Shown here piece by piece: positions 1-64,000 of a stretch of DNA of 64,000 nucleotides. The DNA is from Calothrix sp. FI2-JRJ7 (lineage in GTDB: Bacteria > Cyanobacteriota > Cyanobacteriia > Cyanobacteriales > Nostocaceae): positions 62,001 to 126,000 of the forward strand of contig JAHHGX010000067.1 of the NCBI GenBank assembly GCA_019359675.1. The letters are read 5' to 3'. A program made the position numbers and the translations under genes. The number at the start of each line of letters is the position of its first letter. Positions within the stretch are counted from its first letter, which is position 1. The notes beneath the pieces were generated by a model that did not search any database, was not told the origin of the DNA, and saw nothing but the letters and a program-made list of their open reading frames with translations.

Positions 1-991
1 GTTTGCCGACTTTACTTTTATCACATGCGGTTTTGACGACTCCTGCTTGTCCTAAACTAAATAGTTTTCTGTCAGCGACATCACAAGCGTCTTGATAGTC
101 ACCAAAAAAGGCTTTGATATCTTGGCGCATTTCTAGCGGTAGTTTGTAGAGGGAACGATTACCTTCGAGTTGCATTAATGCTAGATATACTTGGATATCG
201 AGTGAACGACGGTAAGCAATAGAATCCCATTCAGCTTCATCGGTTGCTTGGAGGATGACGGCAAACGCGCGCTTGAAGTTACTAAACTCGATTAATAATT
301 GCTCTTGGTTTGCTAATTCTCCTTTTATAGGAAGTCTACCGCGTTGAGTATAAAATTCCATTAGCGGTTGCAGTATTTCTTGGTAGTCTTCAAAACGCTT
401 AGTAGGAATGCGAACGCGGGGTGTGGAAGTGCGAGAGAAATATCTAATGGCTTTAAAATGTTGTTTTTCTTCTTCATCACGAAAGACAAAATAAACACCT
501 AATGCTACGGGTACAGCATCAACTTTTAATGTCTCATCTATATACTTTTTAAGTTCTTCTTGCTCGTAATATTTCTGAAACGTATTTAAACGGGTAACAA
601 CTCCATCACCGTAAGATATTTGATGATGACTTGGAGCATTAACTAATACTTGTGCTGAGACAACGAGTACTTTTTGCGTAAGATTCCAAGCTCTAGAAAG
701 AGCTTCTGCACGTTCAGTAGTATCTTCAATAACATTAAGAACATAACCAATATTGACAACATCCGCAGCAACTAGTGTTTCATTAGGAAAGTAATAAGGG
801 TCCCAACCAGTACTTTGATACCCTAATTTCGTAGTGCGCTGAACATCACCACCATAACCACAACCGTAGTCAAAAAAACTGTTGCTGGGAGTAAGAATAT
901 TCCACTCAAGGGCAAGTTTCACAGGACGTGATATATCAACACGCTGTATTGCAGCACGGTGACGTTCAATTTCAATATAGCTCCCAGTCAT
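1..991 (-). CDS. DNA phosphorothioation-associated putative methyltransferase (3' end outside window)
   Basis: Translating the minus strand from an ATG at 989-991 gives an open frame running out of the window (about 330 codons seen). It opens MTGSYIEIERHRAAIQ, and a SAM-binding glycine motif FDYGCGYGGDV follows about 45 residues in. The N-terminal pattern (HRAAIQR..ISRPVKLAL, then FDYGCG) matches my memory of the Dnd-associated methyltransferase family, which clusters with dnd genes. That fits the dnd genes starting 1.3 kb away. The target of methylation is not known for the family. The 3' end is not visible, so length and integrity cannot be judged. It is divergent from the Uma2 pseudogene at 1273. 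A generic class I methyltransferase is the alternative. Confidence 0.75.
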   Translation of the reverse strand, partial: MTGSYIEIERHRAAIQRVDISRPVKLALEWNILTPSNSFFDYGCGYGGDVQRTTKLGYQSTGWDPYYFPNETLVAADVVNIGYVLNVIEDTTERAEALSRAWNLTQKVLVVSAQVLVNAPSHHQISYGDGVVTRLNTFQKYYEQEELKKYIDETLKVDAVPVALGVYFVFRDEEEKQHFKAIRYFSRTSTPRVRIPTKRFEDYQEILQPLMEFYTQRGRLPIKGELANQEQLLIEFSNFKRAFAVILQATDEAEWDSIAYRRSLDIQVYLALMQLEGNRSLYKLPLEMRQDIKAFFGDYQDACDVADRKLFSLGQAGVVKTACDKSKVGK

Positions 992-1272
992 AGGAAGAAA
1001 GAGGAAGGGATAATTATCTATATATATTTTTTGCAGTGATTTAGAGCAAAACTTTAATTTTCTTGATAATTAAGGCGCCTTAACTTGCTTCAGGTATTAT
1101 ATTTAACATAAAGACAATTCCTCTTTCTTTGTGTCCTTTATGTCTACTCTGGGGGAAATCCTCCGGATTATGTGGTTCATACCATAAGTCTAAATTGTTA
1201 CAACTGTTCTAAAATTACTCTAAATATATTTATAATATAAGGTAATAACTTGAATGCTTAGGCAATAATCAA
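992..1272. other. AT-rich divergent intergenic region
   Basis: It separates the minus-strand methyltransferase from the plus-strand Uma2 pseudogene. I see no gene; promoters for both flanking genes should lie here but I could not assign boxes. Confidence 0.5.
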
Positions 1273-1852
1273 ATGATTGTACAAGCTAACAAAAAAGAAT
1301 ATTATACTCTTAACGAATATTTTGAATTAGAAATTAATTCTCAGGAACGTCATGAGTACATTGATGGTGAAATTATTCTTATGACTGGTGGAACGCCTAA
1401 TCACAATAGAATAGCTTTAAACTTTAGCGCAGCATTTAATTTAGCAGTAAAACAGCAATCATATGAAACTTTTGTTGCAGTCCAAAAACTTTGGATTCCG
1501 AAAAAACGCATTAACACTTATCCGGATGTAATCGTAGTTGAAGGTGAGATACAATTACAAGAAGGGCGCCGAGATACAATTACTAATTCTTTTGATGATT
1601 GCTGAGGTATTATCAGAATCTACAAGGGCATATGATAAAGACCAAAAATTTCCTGCTTATCGTACTATACCTAGCTTTAAAGAATATATTTTAATAGACC
1701 AATATAGCGTATATGTTGAGCAATATTATAAAACTAACAGCAAAACTTGGACATTTACAGAATATGATGATTTAAATCAAAATTTATCTTTGAACTCAAT
1801 GCCTTTCCAAATAATGCTTGCTGATATTTATAGCAAGGTTAAATTTGAGTAA
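1273..1852 (+). pseudogene. Uma2-family (DUF820) endonuclease-like gene, frameshifted
   Basis: The first frame (1273-1605) has the Uma2 start: YYTLNEYFELE, then ERHEYIDGEIILMTGGTPNHN, and the PDVIVVEGE strand with its conserved Asp. The frame breaks near 1590, just after DTITN. A second frame ending at 1852 resumes in register with IAEVLSESTRAYDKDQKF, YRTIPSFKEYILIDQ and VEQY, which are the downstream Uma2 motifs. One extra base in the TTCTTTTGATG stretch explains the break. Restored, the protein would be about 190 residues, the normal family length. Uma2 proteins have a PD-(D/E)XK-like fold and are abundant in cyanobacteria, with mostly unknown roles. A sequencing error cannot be excluded. 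Confidence 0.85.
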
Positions 1853-2257
1853 CTTATAGTAAACACAATTTTTTATTGTGGAGCGGGCATCCTTGCCCGC
1901 CTATATACCTGTAATATGGAACGGGCAAGGATGCCCATTCCACAAGATTATTTGTGTAATATCATTTGTATTAAATACATAAAAGTGCTTAGGTATGTAA
2001 AATTACTGTAAAGGCAAGCTAATTTATATACGTATAACGTAAGTATTTGTTATAAAAGTTGGAGTTAACCTTTTTTAATATCGTCTAGATTATTTCCATA
2101 CTCAAATCAGTTAATTAATTTGTAACTACACTAAGCTGGTATCGCATTGACGAATAGATGGCGGGTTCTTATGAGAATGAGAACCTTGCTCAATTTTGTC
2201 ATAGGCACCGCACACTAAATATAAATAGCAAAATCATTTAAACAGGGAAGCACTATA
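1853..2257. other. Intergenic region with hairpin repeat, upstream of dndB-like gene
   Basis: It holds the hairpin at 1876-1945 and otherwise AT-rich sequence. A short dyad occurs near 2165-2190 (GGTTCTTATGAGAATGAGAACC). The promoter of the DGQHR gene at 2258 must lie here. No gene is seen. Confidence 0.5.
1876..1945. repeat. Dispersed hairpin repeat, GGGCATCCTTGCCC family
   Basis: The left arm TTGTGGAGCGGGCATCCTTG (1876-1895) is followed by a spacer, then the right arm ACGGGCAAGGATGCCCATTC and CACAA (1921-1945). Related copies occur near 32122-32150, 41634-41702 and 52022-52045. It looks like a small non-autonomous palindromic repeat and may also act as a terminator for the broken Uma2 gene. 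Confidence 0.75.
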
Positions 2258-3598
2258 ATGGCAGATTATGTACCAGCATTAAAAGCTAAAATGGGTGATT
2301 GGGACTATTATGTCACCGTAATGAAGCTGGGTAAGGTAGCGCGCGAGTGTAGGTTAGCAGAAGAAATTCATGCAAACAAAGATTTGGATGAATTAATTCA
2401 AAGAGAAATTCAAGACCGCGTGCAAAAGGAGATGGTTCCTTACCTTGTAAATACACCACAACGATTTTATGGCGCCATAGTTGTAGCTGTATATGGAGGA
2501 GAACCGGAATTTTCTGCGGTTAAAGTTCAAGAGCATTATTTAATAGATGACAACACAGACCGTTCGAGTTATGGGTTTGGGTTATTACGGTTTGATGGTA
2601 GTCAAATATATTATGCTTTAGATGGTCAACATAGATTAAAGTCAATTCAAGAAGGGATAAGACAAAATCCTGATTTAGCGAAAGAAGAGATTAGCGTTAT
2701 TATTCTGAAGCATGAGAATACAAAAGAAGGTTTAGAGAGAACTCGAAGATTATTTTCTACTTTGAATCGTCGAGCAAAACCAACAAGCTCTGGTATGAAC
2801 ATTGCCATTGATGAAGATGATGCAGTGGCGATAGTATCACGTCGTTTGATTAAAGAGAATGATACATTAAAGATGTTAGTTTTAGGTAACTTAGGTTCTA
2901 AACAAATATCACCAAAAAAAGTACATGACCCTTACATTGCGACTTTAACAACATTTTATGAAACAAATGAAGTATTACTTGGAGCTTATAATGGTGGGTT
3001 AGATATTGATGCAAAATTTAAACAGTTCCGACCAACTGATACCGAGTTGGATGAATTTTATGACTATCTAGAAAATATTTGGATGTGCTGGTTAGATAAA
3101 TGTCCAGGTTTTGATGATGTTCTTAGGGGTAGGAAAAAAGCTGGAGATATTCGCAAGCGCATGGATAACGGCGCCCTTATTTTTGATGATAGTGGTAAAC
3201 CAATTGCTGGTGGAAACGTTTATGCTCGTCCTATCGGTCAATTTATTCTAGCTGATGTTTTAAAATTAGTTAAGCTTCAAAATAAATCAGTCGAAGATGC
3301 AATTGAAGCTATAATGACTCATGTAGCAGTAGATATAGATCAGGCGCCTTGGGTAAATGTGATTTGGAACCCAACGAAACAACGCGCGGACTCTGGGAAG
3401 GAAGGAAGAGGATTAATTGCTTCGATGATAAGTCATGCACTAGGTTTAAGAATAAGTACTAGAATTAGAGATTTAAAGCAGAAGTACCGTGATACTGTTG
3501 AAGATTTTAGAGCTAGTTTACTTGAACCAATTGATTGGTCGGATAGACCTATTTCTGAAAATGTAGAAGATGAGGAAGAGGATATTGGGGAAAGTTGA
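2258..3598 (+). CDS. dndB: DGQHR-domain protein, DndB-type
   Basis: The 446-residue protein carries the signature DGQHR at residues 122-126, followed by LKSIQEG, and a second conserved block FSTLNRRAKPTS about 60 residues later. This is the layout of DndB/DGQHR proteins. In characterised Dnd systems DndB represses dnd transcription and lowers phosphorothioate frequency; some DGQHR relatives have ATPase-like or still unknown roles. The C-terminal tail is acidic (NVEDEEEDIGES). It stands alone on the plus strand, with a weak purine-rich site (AGGGAAG) before the ATG. A second, longer DGQHR protein lies at 10151, so which of the two is the functional DndB cannot be settled here. Confidence 0.85.
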   Translation: MADYVPALKAKMGDWDYYVTVMKLGKVARECRLAEEIHANKDLDELIQREIQDRVQKEMVPYLVNTPQRFYGAIVVAVYGGEPEFSAVKVQEHYLIDDNTDRSSYGFGLLRFDGSQIYYALDGQHRLKSIQEGIRQNPDLAKEEISVIILKHENTKEGLERTRRLFSTLNRRAKPTSSGMNIAIDEDDAVAIVSRRLIKENDTLKMLVLGNLGSKQISPKKVHDPYIATLTTFYETNEVLLGAYNGGLDIDAKFKQFRPTDTELDEFYDYLENIWMCWLDKCPGFDDVLRGRKKAGDIRKRMDNGALIFDDSGKPIAGGNVYARPIGQFILADVLKLVKLQNKSVEDAIEAIMTHVAVDIDQAPWVNVIWNPTKQRADSGKEGRGLIASMISHALGLRISTRIRDLKQKYRDTVEDFRASLLEPIDWSDRPISENVEDEEEDIGES

Positions 3599-3611
3599 GA
3601 ATTTCGATTTA

Positions 3612-3727
3612 AATCCCCCCAACCCCCCTTAATAAGGGGGGCTTAAAATTAGCTTATTTTTCAACCATTTTAAAAAGTTAAAAATCTACTCCAGTTCCCC
3701 CCTGATTAAGGGGGTTAGGGGGGATTA
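3612..3727. repeat. C-rich/G-rich dispersed hairpin repeat
   Basis: The outer arms AATCCCCCCAACCCCCCTT (from 3612) and AAGGGGGTTAGGGGGGATT (ending about 3727) are inverted copies around a spacer, and the left arm also pairs with AATAAGGGGGG next to it. Shorter relatives sit at 15644-15675, 17231-17252 and 47571-47602. It lies directly after the DGQHR gene and could end its transcript. Confidence 0.75.
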
Positions 3728-3862
3728 ATATTATAATAAATTTAGAAGTATATTAAAGTGAAAAATCAAAGTTGGAGCTGTTTCTAGCCTTTGTATTTGA
3801 ACACTACTTGCTTATTAAACATTGAGGTATGCTACAGGACCATGAATGAAAAATTTGTAGAG

Positions 3863-3884
3863 ATAATCCCACATTCCGCACCCC
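3863..3884 (+). repeat. 22-bp direct repeat, copy 1
   Basis: ATAATCCCACATTCCGCACC plus CC at 3863-3884 recurs exactly at 4216-4237. The following bases are also alike (AGGCGCCACA here, TAGGCACCACA there). Confidence 0.85.
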
Positions 3885-4215
3885 AGGCGCCACAGCCCGG
3901 TTTTTACTAGGCTAAATTTGTTAAAAATGAATTAAATAATACTTTAAGTATCCGTAAGAAGACAATATTCATATCTTTTGCACTACTAATCCATTCTCAA
4001 TAATCAGCAATAAGGTTTTAGAAAAATTTTAAGATATATAAATACTAGCTAAATAATTAAATCTAATATAAAATCCTAATTATGTTCAATTTAATTAATA
4101 TTTTGAAGTATAAAGATAATTCAAAAACACGTCGGTTCAGAGCGAGTACAATAAGAAACCCGCCCTTAATAAAAATTAATTTACATCAGAAAATTATTAA
4201 ATTGAGTTAACAGTT

Positions 4216-4237
4216 ATAATCCCACATTCCGCACCCC
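4216..4237 (+). repeat. 22-bp direct repeat, copy 2
   Basis: This is an exact second copy of the repeat at 3863-3884, in the same orientation, 353 bp away. It lies downstream of the minus-strand toxin-immunity pair. Confidence 0.85.
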
Positions 4238-4319
4238 TAGGCACCACAACTTTAGAACTAGCTTTTAAAAATATATTCGTAGTATCAAAAATTGAGTCAA
4301 GGATTTTTATAGTAGCTGA

Positions 4320-4706
4320 TTATATACCAGTTAATTCCAATTGACTTTGTATGTTGTCAACAGAAAGCATTTCATCAAACGAATCTCCATCTAAACTCTT
4401 ATCTCGTTTCTTAAACTCATCCAGAAGTTTAAAAAATCTCTCAAAACCATCTTTTTCATGATGGCAGTAAAGCATAATTATTTTTGCCCAAGAATTTGAG
4501 GTATGCAGTTTATATTTTTTTTCGACAAAACTATGGAAGTTTTCACAAAAATCAGCTTCTTGATCAGTTAGTTTAATGCTTAACTCTCTTCTAGCTGTTT
4601 TATAGCCAACTAAAAAAATAAACAAGTCACTGACAGAGGCTTTACCTAAATACATTCCTGGTTTGGCTTTAATTTTATCTAAAATTTCATATATTCCACT
4701 GTTCAT
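4320..4706 (-). CDS. Probable immunity protein partnered with papain-fold toxin
   Basis: The 128-residue, leaderless, cytosolic-type protein opens with YEILDKIKAKPGMYLGKAS, then LFIFLVGY, a block FCENFHSFVEKKY, SWAKII and FERFFKLLDEF. The rPGMYLG..S...L..FL.GY pattern is familiar from a family of small bacterial immunity-like proteins, but I cannot name the Pfam entry with certainty. It starts 44 bp after the papain-fold toxin stop in the same orientation, the usual toxin-then-immunity order. The role as toxin neutraliser is inferred from this pairing and small size. The alternative is an unrelated hypothetical protein. Confidence 0.55.
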   Translation of the reverse strand: MNSGIYEILDKIKAKPGMYLGKASVSDLFIFLVGYKTARRELSIKLTDQEADFCENFHSFVEKKYKLHTSNSWAKIIMLYCHHEKDGFERFFKLLDEFKKRDKSLDGDSFDEMLSVDNIQSQLELTGI

Positions 4707-4750
4707 GTTTATTTCCTCTATATATGTACAGCATCAAAAACATTTACGAA

Positions 4751-5116
4751 TCAAAATTCTCTTTCTTGAATATTAAATTCTCCGCTCAGACAATCGAAAT
4801 CATTAATCCAATCTCTAAAAGCCATTCCTTGGCTTGAAATATTGTCAAATACTTTACCTAGTACCTCCACACCATAATGCTTAGCATTTATTGTAATCGT
4901 ATCAGTAACACCTTGACTCATCAATCTATGGCTAAGAATAAAATCATCATCTCGATACTTTCTTTTAATCCGGATAATCTTCCCCTTTATGTGATTGACT
5001 TTTAACCATTGCACAATAGCAGTAGCACATTCGTAACACTCAAGAAGTTGAAAGGGCGCCACTATATTACTAACTTCTTGATAAATCTCATCGTCTGATA
5101 AATTGCCCACCCACAC
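4751..5116 (-). CDS. Papain-fold toxin domain protein (Tox-PL-2 type), stand-alone
   Basis: The 121 residues show the cyanobacterial papain-fold toxin 2 pattern: a catalytic Cys in ECYECATAIVQWL, then GKIIRIK, ISHRLMSQGVT-like (here ILSHRLMSQGVTDT), the catalytic His in INAKHYGVEVLGKVFDN with Asp/Asn, and the closing WINDFDCLSGEF. These domains usually form the C-terminal tip of large polymorphic toxins and are thought to act as cysteine peptidases or deamidases. Here it is a free-standing gene with no secretion or RHS domain. It lies 37 bp after dndE and before the probable immunity gene, as if appended to the dnd operon. The substrate is unknown. Confidence 0.7.
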   Translation of the reverse strand: MWVGNLSDDEIYQEVSNIVAPFQLLECYECATAIVQWLKVNHIKGKIIRIKRKYRDDDFILSHRLMSQGVTDTITINAKHYGVEVLGKVFDNISSQGMAFRDWINDFDCLSGEFNIQEREF

Positions 5117-5153
5117 ACCCCAATATTAAAATTTGTATCGTTTAATGTTGATA

Positions 5154-5540
5154 CTACGTATTTACTGTTAATTCAATTAAATCTTCAATTTTCTTAATCT
5201 TTTGGTCGCCAGCCAAATAACCAATACCACGGTGTAGGTGTAATGTTAGCTGTTCTGCTAAAACTTCTTTTGTAGTACCCAAACCATCGTTATAACAGCG
5301 CTGTTTAAGAGCAATTAACAGCATATCGGAAATCTCACCTCCAAATACACGCCAATTCATCTCAACATTACTATCTAATTTTATAGGCACTGGGGAGGGA
5401 GGTGTTGGTTCTGCTAGCGAACGACACAGTGCCCAACGGCATAATATATTCCATTGGTCTATTTTTGTAATCCGCTTGAGCTTAATTAATTGCTCTTTAG
5501 CCGTTTGCGATAATTTTACACGTTCAAGAGGTGGTTCCAT
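5154..5540 (-). CDS. dndE: DNA sulfur modification protein DndE
   Basis: The 128-residue basic protein matches DndE: ERVKLSQTAKEQLIKLKRIT at the start, then QWNILCRWALCRSLAEP, NWRVFGGEISDMLLIALKQR and LTLHLHRGIGYLAG. DndE is a small DNA-binding subunit of the phosphorothioation complex with DndC and DndD. Length is normal. The start MEPPLERVK is preceded by an STRR-like repeat (5541-5580) that separates it from the decayed Panacea gene, so its expression may depend on read-through from dndC-dndD. The papain-fold toxin gene follows 37 bp after its stop. Confidence 0.88.
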   Translation of the reverse strand: MEPPLERVKLSQTAKEQLIKLKRITKIDQWNILCRWALCRSLAEPTPPSPVPIKLDSNVEMNWRVFGGEISDMLLIALKQRCYNDGLGTTKEVLAEQLTLHLHRGIGYLAGDQKIKKIEDLIELTVNT

Positions 5541-5580
5541 AATTAAGTTAGGAGTTAGGAATTAGGAGTGTAGGAGTAGG
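5541..5580. repeat. Heptamer-like STRR repeat upstream of dndE
   Basis: Degenerate tandem units of TTAGGAG (GTTAGGAGTTAGGAATTAGG and onwards) lie immediately before the dndE start on its upstream side. They are similar to the longer array at 37830-37906. Confidence 0.7.
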
Positions 5581-5635
5581 TGGGGCTATGCCTTACTTAC
5601 TAGTTAGGATAAAGCTTATTATATTAATCTGCTTC

Positions 5636-5999
5636 TTAACTATTTAGCTGAGTTTTAAAATATTCCTTCATTTGACTTGTGAGAAATTTTTGTATTAGTT
5701 TGAGCCGCTAATTTCCAAGGATATTCTTCCTGAGTCATATTACGTAACTTGCAAGCAGCAAATTGCCCAAATTCTAGATAAACCTCATCTAGAAAACTCT
5801 TTGTTTCATCGTCATATATAGAAAAATCTACATCATTAGGGTAATCGATGGCGCCTGTTCCATACTTTTTGTAATATTCAAACAACACACGAACAACAGC
5901 CCCATGTGTCCAAGCTTCCAGAGGTTCACAGAAAAGCGGCGTATCATAAAGTGCCAAAAAATATTTAGCTACATCAAAACAACTTAACATTACTACCAT
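5636..5999 (-). pseudogene. Decayed Panacea-domain (DUF4065/SocA-like) gene between dndD and dndE
   Basis: The open frame (5655-5999, 114 residues) has Panacea motifs: SCFDVAKYFLA, then LEAWTHGAVVRVL, YPNDVDFSIYDDET, FLDEVYLEFGQF and KLRNMTQEEYPW. Two defects show decay. The block that normally links FLA to LYDTPLF (the SNLKLQKLLYYAQGF-type helix, about 28 residues) is missing in frame. Near the end the frame also slips: after ISH the next frame reads MKEYFKTQLNS up to a stop at 5636, the typical family C-terminus. Panacea domains act as antitoxins or proteolysis adaptors in toxin-antitoxin pairs. It starts 9 bp after dndD, so it sits inside the dnd operon. No partner toxin is recognisable beside it. 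Confidence 0.75.
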
Positions 6000-6008
6000 C
6001 GTCCTCTA

Positions 6009-8009
6009 CTACCAGAAATACCCATCAACTACCGATGTTTGACGTTTTGCCGAGTCATACTTAAGTAAATACTCGCGTGCGATAGCTTCGTTTTCTCGAA
6101 GTTTTTCAACTTCGGCTTTACCTATTTCTGTATCTGTAGAGAGTAATATTACCTGATGACTTGCTGCGGGGAAGTATTTTTCTACTAAGTTACCTCGGTG
6201 CGATGAGTCAAGGCGCCCTAATGGTGTGTCAATAGCAACAGGTAAACGGCGCCCAGAAACGCGCGCAAGTCCCCATAAAAAAGCTATGGCTAAAAGTTGC
6301 TTTTCCCCTGCTGATAAACGATGTTTGGGAACAGCTTTACCACGCACGTCGTATAATGAAAGGCTAAAGTTATCGGTATTAATCGCTACACGATGAACTA
6401 AGTCTGATTTGTGCAGCAAATAGCGAAAGCATTCAGTTATCTCAATTTCTAGCTTATTTAATTTTTTTAATGTCAGCTTTTCTCGAAATAGTTTAAGTGT
6501 TTGTTGTACTCTTGCAGATGCTGCAATAATATGTTCTGTGTTTTTCTTGTCTATTGTTTGTGTGGTGTATTCTCTTAAATTTGCTTTTGTGCTTCCTATT
6601 TCAACCTCTAGCTCGCGAATACCTCCTTTAATAGATTCACATTTGGCGCCTGCTTCAGTAACTTTTTTCTGAGCTTTTTTTAAAACATCTACTAAATAAG
6701 TATATTCTTCAGGAGAAGCCGCAGTTTGGATTTGACGTTCTAACGTAATTATCTCGTCTTCTTTTTGCTTTAAAATCTTTAATTGCTGTTTGGCTAATGT
6801 TTTTGTATTTTGTAACTGATAGAAGATATTACTTAACTGGCTTAGACTATCTGCATCTGGTAATAACCAAAGTTCTTCTGGCTGTATTAAATTAGCATTG
6901 AGAGTTGTAATATCTTCATCTAAAAAACTCTTTATTTTTTGGGATTCTTCAGATGATATATCTAATTTTGATATCAAATCGAGTAAACGTTTATCGCGCT
7001 CAAATAATATATCGCTAGCAATTTGCGCTTGCTGAATACGATATTCTTTCTCTCCTTGTGTTTGTCCTTGGAAGAGTAAATTTTCTACTAAAGCTAAGGG
7101 TAAAACATTTGCTGAAATATCACACATACCCAAGCGTGCTTCCTCAACTTCTAATACTTTTTGGTCACGCTGCTTTTCTAATTGATTACGCTCTGCGGCT
7201 ATTTTTCCACCTTCAGCAACAAATTTATCCAGCGCATCTTTTTGGTCTTTTTCCGCTTGGTTGAAATCACTTATATATGAAGCTTCTTCTTCTTTTATTT
7301 TTACGTAGTCTTCTTGTAAAAAACTTAGTTTTTCTTCAATTTTTTCAAGGTCTGCTAAATCTTCTGTATCAGCTAATTCTTTACGCTTACGGTTTACTAT
7401 AATTTCGATATCAACTGCTAACTTATCAGCTAGTTCTAACCCTAACATTGCGCGTATTGCGTCTGCAACAGCAGGAGGTGGAATTTCTTGTTCTGCTAAC
7501 TCTTTAACTTGCTCACCATCAAAAAGGAATAAATTAGAAATTCCTACAGGTAGTATATTTTCAATATAATCATCCCACGTATTTACTAATTCTTCTCTCA
7601 TTAATCCATCAGGTACGTTAGGGTCTAATTCTAGAACACCTAATGAGTCTTTGCCTTCTTTAGGAATACTATCCCAATAGCGTACAATTTTATATACTAC
7701 AGGTTTATTGTCTTGAATATGTTCAAAAGTTAATTCAATCCTTGTGTTATCAACAGGAGTTGCGTGGTTATTAACACATTGACTCAAAAAATCACTATAG
7801 CTTAAATTTCCGCGAGTTGAACATTCAGCACGATGTCCGTATAGTGCGAGACGTATCGCGTCCATAAATGTTGTTTTTCCACCACCATTCATTCCACCAA
7901 GCAATAAAATCGGACGTGAAGTATCTTTATCAACTTCTGTGTCAAGATTGATAACGTTTTTTCCGCTATATGGTCCGAAGTTTTGTAATACTAGTTCAAT
8001 AAATTTCAT
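6009..8009 (-). CDS. dndD: DNA sulfur modification protein DndD (SMC/Rad50-like ATPase)
   Basis: The 666 residues follow the DndD plan: an N-terminal ATPase half with Walker A GGMNGGGKT at 38-46, FLFDGEQVKELAE about residue 165, a central coiled coil rich in Glu/Lys/Gln, then the ABC-type signature KHRLSAGEKQLLAIAFLWGL and Walker B-like RRLPVAIDTPLGRLDSSH near the C-terminus. DndD is the nicking-associated ATPase of the DndCDE phosphorothioation complex. It lies 207 bp after dndC in the same orientation and directly before the Panacea remnant. No zinc-hook CxxC is visible in the coiled coil, unlike the second ATPase at 13168. Confidence 0.9.
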   Translation of the reverse strand: MKFIELVLQNFGPYSGKNVINLDTEVDKDTSRPILLLGGMNGGGKTTFMDAIRLALYGHRAECSTRGNLSYSDFLSQCVNNHATPVDNTRIELTFEHIQDNKPVVYKIVRYWDSIPKEGKDSLGVLELDPNVPDGLMREELVNTWDDYIENILPVGISNLFLFDGEQVKELAEQEIPPPAVADAIRAMLGLELADKLAVDIEIIVNRKRKELADTEDLADLEKIEEKLSFLQEDYVKIKEEEASYISDFNQAEKDQKDALDKFVAEGGKIAAERNQLEKQRDQKVLEVEEARLGMCDISANVLPLALVENLLFQGQTQGEKEYRIQQAQIASDILFERDKRLLDLISKLDISSEESQKIKSFLDEDITTLNANLIQPEELWLLPDADSLSQLSNIFYQLQNTKTLAKQQLKILKQKEDEIITLERQIQTAASPEEYTYLVDVLKKAQKKVTEAGAKCESIKGGIRELEVEIGSTKANLREYTTQTIDKKNTEHIIAASARVQQTLKLFREKLTLKKLNKLEIEITECFRYLLHKSDLVHRVAINTDNFSLSLYDVRGKAVPKHRLSAGEKQLLAIAFLWGLARVSGRRLPVAIDTPLGRLDSSHRGNLVEKYFPAASHQVILLSTDTEIGKAEVEKLRENEAIAREYLLKYDSAKRQTSVVDGYFW

Positions 8010-8216
8010 AATAGTTTTTTATTTACAGCTTTGTAGACGCATACAATCCAAGATTAGTGATAACCTTTTATTCCTTGGCACATGAAGATTATAGTTCAAA
8101 TAGTCGCGAAGAACATAAATAAATAATATCTGAGAAGAGGAAAATATTTTAAATGGGTTTAGAGACAATGTATAATGTCTCTAAATGTGTATTGTTGGCT
8201 GTTGAATAAAGTTAAA

Positions 8217-9869
8217 TCAATCTTTAGATTTATACTTCTTTTTTCCCCAATTTATTGACTTAGTTGAATCATTTTTATCATTTGCACTTAACGATGCGTC
8301 AGCAGAAGACGAATTTTTTACTTCCTCAGATAGTAAAGCATCTCCTATAGTTAGCTGTTTCACCTTCTGAATGTTACCTTCGCTAACTGCTTCTTTCAAA
8401 TCTCGTTTGAAGTGAGCGTTATCAATTGCTTCTTTTTGTGAGCGTGAGCTTGTCTCAAAGCACTTTAGTAACTCATCGTATATACCCACACGACGCGCGC
8501 GCTTACGAAACTGATACTCGGTATTTAATAGCTTTGCAATTAATTCTAAATGCATAGCATCACCATCACAAATTTCTTCGAGTACTTCCCATTCATCGCT
8601 ACCAAGTAAACTATAGCCAGCACCTGGACGCGGATCTTTAAATTCTTCTCCAGTCACTTCTTTATAAATGCGAGGTAAACTATCATCGAACTCGTGTCTT
8701 TCTTCTAACCAGATACGGCGAATTTCACTTAATTCTTCAAGAGAAATCAAGTTGATTTCATTCATATCTTTGGGAGCATCGTGCCGCAATTGTAACTCAA
8801 TAGTTAAAAGTCTTTTGAGCCAATATTCACGAGCTTCTTTTATATATGGGCCAGGAATTGGTTCTACAGAAATATCCCCTTCTATGTTACGTTCATATAA
8901 TTGTACATTTCCGGTTCTACGCCTAAAATCTCTCCATGAACGGTCTTCATCTTCTACATCTAATTCTCTACGAAGGTCTAAAAGTGGTTGTAACCATTCT
9001 TTCTCTTCGTCGTTGTGAATCATTGCCGAAAGTGAGCTATCTTCGCTTACTAATGTACAAACCCAACATCCAAAACGAGAACTCCCACAACTCGGTGTTG
9101 ATGTATCTACAACCAGTGGACATTCGTTATCAGCACTGGCGCCTCTGTACATATTAAACAAATCCTTGTTACTATAACCCCAAGGATTTTCCCACTGCAT
9201 TAAATAAAGCCAAACTTCATCATTTCGCCAATCTTCAATTGGACTATACACTAAAGAGTTTGGTAAGTTCATATTAGGACTGAGATGGTCGCGAACTCGC
9301 TTTGCTTCCCACTCTTTCATCCGTTTTGCACGTGGAGCGCTTTCTGCTTTCCGAATTCCTAAAACTACAATAGCTTCCCCAAAGGAGCGAATTACATCTC
9401 GGATAAAACGGTTTGATGGGCTAATTTTTAAACGCTCCGTACACCAACGAAATTTCCTCCTTGGTGCAGGATACCCTTTCCCAATTAATCCAACCCAAAA
9501 TGTCTCTTTCCATTCTGGTTGTAACAAATGAGGTTCCATTGGCATTTGTTGTGAGTGAGCAGCGACTTTGATTTGCTCTAAAGATTTGCGTACCCAATTG
9601 GAAACATAAGGATTTTCTACAAGAGTATCTGTTGTAATTACGTGTATGGTTTTTTTACGTTTTTCTAGTGGAAGTTGGGCTATAGCATTCCATATTAACT
9701 GTAAAGTCGCAGTACTATCTTTGCCACCACTATAACCAAGACACCAGGGTACAGCGTCTAAGCAGTATAAATCTTGAATTTCTTTTGTTAGAGCTTGAAC
9801 ATCTTCGATAAATTCTGGTAATCCACGCTTTTGCTGACCTTTACTGTCTGCTGTTTTTACTTTTGCCAT
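8217..9869 (-). CDS. dndC: DNA sulfur modification protein DndC (PAPS-reductase-like sulfurtransferase)
   Basis: The 550-residue protein has the ATP-pyrophosphatase loop GYSGGKDSTATLQLIW (SGGKDS at 47-52) and RRKFRWCTERLKI, followed by ECPLVVDTSTPSCGSSRFGCWVCT. The clustered cysteines match the iron-sulfur-binding region of DndC. DndC activates the DNA backbone with ATP and helps insert sulfur delivered by a cysteine desulfurase (DndA or IscS). No dndA is adjacent, so a housekeeping IscS probably supplies sulfur. The C-terminal 70 residues are low-complexity and polar (SSSADASLSAND). It is the first gene of the minus-strand dndC-dndD-(Panacea)-dndE-toxin run and is divergent from the DGQHR gene at 10151. 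Confidence 0.93.
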   Translation of the reverse strand: MAKVKTADSKGQQKRGLPEFIEDVQALTKEIQDLYCLDAVPWCLGYSGGKDSTATLQLIWNAIAQLPLEKRKKTIHVITTDTLVENPYVSNWVRKSLEQIKVAAHSQQMPMEPHLLQPEWKETFWVGLIGKGYPAPRRKFRWCTERLKISPSNRFIRDVIRSFGEAIVVLGIRKAESAPRAKRMKEWEAKRVRDHLSPNMNLPNSLVYSPIEDWRNDEVWLYLMQWENPWGYSNKDLFNMYRGASADNECPLVVDTSTPSCGSSRFGCWVCTLVSEDSSLSAMIHNDEEKEWLQPLLDLRRELDVEDEDRSWRDFRRRTGNVQLYERNIEGDISVEPIPGPYIKEAREYWLKRLLTIELQLRHDAPKDMNEINLISLEELSEIRRIWLEERHEFDDSLPRIYKEVTGEEFKDPRPGAGYSLLGSDEWEVLEEICDGDAMHLELIAKLLNTEYQFRKRARRVGIYDELLKCFETSSRSQKEAIDNAHFKRDLKEAVSEGNIQKVKQLTIGDALLSEEVKNSSSADASLSANDKNDSTKSINWGKKKYKSKD

Positions 9870-10150
9870 ATGAGTTCCCTATCTAACACAAAATTACACC
9901 TCACAAATAAAGTCCGCGCGACCGAAGCGGACTTAACAAGTGTCAAACTAATATCACTTATTATTCTTAGCATTTCTTTACAAAGATAATCCAAAATAGC
10001 TGTAACGTGATTATAACAATTGTTACTGAACATTAAGTAAAAATATTTATAATAAAATATAGCATTATATGGTTTTTAAAAACTACACTACAGACATATA
10101 ATTGTTAAAAAATTTGACTATTATGTCAACCCTAGTTTTTAAAAATTCAT
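9870..10150. promoter_or_regulatory. Divergent control region between dndC and second DGQHR gene
   Basis: An inverted repeat AAGTCCGC (9910-9917)/GCGGACTT (9927-9934) lies in the dndC leader. Two related palindromic A/T tracts, GTTTTTAAAAAC near 10072 and AGTTTTTAAAAATT near 10132, precede the DGQHR start. DndB homologues are known to bind their own divergent promoter in other bacteria; these dyads are candidate operators by inference only. Confidence 0.45.
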
Positions 10151-11746
10151 ATGGGCGCCAGAACATCTAAGCAAGTTAAGGATACTACAGGTTCTTACTC
10201 ATTGGGAGGAACCACCGATAAACAGGTGCTTTCTCAACTCCTCGATGAGTGTTTCGACAATAAGAATCAAATTCCAGTGCAAAAAGTTGAAATGGGTGGT
10301 ACAGAAGCATATGTAGGCTCTGTTACTCTCGAATGGTTTGCGAACCGAGTTAACTTTGCTTCATATTTACCTTTGCTTCGTCACAAGTATAATCCTCAAA
10401 CAGGCAATATCGAGATAGATGCCGAAAGTATCGACGAAATTCAACAGCGTCCTATCGACTGGTCACGTCAATCAGCTTTAGTACAATACCTTGCATCGCG
10501 TAAGCACCATAAGTTTCCGCCAGTTTTGGTAGTTGTCAACCAACCTTGGGTAGACATTCCCCACGCAGAAGAGTGGGATAACAAAGGAAAAGCTAGAAGG
10601 TCTGCTATAGAATTTACCCCATTGGATAGCGGAAACAAATTTGGTTTACTCAATATATCTGATGAAGATGTAACTATTTATGCCTTAGACGGGCAGCATC
10701 GTTTAATGGGAGTCCAAGGTTTAATAGAATTACTTTCCGCACGTAAGCTTCAACGTTATAAAAGAGACAAGACTCCTTACGAATCATTTATAACTATTGA
10801 TGATTTAGTCGAACAATTCGACATTTCACAAAGTTACCTAAAAAACATACCACAAGAAAAAATTGGTATCGAGTTTATATCGGCAGTTGGGATTGGAGAA
10901 ACCCGCGAAGAAGCAAGGCAAAGAGTGCGCTCAATTTTCGTCCACGTTAACCTAATGGCAGTACCTTTAACCAAAGGTCAGCTGACACAGCTAGATGAAG
11001 ATGATGGTTTCTCTATTGCCGCAAGAAAAATAGCTGTTACCCATCCCTTATTAGAACAACGTGAGGATAGAAAAGCGCGCGTAAATTGGAATAGCGCAAC
11101 AGTTGCCACAAAATCTACAGTCTTGACAACGCTGCAAGCACTCAAAGAAATGTCAGAGCGCTACTTAGGGCAGAAATATCCACATTGGAAACAAGAAAAA
11201 GGTTTAGTCCCCAAACGTCCTGAGAGCGATGAATTGTCCGAGGGAATTGCTGAGTTTCATAAGCTGTTTGATTATTTAGCCAGTCTATCGAGCTATAAAG
11301 TTTTAGAAGAAGAGGACACACCATCACTACGACGCTTTAGCTTCGAGAAAGAGAGTGGAGAGGGAAACATGCTTTTCCGTCCAGTTGGTCAAGTTGCAAT
11401 AGTTCAAGCGCTAGGTGTTTTAGTCTTCAAAAAAGAACTTTCGCTCGAAAAGATTTTTAAAAAGCTTCGCAAATTTGACCGTGAAGGTGGTTTTAGTAAT
11501 ATCGAGTTTCCAAAATCCATATGGTACGGTGTTTTATACGACCCTAACCGCAAGCGAATACTCGTAGCTGGAAAAGACTTAGCAGCAAAACTACTAATAT
11601 ATATTTTGGGTGGAGTCCAAGATTCAGTCGAACGCGCAAAATTACGCTCAAGTCTCGCAAAAGCAAGAACCTTCGAGAATAAAACGATAAATTTTGAAGG
11701 TGATTTTGTAGACTCTAAGGAAGTTGCGCTTCCACCGCTTTTATAG
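10151..11746 (+). CDS. Second DGQHR-domain (DndB-like) protein
   Basis: The 531 residues carry DGQHR at 180-184 in ALDGQHRLMGVQGLIELL, then a conserved VRSIFVHVNLMAVPLTKGQ block that corresponds to the FSTLNRRAKP region of the gene at 2258. Much longer than typical DndB (about 360 residues), it has an N-terminal extension and an inserted middle. Its position, divergent from dndC with a dyad-containing intergenic region, is that expected of a DndB regulator. The alternative is one of the accessory DGQHR proteins that accompany dnd loci. Convergent with Dnd-associated protein 4 at 11942. No clear ribosome-binding site precedes the ATG. Confidence 0.8.
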   Translation: MGARTSKQVKDTTGSYSLGGTTDKQVLSQLLDECFDNKNQIPVQKVEMGGTEAYVGSVTLEWFANRVNFASYLPLLRHKYNPQTGNIEIDAESIDEIQQRPIDWSRQSALVQYLASRKHHKFPPVLVVVNQPWVDIPHAEEWDNKGKARRSAIEFTPLDSGNKFGLLNISDEDVTIYALDGQHRLMGVQGLIELLSARKLQRYKRDKTPYESFITIDDLVEQFDISQSYLKNIPQEKIGIEFISAVGIGETREEARQRVRSIFVHVNLMAVPLTKGQLTQLDEDDGFSIAARKIAVTHPLLEQREDRKARVNWNSATVATKSTVLTTLQALKEMSERYLGQKYPHWKQEKGLVPKRPESDELSEGIAEFHKLFDYLASLSSYKVLEEEDTPSLRRFSFEKESGEGNMLFRPVGQVAIVQALGVLVFKKELSLEKIFKKLRKFDREGGFSNIEFPKSIWYGVLYDPNRKRILVAGKDLAAKLLIYILGGVQDSVERAKLRSSLAKARTFENKTINFEGDFVDSKEVALPPLL

Positions 11747-11941
11747 TAGCGTTTTGGAAATTTATGCACAAAAATAAAATACAAGCGTGAGGAAACGACT
11801 ACTGTGCTTTGGTAAGCAAGTTGCACAGTAGTGTTTCAATGCGTATAACTAAGCTAACCAAAAATTTTTGTTGATAATTTGTTACATATACCGTACTAGT
11901 ATAAACTACTCTCAATATAAACTGTTTCACTCATATATTAT

Positions 11942-12415
11942 TCAAGGTAAAAATCTACTTAAATCAAATTCTCCGTCTGTTCTGTCTTTGCTTGTACGTT
12001 CGTAGCTAAGTAGTAATAATATACGTTCTAAATAGTCTACGGCGCCAAGCACTTCATTTTGGATTATTTCTAGCCCGCCGTTGGCATACTCTTCAAATAT
12101 TTGATTGCGCTGTTTCTCTAACTCTTCTTCGGTTGGTGATAGTATTTCTACATTTTGAGTTTCAACGATTGCTAATAATTTAATTACAACGTCATACCCC
12201 ATTGATATAAATTGCTCTATACGTATCGGCCCTGGTTCTTTTTTAGATACTCCTTCTAAAGGTACGCGCTTTTTGTGCTTGGCGCCTAACGTGGCAGCAA
12301 ATACAACTACATCCGCAAAGGTTTGAAATACCCCTGTTTTACCACCTGCAATAGTTAGAGATTTTACTAATTCGGCTTTATCTTTTGCGATTCTAATTTT
12401 GCCTGTTTCTGTCAT
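11942..12415 (-). CDS. DNA phosphorothioation-associated protein 4
   Basis: The 157 residues match what I recall of the Dnd-associated protein 4 family: IRIAKDKAELVKSLT, FQTFADVVVFAATLGAKHKK and VPLEGVSKKEPGPIRIEQF, then FEEYANGGLEIIQ and the C-terminal LERILLLLSYER. Family function is unknown; members are found with dnd genes. There is no signal peptide or membrane segment. It is the last gene of the minus-strand helicase operon, 242 bp after the broken Uma2 gene, with an inverted repeat (12448-12515) in the gap. Confidence 0.8.
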   Translation of the reverse strand: MTETGKIRIAKDKAELVKSLTIAGGKTGVFQTFADVVVFAATLGAKHKKRVPLEGVSKKEPGPIRIEQFISMGYDVVIKLLAIVETQNVEILSPTEEELEKQRNQIFEEYANGGLEIIQNEVLGAVDYLERILLLLSYERTSKDRTDGEFDLSRFLP

Positions 12416-12447
12416 AAATTTGGTAAGTTGAGATTTTTCGTGCTTTT

Positions 12448-12515
12448 GAGAAACCCGGTTTCTTTTCGTTTCTATTGTGAATTTTTGTGTTCAGTGAGAA
12501 AGAAACCGGGTTTCT
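12448..12515. repeat. Inverted dispersed repeat, AGAAACCCGGTTTCT type
   Basis: GAGAAACCCGGTTTCTTT (12448-12465) and AAAGAAACCGGGTTTCT (12499-12515) are inverted copies, each itself palindromic. A single arm recurs at 57601-57615. It sits between the Uma2 pseudogene and Dnd-associated protein 4. Confidence 0.8.
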
Positions 12516-12542
12516 GTGAGCTTTGCTCGTATAGCCTACCCT

Positions 12543-13181
12543 TTAGGGTGTAGGTGGTGTAGGTGTAATTAACGGTTCAAATAAATATTGAATTTCAATT
12601 TCAACATCGGGATAAGCAACCAGCGATAGTTTGGCATTTTTATCTAAAACAGTTTGTTACATATAGTTGTCTTTTTCTGGTTCGCGAAACACATACATTT
12701 GTTGAGATTTAACATCTATAACAAAATATTCTGGTATTTTGGCTTTAGCGTAAGTACGTGCTTTTGTTTTGCGGTCTTTATTGAAAGTTCTGTCTGCGAC
12801 TTCTACAAGCAAGTAAATATCTTCTGATGCAGGATGAGCAGTAGCGTATCCTTGAGGGTCGATGCGAACAACTGCTACATCTGGTTCAGGTTCTGAGTTA
12901 GGACGTAAAGTTACTGGCGCCTGCACTCTAATAGTTGCCTTTTGTCTTAACAAATCCCTAATATAATCTGATGATATTTGTGTAATTGAAGCATGTGGAG
13001 GTTTGTGGGCAGTCATCTGTATAATTTGACCTTCGAGTAATTCTACTTTGTGTTTTTCCGTAATAATTTCAGCGTCAATCATGCGGTGGTAGTCTTCTAC
13101 AGTCCACAAATGTAAACTTGTTTCTGGTGCTGTATCTACTGCTGTAGCTGAAACATCCCCAAATGCTTTACTGACCATCAC
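12543..13181 (-). pseudogene. Uma2-family endonuclease-like gene with in-frame nonsense codon
   Basis: The frame from 13181 encodes Uma2 motifs: WTVEDYHRMIDAEI, KVELLEGQIIQMTAHKPPHA, the PEPDVAVVR strand with conserved Asp, LLVEVADRTF with conserved Glu, and YAKAKIPEYFVIDVKSQQMYVFREP. It stops at TAA 12657-12659 after DNYM. The same frame then continues QTVLDKNAKLSLVAYPDVEI and further to a stop at 12543, which is the usual Uma2 C-terminal strand. A CAA-to-TAA change would explain this. Loss of about 37 residues may or may not abolish function. The start overlaps the ATPase gene end by 14 bp, implying co-transcription with the helicase operon. Confidence 0.8.
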
Positions 13182-15243
13182 GGTTAACCTCTATTATTTC
13201 GGTATACTCGAATTCGTTGGGACTTTGCCTAACTAAAGGATATCGAATTCCTCCAAGTTCTATATAATCTTGTTCGCAGTCGGGTTTAGATGAGTGGTAA
13301 GTTAAAACGTATTCTTTTCCTACGCGGTTTGCTATTTCTTCTTGCAGTTCTCCTCTCCACTGGGTTTTTGTTACTAGCACCACTAGTTGGTTCGCCATTT
13401 CTGGAACTATTTTTGCTATATGGCGCCGTGATATCTCATCTAAGCTACCAAATGGGGAGTCCATAACAATTGGAAAAGTGCTGCTTTCAGGAAGCATTAA
13501 CATTTTTTTCTTTCCGCTCCACTCGCGCACTTTATCGATAATGCTACTAATAAACGAAAGGCTAAGTATTTGATTTTCTCCGGTTGATGCCGCAACGGGC
13601 ATTTCTACACCAAGACTATTTTCCATCAGTGTTAGTTCGTATTTGTCGCTAATTTTTGGAATATATGGCGCCGGAGATATAGCGCTAAATATCTCTTGAA
13701 CCCGTTTTTCGAGCGAATAACGAAAATGATTCTCTTGCCGTGTTTTTACTTCGCTCAACCTGTCGATGGCATCAGTAGTGGCGCCAATACGACGCTGTGC
13801 CAGCAGTTGCCGTTCTTCGTTCAGCTTTTGCTTGATTATTTGTTTATTCAAATCATCTAACTCAGCATTTAATGTCTCTGTTTGCTGCTGGTTGCGGCCT
13901 TGTTCAAAAATTAACTCAGAAATCTTCGCTTCAATATCATCTACACGCTGTTCAATATCGCGAATTTCTTCACTTGGGTTTTTTCGCAGCTTTTCCTTAA
14001 TTTCAAGCAATTCTGATTCAACTTGGGCCAGTGTTTGCCTAGCCTCATTAATCCTAACTTGCTCTGCATCTACTTCTTGCCAAAATGACACTGCTTGCTT
14101 GTCAATTTCATCAACTTGTGCAGTCATGCGAATAGCTGTTTCCTCTACTGTAGAAGAACCTGCTTTTTCTAACCAATGTTCAACATGTTTACGCGCTTGA
14201 CTATGTTCGTGTAAATAACTACCACAAATGCATTTGCTACCATTGAGTAAACTAATTACAAATTCGCGCGATATTCCCGACTTGAAGCCACCAGAATCTT
14301 TGAGGTTCTCAATAATATTACGGAATTTTATATTAGTTTCTGAAAGTAATACACTATAACCTTGATTAGAGATATACCGCTGTAAGTTATCTTTACTTTT
14401 CGCCAACTGCTTTTGTAACGAGTCTTTCTGTGATTCCAAATGTTGGCGTCGTTCTTGCAACTCCTTAACAGCACTCAGTTCACGCAAGCGACTACTAACT
14501 TCTTGCCTAAATGTATTTTGATATTCTATCTCTTGCTGAATTTCAACAGAACGCTTACTAATTGCCTCAACCTGAGACTCAATATTACTCTGCTGCTTAA
14601 GTAACTTCTTAATTTCCAAATCCCCAATAGCGCGTAGTTCACCTTCCAACGAGCGTTTCGCTTCTGCCAAATGCCTTATTGAACGGTTTATTACCTCTAC
14701 TCCCAAAAGCATTTTCGTAGCTTCGGCAATTTCAGCTTTCTTGTCATTACGAACAATCTTCTCTATCCGTTCACCGTCAAAAAAGAAATATTGATGCAAA
14801 CTACAAGGCAAAATTTGATTAATAATATCCTCTGGATGTTGGTCAGGGACAAACCAGCGTCCATCATCCCCTGTCACCAACATAAACATATCAGTCTTAC
14901 CCGCTTCCACATCAAACTCGGTTCTATATACCCGACACTGACGTTTGGCACGGTAGCGCTTACTGTCGTGTTCCCAAGTAATTTCTACATAACAATCTAC
15001 AGCTTGCCCAACAGAAGCTTCTGCAACCGCGCGTTTATTCACCAACTGTTCTGCCGACGCAAAAGCAGCACTAAATTTTTCATAAAGCACCCAAGTAAAC
15101 CCATTTAATAAACTCGTCTTCCCAACACCATTATTTCCATGAAATACTGTCGTATTTTTTACTTCGTCAACCGAGAGAAACATTTCTGGTGTTTTACCAT
15201 AAAACGAGCGAAAGTTACAAAGACTTATCGATATCAGCTTCAT
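13168..15243 (-). CDS. DndD/Rad50-like SMC-family ATPase with CxC hook
   Basis: The 691 residues have Walker A GNNGVGKT at 36-43, YFFFDGERIEKIV about residue 152, long coiled coils either side of a hook motif SKCICGSYLHEH (Cys 338 and 340), then ASTGENQILSLSFISSII as the signature and PIVMDSPFGSLDEISRRH as Walker B/D-loop. It is a paralogue of DndD, but the C-x-C hook resembles Rad50-type zinc-hook dimerisation, absent from the other DndD here. It overlaps the 72-residue gene by 4 bp (ATGA) and follows the helicase, so I infer a restriction or DNA-end-processing role within the Dnd system. A second modification ATPase is the alternative. Confidence 0.8.
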   Translation of the reverse strand: MKLISISLCNFRSFYGKTPEMFLSVDEVKNTTVFHGNNGVGKTSLLNGFTWVLYEKFSAAFASAEQLVNKRAVAEASVGQAVDCYVEITWEHDSKRYRAKRQCRVYRTEFDVEAGKTDMFMLVTGDDGRWFVPDQHPEDIINQILPCSLHQYFFFDGERIEKIVRNDKKAEIAEATKMLLGVEVINRSIRHLAEAKRSLEGELRAIGDLEIKKLLKQQSNIESQVEAISKRSVEIQQEIEYQNTFRQEVSSRLRELSAVKELQERRQHLESQKDSLQKQLAKSKDNLQRYISNQGYSVLLSETNIKFRNIIENLKDSGGFKSGISREFVISLLNGSKCICGSYLHEHSQARKHVEHWLEKAGSSTVEETAIRMTAQVDEIDKQAVSFWQEVDAEQVRINEARQTLAQVESELLEIKEKLRKNPSEEIRDIEQRVDDIEAKISELIFEQGRNQQQTETLNAELDDLNKQIIKQKLNEERQLLAQRRIGATTDAIDRLSEVKTRQENHFRYSLEKRVQEIFSAISPAPYIPKISDKYELTLMENSLGVEMPVAASTGENQILSLSFISSIIDKVREWSGKKKMLMLPESSTFPIVMDSPFGSLDEISRRHIAKIVPEMANQLVVLVTKTQWRGELQEEIANRVGKEYVLTYHSSKPDCEQDYIELGGIRYPLVRQSPNEFEYTEIIEVNRDGQ

Positions 15244-15458
15244 TGCACAACACCCTTAATAATTGTCAAAATATCATCACTTATATGACCAAAACTTTTT
15301 CTATCAAGTCGGTTCTTCTCTAACTGCCACACCATTTCGATTATTTTTCTCACTTCTTCGGGCGCCGTGTATATAGGCGCCTGTACATCCTCAATATCGT
15401 CAAAATTATTTTCTGTATTAATTTCTAAATCACTACCCTTATTACTCTGCCTTTTCAT
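15240..15458 (-). CDS. Small conserved-position protein in Dnd helicase-ATPase operon
   Basis: The 72-residue product is not recognised. The N-terminal half is acidic and disordered-looking (NTENNFDDIEDVQAP); the C-terminal half reads as helix (EEVRKIIEMVWQLEKNRLD, then HISDDILTIIKGVVQ). There is no leader or membrane segment. Its stop overlaps the start of the SMC-like ATPase by 4 bp, a strong sign of translational coupling and of a shared complex. It starts 232 bp after the helicase gene. Confidence 0.65.
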   Translation of the reverse strand: MKRQSNKGSDLEINTENNFDDIEDVQAPIYTAPEEVRKIIEMVWQLEKNRLDRKSFGHISDDILTIIKGVVQ

Positions 15459-15643
15459 CAGTAATGTTCCTAGATATATTTGATACGATTGTACTTTTTC
15501 GTATCATATTTTTCTATCCGTGAACGTACTGTGTTTAAATTGTCAAGATAATCTTTAGAAACCCTTTCTATATATAGGTTTACACAATTATCATGTAATA
15601 TTAAATACATTTATTTGTTTGTGAAGAAATATCAAAAAAAATG

Positions 15644-15675
15644 AACCCCCTAGCCGAGTGCGCGGAAGGGGGGAT
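15644..15675. repeat. Short C/G-rich hairpin between helicase and 72-residue gene
   Basis: GAACCCCCTAGCCGAGTGCG and the following GGAAGGGGGGATC form a degenerate hairpin of the family seen at 3612 and 47571. It may cause partial termination inside the operon. Confidence 0.55.
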
Positions 15676-15690
15676 CAAAATTGGTTTATT

Positions 15691-17202
15691 TTATATGCTA
15701 AGTAACCCGTAGCGTTTTTGTAGCTCAAGTAATTTAATCCTAGCTTCCCCTGCATTATCAGCTAAATCAGCAAATTCAATAAACCGCTTTAATTCCTTCC
15801 TAAGCAAGTTACGTTCAACTGAAAGCGTATTCCTATCTAAATCTGGTGGTAAAACAATCATATCGAATACCGTTGCCCTTTCTTTTCCAGGGTGTGGACG
15901 TAAAACTCGACCTCGACGCTGGATAAACTGACGAGGATTACTTGAACTCGCGAGTATTACGGCTGTTTGAATAGCAGGAATATCAACACCTTCATCTAAA
16001 CATTTTATTGCGACTAAACCTTGTAGTTCTCCACTTTCAAACTGGCACCGTAATTTTTCTCGTTCAGATAAGGGCGTTTGTGCTGTATATGTAGTAATAC
16101 GATAATTTAATTCAACGCCTAATATTTGAGTAACTGCCCTAAGTTGACTCAAGTCAGATTTCGAGTCCGCTTGAGGAGAACCATCGCCACAGTAAAATAA
16201 TGTATGAGTAGTTTCTCGGCGCCGCTGCATGAGTTCGCGCAATGCGTTAAGCTTATTTTCGGCGGCGCCAACAAGCCTTGCACGCCGCATTAATAGATGT
16301 GTAATATCCTCGTTATTCTCAATATCCGTTAAATCCGCACCCTCTTTGTTCTTAAACAAAAGTTTACGTCCAATTTTCTGCGTAATCTTAGAATACGCAA
16401 TACTTTCTGTCTCAGTTAACTCTACAAGAACTGGATAATATAAATAGTGGACTAATGCCCCTTGTTGAATTGCATCTTTTAATGTAAACTCCGGCTGAAT
16501 AACTGCCCCAAAGTAGCTAAGTAAAGATTGAGTACCGTCATCATCGTAATATCTTTCGGGTGTCGCTGAAAGTCCTAACCGTAATCCCACTTGCCGAGGT
16601 AGACTTTCTTCCACTTTCGAGGCGCCTAAATTATGCGCTTCATCTCCAATAATTAAAGTACGTTCAGGTAAATATCTAAGCTGTGATTGAAAACTGTCTG
16701 TGTTTAAAGTCGAGTTAGTCGTAATTATAGTTAAAAATTCTTGCGTGCCTGAATGTATATTATAAAGCTGTGTTGTTAGCTGACTTTGCCAAGTGCTTAC
16801 ACTTTCAAAAGCTAATATCGGCTGTAAGTTAAATTTTTCACATTCCCGTCCCCACTGCGTCACTAAATGTCGATAAGGACATACTACAAGTAATACTTGA
16901 AGTTTAATTTGTTTGTAAAGTTCACAGGCTATTGATAATGCAGTAATAGTCTTACCGCTACCTGTCGCCATTTTCAATGTACCCCGACCATTACTTTTAA
17001 ACCAGTTGGTAATCGCTTGGGTTTGATATGAACGTAATACCAACCATGATGGTATATGCGGGCGCCCAGGTGATGGTTTTACGTGGTAGTTGTTGGTTGA
17101 CTCCCTGACGGAACGAAATAATTTTTTCGTTGAAAGTTGAAATGTATTAGATAAGTTAATTTGCCCAGATGTTTTTTCTACCCTGGTTTTGGTTAGATAC
17201 AT
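15691..17202 (-). CDS. DNA phosphorothioation system restriction enzyme-type SF2 helicase
   Basis: The 503-residue superfamily 2 helicase shows LRSYQTQAITNWF (Q-like), motif I MATGSGKT at 78-85, motif II GDEAH at 186-190, motif III LSATP, then LVAIKCLDEGVDIPAIQTAVIL and motif VI QFIQRRGRVLRP. This resembles the family of helicases described as the restriction enzyme of dnd loci. The fold is ResIII/Ssl2-like, but I see no nuclease domain, so cutting would need a partner, perhaps the SMC-like ATPase downstream. The N-terminal 45 residues are a non-conserved extension; a later start is possible. It is the first gene of the minus-strand operon. Confidence 0.8.
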   Translation of the reverse strand: MYLTKTRVEKTSGQINLSNTFQLSTKKLFRSVRESTNNYHVKPSPGRPHIPSWLVLRSYQTQAITNWFKSNGRGTLKMATGSGKTITALSIACELYKQIKLQVLLVVCPYRHLVTQWGRECEKFNLQPILAFESVSTWQSQLTTQLYNIHSGTQEFLTIITTNSTLNTDSFQSQLRYLPERTLIIGDEAHNLGASKVEESLPRQVGLRLGLSATPERYYDDDGTQSLLSYFGAVIQPEFTLKDAIQQGALVHYLYYPVLVELTETESIAYSKITQKIGRKLLFKNKEGADLTDIENNEDITHLLMRRARLVGAAENKLNALRELMQRRRETTHTLFYCGDGSPQADSKSDLSQLRAVTQILGVELNYRITTYTAQTPLSEREKLRCQFESGELQGLVAIKCLDEGVDIPAIQTAVILASSSNPRQFIQRRGRVLRPHPGKERATVFDMIVLPPDLDRNTLSVERNLLRKELKRFIEFADLADNAGEARIKLLELQKRYGLLSI

Positions 17203-17502
17203 ATATTAGTTAATTTTATATTTGGGTTTTGATCCCCCTACGAAGGGGGATCAACTTGAACTTGTCGTGCAAGTTACGGTGCTATTTGAATAAATCTGAA
17301 TACCATAACTTGCACAACAAACAAGTAATCTGTCATACCTATTTTGGTAAATTTTTTTAACACGCTATCGATGACCGCAGAGACGTAGTAATATCCCTTC
17401 GGAAAAACCTCCGGTTTACACGTCTCTACAGAATTATCCATAGCACCTTATTTCGTCAAAAAGGTACAAGTTTTGCATCTTACCTTCGCCCGTCGATGCG
17501 GT
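17203..17502. repeat. 300-bp intergenic region with two hairpins
   Basis: A perfect hairpin GATCCCCCTA/CGAAGGGGGATC lies at 17231-17252, and a GCAGAGACGT...ACGTCTCTAC inverted repeat at 17377-17430. The latter belongs to a family also at 29660-29748, 48690-48717 and about 50080. The sequence contains no gene that I can see and separates the dnd island from lexA. Confidence 0.7.
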
Positions 17503-18111
17503 CTACTGAATTTCAGTGCGCCATACAGCTACAAGTGAACCTTGAACTTGAACGTTTGAAGCAGTTACTTCAATTGGGTCATATTTACGGTTTGCGGGTT
17601 GTAAAGTAACCATTTCTCCTTCGCGATAAAACCGCTTCAGAGTTGTGCCATGACCTTCAACGCGCGCAGCAACAATTGTGCCATTCTTCAAATAGTCAGG
17701 CTCTAGCACAGGACGTAAGAAGACTAAATCACCATCGGCGATTAAATCCTCAATCATGCTGTCACCCGTGACGCGCAACGCATAAGTTTGTAACGGCAAT
17801 GCTAAGTTCATAAAGTCAATATGCTCTACTGCATCGCTGTAAGGCTCAATCAAACCACCTGCGGCAATTGTTCCTAAAACTGGGATACCGTGTCTTGACG
17901 CACGCAATACCCTGATTGTACGAGCTTTACCCTCATTCCACTCGATGTAGCCCTTTGTGCGTAAATGCTCAAGACGACTTTGAATTGGCGCCGGCGATTT
18001 TAAGTTCATCGCTTGCATCATCTGTCTAATAGAGGGCGAATGCTGGTGCATACGGATATATTCCGTTAGCCATTCGTACAATTCTTTTTGCGCTTCCGTT
18101 AATCGTTCCAT
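17503..18111 (-). CDS. lexA: LexA repressor (S24 autopeptidase)
   Basis: Starting at MERLTEAQKELYEWL gives 202 residues, the normal LexA length; an upstream ATG at 18141 would add ten non-conserved residues. The N-terminal winged helix includes SPSIRQMMQAMNLKSPAPIQ. The C-terminal peptidase has the cleavage Ala-Gly (TIAAGG, about 84-85), catalytic Ser118 in TGDSMI and Lys159 in TTLKRF. All elements for self-cleavage are present, unlike some cyanobacterial LexA proteins. In cyanobacteria LexA can control genes beyond the SOS set. A matching LexA box lies 40 bp upstream of the start, implying autoregulation. Minus strand, monocistronic in appearance. Confidence 0.93.
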   Translation of the reverse strand: MERLTEAQKELYEWLTEYIRMHQHSPSIRQMMQAMNLKSPAPIQSRLEHLRTKGYIEWNEGKARTIRVLRASRHGIPVLGTIAAGGLIEPYSDAVEHIDFMNLALPLQTYALRVTGDSMIEDLIADGDLVFLRPVLEPDYLKNGTIVAARVEGHGTTLKRFYREGEMVTLQPANRKYDPIEVTASNVQVQGSLVAVWRTEIQ

Positions 18112-18150
18112 ATAACCTAGATTTAAGGAGGTGAAATACAAATCTCCCTT

Positions 18151-18164
18151 AGAACATTAGTACT
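18151..18164. promoter_or_regulatory. LexA box upstream of lexA
   Basis: On the minus strand the site reads AGTACTAATGTTCT, fitting the published cyanobacterial consensus RGTACNNNDGTWCB at every fixed position. It lies 40 bp upstream of the lexA start chosen here. Confidence 0.75.
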
Positions 18165-18451
18165 ACAAAAATTACAAAAGCACCATACTTTTTGAATATT
18201 TGATCAAAAAATTTATATTCGTAAGAAGAATGATGGGGCGTAGGGAGATTCATAAATCCTATTAATAAGTAAGTATACTCGTTTTTTATCAGAAAAAACT
18301 TAAAGTAACAAAAATTTAGTAAACATGAACCTGGTAAGCATGAACTTGAACCAAATCGGCGCCTAGATTTGAAGTTACTTGATAAGATTTTAAGATTCAT
18401 TCTCATATACCTTACCTTTTTTTCGTAATTCCCTATTGAATGCCCTTATTT

Positions 18452-19372
18452 TTATTCTGCCCCTAAAATGCTAGCAAGCAAAGCTTTTTGAGCGTGCATA
18501 CGATTTTCAGCCTGTTCCCAGATTCGCGATTGTGAACCCTCCATTACAGCATCGGTAATTTCTTCATCGCGATGGGCTGGTAAGCAGTGTAAAACGATTG
18601 CGGTCGGGTCAGCAAGACTTAATAATTGCTCATTAATTTGGTAAGGTTGGAAAATTGGTAGTCTATCTGAGGCTTGCTCTTCTTGCCCCATGCTTGCCCA
18701 GACATCGGTGTAAAGTACATTTACTCCTTTTACCGCAACTTCGGGGTCATTAGTTAAAATAACTTCGGTTTTGTCCCGCGCAATTTGGCGGGCAGTTTCC
18801 ACTACACCAGCATTTGGCTCATACCCTTCGGGTGTGGCAATTCTCACATTCATACCCACCAGCGCACAACCTAACATTAATGAGTTGGCGACATTATTAC
18901 CATCTCCGACATAAGTCAAGGTTAGACCATGAAAACAGCCAAAAGATTCTTGTATCGTCATCAAATCAGCTAAAACTTGACAAGGATGTTCTAAATCAGT
19001 AAGCGCGTTGATAACGGGAATTTTGGCATAATTGGCGAAAGTTTCAAGTTCAAGTTGAGCAAAAGTGCGGATGGCTAAAATATCTAAATATCTATCCAAC
19101 ACTCGAGCTGTATCTTGTGTTGGTTCACCACGCCCCACCTGAGTGACATTTGGGTTTAAATCAATTACCTGTCCACCTAATTGATACATTGCCACTGTAA
19201 AACTCACCCTAGTTCGAGTCGAAGCTTTGGAAAATAAAAGTCCTAAAACTTTATTACACTGTGGCTTCACCTGTTTTAATTTCAACTGGGTTGCTAGTTT
19301 TAGCAGAGACTCAACTTCCTCACCAGTCAAATCAGCCAAACCTAATAAGTCTCTTCCAATCAACGCTGCCAT
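18452..19372 (-). CDS. argF: Ornithine carbamoyltransferase
   Basis: The 306-residue protein makes citrulline from ornithine and carbamoyl phosphate in arginine synthesis. The carbamoyl-phosphate loop STRTRVSF, the block HPCQVLADLMTI, and the ornithine-loop HCLPAHRDEEI are all present. DVWASMGQEEQ is the SMG loop that marks ornithine rather than aspartate carbamoyltransferases. Length is standard and the start MAALIGRDLLGL is the family's usual beginning. It is downstream of no other minus-strand gene within 380 bp, so probably has its own promoter. Confidence 0.95.
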   Translation of the reverse strand: MAALIGRDLLGLADLTGEEVESLLKLATQLKLKQVKPQCNKVLGLLFSKASTRTRVSFTVAMYQLGGQVIDLNPNVTQVGRGEPTQDTARVLDRYLDILAIRTFAQLELETFANYAKIPVINALTDLEHPCQVLADLMTIQESFGCFHGLTLTYVGDGNNVANSLMLGCALVGMNVRIATPEGYEPNAGVVETARQIARDKTEVILTNDPEVAVKGVNVLYTDVWASMGQEEQASDRLPIFQPYQINEQLLSLADPTAIVLHCLPAHRDEEITDAVMEGSQSRIWEQAENRMHAQKALLASILGAE

Positions 19373-19755
19373 GCTTTCTCTGCCAAGAAAAATAGTACTA
19401 TAATCATTTTCATACCCAGCAATGCAAACAGTGGCGCCACCGCAGCTTACTAGTGCTAGCTAGCCAGTTAAACATTTATCTAGATATTTCTTTGGTTTAA
19501 CCAAGATTTAGGTTAACTGTCAACAGTTGCATTGCTACCAGTGGACACATTGACCCTTTTACAGATAAACCACATTCGCAGAATTTTATAAATCATTCTT
19601 CAGACAGAGAAATTACATTATTCTTGTGAAATGGGTGTCCCTAGAGTCTCCAAAATCCTAAATACCAACCAAAATAAATTTTTTAACTTAGCTATTTACA
19701 AAAAAATCTACTATGCTATAATCAATTACTGTTGAGCAAAAAAGCAAAACACCTC
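19373..19755. other. Intergenic region between argF and tRNA-Thr
   Basis: Here lie the presumed promoters of argF (minus) and of the tRNA (plus). I see no gene and no clear repeat apart from one GGCGCC. Confidence 0.5.
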
Positions 19756-19827
19756 GCCGGCATAGCACAGTGGTAGTGCATCCGACTTGTAATCGGAAGG
19801 TCGTTGGTTCAAATCCTACTGCCGGCT
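19756..19827 (+). tRNA. tRNA-Thr (anticodon TGT)
   Basis: A 72-nt cloverleaf: acceptor GCCGGCA pairs with TGCCGGC (19820-19826), D arm with AGCACAGTGGTAGTGC, anticodon stem TCCGA/TCGGA around loop CTTGTAA, and T arm with GGTTCAAATCC. CCA is not encoded. Confidence 0.95.
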
Positions 19828-19833
19828 TACAAC

Positions 19834-19862
19834 TAAAAAGCCTTAAATTTAAGGGTTTTTAT
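19834..19862 (+). terminator. Rho-independent terminator after tRNA-Thr
   Basis: AAAAAGCCTTAAATTTAAGG and then GTTTTTATTTT form a stem (AGCCTTAAA/TTTAAGGGT) with a T-rich tail right after the tRNA. Confidence 0.75.
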
Positions 19863-19885
19863 TTTATTCACAATTATTAAGATTT

Positions 19886-19947
19886 GGTGCGTGACGCTAT
19901 AAGTTTTATAGCTACGTTGGAATTTTTTACAGCGTCACGCACCCTAC
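19886..19947. repeat. Dispersed hairpin repeat, GGTGCGTGACGCT family
   Basis: GGTGCGTGACGCT at the left and AGCGTCACGCACCCTAC at the right are inverted copies. Other members are at 31339-31402, 40146-40209, 40244-40310 and 60789-60853, with the same outer arms and different loops. Confidence 0.8.
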
Positions 19948-20048
19948 CTCTTCGTTGTGAAAATGGTTGTATACATCATTAGCATTCCACCAACAAGGAT
20001 AGTTACTGCTAGTCCGGCTGTTATTAAGTCGAGTGTACTTTCGTTCAT
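19944..20048 (-). CDS. Possible 34-residue single-span membrane peptide
   Basis: An ATG at 20046-20048 opens a 34-codon frame, MNESTLDLITAGLAVTILVG then GMLMMYTTIFTTKR, with one hydrophobic span (about 8-30) and a basic end. That layout is typical of small photosynthetic-membrane subunits, but I do not recognise the family. The stop codon lies in the edge of a dispersed repeat, and no ribosome-binding site is obvious, so it may be spurious. Confidence 0.35.
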   Translation of the reverse strand: MNESTLDLITAGLAVTILVGGMLMMYTTIFTTKR

Positions 20049-20089
20049 ATGGTTAGTTTTTAATGGTTAATTGAAGATGTTATGAGTTC

Positions 20090-21226
20090 CTAAAAATCAA
20101 CTCCGCGTTTGAGTTCTACACCTTGATTGGCGTAGTGTTTATGGCAGTATACTTCTGAGTGTACTGTGGCTAAGTCAAAATAGGCGGGTTGGTTTTGACA
20201 ACGACCTGTAATAATAACTTCAGTGTCGCGCGGTTTGCGAAGCAGTGCTTGAACTATTGGTTCGACTGGAAGTAATTCTAAATCGACTGTGGGGTTTAGT
20301 TCATCGAGAATGATGGTTTTATATAGCCCAGAAGCGATGGCTGTTTTGGCTATTTCCCAACCGCGTTCGGCTTCTACATAATCTAATTCCTGCCGTGAGT
20401 TACGCCATACAATTGCGTCGCGTCCGCAACGCTGATGGTCTACTACTTCTGGATACGATTGCTGCAATGCTGCTATTGCTGCGTCTTCGGTGTAACCACT
20501 GCCCCCTTTGAGCCATTGCATGATTAACACGCGCGTTGAACCAGGATGATTTATACCTCGTCCAATCGCTTGTAAGGCTTTACCCAAGGCACTTGTAGAT
20601 TTACCCTTCCCGGCGCCAGTATATATTTCTATACCATCTATTCCTTGTAATAGTGCTGATTCGTGATGATGGGGTTTCATCTCGGAATGTAAATCAGATA
20701 TATCTAATAGCTTTTGCGGCGCCGCACGTCCTGTAGCTATTATTTCTAAGTCGTGTGGTTTGGACTTAAGAACTCGAACGACTTCATCTACATCTAGCAA
20801 ACCTAAGTCAAGAACCGGATTTATTTCGTCGAGTACTACAACCGAATATAGTCCAGAAGCGATGGCGCCTTTGGCAACGTCCCAACCACGTGCTGCCTCT
20901 TGTCTGTCGAAACTGGTAACTTGTTCAGAACTAAAAAACTCTGCTCTACCAGTACGAACTTGGTCTATCAAATGCGGAAAACCACTTTGCAAAGCCGCTA
21001 TGGCGCCGTCTTCATCGTAGTCACGCTCAGGGCCCTTTAGAAACCGTAGCAGTAAAACACGATTGTAATTATTAGGAGTATTTATACCTAAACCAATCGA
21101 GCGTAAAACTACACCCAAAGCGGCTTGAGATTTACCCTTACCTAAACCATCATAAACATGAATTTGTCCTGTTACCCTTTGAGAAAGCACACTAGCTGTG
21201 CGAATACCAATGCCGTTTCTTGTCAT
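20090..21226 (-). CDS. Duplicated cob(I)yrinic acid a,c-diamide adenosyltransferase-like protein
   Basis: The 378 residues are two CobA/CobO/BtuR-type domains in tandem. Domain 1 has the P-loop YDGLGKGKSQAALG and VVLDEINPVLDLGL; domain 2 has YTGAGKGKSTSALG, VLIMQWLKGG and IILDELNPTVDLEL. Single-domain members transfer the adenosyl group of ATP to corrinoid cobalt. Tandem versions are known in cyanobacteria, and whether both halves are catalytic is uncertain: domain 1 has Gln where domain 2 has Ser/Thr after GKGKS. Its start lies 266 bp from fraC on the other strand. Confidence 0.85.
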   Translation of the reverse strand: MTRNGIGIRTASVLSQRVTGQIHVYDGLGKGKSQAALGVVLRSIGLGINTPNNYNRVLLLRFLKGPERDYDEDGAIAALQSGFPHLIDQVRTGRAEFFSSEQVTSFDRQEAARGWDVAKGAIASGLYSVVVLDEINPVLDLGLLDVDEVVRVLKSKPHDLEIIATGRAAPQKLLDISDLHSEMKPHHHESALLQGIDGIEIYTGAGKGKSTSALGKALQAIGRGINHPGSTRVLIMQWLKGGSGYTEDAAIAALQQSYPEVVDHQRCGRDAIVWRNSRQELDYVEAERGWEIAKTAIASGLYKTIILDELNPTVDLELLPVEPIVQALLRKPRDTEVIITGRCQNQPAYFDLATVHSEVYCHKHYANQGVELKRGVDF

Positions 21227-21492
21227 TTTACCCAGAGTTATTAGTTCGCAGTGTTATATGGTAGCGCGTTTCGACGTTCTTGCTTGTGTAATATTTTTTG
21301 TAGACACTCTCCCAACTAAATTACTTATTGCCAATAGTTTTAACTATGTGCCTTATACTATGTCTTGGTTAAATCGTATGGAAAGTTCTGTATCAAACAG
21401 TGTTAAACGGCGCATGAGAATGCGATAATTTCCCCCAACAGGTGTAAGACACGCTGTTACACTTTTACTCAAACACTACTATCAACACTCGT

Positions 21493-22053
21493 ATGCTAGA
21501 TTTTGTTGGTTTCCCGTTTTTTGATGTATCCCCTGTTTTCCCACTTGGTGCAATTCTGTTCAATTTTCTATTTTTTACGCTTGCGATACCGATTGAAGCG
21601 TATATACTTACTAATAGACTCAAATTTGACAAACGCAGTAGTATATTTTACTCGATAGCGCTCAATCTATTTTCTGGTGCCATTGGCTGGTTTGTCTTTT
21701 TCTTGGTCGAGCCAATCTTACCGCCCGAAATCAGAGCAGAAATAGTTAGCTACTTTTTCTTTAACCGACCAGGTGGTAATACTAGTTTGTTAATTTTAAT
21801 GATGACAGCTTTCATCATTTTCTTCTCGACTTTTTTAGTCAAATTTTTCCTTCTTAAAATGGCATTGATGTCACTGCGCGAACCTGGACAAGTAAAACAA
21901 GAAGCCCAAATTATTGGTCGTAAAACTTCGCGGCGCCTAGGTCGAATGAAGCTGCAAAATACAAGCATACTCACAACTGTTCTGATCGGAAACTCGTTAA
22001 GTTATACTGCGATAACTATTATCATCTTATTAATCACTATACTTCAGAAGTAA
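21493..22053 (+). CDS. fraC: Filament integrity protein FraC
   Basis: The 186-residue protein has several membrane spans (about 15-38, 48-75, 95-122, 160-184) and a basic cytoplasmic stretch REPGQVKQEAQIIGRKTSRR. Size, topology and order (followed by FraD-like and ABC-2-like proteins) match the fraC-fraD-fraE operon of Anabaena. FraC localises to intercellular septa and is needed for long filaments and cell-cell molecular exchange. Recognition rests on topology and synteny more than on a single motif. First gene of the operon; fraD follows after 71 bp. Confidence 0.8.
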   Translation: MLDFVGFPFFDVSPVFPLGAILFNFLFFTLAIPIEAYILTNRLKFDKRSSIFYSIALNLFSGAIGWFVFFLVEPILPPEIRAEIVSYFFFNRPGGNTSLLILMMTAFIIFFSTFLVKFFLLKMALMSLREPGQVKQEAQIIGRKTSRRLGRMKLQNTSILTTVLIGNSLSYTAITIIILLITILQK

Positions 22054-22124
22054 TTGAGTTAAAATTATATCCTCCAAAACTGACTCACAAACTATTAACC
22101 ATCTATAAATGAGTAGAAAGTACT

Positions 22125-23210
22125 ATGCAAATAACAAAGGACTTATTCGGCTTACTCGGTATTTTTGAGAGCATTTACGAGCGAATAAAAAAGATATTGA
22201 TTCCACCTCGCGCTTATTCTTGGCAAACTTTGATTTATCTAAGTATATTTTCTTGGATAATGTCGTCGTTGGCTGGATACCCAATCAAAAACGTAATTGC
22301 ATTTTTTGGCTGGGCATTTTTAATCGCAGGTACATCATGGTATACAACCGACCAGCCTATACTAATCCCTGGTACCAATATGCCAATTGGTGCTGTAATC
22401 ACAGGATTTTTAGTTAGCGTTTTTGCTTTCGGTCATGAGGAAGATATAATCACAACAAGAACTATTGTATTGTGGCCTACCATTAGTGCGGTAATTACGG
22501 CAATTCCAGAATTCTTTGAAGGTAGTGGTATCGATTCTAAACGTCAAATACCCAAAGCTGAAGTACGCCAGAGAATTATTGTTTTAGTTGGCTGTTGTTT
22601 GATATTGAGCGCTTGGATACAACTTTATTTTACTGTTGACAAATGGGCAAGACAGTATCCAAGCTTATTATTTGACGATTTTAGTCGCAGTGTTTTTGTT
22701 ATTAAAACTGAAACGCGCAAACAAGTTCCTGAAAACGGCGCCAAAATCTTAAATAGAATACAGCCATTAGTTCAACAACAACTAGAAGCAACACCTTGGT
22801 CAAATGTTGAACGCTGGTTAATTGAAGCGCCAAATACCAAAAACTCTTTAGGCAGAGTAAATGCTTTAGGCAGACAAGTTATACAAGATTTAAGTCGTCA
22901 AAGCGGTAAAAAAGTTCGAGAAAATCAAGTAGAAAGCCTTGAAGAATTAAGATATTGGAATGTTGATGCGCGCGTAATTAATAGAAAAGGTGGTGGCTAT
23001 CGTTTAGATTTATTAGCCTCCTGGGATGGTCCAAGGTCTGCTAACAAGAGCTATTACCTACGCAAATCTTGTCAAATTGACCCCATCTCCAAACCCGCAG
23101 ATGCTTCAACAGTAAATATCAAAAAGCCAGGAGAAAGAATCACTGTTGCAGAAATTCAATGCGATCAGGCGCCTAAACCCGTCCCAGAAAGCCTTCCACC
23201 AAAGCAATAA
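22125..23210 (+). CDS. fraD: Filament integrity / septal junction protein FraD
   Basis: The 361 residues have about five N-terminal membrane spans (roughly 33-50, 54-72, 84-102, 112-130 and 150-170) and a long hydrophilic C-terminal domain from about 175 ending in a proline-rich tail (CDQAPKPVPESLPPKQ). This is the FraD plan; FraD is a septal-junction component of heterocystous cyanobacteria and is required for intercellular transfer and diazotrophic growth. The second gene of fraCDE. The start ATG at 22125 follows GAGTAGAAAGT, a weak ribosome-binding site. Confidence 0.82.
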   Translation: MQITKDLFGLLGIFESIYERIKKILIPPRAYSWQTLIYLSIFSWIMSSLAGYPIKNVIAFFGWAFLIAGTSWYTTDQPILIPGTNMPIGAVITGFLVSVFAFGHEEDIITTRTIVLWPTISAVITAIPEFFEGSGIDSKRQIPKAEVRQRIIVLVGCCLILSAWIQLYFTVDKWARQYPSLLFDDFSRSVFVIKTETRKQVPENGAKILNRIQPLVQQQLEATPWSNVERWLIEAPNTKNSLGRVNALGRQVIQDLSRQSGKKVRENQVESLEELRYWNVDARVINRKGGGYRLDLLASWDGPRSANKSYYLRKSCQIDPISKPADASTVNIKKPGERITVAEIQCDQAPKPVPESLPPKQ

Positions 23211-23367
23211 TCACTTCGGGCTTCATGGTAAGGGAAAACGGTTAAAGGATAATTATCAACTTTATAGTGGGCAGATACCCAATCAAGCGGGTATAAAGAA
23301 TTTGGTATACCCTTGGATAAACGATTTGTACCCTTTCCCCTTACCCTTACCCAATTATTCTTAACTT

Positions 23368-24147
23368 ATGAACTTTGGTAGAATTTTAGTACTATCGCAA
23401 AATGTATTTCGCGAAGTAGTGCGTGACCGCATACTGTATATTATTGGTTTCTACGCCTTGATTGTCGTTGCTTCAATGCGTCTATTGCCGGAATTTGCAG
23501 CTTCCACTGAAGACAAAATGCTTCCAGATTTTGCTTTAGCTTTTATGAGTGGGTTAGGTGTAATAGTGGCAATATTTATTGGCACAAGTTTAGTAAACAA
23601 GGAAATCGAAAAGCGCACGATTTTGATGGTGATAGCTAAACCCATTAGTCGCAGTGAGTTTATCGCTGGTAAATTTCTAGGATTAACAGCGGTGTTGACT
23701 GTGTTGGTATTGGCAATGACTGCTATAATGTTAGGCTGTTTACAAATTGCCAAAGTATCTTACTCGATACAAGCTATAACAATTGCGTTAATATTTTTAT
23801 TGTTACAGCTTTGTTTAATTGCTGCTGTTGCGATTACCTTGGGTGTTTTTACTAGTTCGCTATTAGCTACAGCTTTGACTTTTGGTATATATCTCATGGG
23901 TAGTATTACTCAAGACCTTTTCAAACTTGGTAATATCAGTCGTAACCCTGTAATTGAAAGAATAACGCAAGCTATATATTTGATATTGCCCGATTTATCG
24001 CGGTTAGATTTTAAAAACGAAGCTGTTTACGGTTTACAAGCTTTGCCATCATCTATGACATTGGTTGCCAATGCTGGTTACGGTGTATTTTATAGCGTTA
24101 TGCTATTGGGTTTAGCTATACTTTTAATCTCTAAGCGCGAATTTTAA
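23368..24147 (+). CDS. fraE: FraE, ABC-2-type permease for filament integrity
   Basis: The 259-residue integral membrane protein has six predicted spans and the ABC-2 permease pattern: an N-terminal amphipathic entry (QNVFREVVRDRILYIIGFYA), SLVNKEIEKRTILMVIAKPISRSEFIAGKF in the cytoplasmic loop, then hydrophobic segments to the end. As third gene after fraC and fraD it fits FraE, which Anabaena needs for filament cohesion and heterocyst maturation. The cognate ATPase is not encoded next to it, as is usual for fraE. The gap from fraD is 157 bp. Confidence 0.83.
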   Translation: MNFGRILVLSQNVFREVVRDRILYIIGFYALIVVASMRLLPEFAASTEDKMLPDFALAFMSGLGVIVAIFIGTSLVNKEIEKRTILMVIAKPISRSEFIAGKFLGLTAVLTVLVLAMTAIMLGCLQIAKVSYSIQAITIALIFLLLQLCLIAAVAITLGVFTSSLLATALTFGIYLMGSITQDLFKLGNISRNPVIERITQAIYLILPDLSRLDFKNEAVYGLQALPSSMTLVANAGYGVFYSVMLLGLAILLISKREF

Positions 24148-24188
24148 TTGGGGGTCAATGGCGCCCCCATTATTCGCTATTTTAATAT

Positions 24189-24887
24189 TTAATCAAAAAA
24201 CAATATATGTGGTTGGTCAATTGTCCCATCGGGCATAATTGTATCTGTTAACTTAGCATTATAGAAATTGGCACCGCTGATATTTGCTTCAAACAGATTT
24301 GCTTGAATCAAATTTGCCCAACTTAAATTGGCGTTTGTCAAATTAACCTGATTTAGGTTAGCTTCAACAAAATTGGCGCCGCATAACTTGGCATTACTAA
24401 GATTAGCTTTAATCAAGTTAGCTTCGATTAACGAAGCTTCCACTAGTTGAGCATCACGAAAGTCAGTCTTTCGTAAATCTGCACCACATAGCGAAGCTGC
24501 CCAACAATTAGCACGCTTTAGCTTTGCACGCCATAAAAAAGCACCACATAAATTAGCTCGCGATAAATCCGCGTCCATTAGATTAGCCTCACACAGACAA
24601 GCCTCATGTAAGTAAGCTTCCCTCAAATTAACCTTTACAAGGTTTGCACTGCTCAAATTTGTACCTGTAAGGATTGAACCACTCAGATTTGCACCGTTCA
24701 AATTCGCACCTACAAGATTAAATCCACTCATATCAATTCCAGATAAATCAATCCCAGCCAAATCACACCCACTTAAGTTCTTGTGCTGAAGGGATTTGTC
24801 CGTAGTTTGATTAAAGATTTTTCTCAGGAGCGATTTTTGTCTATCCAGTTGATTACTCATAATTTTCCTCGGACTCTTAGGGTGCAA
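24189..24887 (-). CDS. Pentapeptide-repeat protein
   Basis: The 232-residue cytosolic protein has about 35 A(D/N)LXX-type units from residue 35 on, for example SGANLNGANLSGSILTG and LIEANLIKANLSNAKL, forming a right-handed quadrilateral beta helix. There is no signal peptide. Several units have Cys in the fifth position (CGANF, CEANL), a minor oddity. Function of such free-standing repeats in cyanobacteria is generally unknown. It converges on fraE with a gap of 41 bp. Confidence 0.9.
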   Translation of the reverse strand: MHPKSPRKIMSNQLDRQKSLLRKIFNQTTDKSLQHKNLSGCDLAGIDLSGIDMSGFNLVGANLNGANLSGSILTGTNLSSANLVKVNLREAYLHEACLCEANLMDADLSRANLCGAFLWRAKLKRANCWAASLCGADLRKTDFRDAQLVEASLIEANLIKANLSNAKLCGANFVEANLNQVNLTNANLSWANLIQANLFEANISGANFYNAKLTDTIMPDGTIDQPHILFFD

Positions 24888-25701
24888 ATTTCTTTGTATT
24901 TTAGGTTACACTGACTAACCAGATCATTTAAGTAAAGAAAAACACAAAACATAAAAATATTTAGGAGAGCATTTGTAAACAAGTAGACAACACACTAAAC
25001 CTTAAATCGGAAATTAACTAGCTGAATATATACTTTATCCAAGTATAATTTTTTTGCTTGTAACAACAGTTATGTGTGTTCACAATTCATTGTGTCACAG
25101 AACCTTGACACAAGTCATAAATATTTGATATATGATTTTAGCCTCTAAATCTTTAGATTTTCTTTATAGTTTTAATCGGGTTTAACGTTACTTAAAATCC
25201 AAATATAAATACTCACCTCTTCACGAACAATAAAATTAATTAAATAATAACTTTGACACAAATTGTTAATACGAGTTAAGAAATCTATCTTTAGATAGGT
25301 TGAATCAAAATCAATTAAAAATTTTATAATACAAAATAACTACCATAACGAAAATATGTTTAAATAGGAATTCAAGTGTAAATGGTCACCTGAACCAACA
25401 AATCTATCTAAAGATAGGCTTATTATTGATTAAAAAATAATAGTACTAATAATCTATATTTGGAAGTATTTTGTTTTAATAGTTGCTCTGTCAAAATATT
25501 AAAAATATTAGATAAAAAACGCATAAATAGTCAAAAATATTAAATATTATTAGAAATATATTTTTATTTGAAATAAAATAATTGTCCCTTATAAACGTTC
25601 TAAGCACAATCGAAAAACCGAGAGAGTTGGTGCCAGAACGGCAAATGTCTTACCAATAAAGTAAGGTGGACATTGCCCACCTTACCTTGTACCCTGGATT
25701 A
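24888..25701. other. 814-bp AT-rich intergenic region with paired palindromes
   Basis: It lies upstream of the pentapeptide gene and downstream of the SOD gene. Two 14-bp palindromes, CTATCTTTAGATAG (25285-25298) and CTATCTAAAGATAG (25404-25417), are reverse complements of each other about 105 bp apart. A terminator-like hairpin sits at 25661-25685. I see no gene. Confidence 0.6.
25661..25685. terminator. Hairpin downstream of SOD gene
   Basis: GTAAGGTGGACATTGCCCAC followed by CTTAC forms a GTAAGGTGG/CCACCTTAC stem 17 bp after the SOD stop, on its downstream side. Confidence 0.6.
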
Positions 25702-26490
25702 TTAAGCAACCTTACTCGCTTGTTCAAAGCGTTTATTTATTTCATCCCAGTTAAGAACGTTCCACCAAGCTTCTAAATAGTCGGCACGCTTATTTTGGTA
25801 TTTTAAGTAGTAAGCATGTTCCCATACATCATTTCCCATAATGGGATACTTACCTGCGCTAATGGGACTATCTTGGTTTGCCGTGCTGACAACTTCCAAC
25901 TTGCCATCTTTATTACGAACTAGCCATACCCAACCGCTACCAAACCGCTTACCACCTTCAGTGTTAAATTTCTTTTTGAAGTCAGCAAAGCTACCGAAAT
26001 TTTGACTAATAGCAGTAGCTAAGGCGCCAGTAGGTTCACCACCACCTTTGGGTTTCATAATTTCCCAAAACATTTTGTGGTTGACATGACCACCACCGTT
26101 ATTACGCACTACATTACGAATATCTGCTGGTACTGAGTCAAGGTTTTGTAGCATTTGCTCTGCTGTTTTGCCTTTTAGCTGTGGATGTTTGTCTAAAGCT
26201 GCATTTAAGTTATTTACATAAGTAGCATGATGTTTATCGTGGTGGAAGCGCATTGTCTCTGCATCGATGTGTGGTTCTAAAGCATCATACCCATATGGTA
26301 ATGGTGGAAGTGCAATAGCTCCTTTGGGCGCCTCACTTTTCTCTGTTGGGGAAGGCGCCGCAGTTGAGGTATTTTCAGGTAACGGATTATTTTGCGCTAA
26401 AGTACACCCCTCCAAAGTAAACGAGCCAACACTGGCGCCGAGTAAAAATAAGAAATGACGACGGTTTAGAATCATAAAGTGATGAGACAA
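25702..26490 (-). CDS. sodA: Membrane-anchored Mn/Fe superoxide dismutase (lipoprotein)
   Basis: The 262 residues begin with an [13 protein letters not shown] export signal and a lipobox LEGC near residue 29, then a Ser/Pro-rich linker and a full SOD fold. Metal-ligand regions are visible: [29 protein letters not shown], and [20 protein letters not shown] near the C-terminus; GSGWVWLV is also conserved. It detoxifies superoxide at the membrane. This matches the thylakoid/plasma-membrane-bound MnSOD of heterocystous cyanobacteria, rather than the cytosolic FeSOD. A second Met (MILNRRHF, residue 6) is an equally likely start. Confidence 0.9.
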
Positions 26491-26613
26491 TTAATAATCA
26501 GATATGGACTTTACCTTATTCTCTGAGATTTGAGCAATGAATCATCAGTTTTAGTAAAAAATACGACTTGATAATTTACACTGTAGTGATGAAGTATTAT
26601 AAATTACATACTT

Positions 26614-27843
26614 TTGAAGACTATTATGACTTATTTGATAAATATAAACTTTATTCAAAATCTAAACTGGTTAATTAGTACCGTTTTAATAATTGGTTTA
26701 ATTGGTGTAATATTTTGGCAAAAACAAGCGATACTTAGTATCTTTGATATCTTTAATGTCTTATCTGAAGGTAAAGAATGGGCATCACAACTTAAAACGC
26801 CCGAAGATGTGCTTGAATACATAATTACCCATCCGAATGATGTATCTCTTGTTGCGCGCGATATTGGTAATTCTGAGCAGGAAATTTTGTATAATGCTGA
26901 TACTGCAAGACCTTTGGCTTCGACAATAAAAATTTTAGTGCTGGCTGAATATGCGCGTCAGGTAGAAAATGGGATACTATTACCTGAAGAATTAGTAAAT
27001 CTTGATGATATTGATTTATATTATTTGCCTCGTACCGATGGAGATGCTCATCCAAGTGCAATTACTGAATTTAGGCAAAATAAATATATAAATTCACACA
27101 ATAAAGTTGAATTGCGGCATATTCCTAGGGCAATGATTAAACATAGTGATAATGCTGCGACCGATTATTTAATCTTACGGTTAGGGCGTAAAAATTTAGA
27201 AAATCTAGTTTCTGGTTTAAGCCTCAAAAATCAAGATGTCCCGGCGCCAATTATTGGTCAAATATTAACCTGGAGTAATCATACATTTACTGACACTCCA
27301 ACCGAAAGATTAAGTAAGTACCAAGCATCACAAAGCACTTACATAGAAGAAGTTTATCGCTGGACAGAAGTATGGCGCCATTCAGAAGAATTTCGTGATA
27401 AACAAATTAAGCACATCACATCGCAGCAATGGCTAAAGCTTAAAGAACAGCAAGCAATGGCGCAAGCTTTGAATGGTAAAGGCACAGCTAGCGCTTATGC
27501 TCAAATCATGGAAAGAGTATATCGTGGTTTACTAATTTCTCCCAGTGCGGACAAAATCATGCGTCAATACTTGGAATGGGCAATGGAATTACCTTCTAAC
27601 CAACAGGAATTAGACACATTCGGCGCCAAAAACGGTAGTTTAGCAAGTATTCTCACAGAAGCATGGTATTTAAAACCTACTAAAACAACAAACGCGCGCG
27701 TCGCAGCACTATTTTTTGAAAACATTCCAGCAGGCGCCTGGTTTAGCTTAGTACAAACTTACACACATCAAGCCTTTTTATATCGACTATTAACAGACGA
27801 AAACTTTTTTAATATCGTCAGAGAAAAATTATTAGAACTGTAG
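26614..27843 (+). CDS. Class A beta-lactamase-like serine hydrolase
   Basis: The 409 residues have one N-terminal membrane anchor (about 18-42) and a DD-peptidase/beta-lactamase fold. The active-site SxxK is STIK with Ser103, followed by the SDN triad at 178-180 (KHSDNAATDYLIL). KNGSLASI near 347 stands where K-T-G is usual. Cyanobacterial relatives have mostly unknown substrates; peptidoglycan-type hydrolysis is as likely as antibiotic breakdown. An unusual 20-residue acidic insertion (DDIDLYYLPRTDGDAHPS) lies between the motifs. It is monocistronic, on the opposite strand to sodA. Confidence 0.82.
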   Translation: MKTIMTYLININFIQNLNWLISTVLIIGLIGVIFWQKQAILSIFDIFNVLSEGKEWASQLKTPEDVLEYIITHPNDVSLVARDIGNSEQEILYNADTARPLASTIKILVLAEYARQVENGILLPEELVNLDDIDLYYLPRTDGDAHPSAITEFRQNKYINSHNKVELRHIPRAMIKHSDNAATDYLILRLGRKNLENLVSGLSLKNQDVPAPIIGQILTWSNHTFTDTPTERLSKYQASQSTYIEEVYRWTEVWRHSEEFRDKQIKHITSQQWLKLKEQQAMAQALNGKGTASAYAQIMERVYRGLLISPSADKIMRQYLEWAMELPSNQQELDTFGAKNGSLASILTEAWYLKPTKTTNARVAALFFENIPAGAWFSLVQTYTHQAFLYRLLTDENFFNIVREKLLEL

Positions 27844-27869
27844 GTTGGGTGGAGGAACGGAACCCAACA
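27842..27869. repeat. Hairpin repeat GGTTGGGT...ACCCAAC
   Basis: GGTTGGGTGGAGGAACGGAA then CCCAACA is a short dyad directly after the serine hydrolase stop. The same sequence occurs at 30519-30547 and a related one at 53608-53638. Confidence 0.7.
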
Positions 27870-27878
27870 TTAAAAATT

Positions 27879-29093
27879 TTATTCGCGTGACAACCTTTGC
27901 ACTGCTTCCCCACTCAACATATTATGTGCTTCAGCTAAAACATTGGGAATTTTTCCAGCGTGAGGACTTTTGACCAAACAGGAGCGTAAGTCAACATTCT
28001 CTAACTTATCAGCTTTGGCGCCAGGAAACCAATGACCACCGTTACCAAGCAAGTTATATCGCATTTTGGCATAATCTACCATGTCATAAGCCACAGCTAA
28101 ATTTCGTAGCCATAAAATTGTTGGTATATTTATATTACCGGGTGTTTGCTCGTAAGTTGGTAAATTTAAGTGCCAAGTTTTCGCCCAGTCTTCACCCAAA
28201 GCTTTGATAGCTTCAAGCTCGAATCTTTCCAATATAGGTGGTAAAATTTCATCTGAAGAATCAAGTAAATTTAGTACTTTGAGGTGTTCGTCAAAATCAC
28301 TTGGTCTTGCGGCACCTAAACTGAGAGTATGTACTTGCGGATGGCTCAAACAAAATAAGTCATTAAATACCATCGGACTCAAGGGGGCACAAAGTTGTTC
28401 TAATTTCGGTGGGGGACTATATAACTTGCCACCTTTGTCTGATGGGCTGATAATGAATACTCCCATATCATGACGTGTGGCAGCTTCTATTGCACGCCAG
28501 TTGTTTTGATTTATATAGTACCAATGTAAATTTACGTAATCGAAGTAATTTGTTTCTATAGCTTGAATAATAGTGTCGCAGGCGCCGTGAGTTGAAAAAC
28601 CAATAAATTTAACTTTGCCTTGCGCTTGGAGTTTGCGAGCAACATCCAAACAGCCACCCGGACGAACACTTTGATTAAAGGTTTCAGAATTATTAATACC
28701 GTGAATACTCAGTAAATCTACGTAATCTAGATTTAAATATTTAATAGACTTGTTGAAGTCGCGCGCAAAATCTTTCGGGTTTGCGGTAGGCCCTACTTTG
28801 GTTTGAACAATTAACTCAGCACGCGGTAGGGTCGGTAGTATTTGACCTAACTGCATTTCAGAACTACCGTAACCGCGTGCAGTTTCGATATGATTAATTC
28901 CAAGCTCGAACGAGCGTTTAATCGTCGCCTCGAGATTCGCTTGATTATCAACAGGAACCTGTGACTGTGAAACATCTTGCCATTTAAACTGATATCGCAT
29001 TCCACCACAGGAGAAAACGGGCATTTGTAACTCAGTTCTTCCAAATCTTCGGTACAGCATTATATTACTAGGGTTGAAAAACTGGGGTTGCAA
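27879..29093 (-). CDS. Aldo/keto reductase
   Basis: The 404-residue protein has an AKR barrel: FGRTELQMPVFSCGGMRYQF, GINHIETARGYGSSEMQLG with the catalytic Tyr and Asp/Glu equivalents, VQTKVG, YVDLLSIHGIN and KFIGFSTHG. The C-terminal about 110 residues (after HLNLPTYEQTPGNINIP) extend past the usual fold. Such a long AKR is common in cyanobacteria, and the last part resembles a region with a ferredoxin-like extension in relatives, but no CxxC motif is visible here. Substrate unknown; NADPH-dependent reduction of an aldehyde or ketone is assumed. A start at the internal MLYRRFGRTE (residue 12) is also plausible. Confidence 0.85.
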   Translation of the reverse strand: MQPQFFNPSNIMLYRRFGRTELQMPVFSCGGMRYQFKWQDVSQSQVPVDNQANLEATIKRSFELGINHIETARGYGSSEMQLGQILPTLPRAELIVQTKVGPTANPKDFARDFNKSIKYLNLDYVDLLSIHGINNSETFNQSVRPGGCLDVARKLQAQGKVKFIGFSTHGACDTIIQAIETNYFDYVNLHWYYINQNNWRAIEAATRHDMGVFIISPSDKGGKLYSPPPKLEQLCAPLSPMVFNDLFCLSHPQVHTLSLGAARPSDFDEHLKVLNLLDSSDEILPPILERFELEAIKALGEDWAKTWHLNLPTYEQTPGNINIPTILWLRNLAVAYDMVDYAKMRYNLLGNGGHWFPGAKADKLENVDLRSCLVKSPHAGKIPNVLAEAHNMLSGEAVQRLSRE

Positions 29094-29422
29094 GTGAATC
29101 TATTGATATCATTGTAATTTAATGATGCCAAATGATTCATGTTTCGGTTAGAATTTATAAGTGTTTCTACATTCAGATGTAATCCCCTTTTAGGTAGATT
29201 TGTCTTGTCAGGTATTGGCTTTTGCGGATAGCCGTATATTCACATATTTTGTTTCGCGCGTACAGAAATGTTACGTAAAGTTGCGTATTCAATTACTGGT
29301 TATGGCGGAATAAAATGTAGCCTGACATAAAAAATTTACAGTTATCTATCAGGAAATTAGGGAATAACGCCTGAAGTAGTTGTCTGTACACGTTGCTAGT
29401 AGATAGATAGTTAGAGGTTAAA
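29094..29422. other. Intergenic region upstream of small membrane protein
   Basis: AT-rich sequence between divergent genes; promoters for both are expected. No gene or repeat is seen. Confidence 0.5.
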
Positions 29423-29650
29423 ATGCGCTCCCAGCAAATTTCACAGTCTGTCAGTCCATCGGCGCCAGTTCCAGTTAAAAGTCATTCTGAGTCGATATGT
29501 AATTACGCAGGATATCTTGTCATCGCACTTCCTGTAGTAATTTTATTAAGTATAATTGGTTATAAAAAATATAAAATCACCACACACCGTAATCGCATCG
29601 CCAAGTTAGAAAGGTTGTGGCATATAAATATTGACGAGAAAACACATTAA
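29423..29650 (+). CDS. Small single-span membrane protein of unknown function
   Basis: The 75 residues have a Ser/Pro-rich N-terminus, one membrane span (about 28-47, YAGYLVIALPVVILLSIIGY) and a basic tail (KKYKITTHRNRIAKLERLW). I do not recognise a family. The start ATG follows GTTAGAGGTTAAA. Clear topology argues for a real gene, but no homologue information is available here. Confidence 0.55.
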   Translation: MRSQQISQSVSPSAPVPVKSHSESICNYAGYLVIALPVVILLSIIGYKKYKITTHRNRIAKLERLWHINIDEKTH

Positions 29651-29659
29651 ATAATCAAT

Positions 29660-29748
29660 GTAGAGACGCGATAAATCGCGTCTTTTATATGGCGCACATG
29701 GAGACGCGATATATTCCCTGCGGGACACTGCGTGAACGCGTCTCTACA
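29660..29748. repeat. GTAGAGACGCG inverted repeat
   Basis: GTAGAGACGCG (29660-29670) and CGCGTCTCTAC (29738-29748) flank internal CGCGATAAATCGCG-type dyads. It lies between a small membrane protein and rpiA, both reading towards it, so may terminate both. Confidence 0.7.
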
Positions 29749-29750
29749 AT

Positions 29751-30461
29751 TTATAATTGTCTGACGACAGGTTGGTTATCGACAACTTCGCCAACTAAGA
29801 CGATATCCGCACAGTTAACAAATATTCCATTTTCTAAAACACCAGGAATATTATTAAGTGTTTTCTCTAAGTTAACTGGGTCGGGGATGTCGTCAAATCT
29901 GACGTCAATAACCATATTGCCTTGGTCAGTGATAACAGGGCCTGCTTTTTTGACACCCATACGAAGTTCAGGTTTGCCACCAAGCTTTTTGAGTGCATTC
30001 ATTACAGGAGTCATTGCCATTGGTATGACTTCTACAGGAACAGCGAATATAGAACCAAGCTTATCAACCACTTTACCGCCATCGACTACGACTACAAACT
30101 GGTTTGCCAAGTAGTCTACAACTTTCTCGCGCGTATGAGCGGCGCCACCACCTTTGATTAAATTTTTCTGTGGGTCAACTTCGTCGGCACCGTCAATGGC
30201 AATATCAATATGGTCAATAGCATCAAGGGTAGTCAAAGGAATGCCATATTCTTTTGCCAAAACTTCAGCTTGAAACGAAGTGGGGACTCCAACAATATCC
30301 TTCAACTCGCCCGACCTAAGACGTTCGCCGATATACTGAATTGCAAACGCCGTAGTTGAACCTGTACCCAACCCAACTATGGTACCAGACTTAACCAAAG
30401 CTGCGGCGGCTTTACCAACTTCTTGCTTCATCAACTTCACGGGGTCTGCTGCTGCCGTCAT
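29751..30461 (-). CDS. rpiA: Ribose-5-phosphate isomerase A
   Basis: The 236-residue enzyme interconverts ribose 5-phosphate and ribulose 5-phosphate in the Calvin-Benson and pentose phosphate cycles. Family motifs are [17 protein letters not shown] (phosphate loop), [24 protein letters not shown] with the catalytic Asp/Glu/Lys set, and [18 protein letters not shown]. The length is standard. It is a single minus-strand gene followed by the hairpin at 29660-29748. Confidence 0.95.
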
Positions 30462-30518
30462 TCCTAAAACTCCTGATAATCTAATCTATACATAATCCTT
30501 TATCCTACCAGGTAGACG

Positions 30519-30547
30519 TAGGTTGGGTGGAGGAACGGAACCCAACA
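30519..30547. repeat. Hairpin repeat, second copy of the 27842 element
   Basis: TAGGTTGGGTGGAGGAACGG and AACCCAACA repeat the element at 27842 base for base, here between rpiA and the SLH gene. Confidence 0.75.
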
Positions 30548-30652
30548 CAATATTGTTTATCAGGAACGAAGTCGGTTTGAGTTGGTCTTACTATTTAGGT
30601 AGGATGTTTTTATTTTTTCGTATTTTAAATAGCAGTAGAAAGTAAAATAACC

Positions 30653-31330
30653 ATGCGTAAGCTTATTAGTACACTTTCGTTCGTTGCATTACTATTATCA
30701 TTGCCTATCAGTGTTAATGCGGAAGTAAAAGAGATTCAAACGGCAGCGACACAGCCTACAGACCCAATTGCACAAGTAATTGCGTCTAATTTAATGAGTA
30801 ACTTCTCCGATGGTAAATTTTATCCCGAACGATTGATTAGTCGGGCTGAATTAGCATCAATAATGGTAAAAGCATTTAGACTTAACAAACGTATCAATTT
30901 ACCAAAAGAGAGTATAACAGTCGCCGATGTACCTCCTTCGCACTGGGCTTACAATGATATTCAAACGGTTTTAAAAACCGACATCATGCGTGGATATCGA
31001 AACAACTTATTTTTCCCCAACCAAAGGGTAACACGCGCCGAAGCAATGGCAATATTTGCCCAAGCATACGGAGTATTCCAATTTCCCGACGAAACAGTAA
31101 ACGAAATTTTAGCAGCATATCCAGACAAAGCCTCAATTCCAGAATGGGCAAAAAGAGCAATTGCCACCGTCATCTCCGAAGGATTTGCCAGCACCGACTC
31201 ACAAGGTAATCTCCTACCCTTAAAACCCATGACACGCGGTGAAATGGCATATTTACTCAGCCAATATCTACAGCGTCAGCAAAAACTACCCGACACACCC
31301 ATTGCACCAGAGGCGCCACCCACACGTTAA
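30653..31330 (+). CDS. Exported S-layer-homology (SLH) domain protein
   Basis: The 225-residue protein has a Sec signal peptide (MRKLISTLSFVALLLSLPIS, cleavage near VNA) and three SLH-like units: FYPERLISRAELASIMVKAF, VPPSHWAYNDIQTVLKTDIM with LFFPNQRVTRAEAMAIFAQAY, and a third near IPEWAKRAIATVISEGF with MTRGEMAYLLSQYL. SLH domains bind secondary cell-wall polymers; here it is expected in the periplasm. A short proline-rich tail ends the protein. No large effector domain is attached. Confidence 0.88.
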   Translation: MRKLISTLSFVALLLSLPISVNAEVKEIQTAATQPTDPIAQVIASNLMSNFSDGKFYPERLISRAELASIMVKAFRLNKRINLPKESITVADVPPSHWAYNDIQTVLKTDIMRGYRNNLFFPNQRVTRAEAMAIFAQAYGVFQFPDETVNEILAAYPDKASIPEWAKRAIATVISEGFASTDSQGNLLPLKPMTRGEMAYLLSQYLQRQQKLPDTPIAPEAPPTR

Positions 31331-31338
31331 TTATTACC

Positions 31339-31402
31339 GTAGGGTGCGTGACTGCCTCGACAAACCTCACTAAAAATAAAAATTAAAGTGCAGTCACGCA
31401 CC
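31339..31402. repeat. GTGCGTGAC hairpin repeat
   Basis: GTAGGGTGCGTGACTGC (31339-31355) pairs with GCAGTCACGCACC (31390-31402). Placed just after the SLH gene stop. Confidence 0.8.
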
Positions 31403-31504
31403 ATATGGTTTTTATGTGCCAATCGCGTAAGTGTTGGCGCCTTTGTTAAGCGGTTTCCATTTATAGTTTTATTATCAATTATCTACTTACTATTGAGAAA
31501 AAGA

Positions 31505-32068
31505 CTACTTAATTAGCACATTTTGATCAATTTCTATTCTACTTACTAGACAGTCCCACTCAAACGACCATATTTCCTCATTATCTGAAACTTTTAAATT
31601 TTTATAGGTCGAGAAGGCAGTTAGATAAGCTCTGTTATTGGCTTTTACTGTCATAACAGCAAACCAATATTTTGTACCAACAGGGTAGATGCAGGCATCT
31701 GGCTCAGAAAAATCAATAACTTTTTGATCATCTTTTATTTCAACAAGCCCATCGAAAATAATTTGCATCTTTGGGTGAAATGTGATTAAAAAAGGTGTTT
31801 GAGGAAGATGTTCAGTACCCTGTATAAGCCACTGAAATTCCTCACGAGAAAAGTGAGTATTTGATATTGATAAGCGTTGAATAATTTTATTTTCTAAGGA
31901 TAGCAATACAGCTTCTCCATCAAAATATCGAGTCTCATTGTCTCCAAAACCATGATAAGCATCAATGGCGATGCCGTCGGCTTTCCAAACAGAAGGCAAT
32001 ACTTTATACAGATTACACTCTGTAATCCAAATAGCTAAACCTGGGTTAATAACCTCTTCCTGTTCCAT
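31505..32068 (-). CDS. Hypothetical protein, no recognised domain
   Basis: The 187-residue soluble protein is not recognised. It is acidic to neutral, without leader or membrane span, with alternating strands (WFAVMTVKANNRAYLTAFST, FEWDCLVSRIEIDQN) suggesting a beta-rich fold. Codon use looks like its neighbours. It is located between the SLH gene and lepA, with a copy of the GGGCAAGGATGCCC repeat upstream. Confidence 0.65.
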   Translation of the reverse strand: MEQEEVINPGLAIWITECNLYKVLPSVWKADGIAIDAYHGFGDNETRYFDGEAVLLSLENKIIQRLSISNTHFSREEFQWLIQGTEHLPQTPFLITFHPKMQIIFDGLVEIKDDQKVIDFSEPDACIYPVGTKYWFAVMTVKANNRAYLTAFSTYKNLKVSDNEEIWSFEWDCLVSRIEIDQNVLIK

Positions 32069-32121
32069 ATTGTTTTAATTGATTAATTTGATGGTGAGGG
32101 AAATAAGGAATGATATAACAA

Positions 32122-32150
32122 AGGGCGGGCAAGGATGCCCACCCCACAAG
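32122..32150. repeat. GGGCAAGGATGCCC repeat, half element
   Basis: GGGCGGGCAAGGATGCCCAC then CCCACAAG matches the right arm of the hairpin at 1876-1945. The left arm is missing here. Confidence 0.65.
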
Positions 32151-32190
32151 ATTTTTAATTATTCTAAGAATTACCCAATCTAGAAGTCTA

Positions 32191-34002
32191 CTAAGATTGG
32201 TCTAAACGTAATACAGCCATGAAAGCTTCTTGTGGCACATCTACCGTACCCACAGATTTCATCCGCTTTTTACCTTTTGCTTGTTTCTGCAAAAGTTTCT
32301 TCTTCCGGCTAATGTCACCACCGTAACATTTAGCAAGTACGTCCTTCCGCAATGCTGGAATATGTTCGCTTGCGATAACTTTGCTACCAATGGAAGCTTG
32401 AATAGGTACTTTAAATTGGTGACGGGGAATTAGTTCTTTGAGCTTTTCAGCCATCGACCGTCCTACATTATAAGCTTTATCACGGTGAACAATCATTGCT
32501 AGCGAATCTACAGGGTCGCCGTTAATCATTATATCTAGCTTGACTAACGGGTTTTCGCGGTAGCCTATTAGGTGATATTCCATACTTGCATATCCGCGTG
32601 ACCTTGATTTCATTTGGTCGAAAAAGTCGGTAACAACCTCTGCCAGCGGCAATTCATACGTTAAAGTCGTTCGCCCTTGGGTAAGATATTTCATGTCTTT
32701 GAATATACCTCGGCGGTTTTGCGATAACTCCATTAATGTCCCAACATAAATTTCTGGGGTTATCATTTCGACTTTTACGTAAGGTTCTTCAATGTGTTGC
32801 CGTTCGTTAGGAGGTGGCAAGTGGCTAGGGTTATCTATATATAACTCTTCGCTTTTGATAGTTATCACTTTATAAACCACCGAAGGCGCCGTGATAATCA
32901 AATCAAGGTTATATTCGCGCTCTAAACGTTCCTGCACAATCTCCATATGCAGTAGTCCCAAAAATCCGCAGCGGAAACCAAAACCCATTGCGCTAGAAGT
33001 TTCTGGTTCAAAGTGTAACGCTGCATCATTAAGACTTAGCTTATCTAAAGCTTCGCGTAAGTCCTCAAATTGGTCGGCATCGATAGGGAACATGCCGCAA
33101 AATACCATCGGGTTAGCTTCGGTATAACCAGGTAACGGTTCTGGTGACTTCGCATTAGAAAGAGTAATTGTATCCCCAACACGGGCATCACCAACAGCTT
33201 TAATGGAGGCAGATAAATAACCTACTTCTCCAGCGTGAAGTTCATCAACAGGTTTTTGACTAGGTGATAAAACACCCAATTCATCAATCTCGAATTCGCT
33301 ACCCGATGCCATCAGGTAAATTTTGTCTTTCTTCTTGACGGTACCATCCATTACACGGAAGTATACAATTACTCCTCGGTAACTGTCGTAATAGCTGTCG
33401 AAAATTAAGGCACGCAATTTTTCATCAACAGTATTTTTTGGCGGTGGTACTCGTTCTACAATCGTTTCGAGGATTTCATCTATACCAATACCCTCTTTTG
33501 CAGAAGCGAGAATGGCGCCACTACAATCCAAACCTATAATTTCCTCTATTTCCCCAGCTACCCGGTCAGGTTCGGCGCCAGGTAAATCGATTTTATTTAA
33601 GACTGGGATAATTTCTAAATCGTGTTCTAGGGCAAGGTAAACGTTTGCCAAGGTTTGTGCTTCGACACCTTGAGAAGCATCTACAACTAATAAAGCCCCC
33701 TCACAAGCGGCAAGACTTCGGGATACTTCATACGAAAAATCCACGTGTCCAGGAGTATCAATCAAGTTGAGCACATACTCTTGACCGTCTTTTGCTTTGT
33801 AGTTCATCCGGGCAGCTTGCAGCTTAATTGTAATGCCGCGCTCCCGTTCCAAGTCCATATTATCAAGAAATTGCTCCTTCATTTGCCGCTGTTCTACAGT
33901 CCCGGTGGCTTGTAGTAAGCGGTCGGCAAGGGTGGATTTCCCGTGGTCGATGTGAGCAATAATGCAAAAATTGCGAATGCGCGCTGCGGGAACGTCAGTC
34001 AT
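32191..34002 (-). CDS. lepA: Elongation factor 4 (LepA GTPase)
   Basis: The 603-residue translational GTPase has G1 AHIDHGKST, the switch-region [13 protein letters not shown]3 DTPGHVDF, G4 NKIDLP, and the LepA-specific C-terminal end ([20 protein letters not shown]). LepA back-translocates or remodels stalled ribosomes under stress. Length is standard, and the start [17 protein letters not shown] is the usual cyanobacterial one. It is a single minus-strand gene. Confidence 0.97.
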
Positions 34003-34508
34003 ATACTTTTATTTGCTGTTTTTAGCAACCAAGATAAAAAAGAAGATACTTAACGTATTTTAATGCTTTATTTGCCCAAACGCTGCTATACGCAATTTAA
34101 TCGCTGGAGCTAACGGCGCCTCGATTCAGGATTGGCACTTGGCAAGCAGGGAACGGCGGATAATAGTATTCATGCCTTTCGCTAGCTTATACTACCTTGT
34201 TTTTATCTATGCTTAGTTATACAATTTGCAATAAATATTAAAAAGATATCAAAATTTCATAATATTTTATTAATAGTTTATAAAGCCTTTATATCTGTTA
34301 GAGGAATATTCGATAAATTTACTAATAAGTTACCCAATTAATCTTGGCTTCAAAATCAAAAAAATTAATTTATAGGTATTAATTTTTTCTGCGTATCATG
34401 ATTACTGCAAGAGCTTATATAAACCTGAATATATATTTGCTCCCTAGCAATTTCCTTTGTTATTACTGCCTGTACGGTGCCGTTTTGGTATTATAGATTA
34501 TAGCTACT
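34003..34508. other. 506-bp intergenic region before acyltransferase fragment
   Basis: AT-rich; the missing N-terminal half of the acyltransferase is not recognisable here in any frame that I read. No other feature is seen. Confidence 0.5.
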
Positions 34509-35090
34509 GTGGTTGTTGCTTATATAACTGGCTTAATTCCTACTATTGCTTTTGATGGATTTTTTGAGTCTGCTTTTTATATAGGTATATTTAGCTTGGG
34601 AATGCTGGCAGCAGAAATTGGATTCTCTCAAAAACCCAAATTTATCTCTATCAAAAATTCTTTACTGTGGAAATTACTTAGTATTATTTTTGTTGCCATT
34701 GGCTTTACTACTGAGTGGAGAAAATTAGGTTTACATATTTGGGTTGGTTATAGCTTTTTTGGATTAACTGTAGTTTGCCTATTTATTTCTTGCACAAAGT
34801 CGATAGTTGATGGAGAAAAGGCGCCAATTATTTTAAAGCTTTTTCAACAGCCTTGGCTAATCACAGTAGGTACTTTTTCTTACAGCTTATATTTAACTCA
34901 CGGTTCAATACTCGTTTTAGTTCGATACTGGCTTTTCAACCTGAATTTATCCCCATCAATGTTCGCAGCAGCATCTTATATTGTAGGGTTGGGCGCCTCA
35001 CTAATGTTTGCTTATCTCTTCTATCTCGCTTTTGAACGACCCTTCATGTCCAATTTCCTCAAAAAACGCAAAATAGAAAATTTGACATAA
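34509..35090 (+). pseudogene. C-terminal fragment of an acyltransferase-3 (OafA-like) membrane protein
   Basis: The 193-residue frame is made of hydrophobic spans with SYSLYLTHGSILVLVRYWL near its end, the hallmark of the last helices of OafA/NodX acyltransferases, which usually run 350-400 residues with a catalytic His near the N-terminus. That half is absent. The only available start is a GTG without a visible ribosome-binding site. I read it as a truncated remnant of an O-acetyltransferase acting on cell-surface sugars. Confidence 0.7.
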
Positions 35091-35335
35091 TCCTCTCTCC
35101 TTTGGGTGAGTTTGGATAAAGTTAAGTTTTTCAAATCTGTAGCAAAAGTTACAATTTGGAAGGTAATATCAATGAAGAGTGGGGTTCTACTCTTCATTTG
35201 CGTGACTATGGGGAGTATATTAAACCTAGCCTATGGATTCTGGCATTTGCCAATCAGAGGCGTACAATAAACATTGAATGTCCGCCGCTTGTAACAGCAT
35301 TTATATAGTAAAACCAGTTTCAGGTACATCAACCT

Positions 35336-35572
35336 ATGAATATGAAAGATAGACCAACTGATGTTGACCAGCGACCCGCTGAGAAAGTTGAGATAGCAAT
35401 TCGTCTTGACTCAGAATTGCTTGAGCAAATTCAGCATCTAACCAATGACCCTAGTAAAGTCATAGAAGTAGCCATTCGTCAGTGGCTACGTGGGGATGTG
35501 CCAAGAGATGACGAACTGACGCGCAACCCTGTGCGTCGAGCCATGCCCCCACGTGGTGAGTGGAATGATTAA
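35336..35572 (+). CDS. Small ribbon-helix-helix-like protein
   Basis: The 78 residues contain a likely RHH core: VEIAIRLDSELLEQIQHLTN forms strand and helix 1, and SKVIEVAIRQWLRGD forms helix 2. The acidic/basic tail ends PPRGEWND. RHH proteins of this size are often antitoxins or plasmid-type regulators, but no toxin gene lies beside it, so I would not call it an antitoxin. A hairpin follows at 35574-35597. Confidence 0.6.
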   Translation: MNMKDRPTDVDQRPAEKVEIAIRLDSELLEQIQHLTNDPSKVIEVAIRQWLRGDVPRDDELTRNPVRRAMPPRGEWND

Positions 35573-35573
35573 A

Positions 35574-35597
35574 CTCCTTTATTTTTATTGAAAGGAG
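35574..35597 (+). terminator. Hairpin after RHH-like gene
   Basis: CTCCTTTATTTTTATTGAAA and GGAG form a stem (CTCCTTT/AAAGGAG) immediately after the stop. There is no long T-run, so termination strength is uncertain. Confidence 0.5.
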
Positions 35598-35752
35598 AAT
35601 ATTATTTACATTTAAAACGTGTAATGCTTGATTCAAGAGCAACCAAAATTTTTCAGCGCTACCATACCTCATCTGTAAAAATTTATGCCAAACTTTAGGG
35701 AGCTATTCAGCTAAATAACCTTTGGTTGCTGTTAAACTATTGAACTTGAGCC

Positions 35753-37474
35753 ATGAGCATTACTGCCAATTCCCAACTCTCAAAAGTATTGTCAAGAAAT
35801 TTGGAATCGATTGCTAGTAACACTGATGGCTCATGGGCAAATTTAGGAGCCGAACTCGTCTACACCCAAGATTGGGCTGGACGTTTTTTAAGCTTTTATT
35901 GGCAGCCTTCGGATAGTTTAAGTATTAATACTGAACAACTTGTTGCTTCTTTGAATCAAGATGATTCATTAGCTCCTGTTGATAAAGTTACTTATTTACA
36001 ACGTTTACAGCGAGTTATGACGGCACTGACGCCTGAGCGGTGTCAGTTTTGGTTTGCTTATCGACAGTATTTATACGAGTTCGATTTAGTAATTACTCCT
36101 GTAATGCCATCATTAGGTGATGCCGCAACTACTGTGTTGGTAATGGGAAGGCTTTTACAAGTGGCAGAAAAAAATCATGAAGCATTACCGCTATTATCAA
36201 CGACATGTATATCAGACTTAGCGTTACGCTCGCAACAGCACCAAAAAATACTTAATCGTATTACAAGTAGTATACGTCGCACTCTTGATTTAGATGTAAT
36301 TTGGCAGCAAACGGTTGATAGCTTGGGTGAAGCGTTACGGTTGGACAGGTGTATTATTTGTCCTTACAAACCAGGTGCCAAGAGTGTTAAAGTTATAGCT
36401 GAGTATCACAAGCCAAATATCACCTCAATGTTGGGTTTAGAAATCGATATCAACTCTGAACCTGGATTGGTAGAAACACTCTTAACGCTCAAACCAGTTG
36501 TCGTTGACTCTCAGCATCCATACTTTCGACAGGGACGTATTTTAGTTGCTGTTACATGTCACCAAGACCAGCCAAACGGAATTATTGCCATAACTTTGCG
36601 TGACGAGTGTAAATCTCTAACCGCTGAAGAACTTGAATTAGCTAAAGAAGTAGCTGACCAACTAGGAACTGCAATTGCACATGCAACATTATATAAAGAA
36701 CTAGGCGCCGCTCGATTCCAGGCAGAAGAAGCTACGCGACGCAAAAGCGAATTTTTAGCAAACGTCTCTCATGAAATTAGAACTCCCTTAAATGGAATAA
36801 TGGGTTTTCTAAAGCTTATCCTTGATGATATGACAGACAGCGTAGAAGAAGAACGAGAGTATTTACAAGAATCTCATAAATTATCATTGCATTTGTTTGA
36901 CATAATTCAGGATATTCTTGATTTTGCCAAAATAGAAGCAGGAAAAAACGATTTAGAGCTAAGTTCAGTCAATATAGACGAATTATTCGCAGACGTAAGT
37001 AATTCAATGCGGTTGCAATCTGAACAAAAAAATCTTAGCTTCCAAATGCAATTGCCCGATACAGCCGATAAAATTTTGGTTTTTGGGGATTATTTGCGCT
37101 TAAAGCAGGTAATGATTAATTTGGTCGGAAACGCGATTAAATTTACTCATGAAGGTGGTATAACACTGAGTGCGGATGTCGTGCGTAAAAAAATAAGATT
37201 CCAAGACCGAGAATTTCCAGGCATTGTAAAAGTTCGAGTCGCTGACACTGGTATTGGTGTATCATTAGATAAGCAAGATAAACTATTTCAATCATTCTCA
37301 CAAGTTGATGGCTCGCGTACCCGTCAGTACGGAGGTACAGGTTTAGGACTTGCCATCTCTCAGAAACTTGTTGAAGCAATGGGTGGAGAGGTTCATTTTT
37401 ATAGCCTAGGTGAAGGATTAGGTTCTACCGTGACATTTACAGTTCCTTTGTACCAACAGCCAGTATTAAGTTGA
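35753..37474 (+). CDS. GAF-domain sensor histidine kinase
   Basis: The 573 residues have a conserved cyanobacterial N-terminal region (about 1-150), a GAF domain (about 180-310, from LNRITSSIRRTLDLDVIWQQ), a HisKA region with phospho-acceptor His in FLANVSHEIRTPLNGI, and a HATPase_c domain with N box NLVGNAIKFT, G1 VADTGIGVS and G2 GGTGLGLAIS. No receiver or membrane spans, so a soluble kinase sensing through GAF. There is no bilin-binding Cys that I can identify. No response regulator is adjacent, so the partner is unknown. Confidence 0.92.
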   Translation: MSITANSQLSKVLSRNLESIASNTDGSWANLGAELVYTQDWAGRFLSFYWQPSDSLSINTEQLVASLNQDDSLAPVDKVTYLQRLQRVMTALTPERCQFWFAYRQYLYEFDLVITPVMPSLGDAATTVLVMGRLLQVAEKNHEALPLLSTTCISDLALRSQQHQKILNRITSSIRRTLDLDVIWQQTVDSLGEALRLDRCIICPYKPGAKSVKVIAEYHKPNITSMLGLEIDINSEPGLVETLLTLKPVVVDSQHPYFRQGRILVAVTCHQDQPNGIIAITLRDECKSLTAEELELAKEVADQLGTAIAHATLYKELGAARFQAEEATRRKSEFLANVSHEIRTPLNGIMGFLKLILDDMTDSVEEEREYLQESHKLSLHLFDIIQDILDFAKIEAGKNDLELSSVNIDELFADVSNSMRLQSEQKNLSFQMQLPDTADKILVFGDYLRLKQVMINLVGNAIKFTHEGGITLSADVVRKKIRFQDREFPGIVKVRVADTGIGVSLDKQDKLFQSFSQVDGSRTRQYGGTGLGLAISQKLVEAMGGEVHFYSLGEGLGSTVTFTVPLYQQPVLS

Positions 37475-37597
37475 ACTGCCAAAAATCGTTGATATTTCCA
37501 TAGAATGGAATATGGAACTTAGAATATCAATTGTCATCAATTCCTGAAGAGATAATTTTTGTTAAAGCACCACAATTAACTTACCAGGTCTAAAACT

Positions 37598-37828
37598 ATG
37601 GAACTTACAGTTGAAAACGTTGAAACAGTACTAGATGAAATGCGCCCCTACCTGATGTCAGACGGTGGTAATGTGGAACTTGTAGAACTCGATGGCCCTA
37701 TTGTTAAACTGCGGTTACAAGGCGCCTGTGGTAGTTGTCCCAGTTCGACAATGACCCTGCGTATGGGTTTAGAACGTCGTCTTCGAGAAATGATTCCCGA
37801 AATTGCCGAAGTTGAACAAGTCATTTAA
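37598..37828 (+). CDS. NifU C-terminal-like (Nfu) iron-sulfur scaffold
   Basis: The 76-residue protein is a stand-alone Nfu domain: [21 protein letters not shown] and the cluster-binding CGSCPSS, then [14 protein letters not shown]. In cyanobacteria the equivalent protein (NfuA/NifU-like) delivers [4Fe-4S] clusters, including those of photosystem I, and is a core gene. It is followed by an STRR array that separates it from the GH57 gene. Confidence 0.93.
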
Positions 37829-37829
37829 A

Positions 37830-37906
37830 GTTAGGAGTTAGGAGTTAGGAGTTAGGAGTTAGAACTCACAACTCATAACTCACAACTCATAACTCATAAC
37901 TCATAC
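37830..37906. repeat. STRR heptamer arrays (GTTAGGA and AACTCAT)
   Basis: Several GTTAGGA units are followed by AACTCAC/AACTCAT units, the short tandemly repeated repetitive sequences of heterocystous cyanobacteria. It occupies the gap between the Nfu gene and GH57. Related short arrays are at 5541, 42927 and 63130. Confidence 0.85.
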
Positions 37907-37914
37907 AAATTATT

Positions 37915-40149
37915 ATGCCTCATCCTCTCCACGTAGCTTTTATCTGGCATCAGCATCAACCTCTGTACAAATCCCCTCAGATTGGTATTACTAGTACAAA
38001 TACTCAACAATACCGCCTTCCTTGGGTACGATTGCACGGTACAAAAGACTATTTGGACTTAGTGCTACTTTTAGAAAAGTATCCAAAGTTGCACCAAACT
38101 GTCAATTTAGTACCGTCATTGATATTACAACTCGAAGATTATATCGCGGGAACTGCATTTGACCCTTATTTAGAAGCGACTCTCACACCTACACAAAATC
38201 TTAGCCGTGAACAGCGCGCGTTTATTATTGAACATTTTTTTGATGCCAATCATCACACGCTAATTGACCCTCATCCTCGTTACTCAGAGTTATACGAGCA
38301 ACGTAATAATAATGGTGTAAATTGGTGTTTTGAAAATTGGCAAGAATCAGAATATGGTGATTTGCTAGCTTGGCACAACTTAGCATGGATTGACCCTTTA
38401 TTTTGGGATGACCCCGAAATAGCAGCTTGGCTAAAGCAAGACCGTAATTTTACATTGAGTGACCGTCAGCGCATTTACTCGAAACAGCGCGAAATTTTAG
38501 CTCAAATTATTCCTCAACATAGTAAAATGCAAGCGGCGGGACAGTTGGAAGTGACAACTACTCCCTACACCCACCCAATTATGCCCTTGCTTGCTGATAC
38601 AAATTCGGGACGTGTAGCAGTTCCAAATATGACACTACCGCAATCTCGGTTTGAGTGGGCAGAAGATATTCCTCGACATTTACGTAAAGCTTGGGATTTA
38701 TATTTAGACAGATTTGGACGTGAACCACGCGGTTTATGGCCCTCAGAACAATCGGTTAGTCCAGCGGTATTGCCTTATATCATAAAACAAGGCTTTAAGT
38801 GGATTTGCTCGGATGAAGCAGTTTTAGGTTGGACTTTAAAAAGATTTTTCAACCGTAACGCAGCAGGAAATGTCTTAGAACCCGAATTGCTATATCGACC
38901 ATATCGCTTAGAAACACCAGCGGGTGATTTAGCAATAGTTTTTCGTGACCATCGCTTATCAGATTTGATAGGTTTTACTTATGGTTCAATGCCTCCCAAA
39001 AAAGCAGCAGCAGATTTAGTAGGACATCTTGAAGCTATTGCCAAAATGCAGCGTGAACGGCAACCCGAACAGCCTTGGTTAGTGACAATTGCCTTAGATG
39101 GTGAAAATTGTTGGGAGTATTATCAGCAAGATGGTAAACCGTTTTTAGAAGCTTTGTATCGAAGTTTGAGTAACGAACCTCATATCAAACTTGTTACCGT
39201 CGCCGAATTTTTAGACCAATTTCCTGCAACTGCGACAATACCAGGCGCCCAACTTCATAGTGGTTCATGGGTTGACGGAAGTTTTACAACTTGGATAGGC
39301 GACCCAGTAAAAAACCGTGCGTGGGATTATCTTAAAGAAGCGCGTGCAGTATTAGCAAGCCATCCAGAAGCAACCGAGGAAAGTAACCCTGAAGCTTGGG
39401 AAGCGCTGTATGCTGCCGAAGGTTCAGATTGGTTTTGGTGGTTTGGTGAAGGACATTCCTCAAACCAAGATGCAATTTTTGACCAGTTATTCCGCGAACA
39501 CCTTTATGGTATATACAAAGCACTCAATGAACCAATACCCTCTTATTTACGCCAACCGCTAGAAAGTCATGCAGCGCGAGGTGACTGTCGTCCTGCCAGT
39601 TTTATCCATCCAGTTATTAACGGTAAAGGTGACGAACAAGACTGGGACAAAGCTGGACGCATCGAAATTGGCGGCGCCAGAGGTACAATGCACAACAGTA
39701 GTGCAATACAAAGATTGTGGTATGGCGCCGACCATCTCAACTTTTACTTACGCTTAGACTTCAAAGTTGGAGTACAGCCAGGACAAGATATACCCGCTGA
39801 ATTAAACCTACTGTGGTTTTATCCAGACCGTACCATGCATAACAGCCCCATACCCCTAACATCTATTCCAAACACGGCGCCATTAAACTACCACTACCAC
39901 CACCATTTAGAAGTTAACTTAATCACACAATCAATTCAATTCCAGGAAGCTGGAGAAAACTTTAAATGGCACAGTCGTAGCAGTCGAGCGCAAGTAGCAA
40001 TGGATAACTGCTTAGAAATTGCAGTACCTTGGGCAGATTTACAAGTACCCCCCGATTACCCCTTACGGCTAGTATTAATACTTACCGAAGAAGGAAAATT
40101 TCACAGTTACTTGCCAGAAAACACCCTGGTTCCCATAGAAGTGCCGTAG
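37915..40149 (+). CDS. Glycoside hydrolase family 57 enzyme
   Basis: The 744-residue protein has the GH57 motifs: HVAFIWHQHQPLY at the start, GLWPSEQS in the middle, KWICSDEAVLG with the likely nucleophile Glu, and ALDGENCWEYY with the likely acid/base Asp. The C-terminal about 160 residues (from SHAARGDCRP) are a beta-rich accessory domain. GH57 members act on alpha-glucans such as glycogen as amylases, branching or 4-alpha-glucanotransferase enzymes. The substrate cannot be fixed from sequence. There is no signal peptide, pointing to cytoplasmic glycogen handling. The start ATG is within 10 bp of the STRR array. Confidence 0.93.
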   Translation: MPHPLHVAFIWHQHQPLYKSPQIGITSTNTQQYRLPWVRLHGTKDYLDLVLLLEKYPKLHQTVNLVPSLILQLEDYIAGTAFDPYLEATLTPTQNLSREQRAFIIEHFFDANHHTLIDPHPRYSELYEQRNNNGVNWCFENWQESEYGDLLAWHNLAWIDPLFWDDPEIAAWLKQDRNFTLSDRQRIYSKQREILAQIIPQHSKMQAAGQLEVTTTPYTHPIMPLLADTNSGRVAVPNMTLPQSRFEWAEDIPRHLRKAWDLYLDRFGREPRGLWPSEQSVSPAVLPYIIKQGFKWICSDEAVLGWTLKRFFNRNAAGNVLEPELLYRPYRLETPAGDLAIVFRDHRLSDLIGFTYGSMPPKKAAADLVGHLEAIAKMQRERQPEQPWLVTIALDGENCWEYYQQDGKPFLEALYRSLSNEPHIKLVTVAEFLDQFPATATIPGAQLHSGSWVDGSFTTWIGDPVKNRAWDYLKEARAVLASHPEATEESNPEAWEALYAAEGSDWFWWFGEGHSSNQDAIFDQLFREHLYGIYKALNEPIPSYLRQPLESHAARGDCRPASFIHPVINGKGDEQDWDKAGRIEIGGARGTMHNSSAIQRLWYGADHLNFYLRLDFKVGVQPGQDIPAELNLLWFYPDRTMHNSPIPLTSIPNTAPLNYHYHHHLEVNLITQSIQFQEAGENFKWHSRSSRAQVAMDNCLEIAVPWADLQVPPDYPLRLVLILTEEGKFHSYLPENTLVPIEVP

Positions 40150-40209
40150 GGTGCGTGACGCTACCAACAATTCTTAAACGAAGCGAGTGAATTAATAGCG
40201 TCACGCACC
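40146..40209. repeat. GTGCGTGACGCT hairpin repeat, copy after GH57
   Basis: GTAGGGTGCGTGACGCT and AGCGTCACGCACC are inverted copies. The left arm includes the GH57 stop codon (TAG at 40147-40149). Confidence 0.8.
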
Positions 40210-40243
40210 AGCGCGAGGGAATGGCACTTACTTAACCAGTTGA

Positions 40244-40310
40244 TGGTGCGTGAAAGCAGTTTAATATTTCGTTTCTGAAGTAGACAGTAATACCTTTTAC
40301 GCACCCTACC
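40244..40310. repeat. GGTGCGTG hairpin repeat, second tandem copy
   Basis: GGTGCGTGAAAGCAG and TTTTACGCACCCTACC form a more degenerate member of the same family 35 bp after the previous one. Confidence 0.65.
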
Positions 40311-40472
40311 TTTGTTGTATAATTTACATTTCAAAAGTACTGAAATCCGGATACTTCGGAGAAACATTAGGTTTTTGCAAAGATACGGTAATGCTACTGG
40401 CGCCAAGCTCTAATCGCGGATAAATTAAAGACATTGCAAAGTAGCTGTTAACTTATTACCAGCAATACTCTA

Positions 40473-41552
40473 ATGAATCGTTTATCTCACAAAGTGTCCG
40501 ATTTTCATGATGATGTTTTGCACGAAACCCAGCTTGGACAATTATGCGGTACCAAGCAACTGTTTCGTGACCGCTACGAAATTCAACGAGTTTTAGGTAG
40601 AGGTGGTTTTGGAGTCACATTCCTAGCTAAGAATATGACTTTACCAGGAAACCCACTTTGCGTAATTAAACAGCTTTGCCCAAAGGTTACAAAACCAAAA
40701 AGCTGGCAACGTGCTTGTGTTCGGTTTGAGAAAGAAGCGAAAGCTCTGGGAAAACTTGGTAATCATTCTCAAATACCAATGTTATTGGATTACTTTGACA
40801 TGAATGGTGAGTTTTTCCTCGTGCAAGAATATGTACGTGGTTCAACACTCGCACGCGAAATTCGTAGAACTGGGACAAAAAGCGAAGGAGTCGTAAAACA
40901 ATTTTTACGTGAGTTACTGCCAGTATTACAGTACATCCACAAACACAAAGTAATTCATCGTGATATTAAACCACACAACCTACTGCGATGCGATGACGAT
41001 GGCAGATTAGTACTAATAGATTTTGGCGCCGTCAAAGAGGAGCTAGCAAAAAGCAGTGATGGTAACTCTAAAAGTGCGACAACAAATTTTGTCGGAACAA
41101 TGGGTTTTGCACCACCAGAGCAATTTTCGCTACGTCCAGTTTACGCAAGCGACGTTTACGCAGTTGGGGTAACTTGTTTATTCATGTTAACAGGCAAGGC
41201 GCCGTTAGAATTTGACTATGATGCCCACAATGGAGAAATAGCTTGGCAAAAAGAAGTGCAAATTAGTGACCACTTCGCCAAAGTATTATCCAAAATGGTA
41301 AAAATACCTCTTGAAGAACGTTACAAAAACGCAGAAGACGTAATGTGGGACTTAGGGATGGAATCATATTTACCAACCTTAAACAACTGTATGACAAGCC
41401 AACGTTTAGGTGCCACAAGCAGCAGCAGTAACAGCCTAGAAATTCCAGAAGGATATAAAACACATGTTACAAGAACAGCAATAGCAATTCGTGAATGGCG
41501 AGAAAAATTAAAACAAAAACAAGCCACGCGAAAGCGAAACCAATTACCCTGA
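40473..41552 (+). CDS. Serine/threonine protein kinase
   Basis: The 359-residue Hanks-type kinase has the glycine loop LGRGGFGVTFLAKN, catalytic Lys in CVIKQLCP, HRD loop IHRDIKPHNLL, DFG (IDFGAVKEE), and APPEQF, then the C-lobe. The about 60 residues after the kinase domain are short and basic, with no sensor domain or membrane span. It is a cytosolic kinase with unknown substrate, of a type that cyanobacteria have in many copies. It is followed by a degenerate hairpin repeat. Confidence 0.93.
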   Translation: MNRLSHKVSDFHDDVLHETQLGQLCGTKQLFRDRYEIQRVLGRGGFGVTFLAKNMTLPGNPLCVIKQLCPKVTKPKSWQRACVRFEKEAKALGKLGNHSQIPMLLDYFDMNGEFFLVQEYVRGSTLAREIRRTGTKSEGVVKQFLRELLPVLQYIHKHKVIHRDIKPHNLLRCDDDGRLVLIDFGAVKEELAKSSDGNSKSATTNFVGTMGFAPPEQFSLRPVYASDVYAVGVTCLFMLTGKAPLEFDYDAHNGEIAWQKEVQISDHFAKVLSKMVKIPLEERYKNAEDVMWDLGMESYLPTLNNCMTSQRLGATSSSSNSLEIPEGYKTHVTRTAIAIREWREKLKQKQATRKRNQLP

Positions 41553-41633
41553 ATAACATTAACTCCTTGCTAACTAAATATAATAAAATTAAAAAATTAA
41601 ATATATTGTGGATTGTATTTTGCAAATTGTGAA

Positions 41634-41702
41634 ATTGTGGAACGGGCATCCCTGCCCGTTCTTCATATAGGAACAGGGCAAGAGAAAGTCCATCCCACAA
41701 GA
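41634..41702. repeat. Degenerate GGGCATCCCTGCCC hairpin repeat
   Basis: GTGGAACGGGCATCCCTGCC and a later GGAACAGGGCAAGAGAAAGT, with CCATCCCACAAG, match the arms of the element at 1876 with several changes. It lies between the kinase and the Fic gene, which face each other. Confidence 0.6.
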
Positions 41703-41738
41703 CTTATATCAAACATTATAGGAATAAATTATAATCAA

Positions 41739-42902
41739 CTAAAGTTGTTTTCTCCATTGGTCTATTCTAACTAAGAGAACATCTTCTAACCAAACATTGA
41801 AACGTTGAATAATGGAATATTCTTGCTCAACATGCGAGAATTGAAAAACTTCATTACATAAAACGTGCGGACTTATCAATAAAATTTCTTGTTCCTCAGT
41901 TATATCCCGATACTGAATAAAAGCAGATGCTGCCAATAGACCGAAAAACTCAAACCCTAATGCATGAAAAGAAATAACAATTTCAGCTTGCCTGTCCTCT
42001 TTGATTTTTAACCTTACCCAAGAACAATAAGTTCTAGTATCTGCATAATATTCTAAAGAAGACGCAATTTGAATAACTTGTTGTCTAAACAAGTTATTGT
42101 TACTTTCATTACTTTTCTCAGCATCTGCAAAATAAATTTCTTCTAGCTCTTTTAACTTATGATTTAATTCTAAAGCCACTAATCCAAATTTTTGTTCTGC
42201 AATATCTTCTAGTTTGTGAGCTACTTCAAACAACGGACTCTGTGTTAGCGTAAATGTTTTTTCTTTTCTAGCTTTAAGACGTGTAATTCCTGCTATGATA
42301 GCTTGTTGAAGTACTTCATTTTCAATAAAACTATCTTTTGAAAGGCTTAAAGCTTTAGTAAATACCTTCTTTTGTAATTTTGTAAATAACTTAACTAAAT
42401 TAGATAAATTCCCCTTATCTGCTGCTTCTAAAGCGTCAATATATTCATCTCTAACATTGCGAGTAATAACTAAAGGAAACCAACCTGCTTGAATAAAAAC
42501 TAGAGAAGCTAATGCGCGCGCGACTCTTCCATTACCATCTTGAAATGGGTGAATTTGCGTAAAACGGTGATGCAACCAAGCAGCTTCAATTTCTGATGGA
42601 ACTTGTTGTTTAACATGCTCCAAATGCATATTAACTAAACGTTCCATCTCAATTTGAACTTGTAAAGGAGGGCAGTATTGATGATATGCTCCGTTTTTTC
42701 TAGTTGGATTATTAGAATGTTTTTTCCACTGTCCTTGTAATAAAGTAACCTGTACTTTACGCCCAAAAGCATCGACAGAATCAACCGTTTCTTGATGCTG
42801 CGTTATAATTTGATGTAGCTCTCGAATATAGAAAAGTGAAAGTGCCCGCTTTTGCTGTACTAAATCAAACAACGCTTCTAAAGCTTCTTGATGAGCATTC
42901 AA
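41739..42902 (-). CDS. Fic-domain protein, catalytic part of a split gene
   Basis: The 387-residue frame has the Fic motif HPFQDGNGRVARAL with His118 and the flap region QVTLLQGQWKKHSNNP, plus a C-terminal helical domain of about 200 residues. Fic enzymes transfer AMP or another nucleotide to target proteins. The inhibitory helix is not in this frame but in the upstream gene 43016-43318. The open frame has no good start codon (TTG at 42902) and continues upstream in frame as ALEIVPVL into an STRR-like repeat. So I read it as the 3' part of a longer gene interrupted by the repeat; it may be non-functional, or translated separately and uninhibited. Confidence 0.8.
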   Translation of the reverse strand: MNAHQEALEALFDLVQQKRALSLFYIRELHQIITQHQETVDSVDAFGRKVQVTLLQGQWKKHSNNPTRKNGAYHQYCPPLQVQIEMERLVNMHLEHVKQQVPSEIEAAWLHHRFTQIHPFQDGNGRVARALASLVFIQAGWFPLVITRNVRDEYIDALEAADKGNLSNLVKLFTKLQKKVFTKALSLSKDSFIENEVLQQAIIAGITRLKARKEKTFTLTQSPLFEVAHKLEDIAEQKFGLVALELNHKLKELEEIYFADAEKSNESNNNLFRQQVIQIASSLEYYADTRTYCSWVRLKIKEDRQAEIVISFHALGFEFFGLLAASAFIQYRDITEEQEILLISPHVLCNEVFQFSHVEQEYSIIQRFNVWLEDVLLVRIDQWRKQL

Positions 42903-42926
42903 AACTGGAACAATTTCTAATGCTAG

Positions 42927-42966
42927 TGCCAGAAGGCAGAAGATAGGAGGCAGAAGGCAGAAAAAA
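42927..42966. repeat. STRR-like GGCAGAA repeats splitting the Fic gene
   Basis: GCCAGAAGGCAGAAGATAGG and AGGCAGAAGGCAGAA are tandem heptamer-like units in the 113-bp gap between the two Fic gene parts. Confidence 0.8.
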
Positions 42967-43015
42967 GATTCCTTACTTGATAAGCTTTGTAGCTTTTTCT
43001 AACTGGATAGTTATT

Positions 43016-43318
43016 TTAGCCATGCTGCACTAGTTTGTCCGTTGTACCAAAAGGAATCAAATCAACATTGATTCCTTTTTCAATTAAAAGCTGTGTTGTT
43101 GGTTCATCAATATAATAAATGTTCTCAATCATACCAGTTTCAATTGCCCACTCTCTACTCAGCTTTTCATTAAAATTATTTAACGCATTAGATTTTTGAA
43201 GCTTACTGGCTTGAGCATTCCAAATCTCAGCAAGATTTTCTAACTCAGCAGAAGTAAATTCTGCCCAATTCTCTGGTAAATCCTCAATTGGCTGCCAAAT
43301 ATAAGTAGCTTGTACCAT
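43016..43318 (-). CDS. N-terminal part of Fic protein with inhibitory helix
   Basis: The 100-residue frame matches the N-terminus of class II-type Fic proteins: LSREWAIETGMIENIYYIDE contains the inhibitory (S/T)xxxE(G/N) motif at 61-66 (TGMIEN), followed by TTQLLIEKGI. It ends just after GTTDKLVQHG. Catalytic part lies 113 bp downstream. In intact homologues both parts are one protein. Here they could function as a separately encoded inhibitor and enzyme, or be two halves of a dead gene. The ATG at 43318 follows a GCGAGGGAAGT-like ribosome-binding site. Confidence 0.75.
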   Translation of the reverse strand: MVQATYIWQPIEDLPENWAEFTSAELENLAEIWNAQASKLQKSNALNNFNEKLSREWAIETGMIENIYYIDEPTTQLLIEKGINVDLIPFGTTDKLVQHG

Positions 43319-43367
43319 ACTTCCCTCGCTTATTTATAATAAATTACGTGGGCAATCCTAGTCCTTT

Positions 43368-44107
43368 AATCAATATTTTCTCTTGTAAACGAGAGAAAAG
43401 GCTTATTAAGCGCCTTAAATTTCCTGTATCAGCTGCCTAGTCAAGCTAGGATATACTCTTGGCGGTCGTTTTGTGTAATAACCACAGGAAATAAACCTTG
43501 ACGTATAAATATTAATGATCCTAAAGTACGAGCCACTCGTCCATTACCATCTTGAAATGGGTGAATTTGTGTGAAACGGTGATGCAGCCAAGCAGCTTGT
43601 ATTTCTGGAGGCACACTGATTTCCTGGTGCCGACTGTGCATTTCAACCAAATTCTCCATCTCCGAGGCAACCTGTTCAGGAGGGCAATATTCGTGTATTG
43701 TCCCATCTGGGCGCCTAGGATTATTTGACCGTGATTTCCATTGTCCGTGTACTAGAGGTATTTGAAGTAAATTTCCAAATGAATCTTGTGCTTGTGTAGC
43801 TAGTTGGTTCCTTGTTAAAACCTGATGTAGTTCTTTTATATAAAAAACTGAAAGATTCCTGTTTTGTGTTACAAAACTAAATAAGCCTTGAATATGCTGA
43901 GGAACGCTTATTTCTGCTAACTTCGCTGGCGCCATTGCGGTTGTAATACTTAGCTCAATACTTTCTTCAAGAATCGTTTGGGTTGTACCTCTGTCTGTAG
44001 AATAAAGGTATTCGAGCATATCAACTTTAGATAACCATTCTTGTCTAAGACTATCTTTAAAACTTTCTAAAACACTCAAGCCTTGAAGTTGTTGTACTCG
44101 CTGTTTC
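43368..44107 (-). pseudogene. Second Fic gene, truncated and frameshifted
   Basis: The open frame (43441-44079) holds the flap LVHGQWKSRSNNPRRPDG and the Fic motif HPFQDGNGRVARTL, then stops after DRQEYILA. One base later the frame reads ADTGNLRRLISLFSRLQEKI, the normal family continuation, so a +1 slip near 43440 explains the stop. That frame ends early as well (KGLGLPT). Upstream in frame, LVNAWKQRVQQLQG matches the Fic N-terminus, but the next codon is a stop and no good start exists. It therefore lacks both ends. It is adjacent to and homologous with the split Fic gene downstream. Confidence 0.8.
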
Positions 44108-45245
44108 CAAGCATTAACCAGTATCTAGCAATCCTAAATGAGTTGTGAAAAAGTGAAATATTTTGTATGTTTAATCTTATTTACTAACAAAACTTAAGCT
44201 CGTCACAGAGTTCGGGGGTGACGGCGCCACGAAAATGAAACAAAAAAGTATGTAAGAAACTTTAAATGTAGATTTGCTCTAACAAATAGCATTCTGTTCA
44301 CACATAGCGGTGCCTGCTGGCGGTAAAATTACGCATAGTAGCTTTATACAATAAAGTTTTAAGTTTTAGTAAACAGTTTGAAAATTAACTATAAATATAG
44401 CCTAAATTCATTAGGCAGCAATATAGCATTCCTAATTGATTTGTAAAAAATGATGTTGGTTAAAAAAACCACAAAGGGCGCAAAGGACGCAAAAAAAAGA
44501 AAGAAGAGAAGGAAAATTCTACAAATGATTTAGGACTGGTATACTACTATTACTGAGTTTAAACAATGACTCATAGTCTATGTTATTAATTCTAATGGCT
44601 GGCGCCTATCCTAAACCTCTGATTTCTCTCTTCTCTGTGTACTTTGCGTCTCTGTAGTAAAAATATTTACAGTTTACTACTTATGAAATATTCAAAAGTT
44701 ATAGGATAAAAAAGTAACAATGATGTTGTGCTGAACGTTATGAAGTATCTTATTCTACACTAAACATTTAAGATTCTTCGCTACGCTCAGAATGACATTT
44801 TATACTTTTATTTGATTACCTCAAAATTTTTAAAAAATAAATTTTAGATTTTTTTAATTAAAAGATTGCGGTTATAAAGTAGTAATGTCAGAAGATAAGC
44901 TGATGCTTTGTATCTATATTTATTAAAATTATATTTAATCCATTATCCTTTTATTTTTGTTGATTTGGATACAAAAATTTTTGATAAATGTGAATATTTT
45001 GAATGTGAAAATTGTACGAAGAAAAAGGCTTGTTTTTTAAAATCTTTTTGTATAATACAAAGATAAATTATCTTACTTAATAAATGTCGGTGGTTTCGAT
45101 GCGACATGTATAAAGTTAATTTTGACACAGAGAATAGTGAATTGGGAACAGAGAATGATTTAAAAGGTTCTCTTTACCCAAAGTCTAATTTCTGATTCTC
45201 ATTTTCAAATTCCAGTTGACCATAATGTAATTTTAATAAATTCAA
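44108..45245. other. 1.1-kb non-coding region with degenerate repeats
   Basis: AT-rich, with short dispersed segments such as CACAAAGGGCGCAAAGGACG (about 44471) and a later TTTGCGTCTCTG, and a segment AGATTCTTCGCTACGCTCAG (about 44771), of types scattered in filamentous cyanobacteria. I see no supported gene; a 61-residue frame at 44943-45128 looks random. Confidence 0.55.
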
Positions 45246-47261
45246 ATGACAATCTGCTGCTTAAATCCCGATTGTCCTAACCCGCTAAATCCGAATAGTG
45301 AAAAGTTTTGCTTGACTTGCGGCGCCCCGCTAGTAGAATTATTACGCTATCGTTACCGGGTACTACGAGTACTTAGTAATGAGGGTGGATTTGGTAGAAC
45401 TTATTTAGCAGAGGATATTGATAAATTAAATGAACTGTGTGTTATCAAGCAATTAGCACCAAAAGCTGATAGTAGTTGGGCATTGAAAAAAGCAATTGAA
45501 TTGTTTCAACAAGAAGCAGAACGTTTACAACAGTTGGGAGAACACGGACAAATTCCAACGTTAATTGCTTATTTTGAAGAAAAAAGTTATTTATATTTAG
45601 TTCAACAATATATTGATGGGCAAAATTTATTACGTGAGTTAAATTCGCGGCGCCAAGCAAAAGCGTCAAATTCGCCTTATAATGAAGAAGATATACGTAG
45701 TTTATTGCTAGGTTTATTACCGATTCTGAAATTCATTCACGAACGCTCAGTAATTCATCGCGATATAAAACCGCAAAATATAGTGCGTCGTCAAAGTGAT
45801 GGAAAGTTAATATTGATAGATTTTGGTTCGTCAAAACAATTAACAGCACGAGTATATTCTAAAACAGGAACTTCGATAGGTTCACATGGATATTCCCCTA
45901 TTGAACAAATTCGCGATGGAACAGCACATCCAGCAAGTGATTTATTTAGCTTAGGTGCGACAGCTTTTCACTTGCTAACAGGAATTTCTCCTTTTAAGCT
46001 CTGGTCAGAACATGGTTATGCTTGGGTCGGTAGCTGGCAGAATTATTTAAAAGCTCCTGTTAGTGATAATTTCGCAAAAGTGCTAGAGAAATTACTTAAA
46101 AAAGATATACATCAGCGTTATCAATCTGCTGATGAGGTTCTTCAAGATTTGTACTCTAAATCACCTCAATTAAAACCAACTTCTCCATCAATATTTTCAA
46201 ATCGTGATATTAAGCTTCAACTTGGCTTTATAGCTATTGCTGGTGTACTGCTTTTAGTACTAGGGCAATTCTGGTACAAGCAGTTTTATTTTAATGCACT
46301 TAACCCATATAACAGTCACCCAAACCAAGCATTAACAGAAGGAGAGCTAGACTCGATGAGCAGCGTTATGCCCAATTTTAATCTTGCTGTGACAGTTAGA
46401 GGTTATGAAAGTAGCGTTATCTCAACAGCAATAACACCAGATGGTAATACGATTGCTAGTACAAATGACCGGACAGTACAGCTATGGAGTTTAGCAACAG
46501 GACAAGCTATTTCAACGTTGTTTGGGCATAATAACCGCGTCAATGTCATTAAAATTAGTCCGGAAGGACAAACTTTAGCTACAGGTAGTGCAGACAGTAA
46601 TATCAAACTTTGGAATTTAGGCAATGGTCAGGAAATCAGCACATTAACTGGACATACTGCTTCAGTTAAGACTTTATCTATTAGTCCAGATGGAAAAATA
46701 CTAGCTTCAGGAAGCGATGATAGGACGATTAAATTTTGGTACATTTCAACACGTGAACTTATTCGTACTATTAATGGACATACTCAGGCAGTACGGGCAG
46801 TAACTTTTAGTCCTGATGGTAAAATCTTGGCTAGTGGTAGCAATGATTCGAGTATCAAACTCTGGGATACTGAAACCGGGCGCCTCATTCATACATTTAC
46901 AGGCAACAGCGCTAAAATAAACTCACTTGCTTTTAGCACTAATGGTAGATATCTAGCAAGTGGTAGTGACAAAACGATTAATATTTGGAACGTTGAAACC
47001 TTAAAATTCGCTCGTAGTTTAGAAGGACACACAGGAGAAATAACCGCACTCAATTTTAGTCCTGATGGAATGATACTCGCGAGTAGCAGTACCGATAAAA
47101 GCATCAAAATTTGGAACTATATCACAGCAAAGAATATTCGTACCCTTGCCAAACACGGAGGTACTGTAGAAACATTCGCATTTAGCAAAGACGGTAATAT
47201 ATTAATTAGTGGTGGCGCCGACAGAACGTTACGAATATGGCGCCGAATTACAAATCATTAA
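45246..47261 (+). CDS. Serine/threonine kinase with zinc-ribbon and WD40 repeats
   Basis: The 671 residues read in order: a CxxxxCPN..CxxC zinc ribbon (CCLNPDCPNPLN, FCLTCGAPL), a Hanks kinase domain (GGFGRTYLAED, CVIKQLAP, IHRDIKPQNIV, IDFGSSKQ), one membrane span about 330-350 (GFIAIAGVLLLVLGQFWY), and seven WD40 repeats from about 385 on, such as FSPDGKILASGSNDSSIKLW. The kinase would be cytosolic and the beta propeller on the other side of the membrane, a plan common in Nostocales. Substrate and signal unknown. Confidence 0.93.
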   Translation: MTICCLNPDCPNPLNPNSEKFCLTCGAPLVELLRYRYRVLRVLSNEGGFGRTYLAEDIDKLNELCVIKQLAPKADSSWALKKAIELFQQEAERLQQLGEHGQIPTLIAYFEEKSYLYLVQQYIDGQNLLRELNSRRQAKASNSPYNEEDIRSLLLGLLPILKFIHERSVIHRDIKPQNIVRRQSDGKLILIDFGSSKQLTARVYSKTGTSIGSHGYSPIEQIRDGTAHPASDLFSLGATAFHLLTGISPFKLWSEHGYAWVGSWQNYLKAPVSDNFAKVLEKLLKKDIHQRYQSADEVLQDLYSKSPQLKPTSPSIFSNRDIKLQLGFIAIAGVLLLVLGQFWYKQFYFNALNPYNSHPNQALTEGELDSMSSVMPNFNLAVTVRGYESSVISTAITPDGNTIASTNDRTVQLWSLATGQAISTLFGHNNRVNVIKISPEGQTLATGSADSNIKLWNLGNGQEISTLTGHTASVKTLSISPDGKILASGSDDRTIKFWYISTRELIRTINGHTQAVRAVTFSPDGKILASGSNDSSIKLWDTETGRLIHTFTGNSAKINSLAFSTNGRYLASGSDKTINIWNVETLKFARSLEGHTGEITALNFSPDGMILASSSTDKSIKIWNYITAKNIRTLAKHGGTVETFAFSKDGNILISGGADRTLRIWRRITNH

Positions 47262-47479
47262 TTTACGATGTGCTGCAAAACTCACCAGTCTAAGATTTGT
47301 AATATATATTTCTTTACAATTGGGGCTGATCACAGCTTCTGTAAAATTGGGTAGTATTGCTATTGCTACGTCAAAGAACAGACATAGCATTTGCAGGCGC
47401 CACTAGACTACAAAGACAAGTTTTAATTTACGGTGTAGTACTTGGGATAGTATCTGCTTTTTTATCTTGGTCAGTTGCG

Positions 47480-47569
47480 ACAGTACAGCGAATCATCAAT
47501 CGTCATGAAGGTAAAATTTGGGCTGAGAATAGTATGGGATTTGGCGCAACTTTTTATTTTACTGTTTAA
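47480..47569 (+). pseudogene. Remnant of a histidine-kinase C-terminus
   Basis: RIINRHEGKIWAENSMGFGA followed by TFYFTV and a stop is the typical last strand-helix-strand of a HATPase_c domain (…R.GG.IW.ES..G.GATF.F). What precedes it in the frame is not a kinase. No complete gene is present, so this is a short relic. Confidence 0.65.
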
Positions 47570-47570
47570 A

Positions 47571-47602
47571 GCCCCCCTTCCGCGCGCGGGGCTAGGGGGA
47601 TA
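47571..47602. repeat. C/G-rich hairpin
   Basis: GCCCCCCTTCCGCGCGCGGG and GCTAGGGGGAT pair as an imperfect hairpin of the type at 3612 and 15644. Confidence 0.55.
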
Positions 47603-47629
47603 AAATTTTTCTCGTGTTGATTAATCAAA

Positions 47630-48376
47630 TTAAACGTTTACTTCTGGAACTTCTTCACTTGTTAAATTTGTCTGATTTTTGTGCGGTTGAATTATTGCGT
47701 AAACACCGACAATCCAAGCAGTCGCAACCAACCATCCTGCTAGAATATCGCTAGGAAAATGAACTCCTAGATATAACCGTGTCCAAGCAACTCCTGGCAC
47801 AAAAGCGGCGCCGAATATAAAAGCGAGTATAGTAAAGCGAGTATGCCAAGCTAGAACGATTAAAATTGCTGCAAATGTAAAACTTGCCATTGCATGACCA
47901 CTGGGAAAGGCAAAACTTGCTTTATGATATGTTGACTCCCAAAGGTGAGGACGCACACGATGAAAGAAGACTTTTGCAGCATGATTAATTGTTGCACTTC
48001 CTAAACCTGCTGTTAATAAATAGGCAGATAGGCGCCATCTTTTGCTAAAAATCAATACTAAATTCAGTAAAAGTAAAACTGGCACTAAAGTCTTTGGAGA
48101 ACCAATTTTAGCTAAGGTAACAGCAAAAACATCTAGCTGTGGATTTACTGTTTCATGAATGGAAAGCAAAATTGGCACATCAAAAGGAAAACCTGTTTCA
48201 TATTGCGAAAGCTTTACAGCCATGAGTTCAAAAATTTGTAAAGGAATATAAACTCCTAACGCTAGCAGTAATAATGGGCGCCAATTATTAGTTAATAACT
48301 TTATGATAAATTTTATACCGTTATCAAAGTTAAAATTTTGTTTTTCAATTTCTGGAAGATTGTTGTTTTCTATCAT
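47630..48376 (-). CDS. PAP2-superfamily membrane phosphatase
   Basis: The 248-residue protein has six membrane spans and the three PAP2 motifs: KVFFHRVRP (KX6RP), PSGHAMASF, and TRLYLGVHFPSDILAG (usually SRX5HX3D, here Thr for Ser). It is likely to dephosphorylate phosphatidic acid or undecaprenyl pyrophosphate at the membrane. It starts 20 bp from the oppositely oriented gene at 48397, sharing a divergent promoter region. Confidence 0.9.
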   Translation of the reverse strand: MIENNNLPEIEKQNFNFDNGIKFIIKLLTNNWRPLLLLALGVYIPLQIFELMAVKLSQYETGFPFDVPILLSIHETVNPQLDVFAVTLAKIGSPKTLVPVLLLLNLVLIFSKRWRLSAYLLTAGLGSATINHAAKVFFHRVRPHLWESTYHKASFAFPSGHAMASFTFAAILIVLAWHTRFTILAFIFGAAFVPGVAWTRLYLGVHFPSDILAGWLVATAWIVGVYAIIQPHKNQTNLTSEEVPEVNV

Positions 48377-48396
48377 GATTCGCTATTATGTAGTTA

Positions 48397-48672
48397 ATGA
48401 ATTGTTTAAAAGGTAAAACTGTGAATAACTTGTTGTTGGTATCAGGTATAGTCTGCTTGGCAATTGCGATTATCGGGCAAGCAAAGCTTTTGTTTATTGA
48501 AATTAATCCTGGTTTTTTTGGGAGATTACTAGCTTTGATTGTTGCTATTTTCTGTTTAAGTTCAACCATGCCAAATGGTGCATTTTCAATACCAACAGAA
48601 TCATTAAATAGCTTTGTACAAGAAGCTATTCCTAGGTTCCAAGAAATCATTGACCAGGTTTTGAATGCATAA
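48397..48672 (+). CDS. Small two-span membrane protein, function unknown
   Basis: The 91 residues have two hydrophobic segments (about 11-32 and 42-58) and an amphipathic C-terminus (TESLNSFVQEAIPRFQEIID). I do not recognise the family. A start at the internal GTG-adjacent codons is possible. It is divergent from the PAP2 gene and followed by a perfect hairpin (48690-48717). Confidence 0.55.
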   Translation: MNCLKGKTVNNLLLVSGIVCLAIAIIGQAKLLFIEINPGFFGRLLALIVAIFCLSSTMPNGAFSIPTESLNSFVQEAIPRFQEIIDQVLNA

Positions 48673-48689
48673 TCAAATTTTTATTGAAT

Positions 48690-48717
48690 GTAGAGACGTT
48701 ACATGTAACGTCTCTAC
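48690..48717. terminator. GTAGAGACG perfect hairpin, bidirectional terminator candidate
   Basis: GTAGAGACGTTACATGTAAC and GTCTCTAC form a 28-bp perfect palindrome between two converging genes, flanked by T-rich sequence on the plus strand. Confidence 0.65.
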
Positions 48718-48753
48718 GTTTTATTCGTTAAATTTAATTTGACAATTTATGTT

Positions 48754-49401
48754 TTAATCAGATTCTTCACCACCTAAAGGAACATCAGGAACTCTAGATG
48801 CTATATTCTGGGGAGATACATTAGGAATGTACCAGTTAATATCTCCTGCTTTAAAAACTTTGTCAGGTTTGATATTTAATTCTATTCCATTGTTATCTGG
48901 ATTTGTCTTAGCTATTAATTGAGTACCTTTGGAGTTTTTTATAGCCACGGCGCCATCGGTATTTAAACTAGCAATCTTTGTACCGTTTGGTACAAGGATA
49001 CCTTGACAATCCCATCCTGCTCCTGTAGCTTCGCCCGAACCTAAAAAGTACAGTGCATTATCATATTCAGATTTGGACTTTTCAGGTTTTGGACCGTAAA
49101 CAGCTATTGTTTCTCCAGTCTGGTTACGGCATTGACCCCAGTTGATTCCTTTTTCTAAGGCATATTTTTGAAACGACAGTTCATCAACTCGCTTCGTTAG
49201 GTCTTCGACAGTGACATTTTCTGATGGTGTTTCCCCAGATTTTAGTGCTTCAAGTTGGTCTTGGAGAATATCGAGTTTTTTCGACAACTCTTTATACTCA
49301 GGGGTTTTCGTAATTTTGGGAGCATCAGCAAATGAAGGTTGAGCAAAGAAAAAATTTACAACAATGACTAGGATAAGTAGAAAATAGTTAAATGATTTCA
49401 C
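48754..49401 (-). CDS. Exported protein of unknown function
   Basis: The 215 residues start with a Sec signal peptide (SFNYFLLILVIVVNFFFAQP, cleavage near SFA-DA), then a coiled-coil-prone region (ELSKKLDILQDQLEALKSGE, LTKRVDELSF) and a compact C-terminal domain ending in an acidic tail (GGEESD). I do not recognise the fold. It is expected in the periplasm. Start chosen at the ATG preceding the signal peptide. Confidence 0.7.
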   Translation of the reverse strand: MKSFNYFLLILVIVVNFFFAQPSFADAPKITKTPEYKELSKKLDILQDQLEALKSGETPSENVTVEDLTKRVDELSFQKYALEKGINWGQCRNQTGETIAVYGPKPEKSKSEYDNALYFLGSGEATGAGWDCQGILVPNGTKIASLNTDGAVAIKNSKGTQLIAKTNPDNNGIELNIKPDKVFKAGDINWYIPNVSPQNIASRVPDVPLGGEESD

Positions 49402-50412
49402 GGTTTCCCTCCTTGACTTGTAACGTCATCACATTATGTAGCGTATGTTGATTCTTTTCGACTTCTACCGCAGGTTAATGTTTCCATCCGTATTTCCGTC
49501 TGCTGTCTTACGTACAAATTTACCTTCCGCTAATCTCAAAATCAAACACAATATATTTTCAAATCAATAAATACAACTAATCGAACCTAAAATTATAGGT
49601 TGGGGAGGGATCGCGTTGCCGGAGTTCCCCTGGTCAGTATAACTAAGCGCACCTAAAATCAAAGCAACTGAGTTTTGAATTTAACGAGCGGATTAACTGC
49701 TAGCTTGTTCTCTCCCCTAGCTTACAGTGTTGCTGCGGTGACTGTTGCAAATGGTGATGATAATCTCAGTATTTACGTTTTATTGTTTGCCAGCAGTACA
49801 CCTGATGAGTTAGCTCTTAACACACCACGGTAATTATTTTGTAGCTTTTGTTCTTATTGGCTTAGGTATCTTTATCCTAGTTGACAGTCATACTCTCGAA
49901 AAATCGTGGTTTAGTAGTACTTACTGCTTTACTTATTGGCTATTGTTTAATGACAGAGGCAAAAGAGTTATTACGCGATTCTACGTAGATGAGAAAAGAC
50001 TCTGTAAATTTTGCTGAGACGTAATAGAGGACGTTAAGGAGACATGATTAAATCACGTCTCTACGTTGTTTAAAACGCCATTAATCACTTTTATTTATCG
50101 TTTAAAAAAAAAATAATATTTGCTGTTATCAGTGTCTAAGCACTAATATTAAGGTCATCAGATATAAAGACTACTAACAAGCGAGAAACAATTCAGCTTG
50201 TAGCTAGTGCCTCTAAAAAATATAAAAATGTAATGACAATAAGGAAATGTTTTTATGATTATTAGTAAAAATCAATGCATTAGTAAAGATTGATAATAAT
50301 GTTTCTTAACACACGAAGCAAAACTTCAAATCAAACCTAATCTAAACCTTGCTTCACTTCGATAAGCGAGAAAGAACCGGAGAAAACTATTAAATTATTG
50401 TGAGTAAGAATC
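49402..50412. other. 1-kb region containing a decayed transporter gene
   Basis: Apart from the Cad-type relic at 49723-49988 and a GTAGAGACG-related segment near 50020-50085, I see no gene here. The last 60 bp upstream of 50413 carry the promoter of the intact transporter by inference. Confidence 0.5.
49723..49988 (+). pseudogene. Decayed cadmium-resistance-transporter paralogue
   Basis: One frame reads VAAVTVANGDDNLSIYVLLF and ASSTPDELAL before a stop, and other frames continue with VAFVLIGLGIFILVDSH-like and LTALLIGYCLMTEAKELL. This is the second half of a Cad-type (PF03596) transporter, with several breaks. The intact homologue at 50413 has the matching TIANGGNNIGIYVPLFASS. Confidence 0.75.
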
Positions 50413-51072
50413 ATGGATTGGCTATCTAGTACGGTACTTGTTGGGGCTTCTACTGCATTTGCAACTACTTTTGACGATAACGTATACTTAACAGCATTTT
50501 TTGGCAAAGTGAATCGCCACTTTCGTCCTAAGCATGTTGTTATCGGTGAATTTATTGGGTTTACTGTATTAATTGTTGCTAGTTTACCTGGTTTCTTCGG
50601 TGGTTTATTTATTCCAGAAATGTGGATTGGATTGCTTGGGTTCCTTCCAATCATGATTGGTATCACTAATTTTATGAGTCGGGAAGATAACGAAGCTATT
50701 CAAGATGTATCACTTGATATAACTCCTGACAAACCCCGGCGCCCAAACAAATCACTGTGGGCAACTCTACGCGACCGTCAAACCTACCGTGTTTCTGCTG
50801 TCACCATTGCCAATGGAGGAAACAACATCGGAATCTATGTACCTTTGTTTGCTAGCAGTAATATCAATAGCTTAGGTATAATTCTTGCAATCTGCTACCT
50901 CACAGTTGGGGTTTGGTGTTTTCTTTCTTATCGCATGACTCATAATCCTTTGATGGCGCCACTTCTAGCTCGCTATGGTCGTAAGGTCTTCCCATTAGTA
51001 CTGATATGGTTGGGATTCTCAATTATTATGAAGAGTGAAAGCTATCGTCTTTTTCCTGGTTTTGGCGCATAA
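50413..51072 (+). CDS. Cadmium-resistance transporter family protein
   Basis: The 219-residue membrane protein has about six spans and the family patterns STAFATTFDDNVYLTAFF, GFTVLIVASLPGFFG, and TIANGGNNIGIYVPLFAS. CadD-type family members export heavy metals such as cadmium in Gram-positive bacteria, but cyanobacterial members may carry other ions. A DNA relic of a paralogue lies just upstream, suggesting an ancestral pair. It is followed by a clear terminator. Confidence 0.85.
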   Translation: MDWLSSTVLVGASTAFATTFDDNVYLTAFFGKVNRHFRPKHVVIGEFIGFTVLIVASLPGFFGGLFIPEMWIGLLGFLPIMIGITNFMSREDNEAIQDVSLDITPDKPRRPNKSLWATLRDRQTYRVSAVTIANGGNNIGIYVPLFASSNINSLGIILAICYLTVGVWCFLSYRMTHNPLMAPLLARYGRKVFPLVLIWLGFSIIMKSESYRLFPGFGA

Positions 51073-51114
51073 ATTCCAGTACATACATATTTACGTAAAT
51101 ATTATGTTAGTAAT

Positions 51115-51155
51115 AACGTTCTGCTTTCTTAGTAATGTAGCAGAGCGTTTTTTTA
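51115..51155 (+). terminator. Rho-independent terminator after transporter
   Basis: AACGTTCTGCT (from 51115) pairs with AGCAGAGCGTT, followed by a run of seven T. Confidence 0.85.
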
Positions 51156-51322
51156 TCACAAGTAACTCATCCGTTACATCCGTTGTATCCGTTGCAAGGA
51201 TAGTTTGTATTTATTGATTTAAAAAAAAATAATGTTTGTTATTATCAAGCATAAAGTCTACATTTAAATTGTGCCTTGAAGAATTTTATGAACGTTTAGT
51301 GACTTATCACTAGGAGAAAGAA

Positions 51323-51964
51323 ATGAAAACATCTATTTTCAAAAAATTAAAAAACTTGTTTTTAACAGCAGTCTTTATAGTGTTTGTAGCAGGAATTTCT
51401 CTGTTTAACCAGTCCAACGCAATGGCTGTAACTAAAAAGTATTTTGGACCACCAGAACCTACACCTGCTCCAGTTGAAGTTCCAGTTGAAGCTCCAGTTC
51501 AAGTTCCAGTAATAACCCCTGTAGCACCAAAAATTACGGCGCCTGTAAACTCTGTTCAAGCAAACGTAGCACGGTTATTACAAACGAATGAATGTGTCGG
51601 ATGTAACTTAGCGGGCGCAGCATTAAAAGATGCAAACCTACAATCAGCAAACTTGAAAGGCGCCAATTTAATGGGAGCAAGTTTAGAAAGAGCTAACTTA
51701 CAAGGAACAAACTTAGCAGGTGCAAACTTACAGGGAGTAGACTTAGGTAAAACAAATATCTCAGGAGCAAATTTAGAAAATGCAAACCTGTTAGATGCAG
51801 ATTTAGAGAAAGCAAACCTACAAGGAACAAATCTAGCAGGTGCAAACCTCCAAAATGCTGACATGGAAAAGGTTAATTTAATCGGCGCTAATATAGTTGG
51901 AGCAAACTTGAGAGGAGCAGATATTGAAGACGCAATAATTCCTCCAGGAATGATGATTCAGTAA
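51323..51964 (+). CDS. Exported pentapeptide-repeat protein
   Basis: The 213 residues have a Sec signal peptide (about 1-35, KNLFLTAVFIVFVAGISLFN then AMA), a Pro/Val/Glu-rich linker (PAPVEVPVEAPVQVPVITPV) and about 22 pentapeptide units starting with CVGCNLAGAALKDANLQSAN. The paired cysteines before the repeat are a conserved feature of cyanobacterial secreted pentapeptide proteins. It is expected in the periplasm or thylakoid lumen. Start ATG follows AGGAGAAAG, a good ribosome-binding site. Confidence 0.92.
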   Translation: MKTSIFKKLKNLFLTAVFIVFVAGISLFNQSNAMAVTKKYFGPPEPTPAPVEVPVEAPVQVPVITPVAPKITAPVNSVQANVARLLQTNECVGCNLAGAALKDANLQSANLKGANLMGASLERANLQGTNLAGANLQGVDLGKTNISGANLENANLLDADLEKANLQGTNLAGANLQNADMEKVNLIGANIVGANLRGADIEDAIIPPGMMIQ

Positions 51965-51984
51965 ATGAATCAAGTGTAAAATAT

Positions 51985-52022
51985 AGAAAACCCAACTTTT
52001 CAAAGAAGTAGGGTTTTTTTTG
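51985..52022 (+). terminator. Rho-independent terminator after pentapeptide gene
   Basis: AAAACCCAACTT and AAGTAGGGTTTTTTTT form a stem with a T-run about 20 bp after the stop. Confidence 0.85.
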
Positions 52023-52092
52023 TGGTGGGCGATGCCCACCTTACGCTAAAATGACAGTCCTGACTTGTTGAGCTACCTTTTGCCAGCCTGCA

Positions 52093-53259
52093 CTAGTTCC
52101 AAGCTAATTGTGGGTTGTGATTGTCTGAAGTTGATGCATTTACTGTATAAGCTAATTTTTCAAGAACAGCTTTGCGCGCTTGTATTTGAGGAGTTGTTTC
52201 TAATCCTACTATTTTAAGAATTGTTTCCCAACGGTAAACCCAATCATGTCTGAGTAAAGAATTTGTAATATTCTCTTTACGTATTTTTTCGGTGATATTG
52301 CTTTGATTTAATTCAGTGATAACCTCAGCGATATTAGAGCAATCAAAAGGAATTTCAATTACAGCATTAGACCAATCAAAGTTTTGTGTAAAAGCTGTAC
52401 ATTTGGGAGGTACGCCTAACATGATAGTTCCAGCCGCTGCTCCTTCATAGAAACGTGGCCCCACCTCCTCTTGAGGATTAGATTTACCAGTTAAATCAAA
52501 TTTTGCTTTATTCACTATCATGTAGCGACTTCTTTTCAGAAAATTGGTATAAAGACCACGATGGCTTCTATAATCAGCCATGTATAAATCTTGGATAGTG
52601 TCATAGATATAAAATAGATTCTTATGTTTCACTAAATCCAACAAAGCATTATGAGTAACTGTAGAACGGCGCCCAATATTCAATACATCAACACATCGTT
52701 CGGTAAGATTAGGATAAGGGCACAGTTTGATAGCGTCAACAGCATAAGGTAGTGAGTGGCAAGGGCGCCGAACAACATCAGCAACCTGACTAATGCTACC
52801 CTCAAAATTTAGAAAAATATTGTCAAAATCTTCTAATACCCGTAGCTGTGGTAGCCAACTATTTATATCTTTTGCCCAAAGTTCGTCTAACCAACAAACA
52901 GCATAACGGCACCTTTCCCGCCAGCCTTTGATAGAATTTAAAATCAAAACATCTTGAATTGACTGACAAAAAAAGAAAAATAAATCGTAATTTTTATTTA
53001 CTTCAATTTTTTGATTAACTAATGATTGAAAATATTTTCCATTTTTGAAAATATTAGCTGTGCAATTAGCTATTCTATTAGTAACTTTGAAAAAAGTCGG
53101 ATTAAACTTTGGTGCAATTACATCAACTGCATCACAGCTTTGTATTACATCTTCAAGCTCATAAACTGCTCCGCGAGAAACATGGTATTTCAAATTACGC
53201 ATTGATAACATTAAAACTCGCGAATCTAGATTACTGGGAGCAGATACTTTTTTCATCAT
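52093..53259 (-). CDS. Glycosyltransferase, CgeB-like (GT-B fold)
   Basis: Starting at the MMKKVSAPSN Met pair (53259) gives 388 residues; the longer frame adds 19 residues with no conserved look. The second half has EEVGPRFYEGAAAGTIMLGV and AVIEIPFD, typical of the C-terminal glycosyltransferase-1 domain of CgeB-like proteins, plus SYAVCWLDELW and CHSLPYAVDA earlier. Likely transfers a sugar onto a surface polysaccharide or other acceptor. Donor and acceptor are unknown. No other polysaccharide genes are near. Confidence 0.75.
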   Translation of the reverse strand: MMKKVSAPSNLDSRVLMLSMRNLKYHVSRGAVYELEDVIQSCDAVDVIAPKFNPTFFKVTNRIANCTANIFKNGKYFQSLVNQKIEVNKNYDLFFFFCQSIQDVLILNSIKGWRERCRYAVCWLDELWAKDINSWLPQLRVLEDFDNIFLNFEGSISQVADVVRRPCHSLPYAVDAIKLCPYPNLTERCVDVLNIGRRSTVTHNALLDLVKHKNLFYIYDTIQDLYMADYRSHRGLYTNFLKRSRYMIVNKAKFDLTGKSNPQEEVGPRFYEGAAAGTIMLGVPPKCTAFTQNFDWSNAVIEIPFDCSNIAEVITELNQSNITEKIRKENITNSLLRHDWVYRWETILKIVGLETTPQIQARKAVLEKLAYTVNASTSDNHNPQLAWN

Positions 53260-53607
53260 ATAAAGGTTTATTTTGTTACATGTCAGTCGCAGATGCAAAA
53301 AAAATGAACATTTCAATTATATTTATAGAACTTATTAGCTATTTATGAATTAATGTTTAATCATAAATAACAATTAACACAGAACGTTTATTAGTGAATA
53401 CAATTATCAAATCCTTCTATCTTTGCGACTAGAATTTAGAAATTGTATAAAAATGCCTTCTTTTTGCGTCTTGTATCACAATACCCGTAAAATTGTAGAG
53501 ATTGTTAAAGATGTTGTAAATAGTTTCCGAGTAAATTATGAAGTTTCAGCTTTTTCAACGATTACATTGAGAACAAAAATATTATTTTTTGCTCGTATGG
53601 AATTATT

Positions 53608-53638
53608 GGTTGGGTTCCGTGCCTTCACCCAACCTACA
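53608..53638. repeat. GGTTGGGT hairpin repeat, third copy
   Basis: GGTTGGGTTCCGTGCCTTCA followed by CCCAACCTAC is the same family as 27842 and 30519, with a perfect terminal dyad. Confidence 0.7.
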
Positions 53639-53643
53639 ATTTG

Positions 53644-53829
53644 TCAAATATTATCTGGGTTAATACCTAACTCTCTCAACTTTGCTTCTAGTCGCGAGCG
53701 GTGTTGACGTTCGCTTTGAGCAGCTTCATGAGGAGTTAAGTAGCGTGTCCCTGTTTCATTGTACCAATACAATACCTCGCGTTGGACTTTGCCAGATATA
53801 TAGTTTGCACGCCCAATCCCTAATCCATT
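53644..53829 (-). pseudogene. C-terminal relic of a Uma2-type gene
   Basis: Reading the minus strand up to a stop at 53644-53646 gives WYNETGTRYLTPHEAAQSER, QHRSRLEAKLRELGINPDNI. This is the coiled C-terminal tail of long cyanobacterial Uma2 proteins (…LGINP..I). The catalytic domain is missing. The relic lies just beyond the metX stop. Confidence 0.65.
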
Positions 53830-53834
53830 CTATT

Positions 53835-54902
53835 TTACAATCTTGCGTTAACAGGCGCCAATTCACGCCGAAAATTTACTATTAAGTCATTAAGTTCTGA
53901 CATATCGATTAAAAATGCGTCGTGACCGTGAAGCGATTTTAGCCAAGCGAACTTAGAGCCAGGTATTAATGTTGCTAGTTCCTGTTGTTCGTGTGGTGGA
54001 TAAAGTATATCTGAGTCAATAGCTACTACTAATGTTGCTTTTTTTACATTACTTAATACATCAGCAAAACTACCACGACCTTTACATATATCATGACTAT
54101 CCATCGCGTGGGTAAGAGTAATGTAAGTATTCGCATCAAATCTCTGAATAAACTTTTGACCCTGATGCTGCAAATAACTACTTATGGCAAATTCATTTAA
54201 ATCTTGTTGTCGTCCAAAGCGATTTTCAAAGCTACCCCACGAACGATAAGTACTCATTGCCATCATTCTAGCTACAGCCAAACCTTGTGATGGTTGTGTA
54301 TCTAAAGTGTAATTTCCTTCAAGCCAGTTTGGGTCAGCGTAAATTGCTTGTCGCTGTGCTTCGCTTAAACCAATACACCAAGCTGAATGACGACCGGAAA
54401 CTGCAATAGGCGCCATTGCTCCAACCAAATCAGGATATAATAATCCCCATTCTAGTACTTGCATTCCTCCTAAAGAACCACCAATCACTAACTTGATGCG
54501 TTGAATTTCGAGAGCTTGTACTAAAACAGCTTGTAAATTTACCATATCGCGGATGGTAATTTGCGGAAAGCTGGCGCCGTATATTTGCTTTCTTTGAGGA
54601 TTAATGCTTACAGGGCCTGTTGTGCCATAGCAACTTCCCAAAACATTGCTACATACTATAAAATCTACCTCTGGGTCAAAAGCTTTATTGGCGCCGAATA
54701 AAGGTTCCCACCAATCAGAAGCATCTGCTCCTCCGGTAAGAGCATGACATATTAATACAGCATTATCACCTGATGAATTTAATTTTCCCCAAGTCCGATA
54801 AGCAACCTCAACCCCAAATAAAACTTCGCCACACTCTAAATTAAAAGGTTGAGGCAACTTAAAAAATTCGGTTTGAGGAGAAATAAATTCTTGATAATTC
54901 AT
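53835..54902 (-). CDS. metX: Homoserine O-acetyltransferase
   Basis: The 355-residue alpha/beta hydrolase has the nucleophile elbow GGSLGGMQVLEW, NVLGSCYGTTGP, and the catalytic Asp and His regions VVAIDSDILYPPHEQ and LKSLHGHDAFLID. It makes O-acetylhomoserine (or, in some members, O-succinylhomoserine) for methionine synthesis. It is co-transcribed with metY, whose stop is 3 bp upstream, and is the second gene of the pair. Confidence 0.93.
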   Translation of the reverse strand: MNYQEFISPQTEFFKLPQPFNLECGEVLFGVEVAYRTWGKLNSSGDNAVLICHALTGGADASDWWEPLFGANKAFDPEVDFIVCSNVLGSCYGTTGPVSINPQRKQIYGASFPQITIRDMVNLQAVLVQALEIQRIKLVIGGSLGGMQVLEWGLLYPDLVGAMAPIAVSGRHSAWCIGLSEAQRQAIYADPNWLEGNYTLDTQPSQGLAVARMMAMSTYRSWGSFENRFGRQQDLNEFAISSYLQHQGQKFIQRFDANTYITLTHAMDSHDICKGRGSFADVLSNVKKATLVVAIDSDILYPPHEQQELATLIPGSKFAWLKSLHGHDAFLIDMSELNDLIVNFRRELAPVNARL

Positions 54903-54905
54903 ATT

Positions 54906-56207
<1,302 letters not shown>

Positions 56208-56299
56208 CTAATATTGCTTATTTTAGACTTTAATCTACGGTAAGCCGATACGGTTACGTAATTTTACACTATATTATATCTTCAAAGCAAGCTTATCCT

Positions 56300-56795
56300 T
56301 TATGTCCGTTGTAGTTGGATTCCTAGTAAACGCAGCGAAGACAGCCAAGCTTTTGCGAGTTTTTCAAAAATGCTGAAGATATCCCCGTAACCAACACTGG
56401 TTTTTTCATGATTCAACCAGTGCCTTTCTGGAGTGGTGATAAAGAGGAACTGACATAAAATATCTAACCATTTTGAAGTTTGCCAACCGAGAGCGCTTGT
56501 ATGTCTCCACCATACATGTAATTGACCTAAAAGTAACCCGCTAATAACTCCGATAGGTGAAAATTGCCATAAAAATACCCCTACTATAATGTAGGGAATG
56601 GCGCCTAAAACACCATTCTAAAATAACATCAAAATTGAATGATAAAACTGCGTAGTGACGGAAGTCTTTTTTCACTGAGTGGTGCGTTTTCAAATGCAAA
56701 TTACCAAAAACATGCTCAGGGATATGATATAAAAATGTTGAAAGTAAGTCGCCAATAAACAGCAGTAGCCAAGCCAAAACAATAGCCTTTAGCAT
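56300..56795 (-). pseudogene. Fatty-acid hydroxylase/sterol-desaturase family gene, frameshifted
   Basis: The frame from 56795 reads MLKAIVLAWLLLFIGDLLST, then HLKTHHSVKKDFRHYAVL, the histidine motif of membrane di-iron hydroxylases. It breaks at about 56620 after FDVIL. One base later the frame continues GVLGAIPYIIVGVFLWQFSP, QLHVWWRHTSALGW, TPERHWLNHEKTSVGYGDIF, which carries the remaining His motifs, to a stop at 56300. An extra G in the TTTTAGAATGG stretch would explain it. Restored length about 164 residues fits the small members. The family hydroxylates or desaturates lipids or carotenoids. Confidence 0.8.
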
Positions 56796-56996
56796 TTAAA
56801 CTCCCGTTATAGTTGTGAATATCACACATAATTTGAATCGATTATGTGCATACATCTAAAAATAGATAAACATATGAAATTTTACGATGCTCAGACAATA
56901 ATTCTTTGATTAGGGCAATACAAATAAAAAGATTCCTAATTTTTTAAGAAAATCAAGAATCCAAATAATTTCAAAAAATTAAAGTAATGCTAAATG

Positions 56997-57434
56997 TTAT
57001 ATATAATACATCAATGCATCTGGTGAGTTTTTGCGATGCAGGTCACAAAGGTCTTGTAATGTATAATCCTCTAAAACCTCGTAAAGGGCATGATTTGCTT
57101 CCTTCCATACATGTTTAATTACTCCAGATGCAGTAGTGTAGACAGTACTGGCATCTTGTGGCGAAACTGTATCTAAACCCTCAATACATTTGAGCGCATC
57201 TAAAACAGTCGTTTGTCGTGGGTCTTTTGCCAATACATAACCACCTCTAACCCCACGGGTACTTTTTATCAAGCCTCCACGCCTCAAACTAGCCAACAAT
57301 TGCTCTAAGTACCGCTTGGGTATATCTTGAGCGTCTGCTATTTGTTGGATTTGCAGAGACTCGCCGCTATCGTAACAACTAGCCAATTCAAACAAGGCTA
57401 GAAGCGCATACTCTGATTTACTCGATAGCTCCAT
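56997..57434 (-). CDS. Rrf2-family transcriptional regulator
   Basis: The 145-residue winged-helix protein begins MELSSKSEYALLALFELASC, with a recognition helix IPKRYLEQLLASLRRGGL and wing STRGVRGGYVLAKDP. IscR-like members bind a [2Fe-2S] cluster with three cysteines in the CX5CX7C pattern in the middle; here only one stands near ALKCIEG and a late Cys is in LCDLHR, so no such cluster is likely and a CymR-like role in sulfur control is more plausible. The nearby metX-metY pair fits. The upstream region includes a stem of unknown role. Confidence 0.88.
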   Translation of the reverse strand: MELSSKSEYALLALFELASCYDSGESLQIQQIADAQDIPKRYLEQLLASLRRGGLIKSTRGVRGGYVLAKDPRQTTVLDALKCIEGLDTVSPQDASTVYTTASGVIKHVWKEANHALYEVLEDYTLQDLCDLHRKNSPDALMYYI

Positions 57435-57703
57435 AAGCGCTTGTACTTTAAACTACACCAATAGTTAAAAAGCAGCTATTTTTTGCTACCTACACTAATT
57501 GGCTTACTCCAAGATATAAGGTCTGTCCAATAAAATCAAATATTTTTATTTGTTAGTTTAATCGATTTTGCTTATTCGTAGGATTCAGGCGCTGACATAA
57601 AAACCCGGTTTCTTGCAATTTTCGCATTGTGTATGAGATACTCATATAAACAAAATACAGTAACTTGACCGACTTACCGTATTTAATTTGGAAAGGAGTA
57701 AAA

Positions 57704-58957
57704 ATGTTAAAAGATGCCCAAGGACTGGAGGTATCGACAGATTCACATGAAGCTGTTGATGCAATTAGCAGCTTTACTAACCAGTCTCTTACTTATGGAA
57801 AAGAAGCTCTGAACGTAGTCAAACAAGGACTGTTAGCAGACTCAACTTGTGCGATGCTTCATGCTTATGCTGCTGCTCATTTTCTTTCTCAGGAGAATGA
57901 ACAAGCGAATTCGCAAGCAATTCGTTATTTACAAGCAGCTATTAAGTATTCAACGAACATTACAGAGCGAGAAAAGCTTTATATAAAGGCAATTTCAGCT
58001 TGGGCAATCAAAAGGATTGATGTGGCAATTGCATTACATGAAACAATTACCGACAAATACCCACGCGACTTGATATCAGTTCAGCAGGGACAGTATCACT
58101 ATTTTTATTTGGGTGATAAAGAAAGATTAGTGAATATTGCTCAAAAAGTATTACCTCAGAATGAAGACAATTATTTCTTATACGGAATGGTGGCATTCGG
58201 TCTAGAACAATGTCATCAGTACGAGCAAGCGGAAGCGATGGGTAGAATGGCAACTTCTTATAACCGTAATGACCCTTGGGCACATCACGCTGTTGCTCAT
58301 GTGATGGAAGCTCAAGCAAGAATAGATGAAGGAATTGCTTGGATGGAGAGTCTCGCTGATACTTGGAATGATTGTAATTCGATGTTATACACACATAATT
58401 GGTGGCATATCGCGCTTTATTATCTTGAACGTGGTAATCATCAAAAAGTATTACAGCTATACAACACTCATATCTGGGGACGTGCGCGTAAAGATTCGCC
58501 GAAAGACCAAGTAGGAGCAATATCACTATTATTACGATTAGAATTACGTGGAGTCGATGTGAGTGAGTATTGGCAATCTTTAGCTATCTATCTTTTGCCT
58601 CGTCTTCATGAACACGCATTAGCTTTTCAAGACTTACACTATATCTACGCACTCGCACGAGCAGGATACACTGATTGGGCGAATGAAATGCGTTTGAGTA
58701 TGTATCAACATGCTTTATCACTACCATCTTATATTAGGCGCCAATGGTTAGAAGTTGCGATACCAGTTGCTAGAGGGTTAGTTGCTTATGCCAATGGTGA
58801 ATACTCAAATACAGTAATTAATTTCAAACAAGTCTTGCCCAGGTTGCATGAAATTGGTGGCAGTCACGCTCAACGACAATTATTTAAACAGGTTTATCAA
58901 GACGCTAACCTACAATTGGCGCCAACACTGCGATACATTTCTGCCAGCATTTCATAA
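57704..58957 (+). CDS. TPR-like protein (tetratricopeptide repeat protein 38 family)
   Basis: The start at ATG 57704 is fixed by GGAAAGGAG six bases upstream; a TTG at 57665 would add 13 residues. The 417 residues are all-helical with TPR-like pairs, and contain NDPWAHHAVAHVMEAQAR, YTHNWWHIALYYLERG, and the family's characteristic H..W.H pattern. TTC38-like proteins are widespread and uncharacterised. The last 61 bp (20 codons) overlap the opposite-strand PhnD-like gene at 58897, an unusual convergent coding overlap. Confidence 0.8.
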   Translation: MLKDAQGLEVSTDSHEAVDAISSFTNQSLTYGKEALNVVKQGLLADSTCAMLHAYAAAHFLSQENEQANSQAIRYLQAAIKYSTNITEREKLYIKAISAWAIKRIDVAIALHETITDKYPRDLISVQQGQYHYFYLGDKERLVNIAQKVLPQNEDNYFLYGMVAFGLEQCHQYEQAEAMGRMATSYNRNDPWAHHAVAHVMEAQARIDEGIAWMESLADTWNDCNSMLYTHNWWHIALYYLERGNHQKVLQLYNTHIWGRARKDSPKDQVGAISLLLRLELRGVDVSEYWQSLAIYLLPRLHEHALAFQDLHYIYALARAGYTDWANEMRLSMYQHALSLPSYIRRQWLEVAIPVARGLVAYANGEYSNTVINFKQVLPRLHEIGGSHAQRQLFKQVYQDANLQLAPTLRYISASIS

Positions 58958-59721
58958 TCTTCTAATTCCACCACAGTAAAACACTTCACCCCAATTTTCT
59001 CCATTGCAGCTTGTAGTTCTACATCTACATGAAGTAGTGCGAACTGTATTTGCTCAATCAAACATTTATCTAAATGTAGTGAAGCAGCTAAAGGAGGCGC
59101 CGGAGATGAACCGAGTGCCTCTAATATTCGTAGTTGCGATGATAATTCTGGAAAATCACACAGATGTTTTTCTAATACCACGCTATCTATAGCAGCACAG
59201 TCAGCAATTCCATCAACTATCCAACGTATAGAATTTTGATGTGAACCTGACTGTATTGTCTTGCCAAAATAATCTGAACATGAATATCCATTCTGAATTA
59301 ATTTATACATTGGTAAATTATACCCACTATTCGAGCCAGGGTCATTGTAGCAAAAGGTTTTACCTTGTAAATCCTCAAATATAGCTATGTGACTCTTGGC
59401 ATTAACAATTACATCTGAAAAATAAATCGGACGCTGTTGATAGCGTGCCGACATCATTACTGGCGCCACTAGTGGCTTTAGTAAAGGTGTTACCTGCCAA
59501 CGTCGAATTAACGGTAAACCACAAATAAATGCTAAGTCGAGTTGGTCTTGCAATAACACTGGGTCTTCTAATGGGTCGTATTCACCTTGCTTAAGTTGAG
59601 TTTCCATTCCTAATACCCGACTTAGATAATCAACAACAGCTTGATAAAAATCAAACCAGTTAGGCGCCAAATAAGAAACTACCCGTAGATAATTTTGTTT
59701 ATCACCGTTCACTCGCATCAT
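58897..59721 (-). CDS. PhnD-like phosphate/phosphonate-type substrate-binding protein
   Basis: The 274-residue protein has a PhnD domain: SYLAPNWFDFYQAVVDYLSR, LAFICGLPLIRRWQ, DLQGKTFCYNDPGSNSGYNL, and IVDGIADCAAIDSVVLEKH. There is no signal peptide or lipobox, unlike transporters' binding proteins, so it may be cytosolic or a sensor-type homologue. No ABC permease or ATPase is next to it. Its start overlaps the small membrane protein gene by 20 bp and its C-terminal end overlaps the convergent TPR gene. Confidence 0.8.
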   Translation of the reverse strand: MMRVNGDKQNYLRVVSYLAPNWFDFYQAVVDYLSRVLGMETQLKQGEYDPLEDPVLLQDQLDLAFICGLPLIRRWQVTPLLKPLVAPVMMSARYQQRPIYFSDVIVNAKSHIAIFEDLQGKTFCYNDPGSNSGYNLPMYKLIQNGYSCSDYFGKTIQSGSHQNSIRWIVDGIADCAAIDSVVLEKHLCDFPELSSQLRILEALGSSPAPPLAASLHLDKCLIEQIQFALLHVDVELQAAMEKIGVKCFTVVELEDYEMLAEMYRSVGANCRLAS

Positions 59722-59953
59722 GCTTACTCACAACAGACAATACATTACGACTCATCCAATAAACGTATAGATACGCCAAACTTCCCAAAGTCAACAGCAT
59801 AACTTTAAAAACTACACTATAAGCATAGAGGCGCCACCGTGTCTTCTGTACTAACGATACTATATGTAATTTCCACTGATGCCTTGCTTGGGTGCTTCGC
59901 TTATCAATACTAATTACTGATGATGCGGTCGCACTTTGATTAGCTACTGTCAT
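59702..59953 (-). CDS. Small membrane protein translationally linked to PhnD-like gene
   Basis: From the Met at residue 7 (MTVANQSAT) the protein has 83 residues with one membrane span (about 49-67, FKVMLLTLGSLAYLYVYW) and basic flanks. It overlaps the start of the PhnD-like gene by 20 bp in the same orientation, so the two are probably co-translated. I do not recognise the family. Possibly a membrane tether for its leaderless neighbour, an inference from context. Confidence 0.55.
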   Translation of the reverse strand: MTVANQSATASSVISIDKRSTQARHQWKLHIVSLVQKTRWRLYAYSVVFKVMLLTLGSLAYLYVYWMSRNVLSVVSKHDASER

Positions 59954-59971
59954 TTCGATTACTCCCTGCAT

Positions 59972-60925
59972 CTTTACTAAAATACATTAAATCGATATAT
60001 TTACTGTACTTTATAGCATGACACAAATTCACACCGTAAGCAAGCTCTAAAAATACGGTTTATCTATCAGATTTTAGATATATGCACTTTAACGCTATTT
60101 AAATAGTGGAAACTGCAACAGGTAACCCGACAATACAAAAATATTATTGAACTTGCTTAAGTTTATTAGCTTGATTTGTAAACATGTCTGTAATTAAATT
60201 AATGACTTTTTTTCTTCACAAATCTTAATATTCGCAGTTATTGACGTACCTGATTGTAGCCTGATTGCTCTATCTTTAATATTGAGCTTTTGTTTTTCGA
60301 GGACAACTATTACGAACCGGAACAATTACACAAACTTCGCAACTGGACAACGGCGCCTTTTGAACTAATACAGGTGAGAATCTAGGTAAAACGTGATTGG
60401 ATTTTGCCGCTGGAAAGTCAGCAACTACTTGTAAGTAGGTGGGCAAAAATAAACCACACTTATTTTGTTCCGGTTAAGAGCGTTAAAGTCAAACTGCGAG
60501 AGGATTACAGCAGTGTTATATTCAGTCACATGGTTGTAAATTTTTCCGTCTACCTGCTTAAAAGCTTACTTTCCATAAAAAACATTGCTTCCTTTCCAGA
60601 AGAATAAACAGATTGCGTTCATTCAAATTTAGAACTTATTTAATTTGTTAAGTTCATTTTGATAAGATTACTACATATTGGCAATACGTCTCCAGCATGA
60701 TTATTTTTAATCTACCTACGGTATGATTCGTATTGCTTACAAATCTACCAAAAGAGATAAATTAAAATCATTTCTTATTTTACATAACGTAGGGTGTGTA
60801 ACAGCATGAAAAATCCTGGAATAAAACGCAGAAACAAAAAGCTGTTACGCACCATCTACAAAAATAATATCTTCAATTGTGTAATCTAAAGGTTTTGGTT
60901 TTTAATGCCAGAAACTAAAAAGTCA
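59972..60925. other. Intergenic region, about 950 bp
   Basis: It contains the GTGCGTGAC-type repeat at 60789-60853. A 67-residue frame at 60404-60607 has no recognisable motif. No gene that I can support. Confidence 0.5.
60789..60853. repeat. GTAGGGTGTGTAACAGC hairpin repeat
   Basis: GTAGGGTGTGTAACAGC (60789-60805) and GCTGTTACGCACC (60841-60853) are inverted. It lies downstream of the aminotransferase gene and is a member of the 19886 family with changed arms. Confidence 0.75.
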
Positions 60926-62122
60926 TCAAGTTAGGCTTTTAATAATTTCTTGCAGAGCTTCACCTAAGCTATTATACTGTTCGATTGAATTGTAAATCTG
61001 TGCTGAAATTCGTACTAATAAGTTTGATTCTCCGTGCCACGGAACTACTTGCACTTCAATTCCATACTTATCAAATAATTCATCATGAAGTGATGTATAA
61101 GTATATTTCTCTAGTATCTTAGGAACGGTTAAAGTTGACATTGAACCAATCATTTTTTCTGGACAGGGTGGTGCCATATTTAGCATTTCACAAATTATTT
61201 GTCTTCCCTGTACTGCTAAGTCGTGGTTGCGTTGCATTAATTCATTCCAACCACCATGTAAAAGCGAACCCATAAATTGTATTGCTTCACCTACACACAT
61301 GTAAGCCGTTGGGTCGTCAGTACCCATCCAGTCAAATTCTAGTTGATACAGACTTTTATGTGTAAGCTTAGAGTTGGCGCCGTGACTTATTGTTAAAGGA
61401 CGTATTTGTGGCTGTTTTGAACGCTTAACGTACAAAAACGCAGCACCCTTTGGAGCGCACAACCATTTATGACAATTTCCTGTATAGTAAGTGGCGCCTA
61501 TTTCACTCAAGTTTAAAGACAACATTCCGGGTGCATGGGCACCATCTACTAATACATCTATATTACGAGATTGTAATTCTTGAACGAGTTGCTGAATAGG
61601 AAATATTAAACCAGTTTGACTTGTTACGTGGTCTAAAAGTGCTAACCGCGTTTTTGGTGAAACTTTTTCTATAACTGCTTTAATAATTTGCTCTGATGAC
61701 TCAATCGGAAAAGGAACATCTGCTACTACCACCTTTGCACCCGAACGACTCGCCACAAAATCAAGCGCATTCCGACAAGCGTTATACTCATGGCTTGTAG
61801 TCAGCAACTCATCAGTGGGTGAAAACTTCAGCGAACGCAGTACAGCGTTAACTCCTGTCGTTGCATTAGGTACAAATACTAAATCTTGTGATTCTACACC
61901 TAAAAAACAAGCAAGCTTATTTCTCGAATTATCTAATAATGGTTCCCATTCTCTACCAAAAAATCTTAATGGTTCATTTTCTAACTGCGAACGTAACTTT
62001 GCCTGCACTTCTAAAACAGGTCGTGGACAGGCGCCGAATGAAGCATGATTTAAAAAGTTTATATTTCTATCAAGCAACCAGTATCTTTCAAAATAGGAAG
62101 CATGAGGTTTAAAATTGATCAT
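60926..62122 (-). CDS. Class V aminotransferase (isopenicillin-N-epimerase-like)
   Basis: The 398-residue PLP enzyme has NHASFGACPRPV at the start, FVPNATTGVNAVLRS, DHVTSQTGLIFPI, DGAHAPGMLSLNL, and the PLP Lys in YTGNCHKWLCAPKGAAFL. This resembles isopenicillin-N-epimerase-like and cysteine-desulfurase-like enzymes, but the active-site Cys loop of NifS/DndA proteins is not visible. I therefore do not propose it as the missing DndA; it also lies 51 kb from dndC. Substrate unknown. A tRNA-Asn gene follows its start on the upstream side. Confidence 0.85.
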   Translation of the reverse strand: MINFKPHASYFERYWLLDRNINFLNHASFGACPRPVLEVQAKLRSQLENEPLRFFGREWEPLLDNSRNKLACFLGVESQDLVFVPNATTGVNAVLRSLKFSPTDELLTTSHEYNACRNALDFVASRSGAKVVVADVPFPIESSEQIIKAVIEKVSPKTRLALLDHVTSQTGLIFPIQQLVQELQSRNIDVLVDGAHAPGMLSLNLSEIGATYYTGNCHKWLCAPKGAAFLYVKRSKQPQIRPLTISHGANSKLTHKSLYQLEFDWMGTDDPTAYMCVGEAIQFMGSLLHGGWNELMQRNHDLAVQGRQIICEMLNMAPPCPEKMIGSMSTLTVPKILEKYTYTSLHDELFDKYGIEVQVVPWHGESNLLVRISAQIYNSIEQYNSLGEALQEIIKSLT

Positions 62123-62168
62123 CTTACAAACCTCAACCCCTTCTATAATTATGCTGGTACTTTTAAAA

Positions 62169-62240
62169 CTCCCCAGGCAGGATTCGAACCTGCGACCAAT
62201 CGGTTAACAGCCGACCGCTCTACCACTGAGCTACTGAGGA
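62169..62240 (-). tRNA. tRNA-Asn (anticodon GTT)
   Basis: On the minus strand a 72-nt cloverleaf: acceptor TCCTCAG pairs with CTGGGGA (one T-G), D arm GCTCAGTGGTAGAGC, anticodon stem GTCGG/CCGAT around CTGTTAA, and T arm AGGTTCGAATCCT. No CCA encoded. Confidence 0.95.
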
Positions 62241-62485
62241 ATGTGGCGCACAATTAATAATAGTAGAGGTAAAGTTTCAAAATGGCAAGTGTTTTTGGAA
62301 TTTTTTTTTGCTTTTTCTGATTTTTTATTGAAAAGCTTACAGATAAAGGATTTCAGACGTTATAAATTTTAGCGTTAATTGACTATGTAATTATATAAAA
62401 GCAGTGACTCCCTAATAGTAATATTAGAGAGTCACGCAACCGTGGTTATCGGTTAAGTTCATATTTTTGAATGCTGGTCAAGGAA

Positions 62486-63034
62486 TCAAGGTAACATACG
62501 CAACTCAGCTAAACGCTGACGTGCTTTATCATCAATGGAATTAGCTAAAAATCTACCGTTAGATTGTTTACGTGGATTATACTTTTGACGCGCACGACAA
62601 ACGTTTGTTTGAACATCGTGACAAAGTTGTAAAGCGGACATCCACTCGGCGCCGTAACCTTGTATCATCAATTGCTGTGCGCGGTCTGATGTAGCGACAA
62701 TGACACGCGATATTAAAGACTGGGCAATATGATGACGGTAAGATGCACAACTTTTTTCTATATAAGTATCTGCGGTTTGGTTAAACTCAGTGAAATGAAC
62801 AGATAAAAGCTCTGTTATTACCTCTCGATTGCTGCAAGTGTTTTGATACTGAGCATCGAAAACGATTTGGGTTTGATAGCCTTTAAAAGCACTGTAATTA
62901 GTCATAGATTCTACTAATTCACCACGTGCTGCCTCAAGACCAGCTGTATCACGAGTCTTTTTTAAGCAAGACCAAGCGCCTATTATATTGTAGCCGTCCA
63001 CTAATAGAACGGCTGGTGCAAGAGAACGGGACAT
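62486..63034 (-). CDS. NYN-domain (YacP-like) putative RNase
   Basis: The 182 residues have the NYN/PIN-like core: LLVDGYNIIGAWSCL with an acidic pair, YQTQIVFDAQYQ, TADTYIEKSC, and RVIVATSDRAQQL. In Bacillus the YacP homologue Rae1 cuts mRNA at the ribosome. Here acidic active-site residues are all recognisable, so nuclease activity is likely. The C-terminal end (RQRLAELRMLP) is highly basic. Isolated minus-strand gene. Confidence 0.88.
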   Translation of the reverse strand: MSRSLAPAVLLVDGYNIIGAWSCLKKTRDTAGLEAARGELVESMTNYSAFKGYQTQIVFDAQYQNTCSNREVITELLSVHFTEFNQTADTYIEKSCASYRHHIAQSLISRVIVATSDRAQQLMIQGYGAEWMSALQLCHDVQTNVCRARQKYNPRKQSNGRFLANSIDDKARQRLAELRMLP

Positions 63035-63129
63035 GGTTTTTATTCACAAATTTTCTAGAGTTAACAAAATCGTTCATAACTCTTATAATAATCCAAGTCC
63101 CTATTGTAACATCATGTTACAAATTAAGT

Positions 63130-63187
63130 TATGAGTGCTGAGTGCTGAGTAGTAACTCCGTTCCTCATAACTCATAACTCATAACTC
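63130..63187. repeat. STRR-like repeats, GAGTGCT and AACTCAT units
   Basis: ATGAGTGCTGAGTGCTGAGT is followed by repeated TAACTCA units, resembling the array at 37830. They fall between the NYN gene and the ABC ATPase gene. Confidence 0.75.
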
Positions 63188-63195
63188 CGCGCCGA

Positions 63196-63870
63196 CTAAC
63201 TTTCTGTATCTGTTTCCATTAATCGTTGTTTAAGTCGTTGGGAAGAGCCACTATCAACGAGTACGCCTTTTTCGAGTAAAAAAGCTCCATCACAGTAATT
63301 TAATTCGTCCAAGCGGTGTGTCACCCATAGAGCGGTGATACCTCTACTTTTAACTAAGCGACGAACACCATCAACAAGTTCGAGTTGGCTATCAGGGTCA
63401 AGTAATGCCGTTGGTTCATCTAATAATAAAACTTCACAATGACGTGCCAAGGCGCCAGCGATAGCAACGCGCTGTTTTTGTCCACCACTCAATGCATAAA
63501 TTGGGCGCCGTTGCAACGAAAGTAGGTTGACTGCGTTTAATGCTTCTTCAACTCTAGCTTTCACAGCTTTGGACGGTAGTTTTTCTTCTACCAGTCCAAA
63601 TGCAACATCGGCACCGACTGTAGGCATGACTAATTGGTGGTCAGGGTTTTGGAAGACAAAACCAACGGGTTGCCTTAGTTTAATTTCACCCGACAGTGGC
63701 GCCAATAGTCCAGCGAGCAACCTTAATATAGTTGATTTACCGCTGCCGTTAGTACCTAAAAGCATCCAAAACTCACCTTTGGGCACTTGCAACGAACAAG
63801 ATTTAATAACTTCTTGCCCAGAAGTCCAGTTAAAGTTTAAATCTTTGACTTCAATACCTAGTTGTACCAT
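63196..63870 (-). CDS. Energy-coupling-factor-type ABC transporter ATP-binding protein
   Basis: The 224-residue ABC ATPase has Walker A GTNGSGKST, Q-loop FVFQNPDHQL, signature LSGGQKQRVAI, Walker B VLLLDEPTALLD and the H-loop VTHRLDEL. The short length and PDHQL/PTVGADVAFGL Q-loop stretch point to the CbiO/EcfA group used for cobalt, nickel, biotin or other vitamins. No transmembrane partner is within the window. The gene ends close to the STRR repeat. Confidence 0.9.
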   Translation of the reverse strand: MVQLGIEVKDLNFNWTSGQEVIKSCSLQVPKGEFWMLLGTNGSGKSTILRLLAGLLAPLSGEIKLRQPVGFVFQNPDHQLVMPTVGADVAFGLVEEKLPSKAVKARVEEALNAVNLLSLQRRPIYALSGGQKQRVAIAGALARHCEVLLLDEPTALLDPDSQLELVDGVRRLVKSRGITALWVTHRLDELNYCDGAFLLEKGVLVDSGSSQRLKQRLMETDTES

Positions 63871-63891
63871 GCTGCTGTTTTTGCGTGCTGC

Positions 63892-64000
63892 TTATTCAGC
63901 AGTAACCGCAAAGAAACCAGGGGGTCTACCAGTCCCAATTGCCGAACCTTCTTTCTGAGTCACTTGTAACCCAGAAATTTCACTTGCTCGAACGGCAATT
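63892..64000 (-). CDS. C-terminal end of an unidentified protein (cut by window edge)
   Basis: The minus-strand frame reads AVRASEISGLQVTQKEGSAI, then TGRPPGFFAVTAE and a stop at 63892. About 36 codons are visible. I cannot identify the family. It lies 21 bp before the ABC ATPase start, in the same direction, so the two are likely co-transcribed. Confidence 0.55.
   Translation of the reverse strand, partial: IAVRASEISGLQVTQKEGSAIGTGRPPGFFAVTAE

What the first reader, a model, noticed from the sequence alone, without database searches (positions are those of the whole stretch)
13168..17202. Candidate phosphorothioate-dependent restriction operon: SF2 helicase, 72-residue protein and CxC-hook SMC ATPase
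Directly seen: three minus-strand genes in one run next to a dndCDE set; the small gene and ATPase overlap by 4 bp (ATGA). The helicase resembles the Dnd restriction-enzyme helicase family. The ATPase is a DndD paralogue but has SKCICG (Cys 338/340) in its coiled coil, a Rad50-like hook absent from the true DndD at 6009. No dndFGH genes and no nuclease domain are visible. Inference: helicase plus Rad50-like ATPase plus the small protein could sense unmodified DNA as one complex, with an unseen nuclease activity.
Basis: partly seen in the sequence, partly recalled or inferred. Interest (0 to 1): 0.72.

Follow-up and report, generated by a model that had tools for sequence, protein, structure and literature searches.

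The report
Cyanobacterial Pbe system without HKD nuclease
A known antiviral gene set that reads sulfur marks on DNA has lost the cutting part of its helicase in one large group of cyanobacteria, yet is inherited there like core genes, so it either works without cutting or leaves cutting to a neighbouring gene.

Summary
The operon is the published Pbe (CxC ABC-ATPase) system, not a new kind: the helicase is PbeA, the 72-residue protein stands in PbeB's place, and the hook ATPase is PbeC (PADLOC, 1097 bits). A probable PbeD (TIGR04062, DndE-like fold) lies at 11942-12415 beside dndCDE.

The surprise is what is missing. Published PbeA carries an N-terminal HKD nuclease; here it is absent. In 386 sampled cyanobacterial genomes, 89 unbroken helicases lack it, form one clade (one loss), keep their motifs and show dN/dS about 0.08; 12 other copies keep it. 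PbeA, PbeC, TIGR04062 and DndC occur together in 86 of 105 genomes of the order (9 none, 10 part). In 13 of 55 contigs with all four they lie at least 120 kb apart. Gene trees follow family labels.

A late check corrected me: a Uma2 putative nuclease gene follows pbeC on the same strand in 27 of 69 loci (0-3 after each of eight control genes), so cutting may sit in a separate protein where it is present.

Best reading: a vertically kept phosphorothioate-reading motor complex, nuclease-free at its core, with Uma2 as optional effector. The mechanism is inferred.

The parts
15691..17202 (-). pbeA, HKD-less: XPB-like SF2 helicase (503 aa) that lacks the ~230-270 aa N-terminal HKD/PLD nuclease part of long PbeA
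   Evidence: TIGR04095 670 bits, cut-off 600; PADLOC PbeA residues 33-487 = profile 233-681 of 682; only 48 open codons ahead of the helicase match
15240..15458 (-). pbeB position: 72-aa small protein, two confident C-terminal helices, ATGA overlap with pbeC
   Evidence: No profile hit; homologous ORF upstream of 83 of 102 PbeC, 4-bp overlap in 71 of 83; model mean pLDDT 78, 10-residue blocks from residue 31 on 83-95
13168..15243 (-). pbeC: CxC-hook (Cys338/Cys340) ABC ATPase
   Evidence: PADLOC PbeC PDLC02753 1096.7 bits; CxC position
12657..13181 (-). Uma2-family putative nuclease (174 aa) overlapping pbeC by 14 bp: candidate effector in trans; same operon slot as in 26 other loci, but of another Uma2 lineage than those
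   Evidence: PF05685 103.5 bits; slot and controls; tree, and Pro100, Asp101, Glu127, Lys140 kept in 60 of 60
11942..12415 (-). candidate pbeD: TIGR04062 dnd_assoc_4, 157 aa, DndE-like fold
   Evidence: TIGR04062 189.7 bits; model pLDDT 83.5; the 7 best PDB matches are all DndE chains; hhalign to cyanobacterial DndE not significant
10151..11746 (+). DGQHR/DndB-like gene (531 aa), recurrent member of the clustered form
   Evidence: TIGR03187 189.6 bits; found in 43 of 69 PbeC loci of at least 9 kb, this one included, elsewhere at 59-74% identity
8217..9869 (-). dndC, sulfurtransferase for DNA phosphorothioation
   Evidence: TIGR03183 695.8 bits
6009..8009 (-). dndD, ABC ATPase without CxC hook
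   Evidence: TIGR03185 679.5 bits; no CxC
5154..5540 (-). dndE
   Evidence: PF08870 150.9 bits; TIGR03184 128.9 bits
17503..18141 (-). lexA, recurrent same-strand neighbour upstream of pbeA (context, not part of the system)
   Evidence: TIGR00498 203.8 bits; within 4 kb of 43 of 89 HKD-less pbeA, all on the same strand, and of 0 of 12 HKD-type

Best explanation
The operon is an HKD-less variant of the Pbe (CxC ABC-ATPase) system, paired with the dndCDE phosphorothioate (PT) writer. SHOWN HERE: PbeA lost its HKD nuclease once, at or near the base of one cyanobacterial order; the helicase has been conserved since; PbeA, PbeC, TIGR04062 and DndC are retained or lost largely as a set and follow host families, even where they lie far apart on the chromosome; a Uma2 putative nuclease gene recurs directly after pbeC in a part of the loci. 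INFERRED: PbeC with the DndE-like protein and PbeB scans DNA for PT marks; on unmarked DNA it loads the XPB-like PbeA motor, which translocates and stalls replication or clears other proteins without cutting, as reported for archaeal PbeABCD. Where Uma2 is present it can act as a separate, optional cutter. The core has become a vertically kept function of these hosts rather than a mobile island.
For: Identity. Nuclease loss: the segment ahead of the helicase match is at least 251 aa in 12 proteins and at most 83 aa in 89, nothing between; PLDc_2 in 11 of 12 long and 0 of 89 short proteins; HEKxxxxxD in 12 of 12 long ones, and no HKD-encoding DNA by tblastn (E <= 1e-3) in the fetched surroundings of the 89, which are up to 20 kb and shorter at contig ends; one change of state on the tree, the 89 on one side of a branch with SH-aLRT 99. 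Working helicase: Walker A and motif VI in 89 of 89, Asp, Glu and His of the DExH motif invariant, dN/dS median 0.076 over 526 pairs at 80-98.5% identity, maximum 0.154. Co-retention and scatter: 86 of 105 genomes of the order match all four genes, 9 none, 10 some; of 55 contigs with all four, 13 have every pair over 50 kb apart, the smallest gap being 120,677 bp. Vertical: family labels need 21 changes on the PbeA tree (minimum 18, shuffled 56.8) and 20 on the PbeC tree (minimum 18, shuffled 55.8); pbeA lies near lexA in 43 of 89. Contrast: in samples of two other phyla PbeA is rare and in long frames (688-769 aa), 3 of 229 and 2 of 198, the centre of each sample chosen because it has the gene. 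Uma2 optional: 39 of 69 loci with enough flank show neither of the two dedicated Uma2 lineages nor, as this window does, another Uma2 in the slot; these include the 7 fully scattered genomes whose PbeC flank was read. Mechanism: archaeal PbeABCD halts viral DNA replication with no cleavage seen, pbeA being partly required (PMC6459918, passages); nearest solved relatives of the helicase are archaeal XPB/RAD25, E 4e-35.
Against: No experiment in a cyanobacterium. Uma2 is tightly and specifically placed in 27 of 69 loci, with its presumed catalytic residues intact, which speaks for cutting at least there. An unlinked nuclease could act in trans elsewhere. PbeD identity rests on fold: best Foldseek E 0.21, hhalign not significant. 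PbeB was not found in the ORF screen beside 10 PbeC of the core type, though one of these, G187, matched in the upstream translation. Much co-retention is shared ancestry. Ten genomes of the order keep only part of the set. No homologue of PbeB or TIGR04062 was found in phages, so no counter-defence supports an antiviral role.
Confidence: 0.47

Rival explanations
1. Nuclease swap: an ordinary cutting restriction system whose nuclease now acts in trans, above all the Uma2 protein encoded after pbeC, with an unlinked Uma2 or other nuclease where no Uma2 lies there.
For: Same-strand Uma2 starts within -60..+900 bp of the pbeC end in 27 of 69 loci and within 60 bp in 22, against 3 of 47 after DndC, 2 of 93 after PbeA, and 0 after DndD (37), DndE (32), TIGR04062 (50), LexA (44), OTC (43) and DGQHR2 (44). 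Pfam of 85 downstream ORFs Uma2. Two Uma2 lineages of 20 and 19 copies lie on the same strand beside Pbe genes in 39 of 39 cases (38 after pbeC, one 44 bp after pbeA in G143); the first spans five families, including the HKD-bearing G193. Asp101, Glu127 and Lys140 are kept in 60 of 60. NAR 2024 (PMC10853773, sections read) argues that Pbe cuts.
Against: 39 of 69 loci have no such Uma2, among them the 7 fully scattered genomes whose PbeC flank was read. Uma2 came before the HKD loss (G193 has both), so it is not simply a replacement. Archaeal PbeABCD was reported to act without cleavage. The loci were chosen around Pbe genes, so Uma2 copies elsewhere in the genomes were not seen.
Confidence: 0.28
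2. A genome-maintenance machine: PT marks on the host's own DNA are read by PbeBCD and the XPB-like motor for repair, replication or nucleoid control, with antiviral defence lost or secondary.
For: Core-like presence, scatter and vertical trees; nearest solved relatives are XPB repair helicases; recurrent lexA-pbeA order; no plasmid record with a copy as close as the short clade, the only match over 60% identity being HKD-type.
Against: lexA adjacency may be plain synteny. The only experimental precedent is antiviral, and there loss of dndCDEA gave no growth defect (PMC6459918). Nine genomes of the order match none of the four genes, so the set is not essential.
Confidence: 0.2
3. A decaying remnant: the nuclease was lost first and the rest is on its way out.
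For: A few genomes show broken copies: G385 with stops in PbeA and DndC, G159 and G054 with split PbeA.
Against: 89 unbroken helicases with invariant motifs and dN/dS about 0.08, also in unlinked copies (median 0.090 over 115 pairs); C[IL]CG kept in 97 of 99 full PbeC.
Confidence: 0.02

Closest known systems
DndCDEA-PbeABCD of Haloterrigena jeotgali A29 (Xiong 2019, PMC6459918; passages read)
   Same: PbeA SF2 helicase, PbeB small protein (66 aa there, 72 here), PbeC ATPase, a ~150-aa PbeD (152 there, 157 here), partner dnd genes.
   Different: There PbeA has an N-terminal PLD domain, the four genes are one transcription unit, and extensive gene transfer is reported. Here PLD is absent, the genes follow host families and are often scattered.
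CxC ABC-ATPase / clade-2 DndE systems (NAR 2024, PMC10853773; sections 12, 14, 16 and passages read)
   Same: CxC hook, SF2 helicase, small protein, DndE-like partner, tandem with dndDE.
   Different: That paper states that the vast majority have the HKD DNase and that the small protein is rapidly evolving and mostly disordered. Here HKD is absent clade-wide, PbeB has a conserved, confidently helical C-terminal half, and Uma2 recurs after pbeC. Its main text has no 'cyanobacter' and no 'Uma2'.
Vertically inherited dnd genes of Cyanobacteriales (Jian 2021, PMC8569181; abstract, section 7 and passages read)
   Same: Vertical inheritance in, I infer, the same order; disordered operons.
   Different: That paper calls the PT restriction part (DndFGH) absent and suggests an antioxidant role; 'pbe' does not occur in it. 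Here the PT writer is usually accompanied by a Pbe module.
Archaeal XPB/XPBII helicases
   Same: Best solved-structure match of the helicase profile (E 4e-35).
   Different: Different operon and partners; similarity is over the helicase core only.
DndFGH restriction
   Same: Both are PT-coupled partner modules.
   Different: No match to the two DndFGH models tried in this genome; no sequence homology to PbeABCD according to PMC6459918.

Membership tests
PbeABCD (CxC ABC-ATPase) system | PbeC: DndD-like ABC ATPase with CxC hook | tested here: met
   PDLC02753 1096.7 bits; Cys338/Cys340
PbeABCD (CxC ABC-ATPase) system | PbeA SF2 helicase module | tested here: met
   TIGR04095 670 bits over cut-off 600
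PbeABCD (CxC ABC-ATPase) system | PbeA N-terminal HKD/PLD nuclease | tested here: not met
   48 open codons ahead of the helicase match; PLDc_2 in 0 of 89. So it is filed as an HKD-less variant, not as a standard member.
PbeABCD (CxC ABC-ATPase) system | PbeB small protein encoded next to PbeC | tested here: met
   ATGA overlap; homologous ORF upstream of 83 of 102 PbeC. Met by size and place; homology to archaeal PbeB was not tested.
PbeABCD (CxC ABC-ATPase) system | PbeD: DndE cognate | tested here: inconclusive
   TIGR04062 protein: top 7 Foldseek hits all DndE, probability up to 0.91 but E 0.21; hhalign not significant
PbeABCD (CxC ABC-ATPase) system | Associated PT-modification genes | tested here: met
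   dndC, dndD, dndE in the window
PbeABCD (CxC ABC-ATPase) system | PT-dependent replication arrest of unmodified viral DNA | not testable with these tools
   Needs phage or plasmid challenge
DndFGH restriction | DndF and DndH genes present | tested here: not met
   No match to TIGR03238 or TIGR03237 in the own genome; no positive control rang, and the model names are recalled
Rad50/SbcC repair ATPase | Best match to Rad50/SbcC models | tested here: not met
   Best Rad50 model 41.5 bits against 149.7 for DndD and 1096.7 for PbeC
Uma2 family (neighbour gene 12657-13181) | Pfam PF05685 match with conserved acidic and Lys residues | tested here: met
   103.5 bits, cut-off 27; Asp101, Glu127, Lys140 in 60 of 60 aligned copies. 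That these are a PD-(D/E)XK active site is recalled; nuclease activity was not tested.

The most novel reading that the evidence does not exclude
A whole order of cyanobacteria has domesticated a DNA-backbone epigenetic system: PT marks written by DndCDE are read on the host's own chromosome by a nuclease-free PbeABCD motor complex that serves replication or repair, so that PT plus Pbe is a core genome-maintenance system and the HKD-armed Pbe copies found elsewhere are its weaponised relatives.
Probability: 0.2. Interest if true: 0.88.

Novelty: new variant of a known kind. Interest (0 to 1): 0.63.

Why it matters
Two published views disagree on whether Pbe works by cutting DNA: Xiong 2019 saw no cleavage, NAR 2024 argues for cleavage because PbeA carries HKD. 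A lineage that discarded HKD once and then kept the rest under strong selection is a natural experiment on that question, and its loci with and without Uma2 offer a second one. It also revises the picture of cyanobacterial phosphorothioation as a writer without a partner, and adds Uma2, a very common but poorly understood cyanobacterial family (recalled), to the likely partners of Pbe. The database name 'DNA phosphorothioation system restriction enzyme' is carried by proteins without a nuclease domain; a Microcoleus study (PMC8546630, passages read) took a gene so named as a DNA-destroying enzyme, whereas the five loci labelled Microcoleus are HKD-less. The named loci include genera with laboratory strains, so direct tests are possible.

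Tried and rejected
Uma2: I first rejected it as a part, because one tblastn query found it in only 6 of 69 loci. Uma2 is now treated as a recurrent, optional neighbour, and the odds were changed for that reason: best reading 0.55 to 0.47, nuclease in trans 0.20 to 0.28, maintenance 0.25 to 0.20, decay 0.03 to 0.02, novel case 0.25 to 0.20.

HKD domain hidden upstream or mis-called start: rejected; the open frame ahead of the helicase match ends within 95 codons in all 89 short proteins. The Pseudanabaena plasmid pbeA, annotated as 476 aa, is by contrast open over HKD and helicase in one frame and so is of the HKD type. Truncation special to this genome: rejected. Decay: rejected. RecN/SbcC/SMC membership: rejected. 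Phage-borne homologues of PbeB or TIGR04062: none found. PbeB fold match: none significant. The Fisher P values are not used, since related genomes are not independent.

Limits: the PbeA and PbeC trees are quick searches without bootstrap, and the PbeC tree used the simpler model. The genome-contig scan used two patterns, one of them the HKD motif, so its 15 non-cyanobacterial loci, all long, are biased; searches are the less biased check. Of 109 helicase rows, three weak ones (G367, G215, the second of G145) were not fetched and five pieces under 440 aa were left out of the protein counts. 'Match' in the co-occurrence counts includes a few contig-edge or partial genes (for example G151 PbeC, G070 TIGR04062, G360 DndC). 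DndD and DndE were not traced in the fully scattered genomes. The Uma2 background comes from loci around Pbe and Dnd genes only, not from whole genomes. The order's name is inferred from the named loci and from Jian 2021. That print lacks this observation rests on word searches in main texts and the paper searches; supplements were not read.

Full report
WHAT IS THERE. The three genes of the finding exist as described. Profile searches identify them: 15691-17202 as the helicase part of PbeA (TIGR04095 670 bits, cut-off 600; PADLOC PbeA profile positions 233-681 of 682), 13168-15243 as PbeC (PADLOC 1096.7 bits) with the CxC hook at Cys338/Cys340, and 15240-15458 as a small protein in the place of PbeB, with no hit in PADLOC, Pfam or NCBIfam. 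A Uma2 gene overlaps pbeC by 14 bp. dndC, dndD and dndE follow on the same strand. A fourth Pbe candidate is TIGR04062 at 11942-12415. Its model (pLDDT 83.5) finds DndE chains as its seven best PDB matches (best E 0.21, probability 0.91; the eighth, a nuclear receptor, has probability 0.02), which fits the published role of PbeD as DndE cognate. A profile comparison with cyanobacterial DndE was not significant, so this assignment is probable, not proven.

KNOWN SYSTEM. Xiong 2019 (PMC6459918; passages read) showed that PbeABCD of Haloterrigena, with PT from DndCDEA, halts virus DNA replication without visible cleavage; pbeA was partly required, pbeB, pbeC and pbeD fully. NAR 2024 (PMC10853773; [quoted passage not shown]

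THE HKD NUCLEASE IS GONE, IN A WHOLE CLADE. A sample of 386 cyanobacterial genomes gave 100 with a TIGR04095 match at E <= 1e-30, 91 over the cut-off. Of 109 matches, three weak ones were not fetched and five pieces under 440 aa left out. Of the remaining 101 proteins, 12 have at least 251 residues ahead of the helicase match and 89 at most 83, with none between; in all 89 the open frame ends within 95 codons upstream. PLDc_2 is found in 11 of the 12 and in none of the 89. All 12 long ones show HEKxxxxxD, and tblastn found no HKD-encoding DNA in the fetched surroundings of the 89; one weak partial hit (L155) lies in another locus of G237, around a distant PbeC relative. On the tree of 101 the state changes once, the 89 forming one side of a branch with SH-aLRT 99. 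The nearest HKD-bearing relatives are G193 and G170; G193's PbeA equals that of Pseudanabaena sp. lw0831 (100% identity). Among 80 named loci, 56 are short, all labelled cyanobacteria (Nostoc, Anabaena, Fischerella, Microcoleus, Microcystis, Planktothrix, Trichodesmium and others), while 9 cyanobacterial and 15 other loci have long frames (23 of these 24 with the HKD pattern; L262 without) (one scan pattern favours HKD). In samples of two other phyla the gene is rare and in long frames: 3 of 229 (688-729 aa) and 2 of 198 (717, 769 aa) at E <= 1e-80, counting the centre genome chosen for having it.

NOT DECAY. The helicase keeps Walker A and motif VI in 89 of 89, and the Asp, Glu and His columns of the DExH motif are invariant. 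dN/dS has a median of 0.076 (526 pairs at 80-98.5% identity, range 0.037-0.154); it is 0.090 for 115 pairs in which neither gene lies near PbeC and 0.071 for 178 linked pairs. C[IL]CG is kept in 97 of 99 full PbeC. A PbeB-like ORF is found upstream of 83 of 102 PbeC, 71 of these with the same 4-base overlap; its C-terminal half is conserved and modelled as two confident helices. In this lineage it is a constrained partner of PbeC rather than a disordered, fast-changing protein.

CO-RETENTION WITHOUT LINKAGE. In the window's order (43 genomes of its family plus 62 others), 86 of 105 match PbeA (at least 600 bits), PbeC, TIGR04062 and DndC; 9 match none; 10 part. Of 55 contigs carrying all four, 29 have them within 20 kb, 13 have every pair over 50 kb apart (smallest gap 120,677 bp), and 13 are mixed. 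HKD-type PbeA has a PbeC 203-741 bp away in 10 of 12 cases, none being detected on the contig of the other two. Six genomes carry both forms (G070, G116, G197, G253, G312, G357). The ten partial genomes: DndC alone in G058, G080, G211 and (broken, with a broken PbeA) G385; PbeA alone in G051; G070 without DndC; G097 without a close PbeC; G326 without PbeA; G054 with split PbeA; G159 with split PbeA and no DndC. Relics of TIGR04062 or PbeC were seen in G268, G011 and G060.

VERTICAL INHERITANCE. Family labels need 21 changes on the PbeA tree and 20 on the PbeC tree, against a minimum of 18 and shuffled means of 56.8 and 55.8. pbeA has lexA within 4 kb on the same strand in 43 of 89, including 19 without PbeC within 10 kb, and in 0 of 12 HKD-type. 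In 72,556 plasmid records the only match above 60% identity is the HKD-type Pseudanabaena copy. This agrees with Jian 2021 (PMC8569181; abstract, section 7 and passages), who found vertical inheritance of cyanobacterial DndD but described the PT restriction part (DndFGH) as absent and proposed an antioxidant role; 'pbe' does not occur in that text.

A NUCLEASE NEXT DOOR. A single tblastn query had found Uma2 in 6 of 69 loci. A Pfam scan of 85 same-strand ORFs starting within -60..+900 bp of the PbeC end in 69 loci of them Uma2. With a model built from these, 27 of 69 PbeC have such a Uma2, 22 within 60 bp, against 3 of 47 after DndC, 2 of 93 after PbeA and none after DndD (37), DndE (32), TIGR04062 (50), LexA (44), OTC (43) or DGQHR2 (44). 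On a tree of 60 Uma2 from these loci two lineages stand out: one of 20 copies (97/95 support) over five families including the HKD-bearing G193, and one of 19 (100/100). All 39 lie on the same strand beside Pbe genes, 38 after PbeC and one 44 bp after PbeA in G143. The window's own Uma2 fills the slot but belongs to another lineage. Pro100, Asp101, Glu127, Lys140 and Tyr144 are kept in 60 of 60. The two lineages occur in 29 of 69 usable genomes; with this window, 30 of 69 have a Uma2 there and 39 do not, among the latter the 7 fully scattered genomes whose PbeC flank was read (G056, G109, G119, G121, G145, G187, G368). Uma2 is thus an old, optional neighbour that came before the HKD loss.

HOW IT MOST LIKELY WORKS. 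Shown: architecture, single HKD loss, conservation, co-inheritance, recurrent Uma2. Inferred: PbeC with the DndE-like protein and PbeB inspects DNA for PT; on unmarked DNA it engages the XPB-like PbeA motor (nearest solved relatives archaeal XPB, E 4e-35), which stalls replication or strips proteins; Uma2, where present, may cut. The rivals are a full nuclease swap to Uma2 and a switch to host genome maintenance; the second is the most novel reading not excluded.

NOVELTY. A known kind of system in a new variant that lacks HKD, is core-like and often carries Uma2. I found no paper that states this in the searches; subscription journals and supplements are not covered.

Noticed in passing
window 4751-5116 and 5655-5999, minus strand: A Tox-PL-2 (papain-fold toxin) gene downstream of dndE and a SocA/Panacea antitoxin-like gene between dndD and dndE. 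By tblastn each was found in no other of the 69 loci, though many loci end before that point.
   Followed up: partly
window 10151-11746, plus strand: A 531-aa DGQHR/DndB-like gene, opposed to dndC, recurs in 43 of 69 PbeC loci: an unexplained conserved member of the clustered form.
   Followed up: partly
window 17202-18141: Recurrent lexA-pbeA order on one strand (43 of 89 HKD-less pbeA); it could mean co-regulation with DNA damage or mere synteny.
   Followed up: partly
L163, L164, L165, L166, L169, L171, L172: Two different Uma2 genes stand in tandem between pbeC and TIGR04062 in these genomes, one of each dedicated lineage; in G143 (L041) a copy follows pbeA where the Pbe genes are scattered.
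   Followed up: partly
window 1273-1852, plus strand: Two overlapping ORFs match the first and second half of Uma2, as in a frame-broken gene.
   Followed up: no
L002:17524-19662 and 14648-14878: The Pseudanabaena galeata plasmid pbeA is annotated as 476 aa, but the DNA is open in one frame over HKD and helicase (713 codons with the stop), so the annotated start is probably too late; a short Uma2 gene overlaps its pbeC.
   Followed up: partly
L139-L144 (G070, G253, G312, G357, G116, G197): Six genomes carry an HKD-type PbeA besides the HKD-less one: both forms coexist in one cell.
   Followed up: partly
L145, L148, L150 and other PbeC loci of scattered genomes: The PbeB-like ORF stays with PbeC even where PbeA and dndC have moved away, which makes PbeB-PbeC the tightest pair.
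   Followed up: partly
phage records MT835493, MT835506, MT837093: Three unannotated human-gut phage records encode PbeA-like helicases at 32-40% identity.
   Followed up: no
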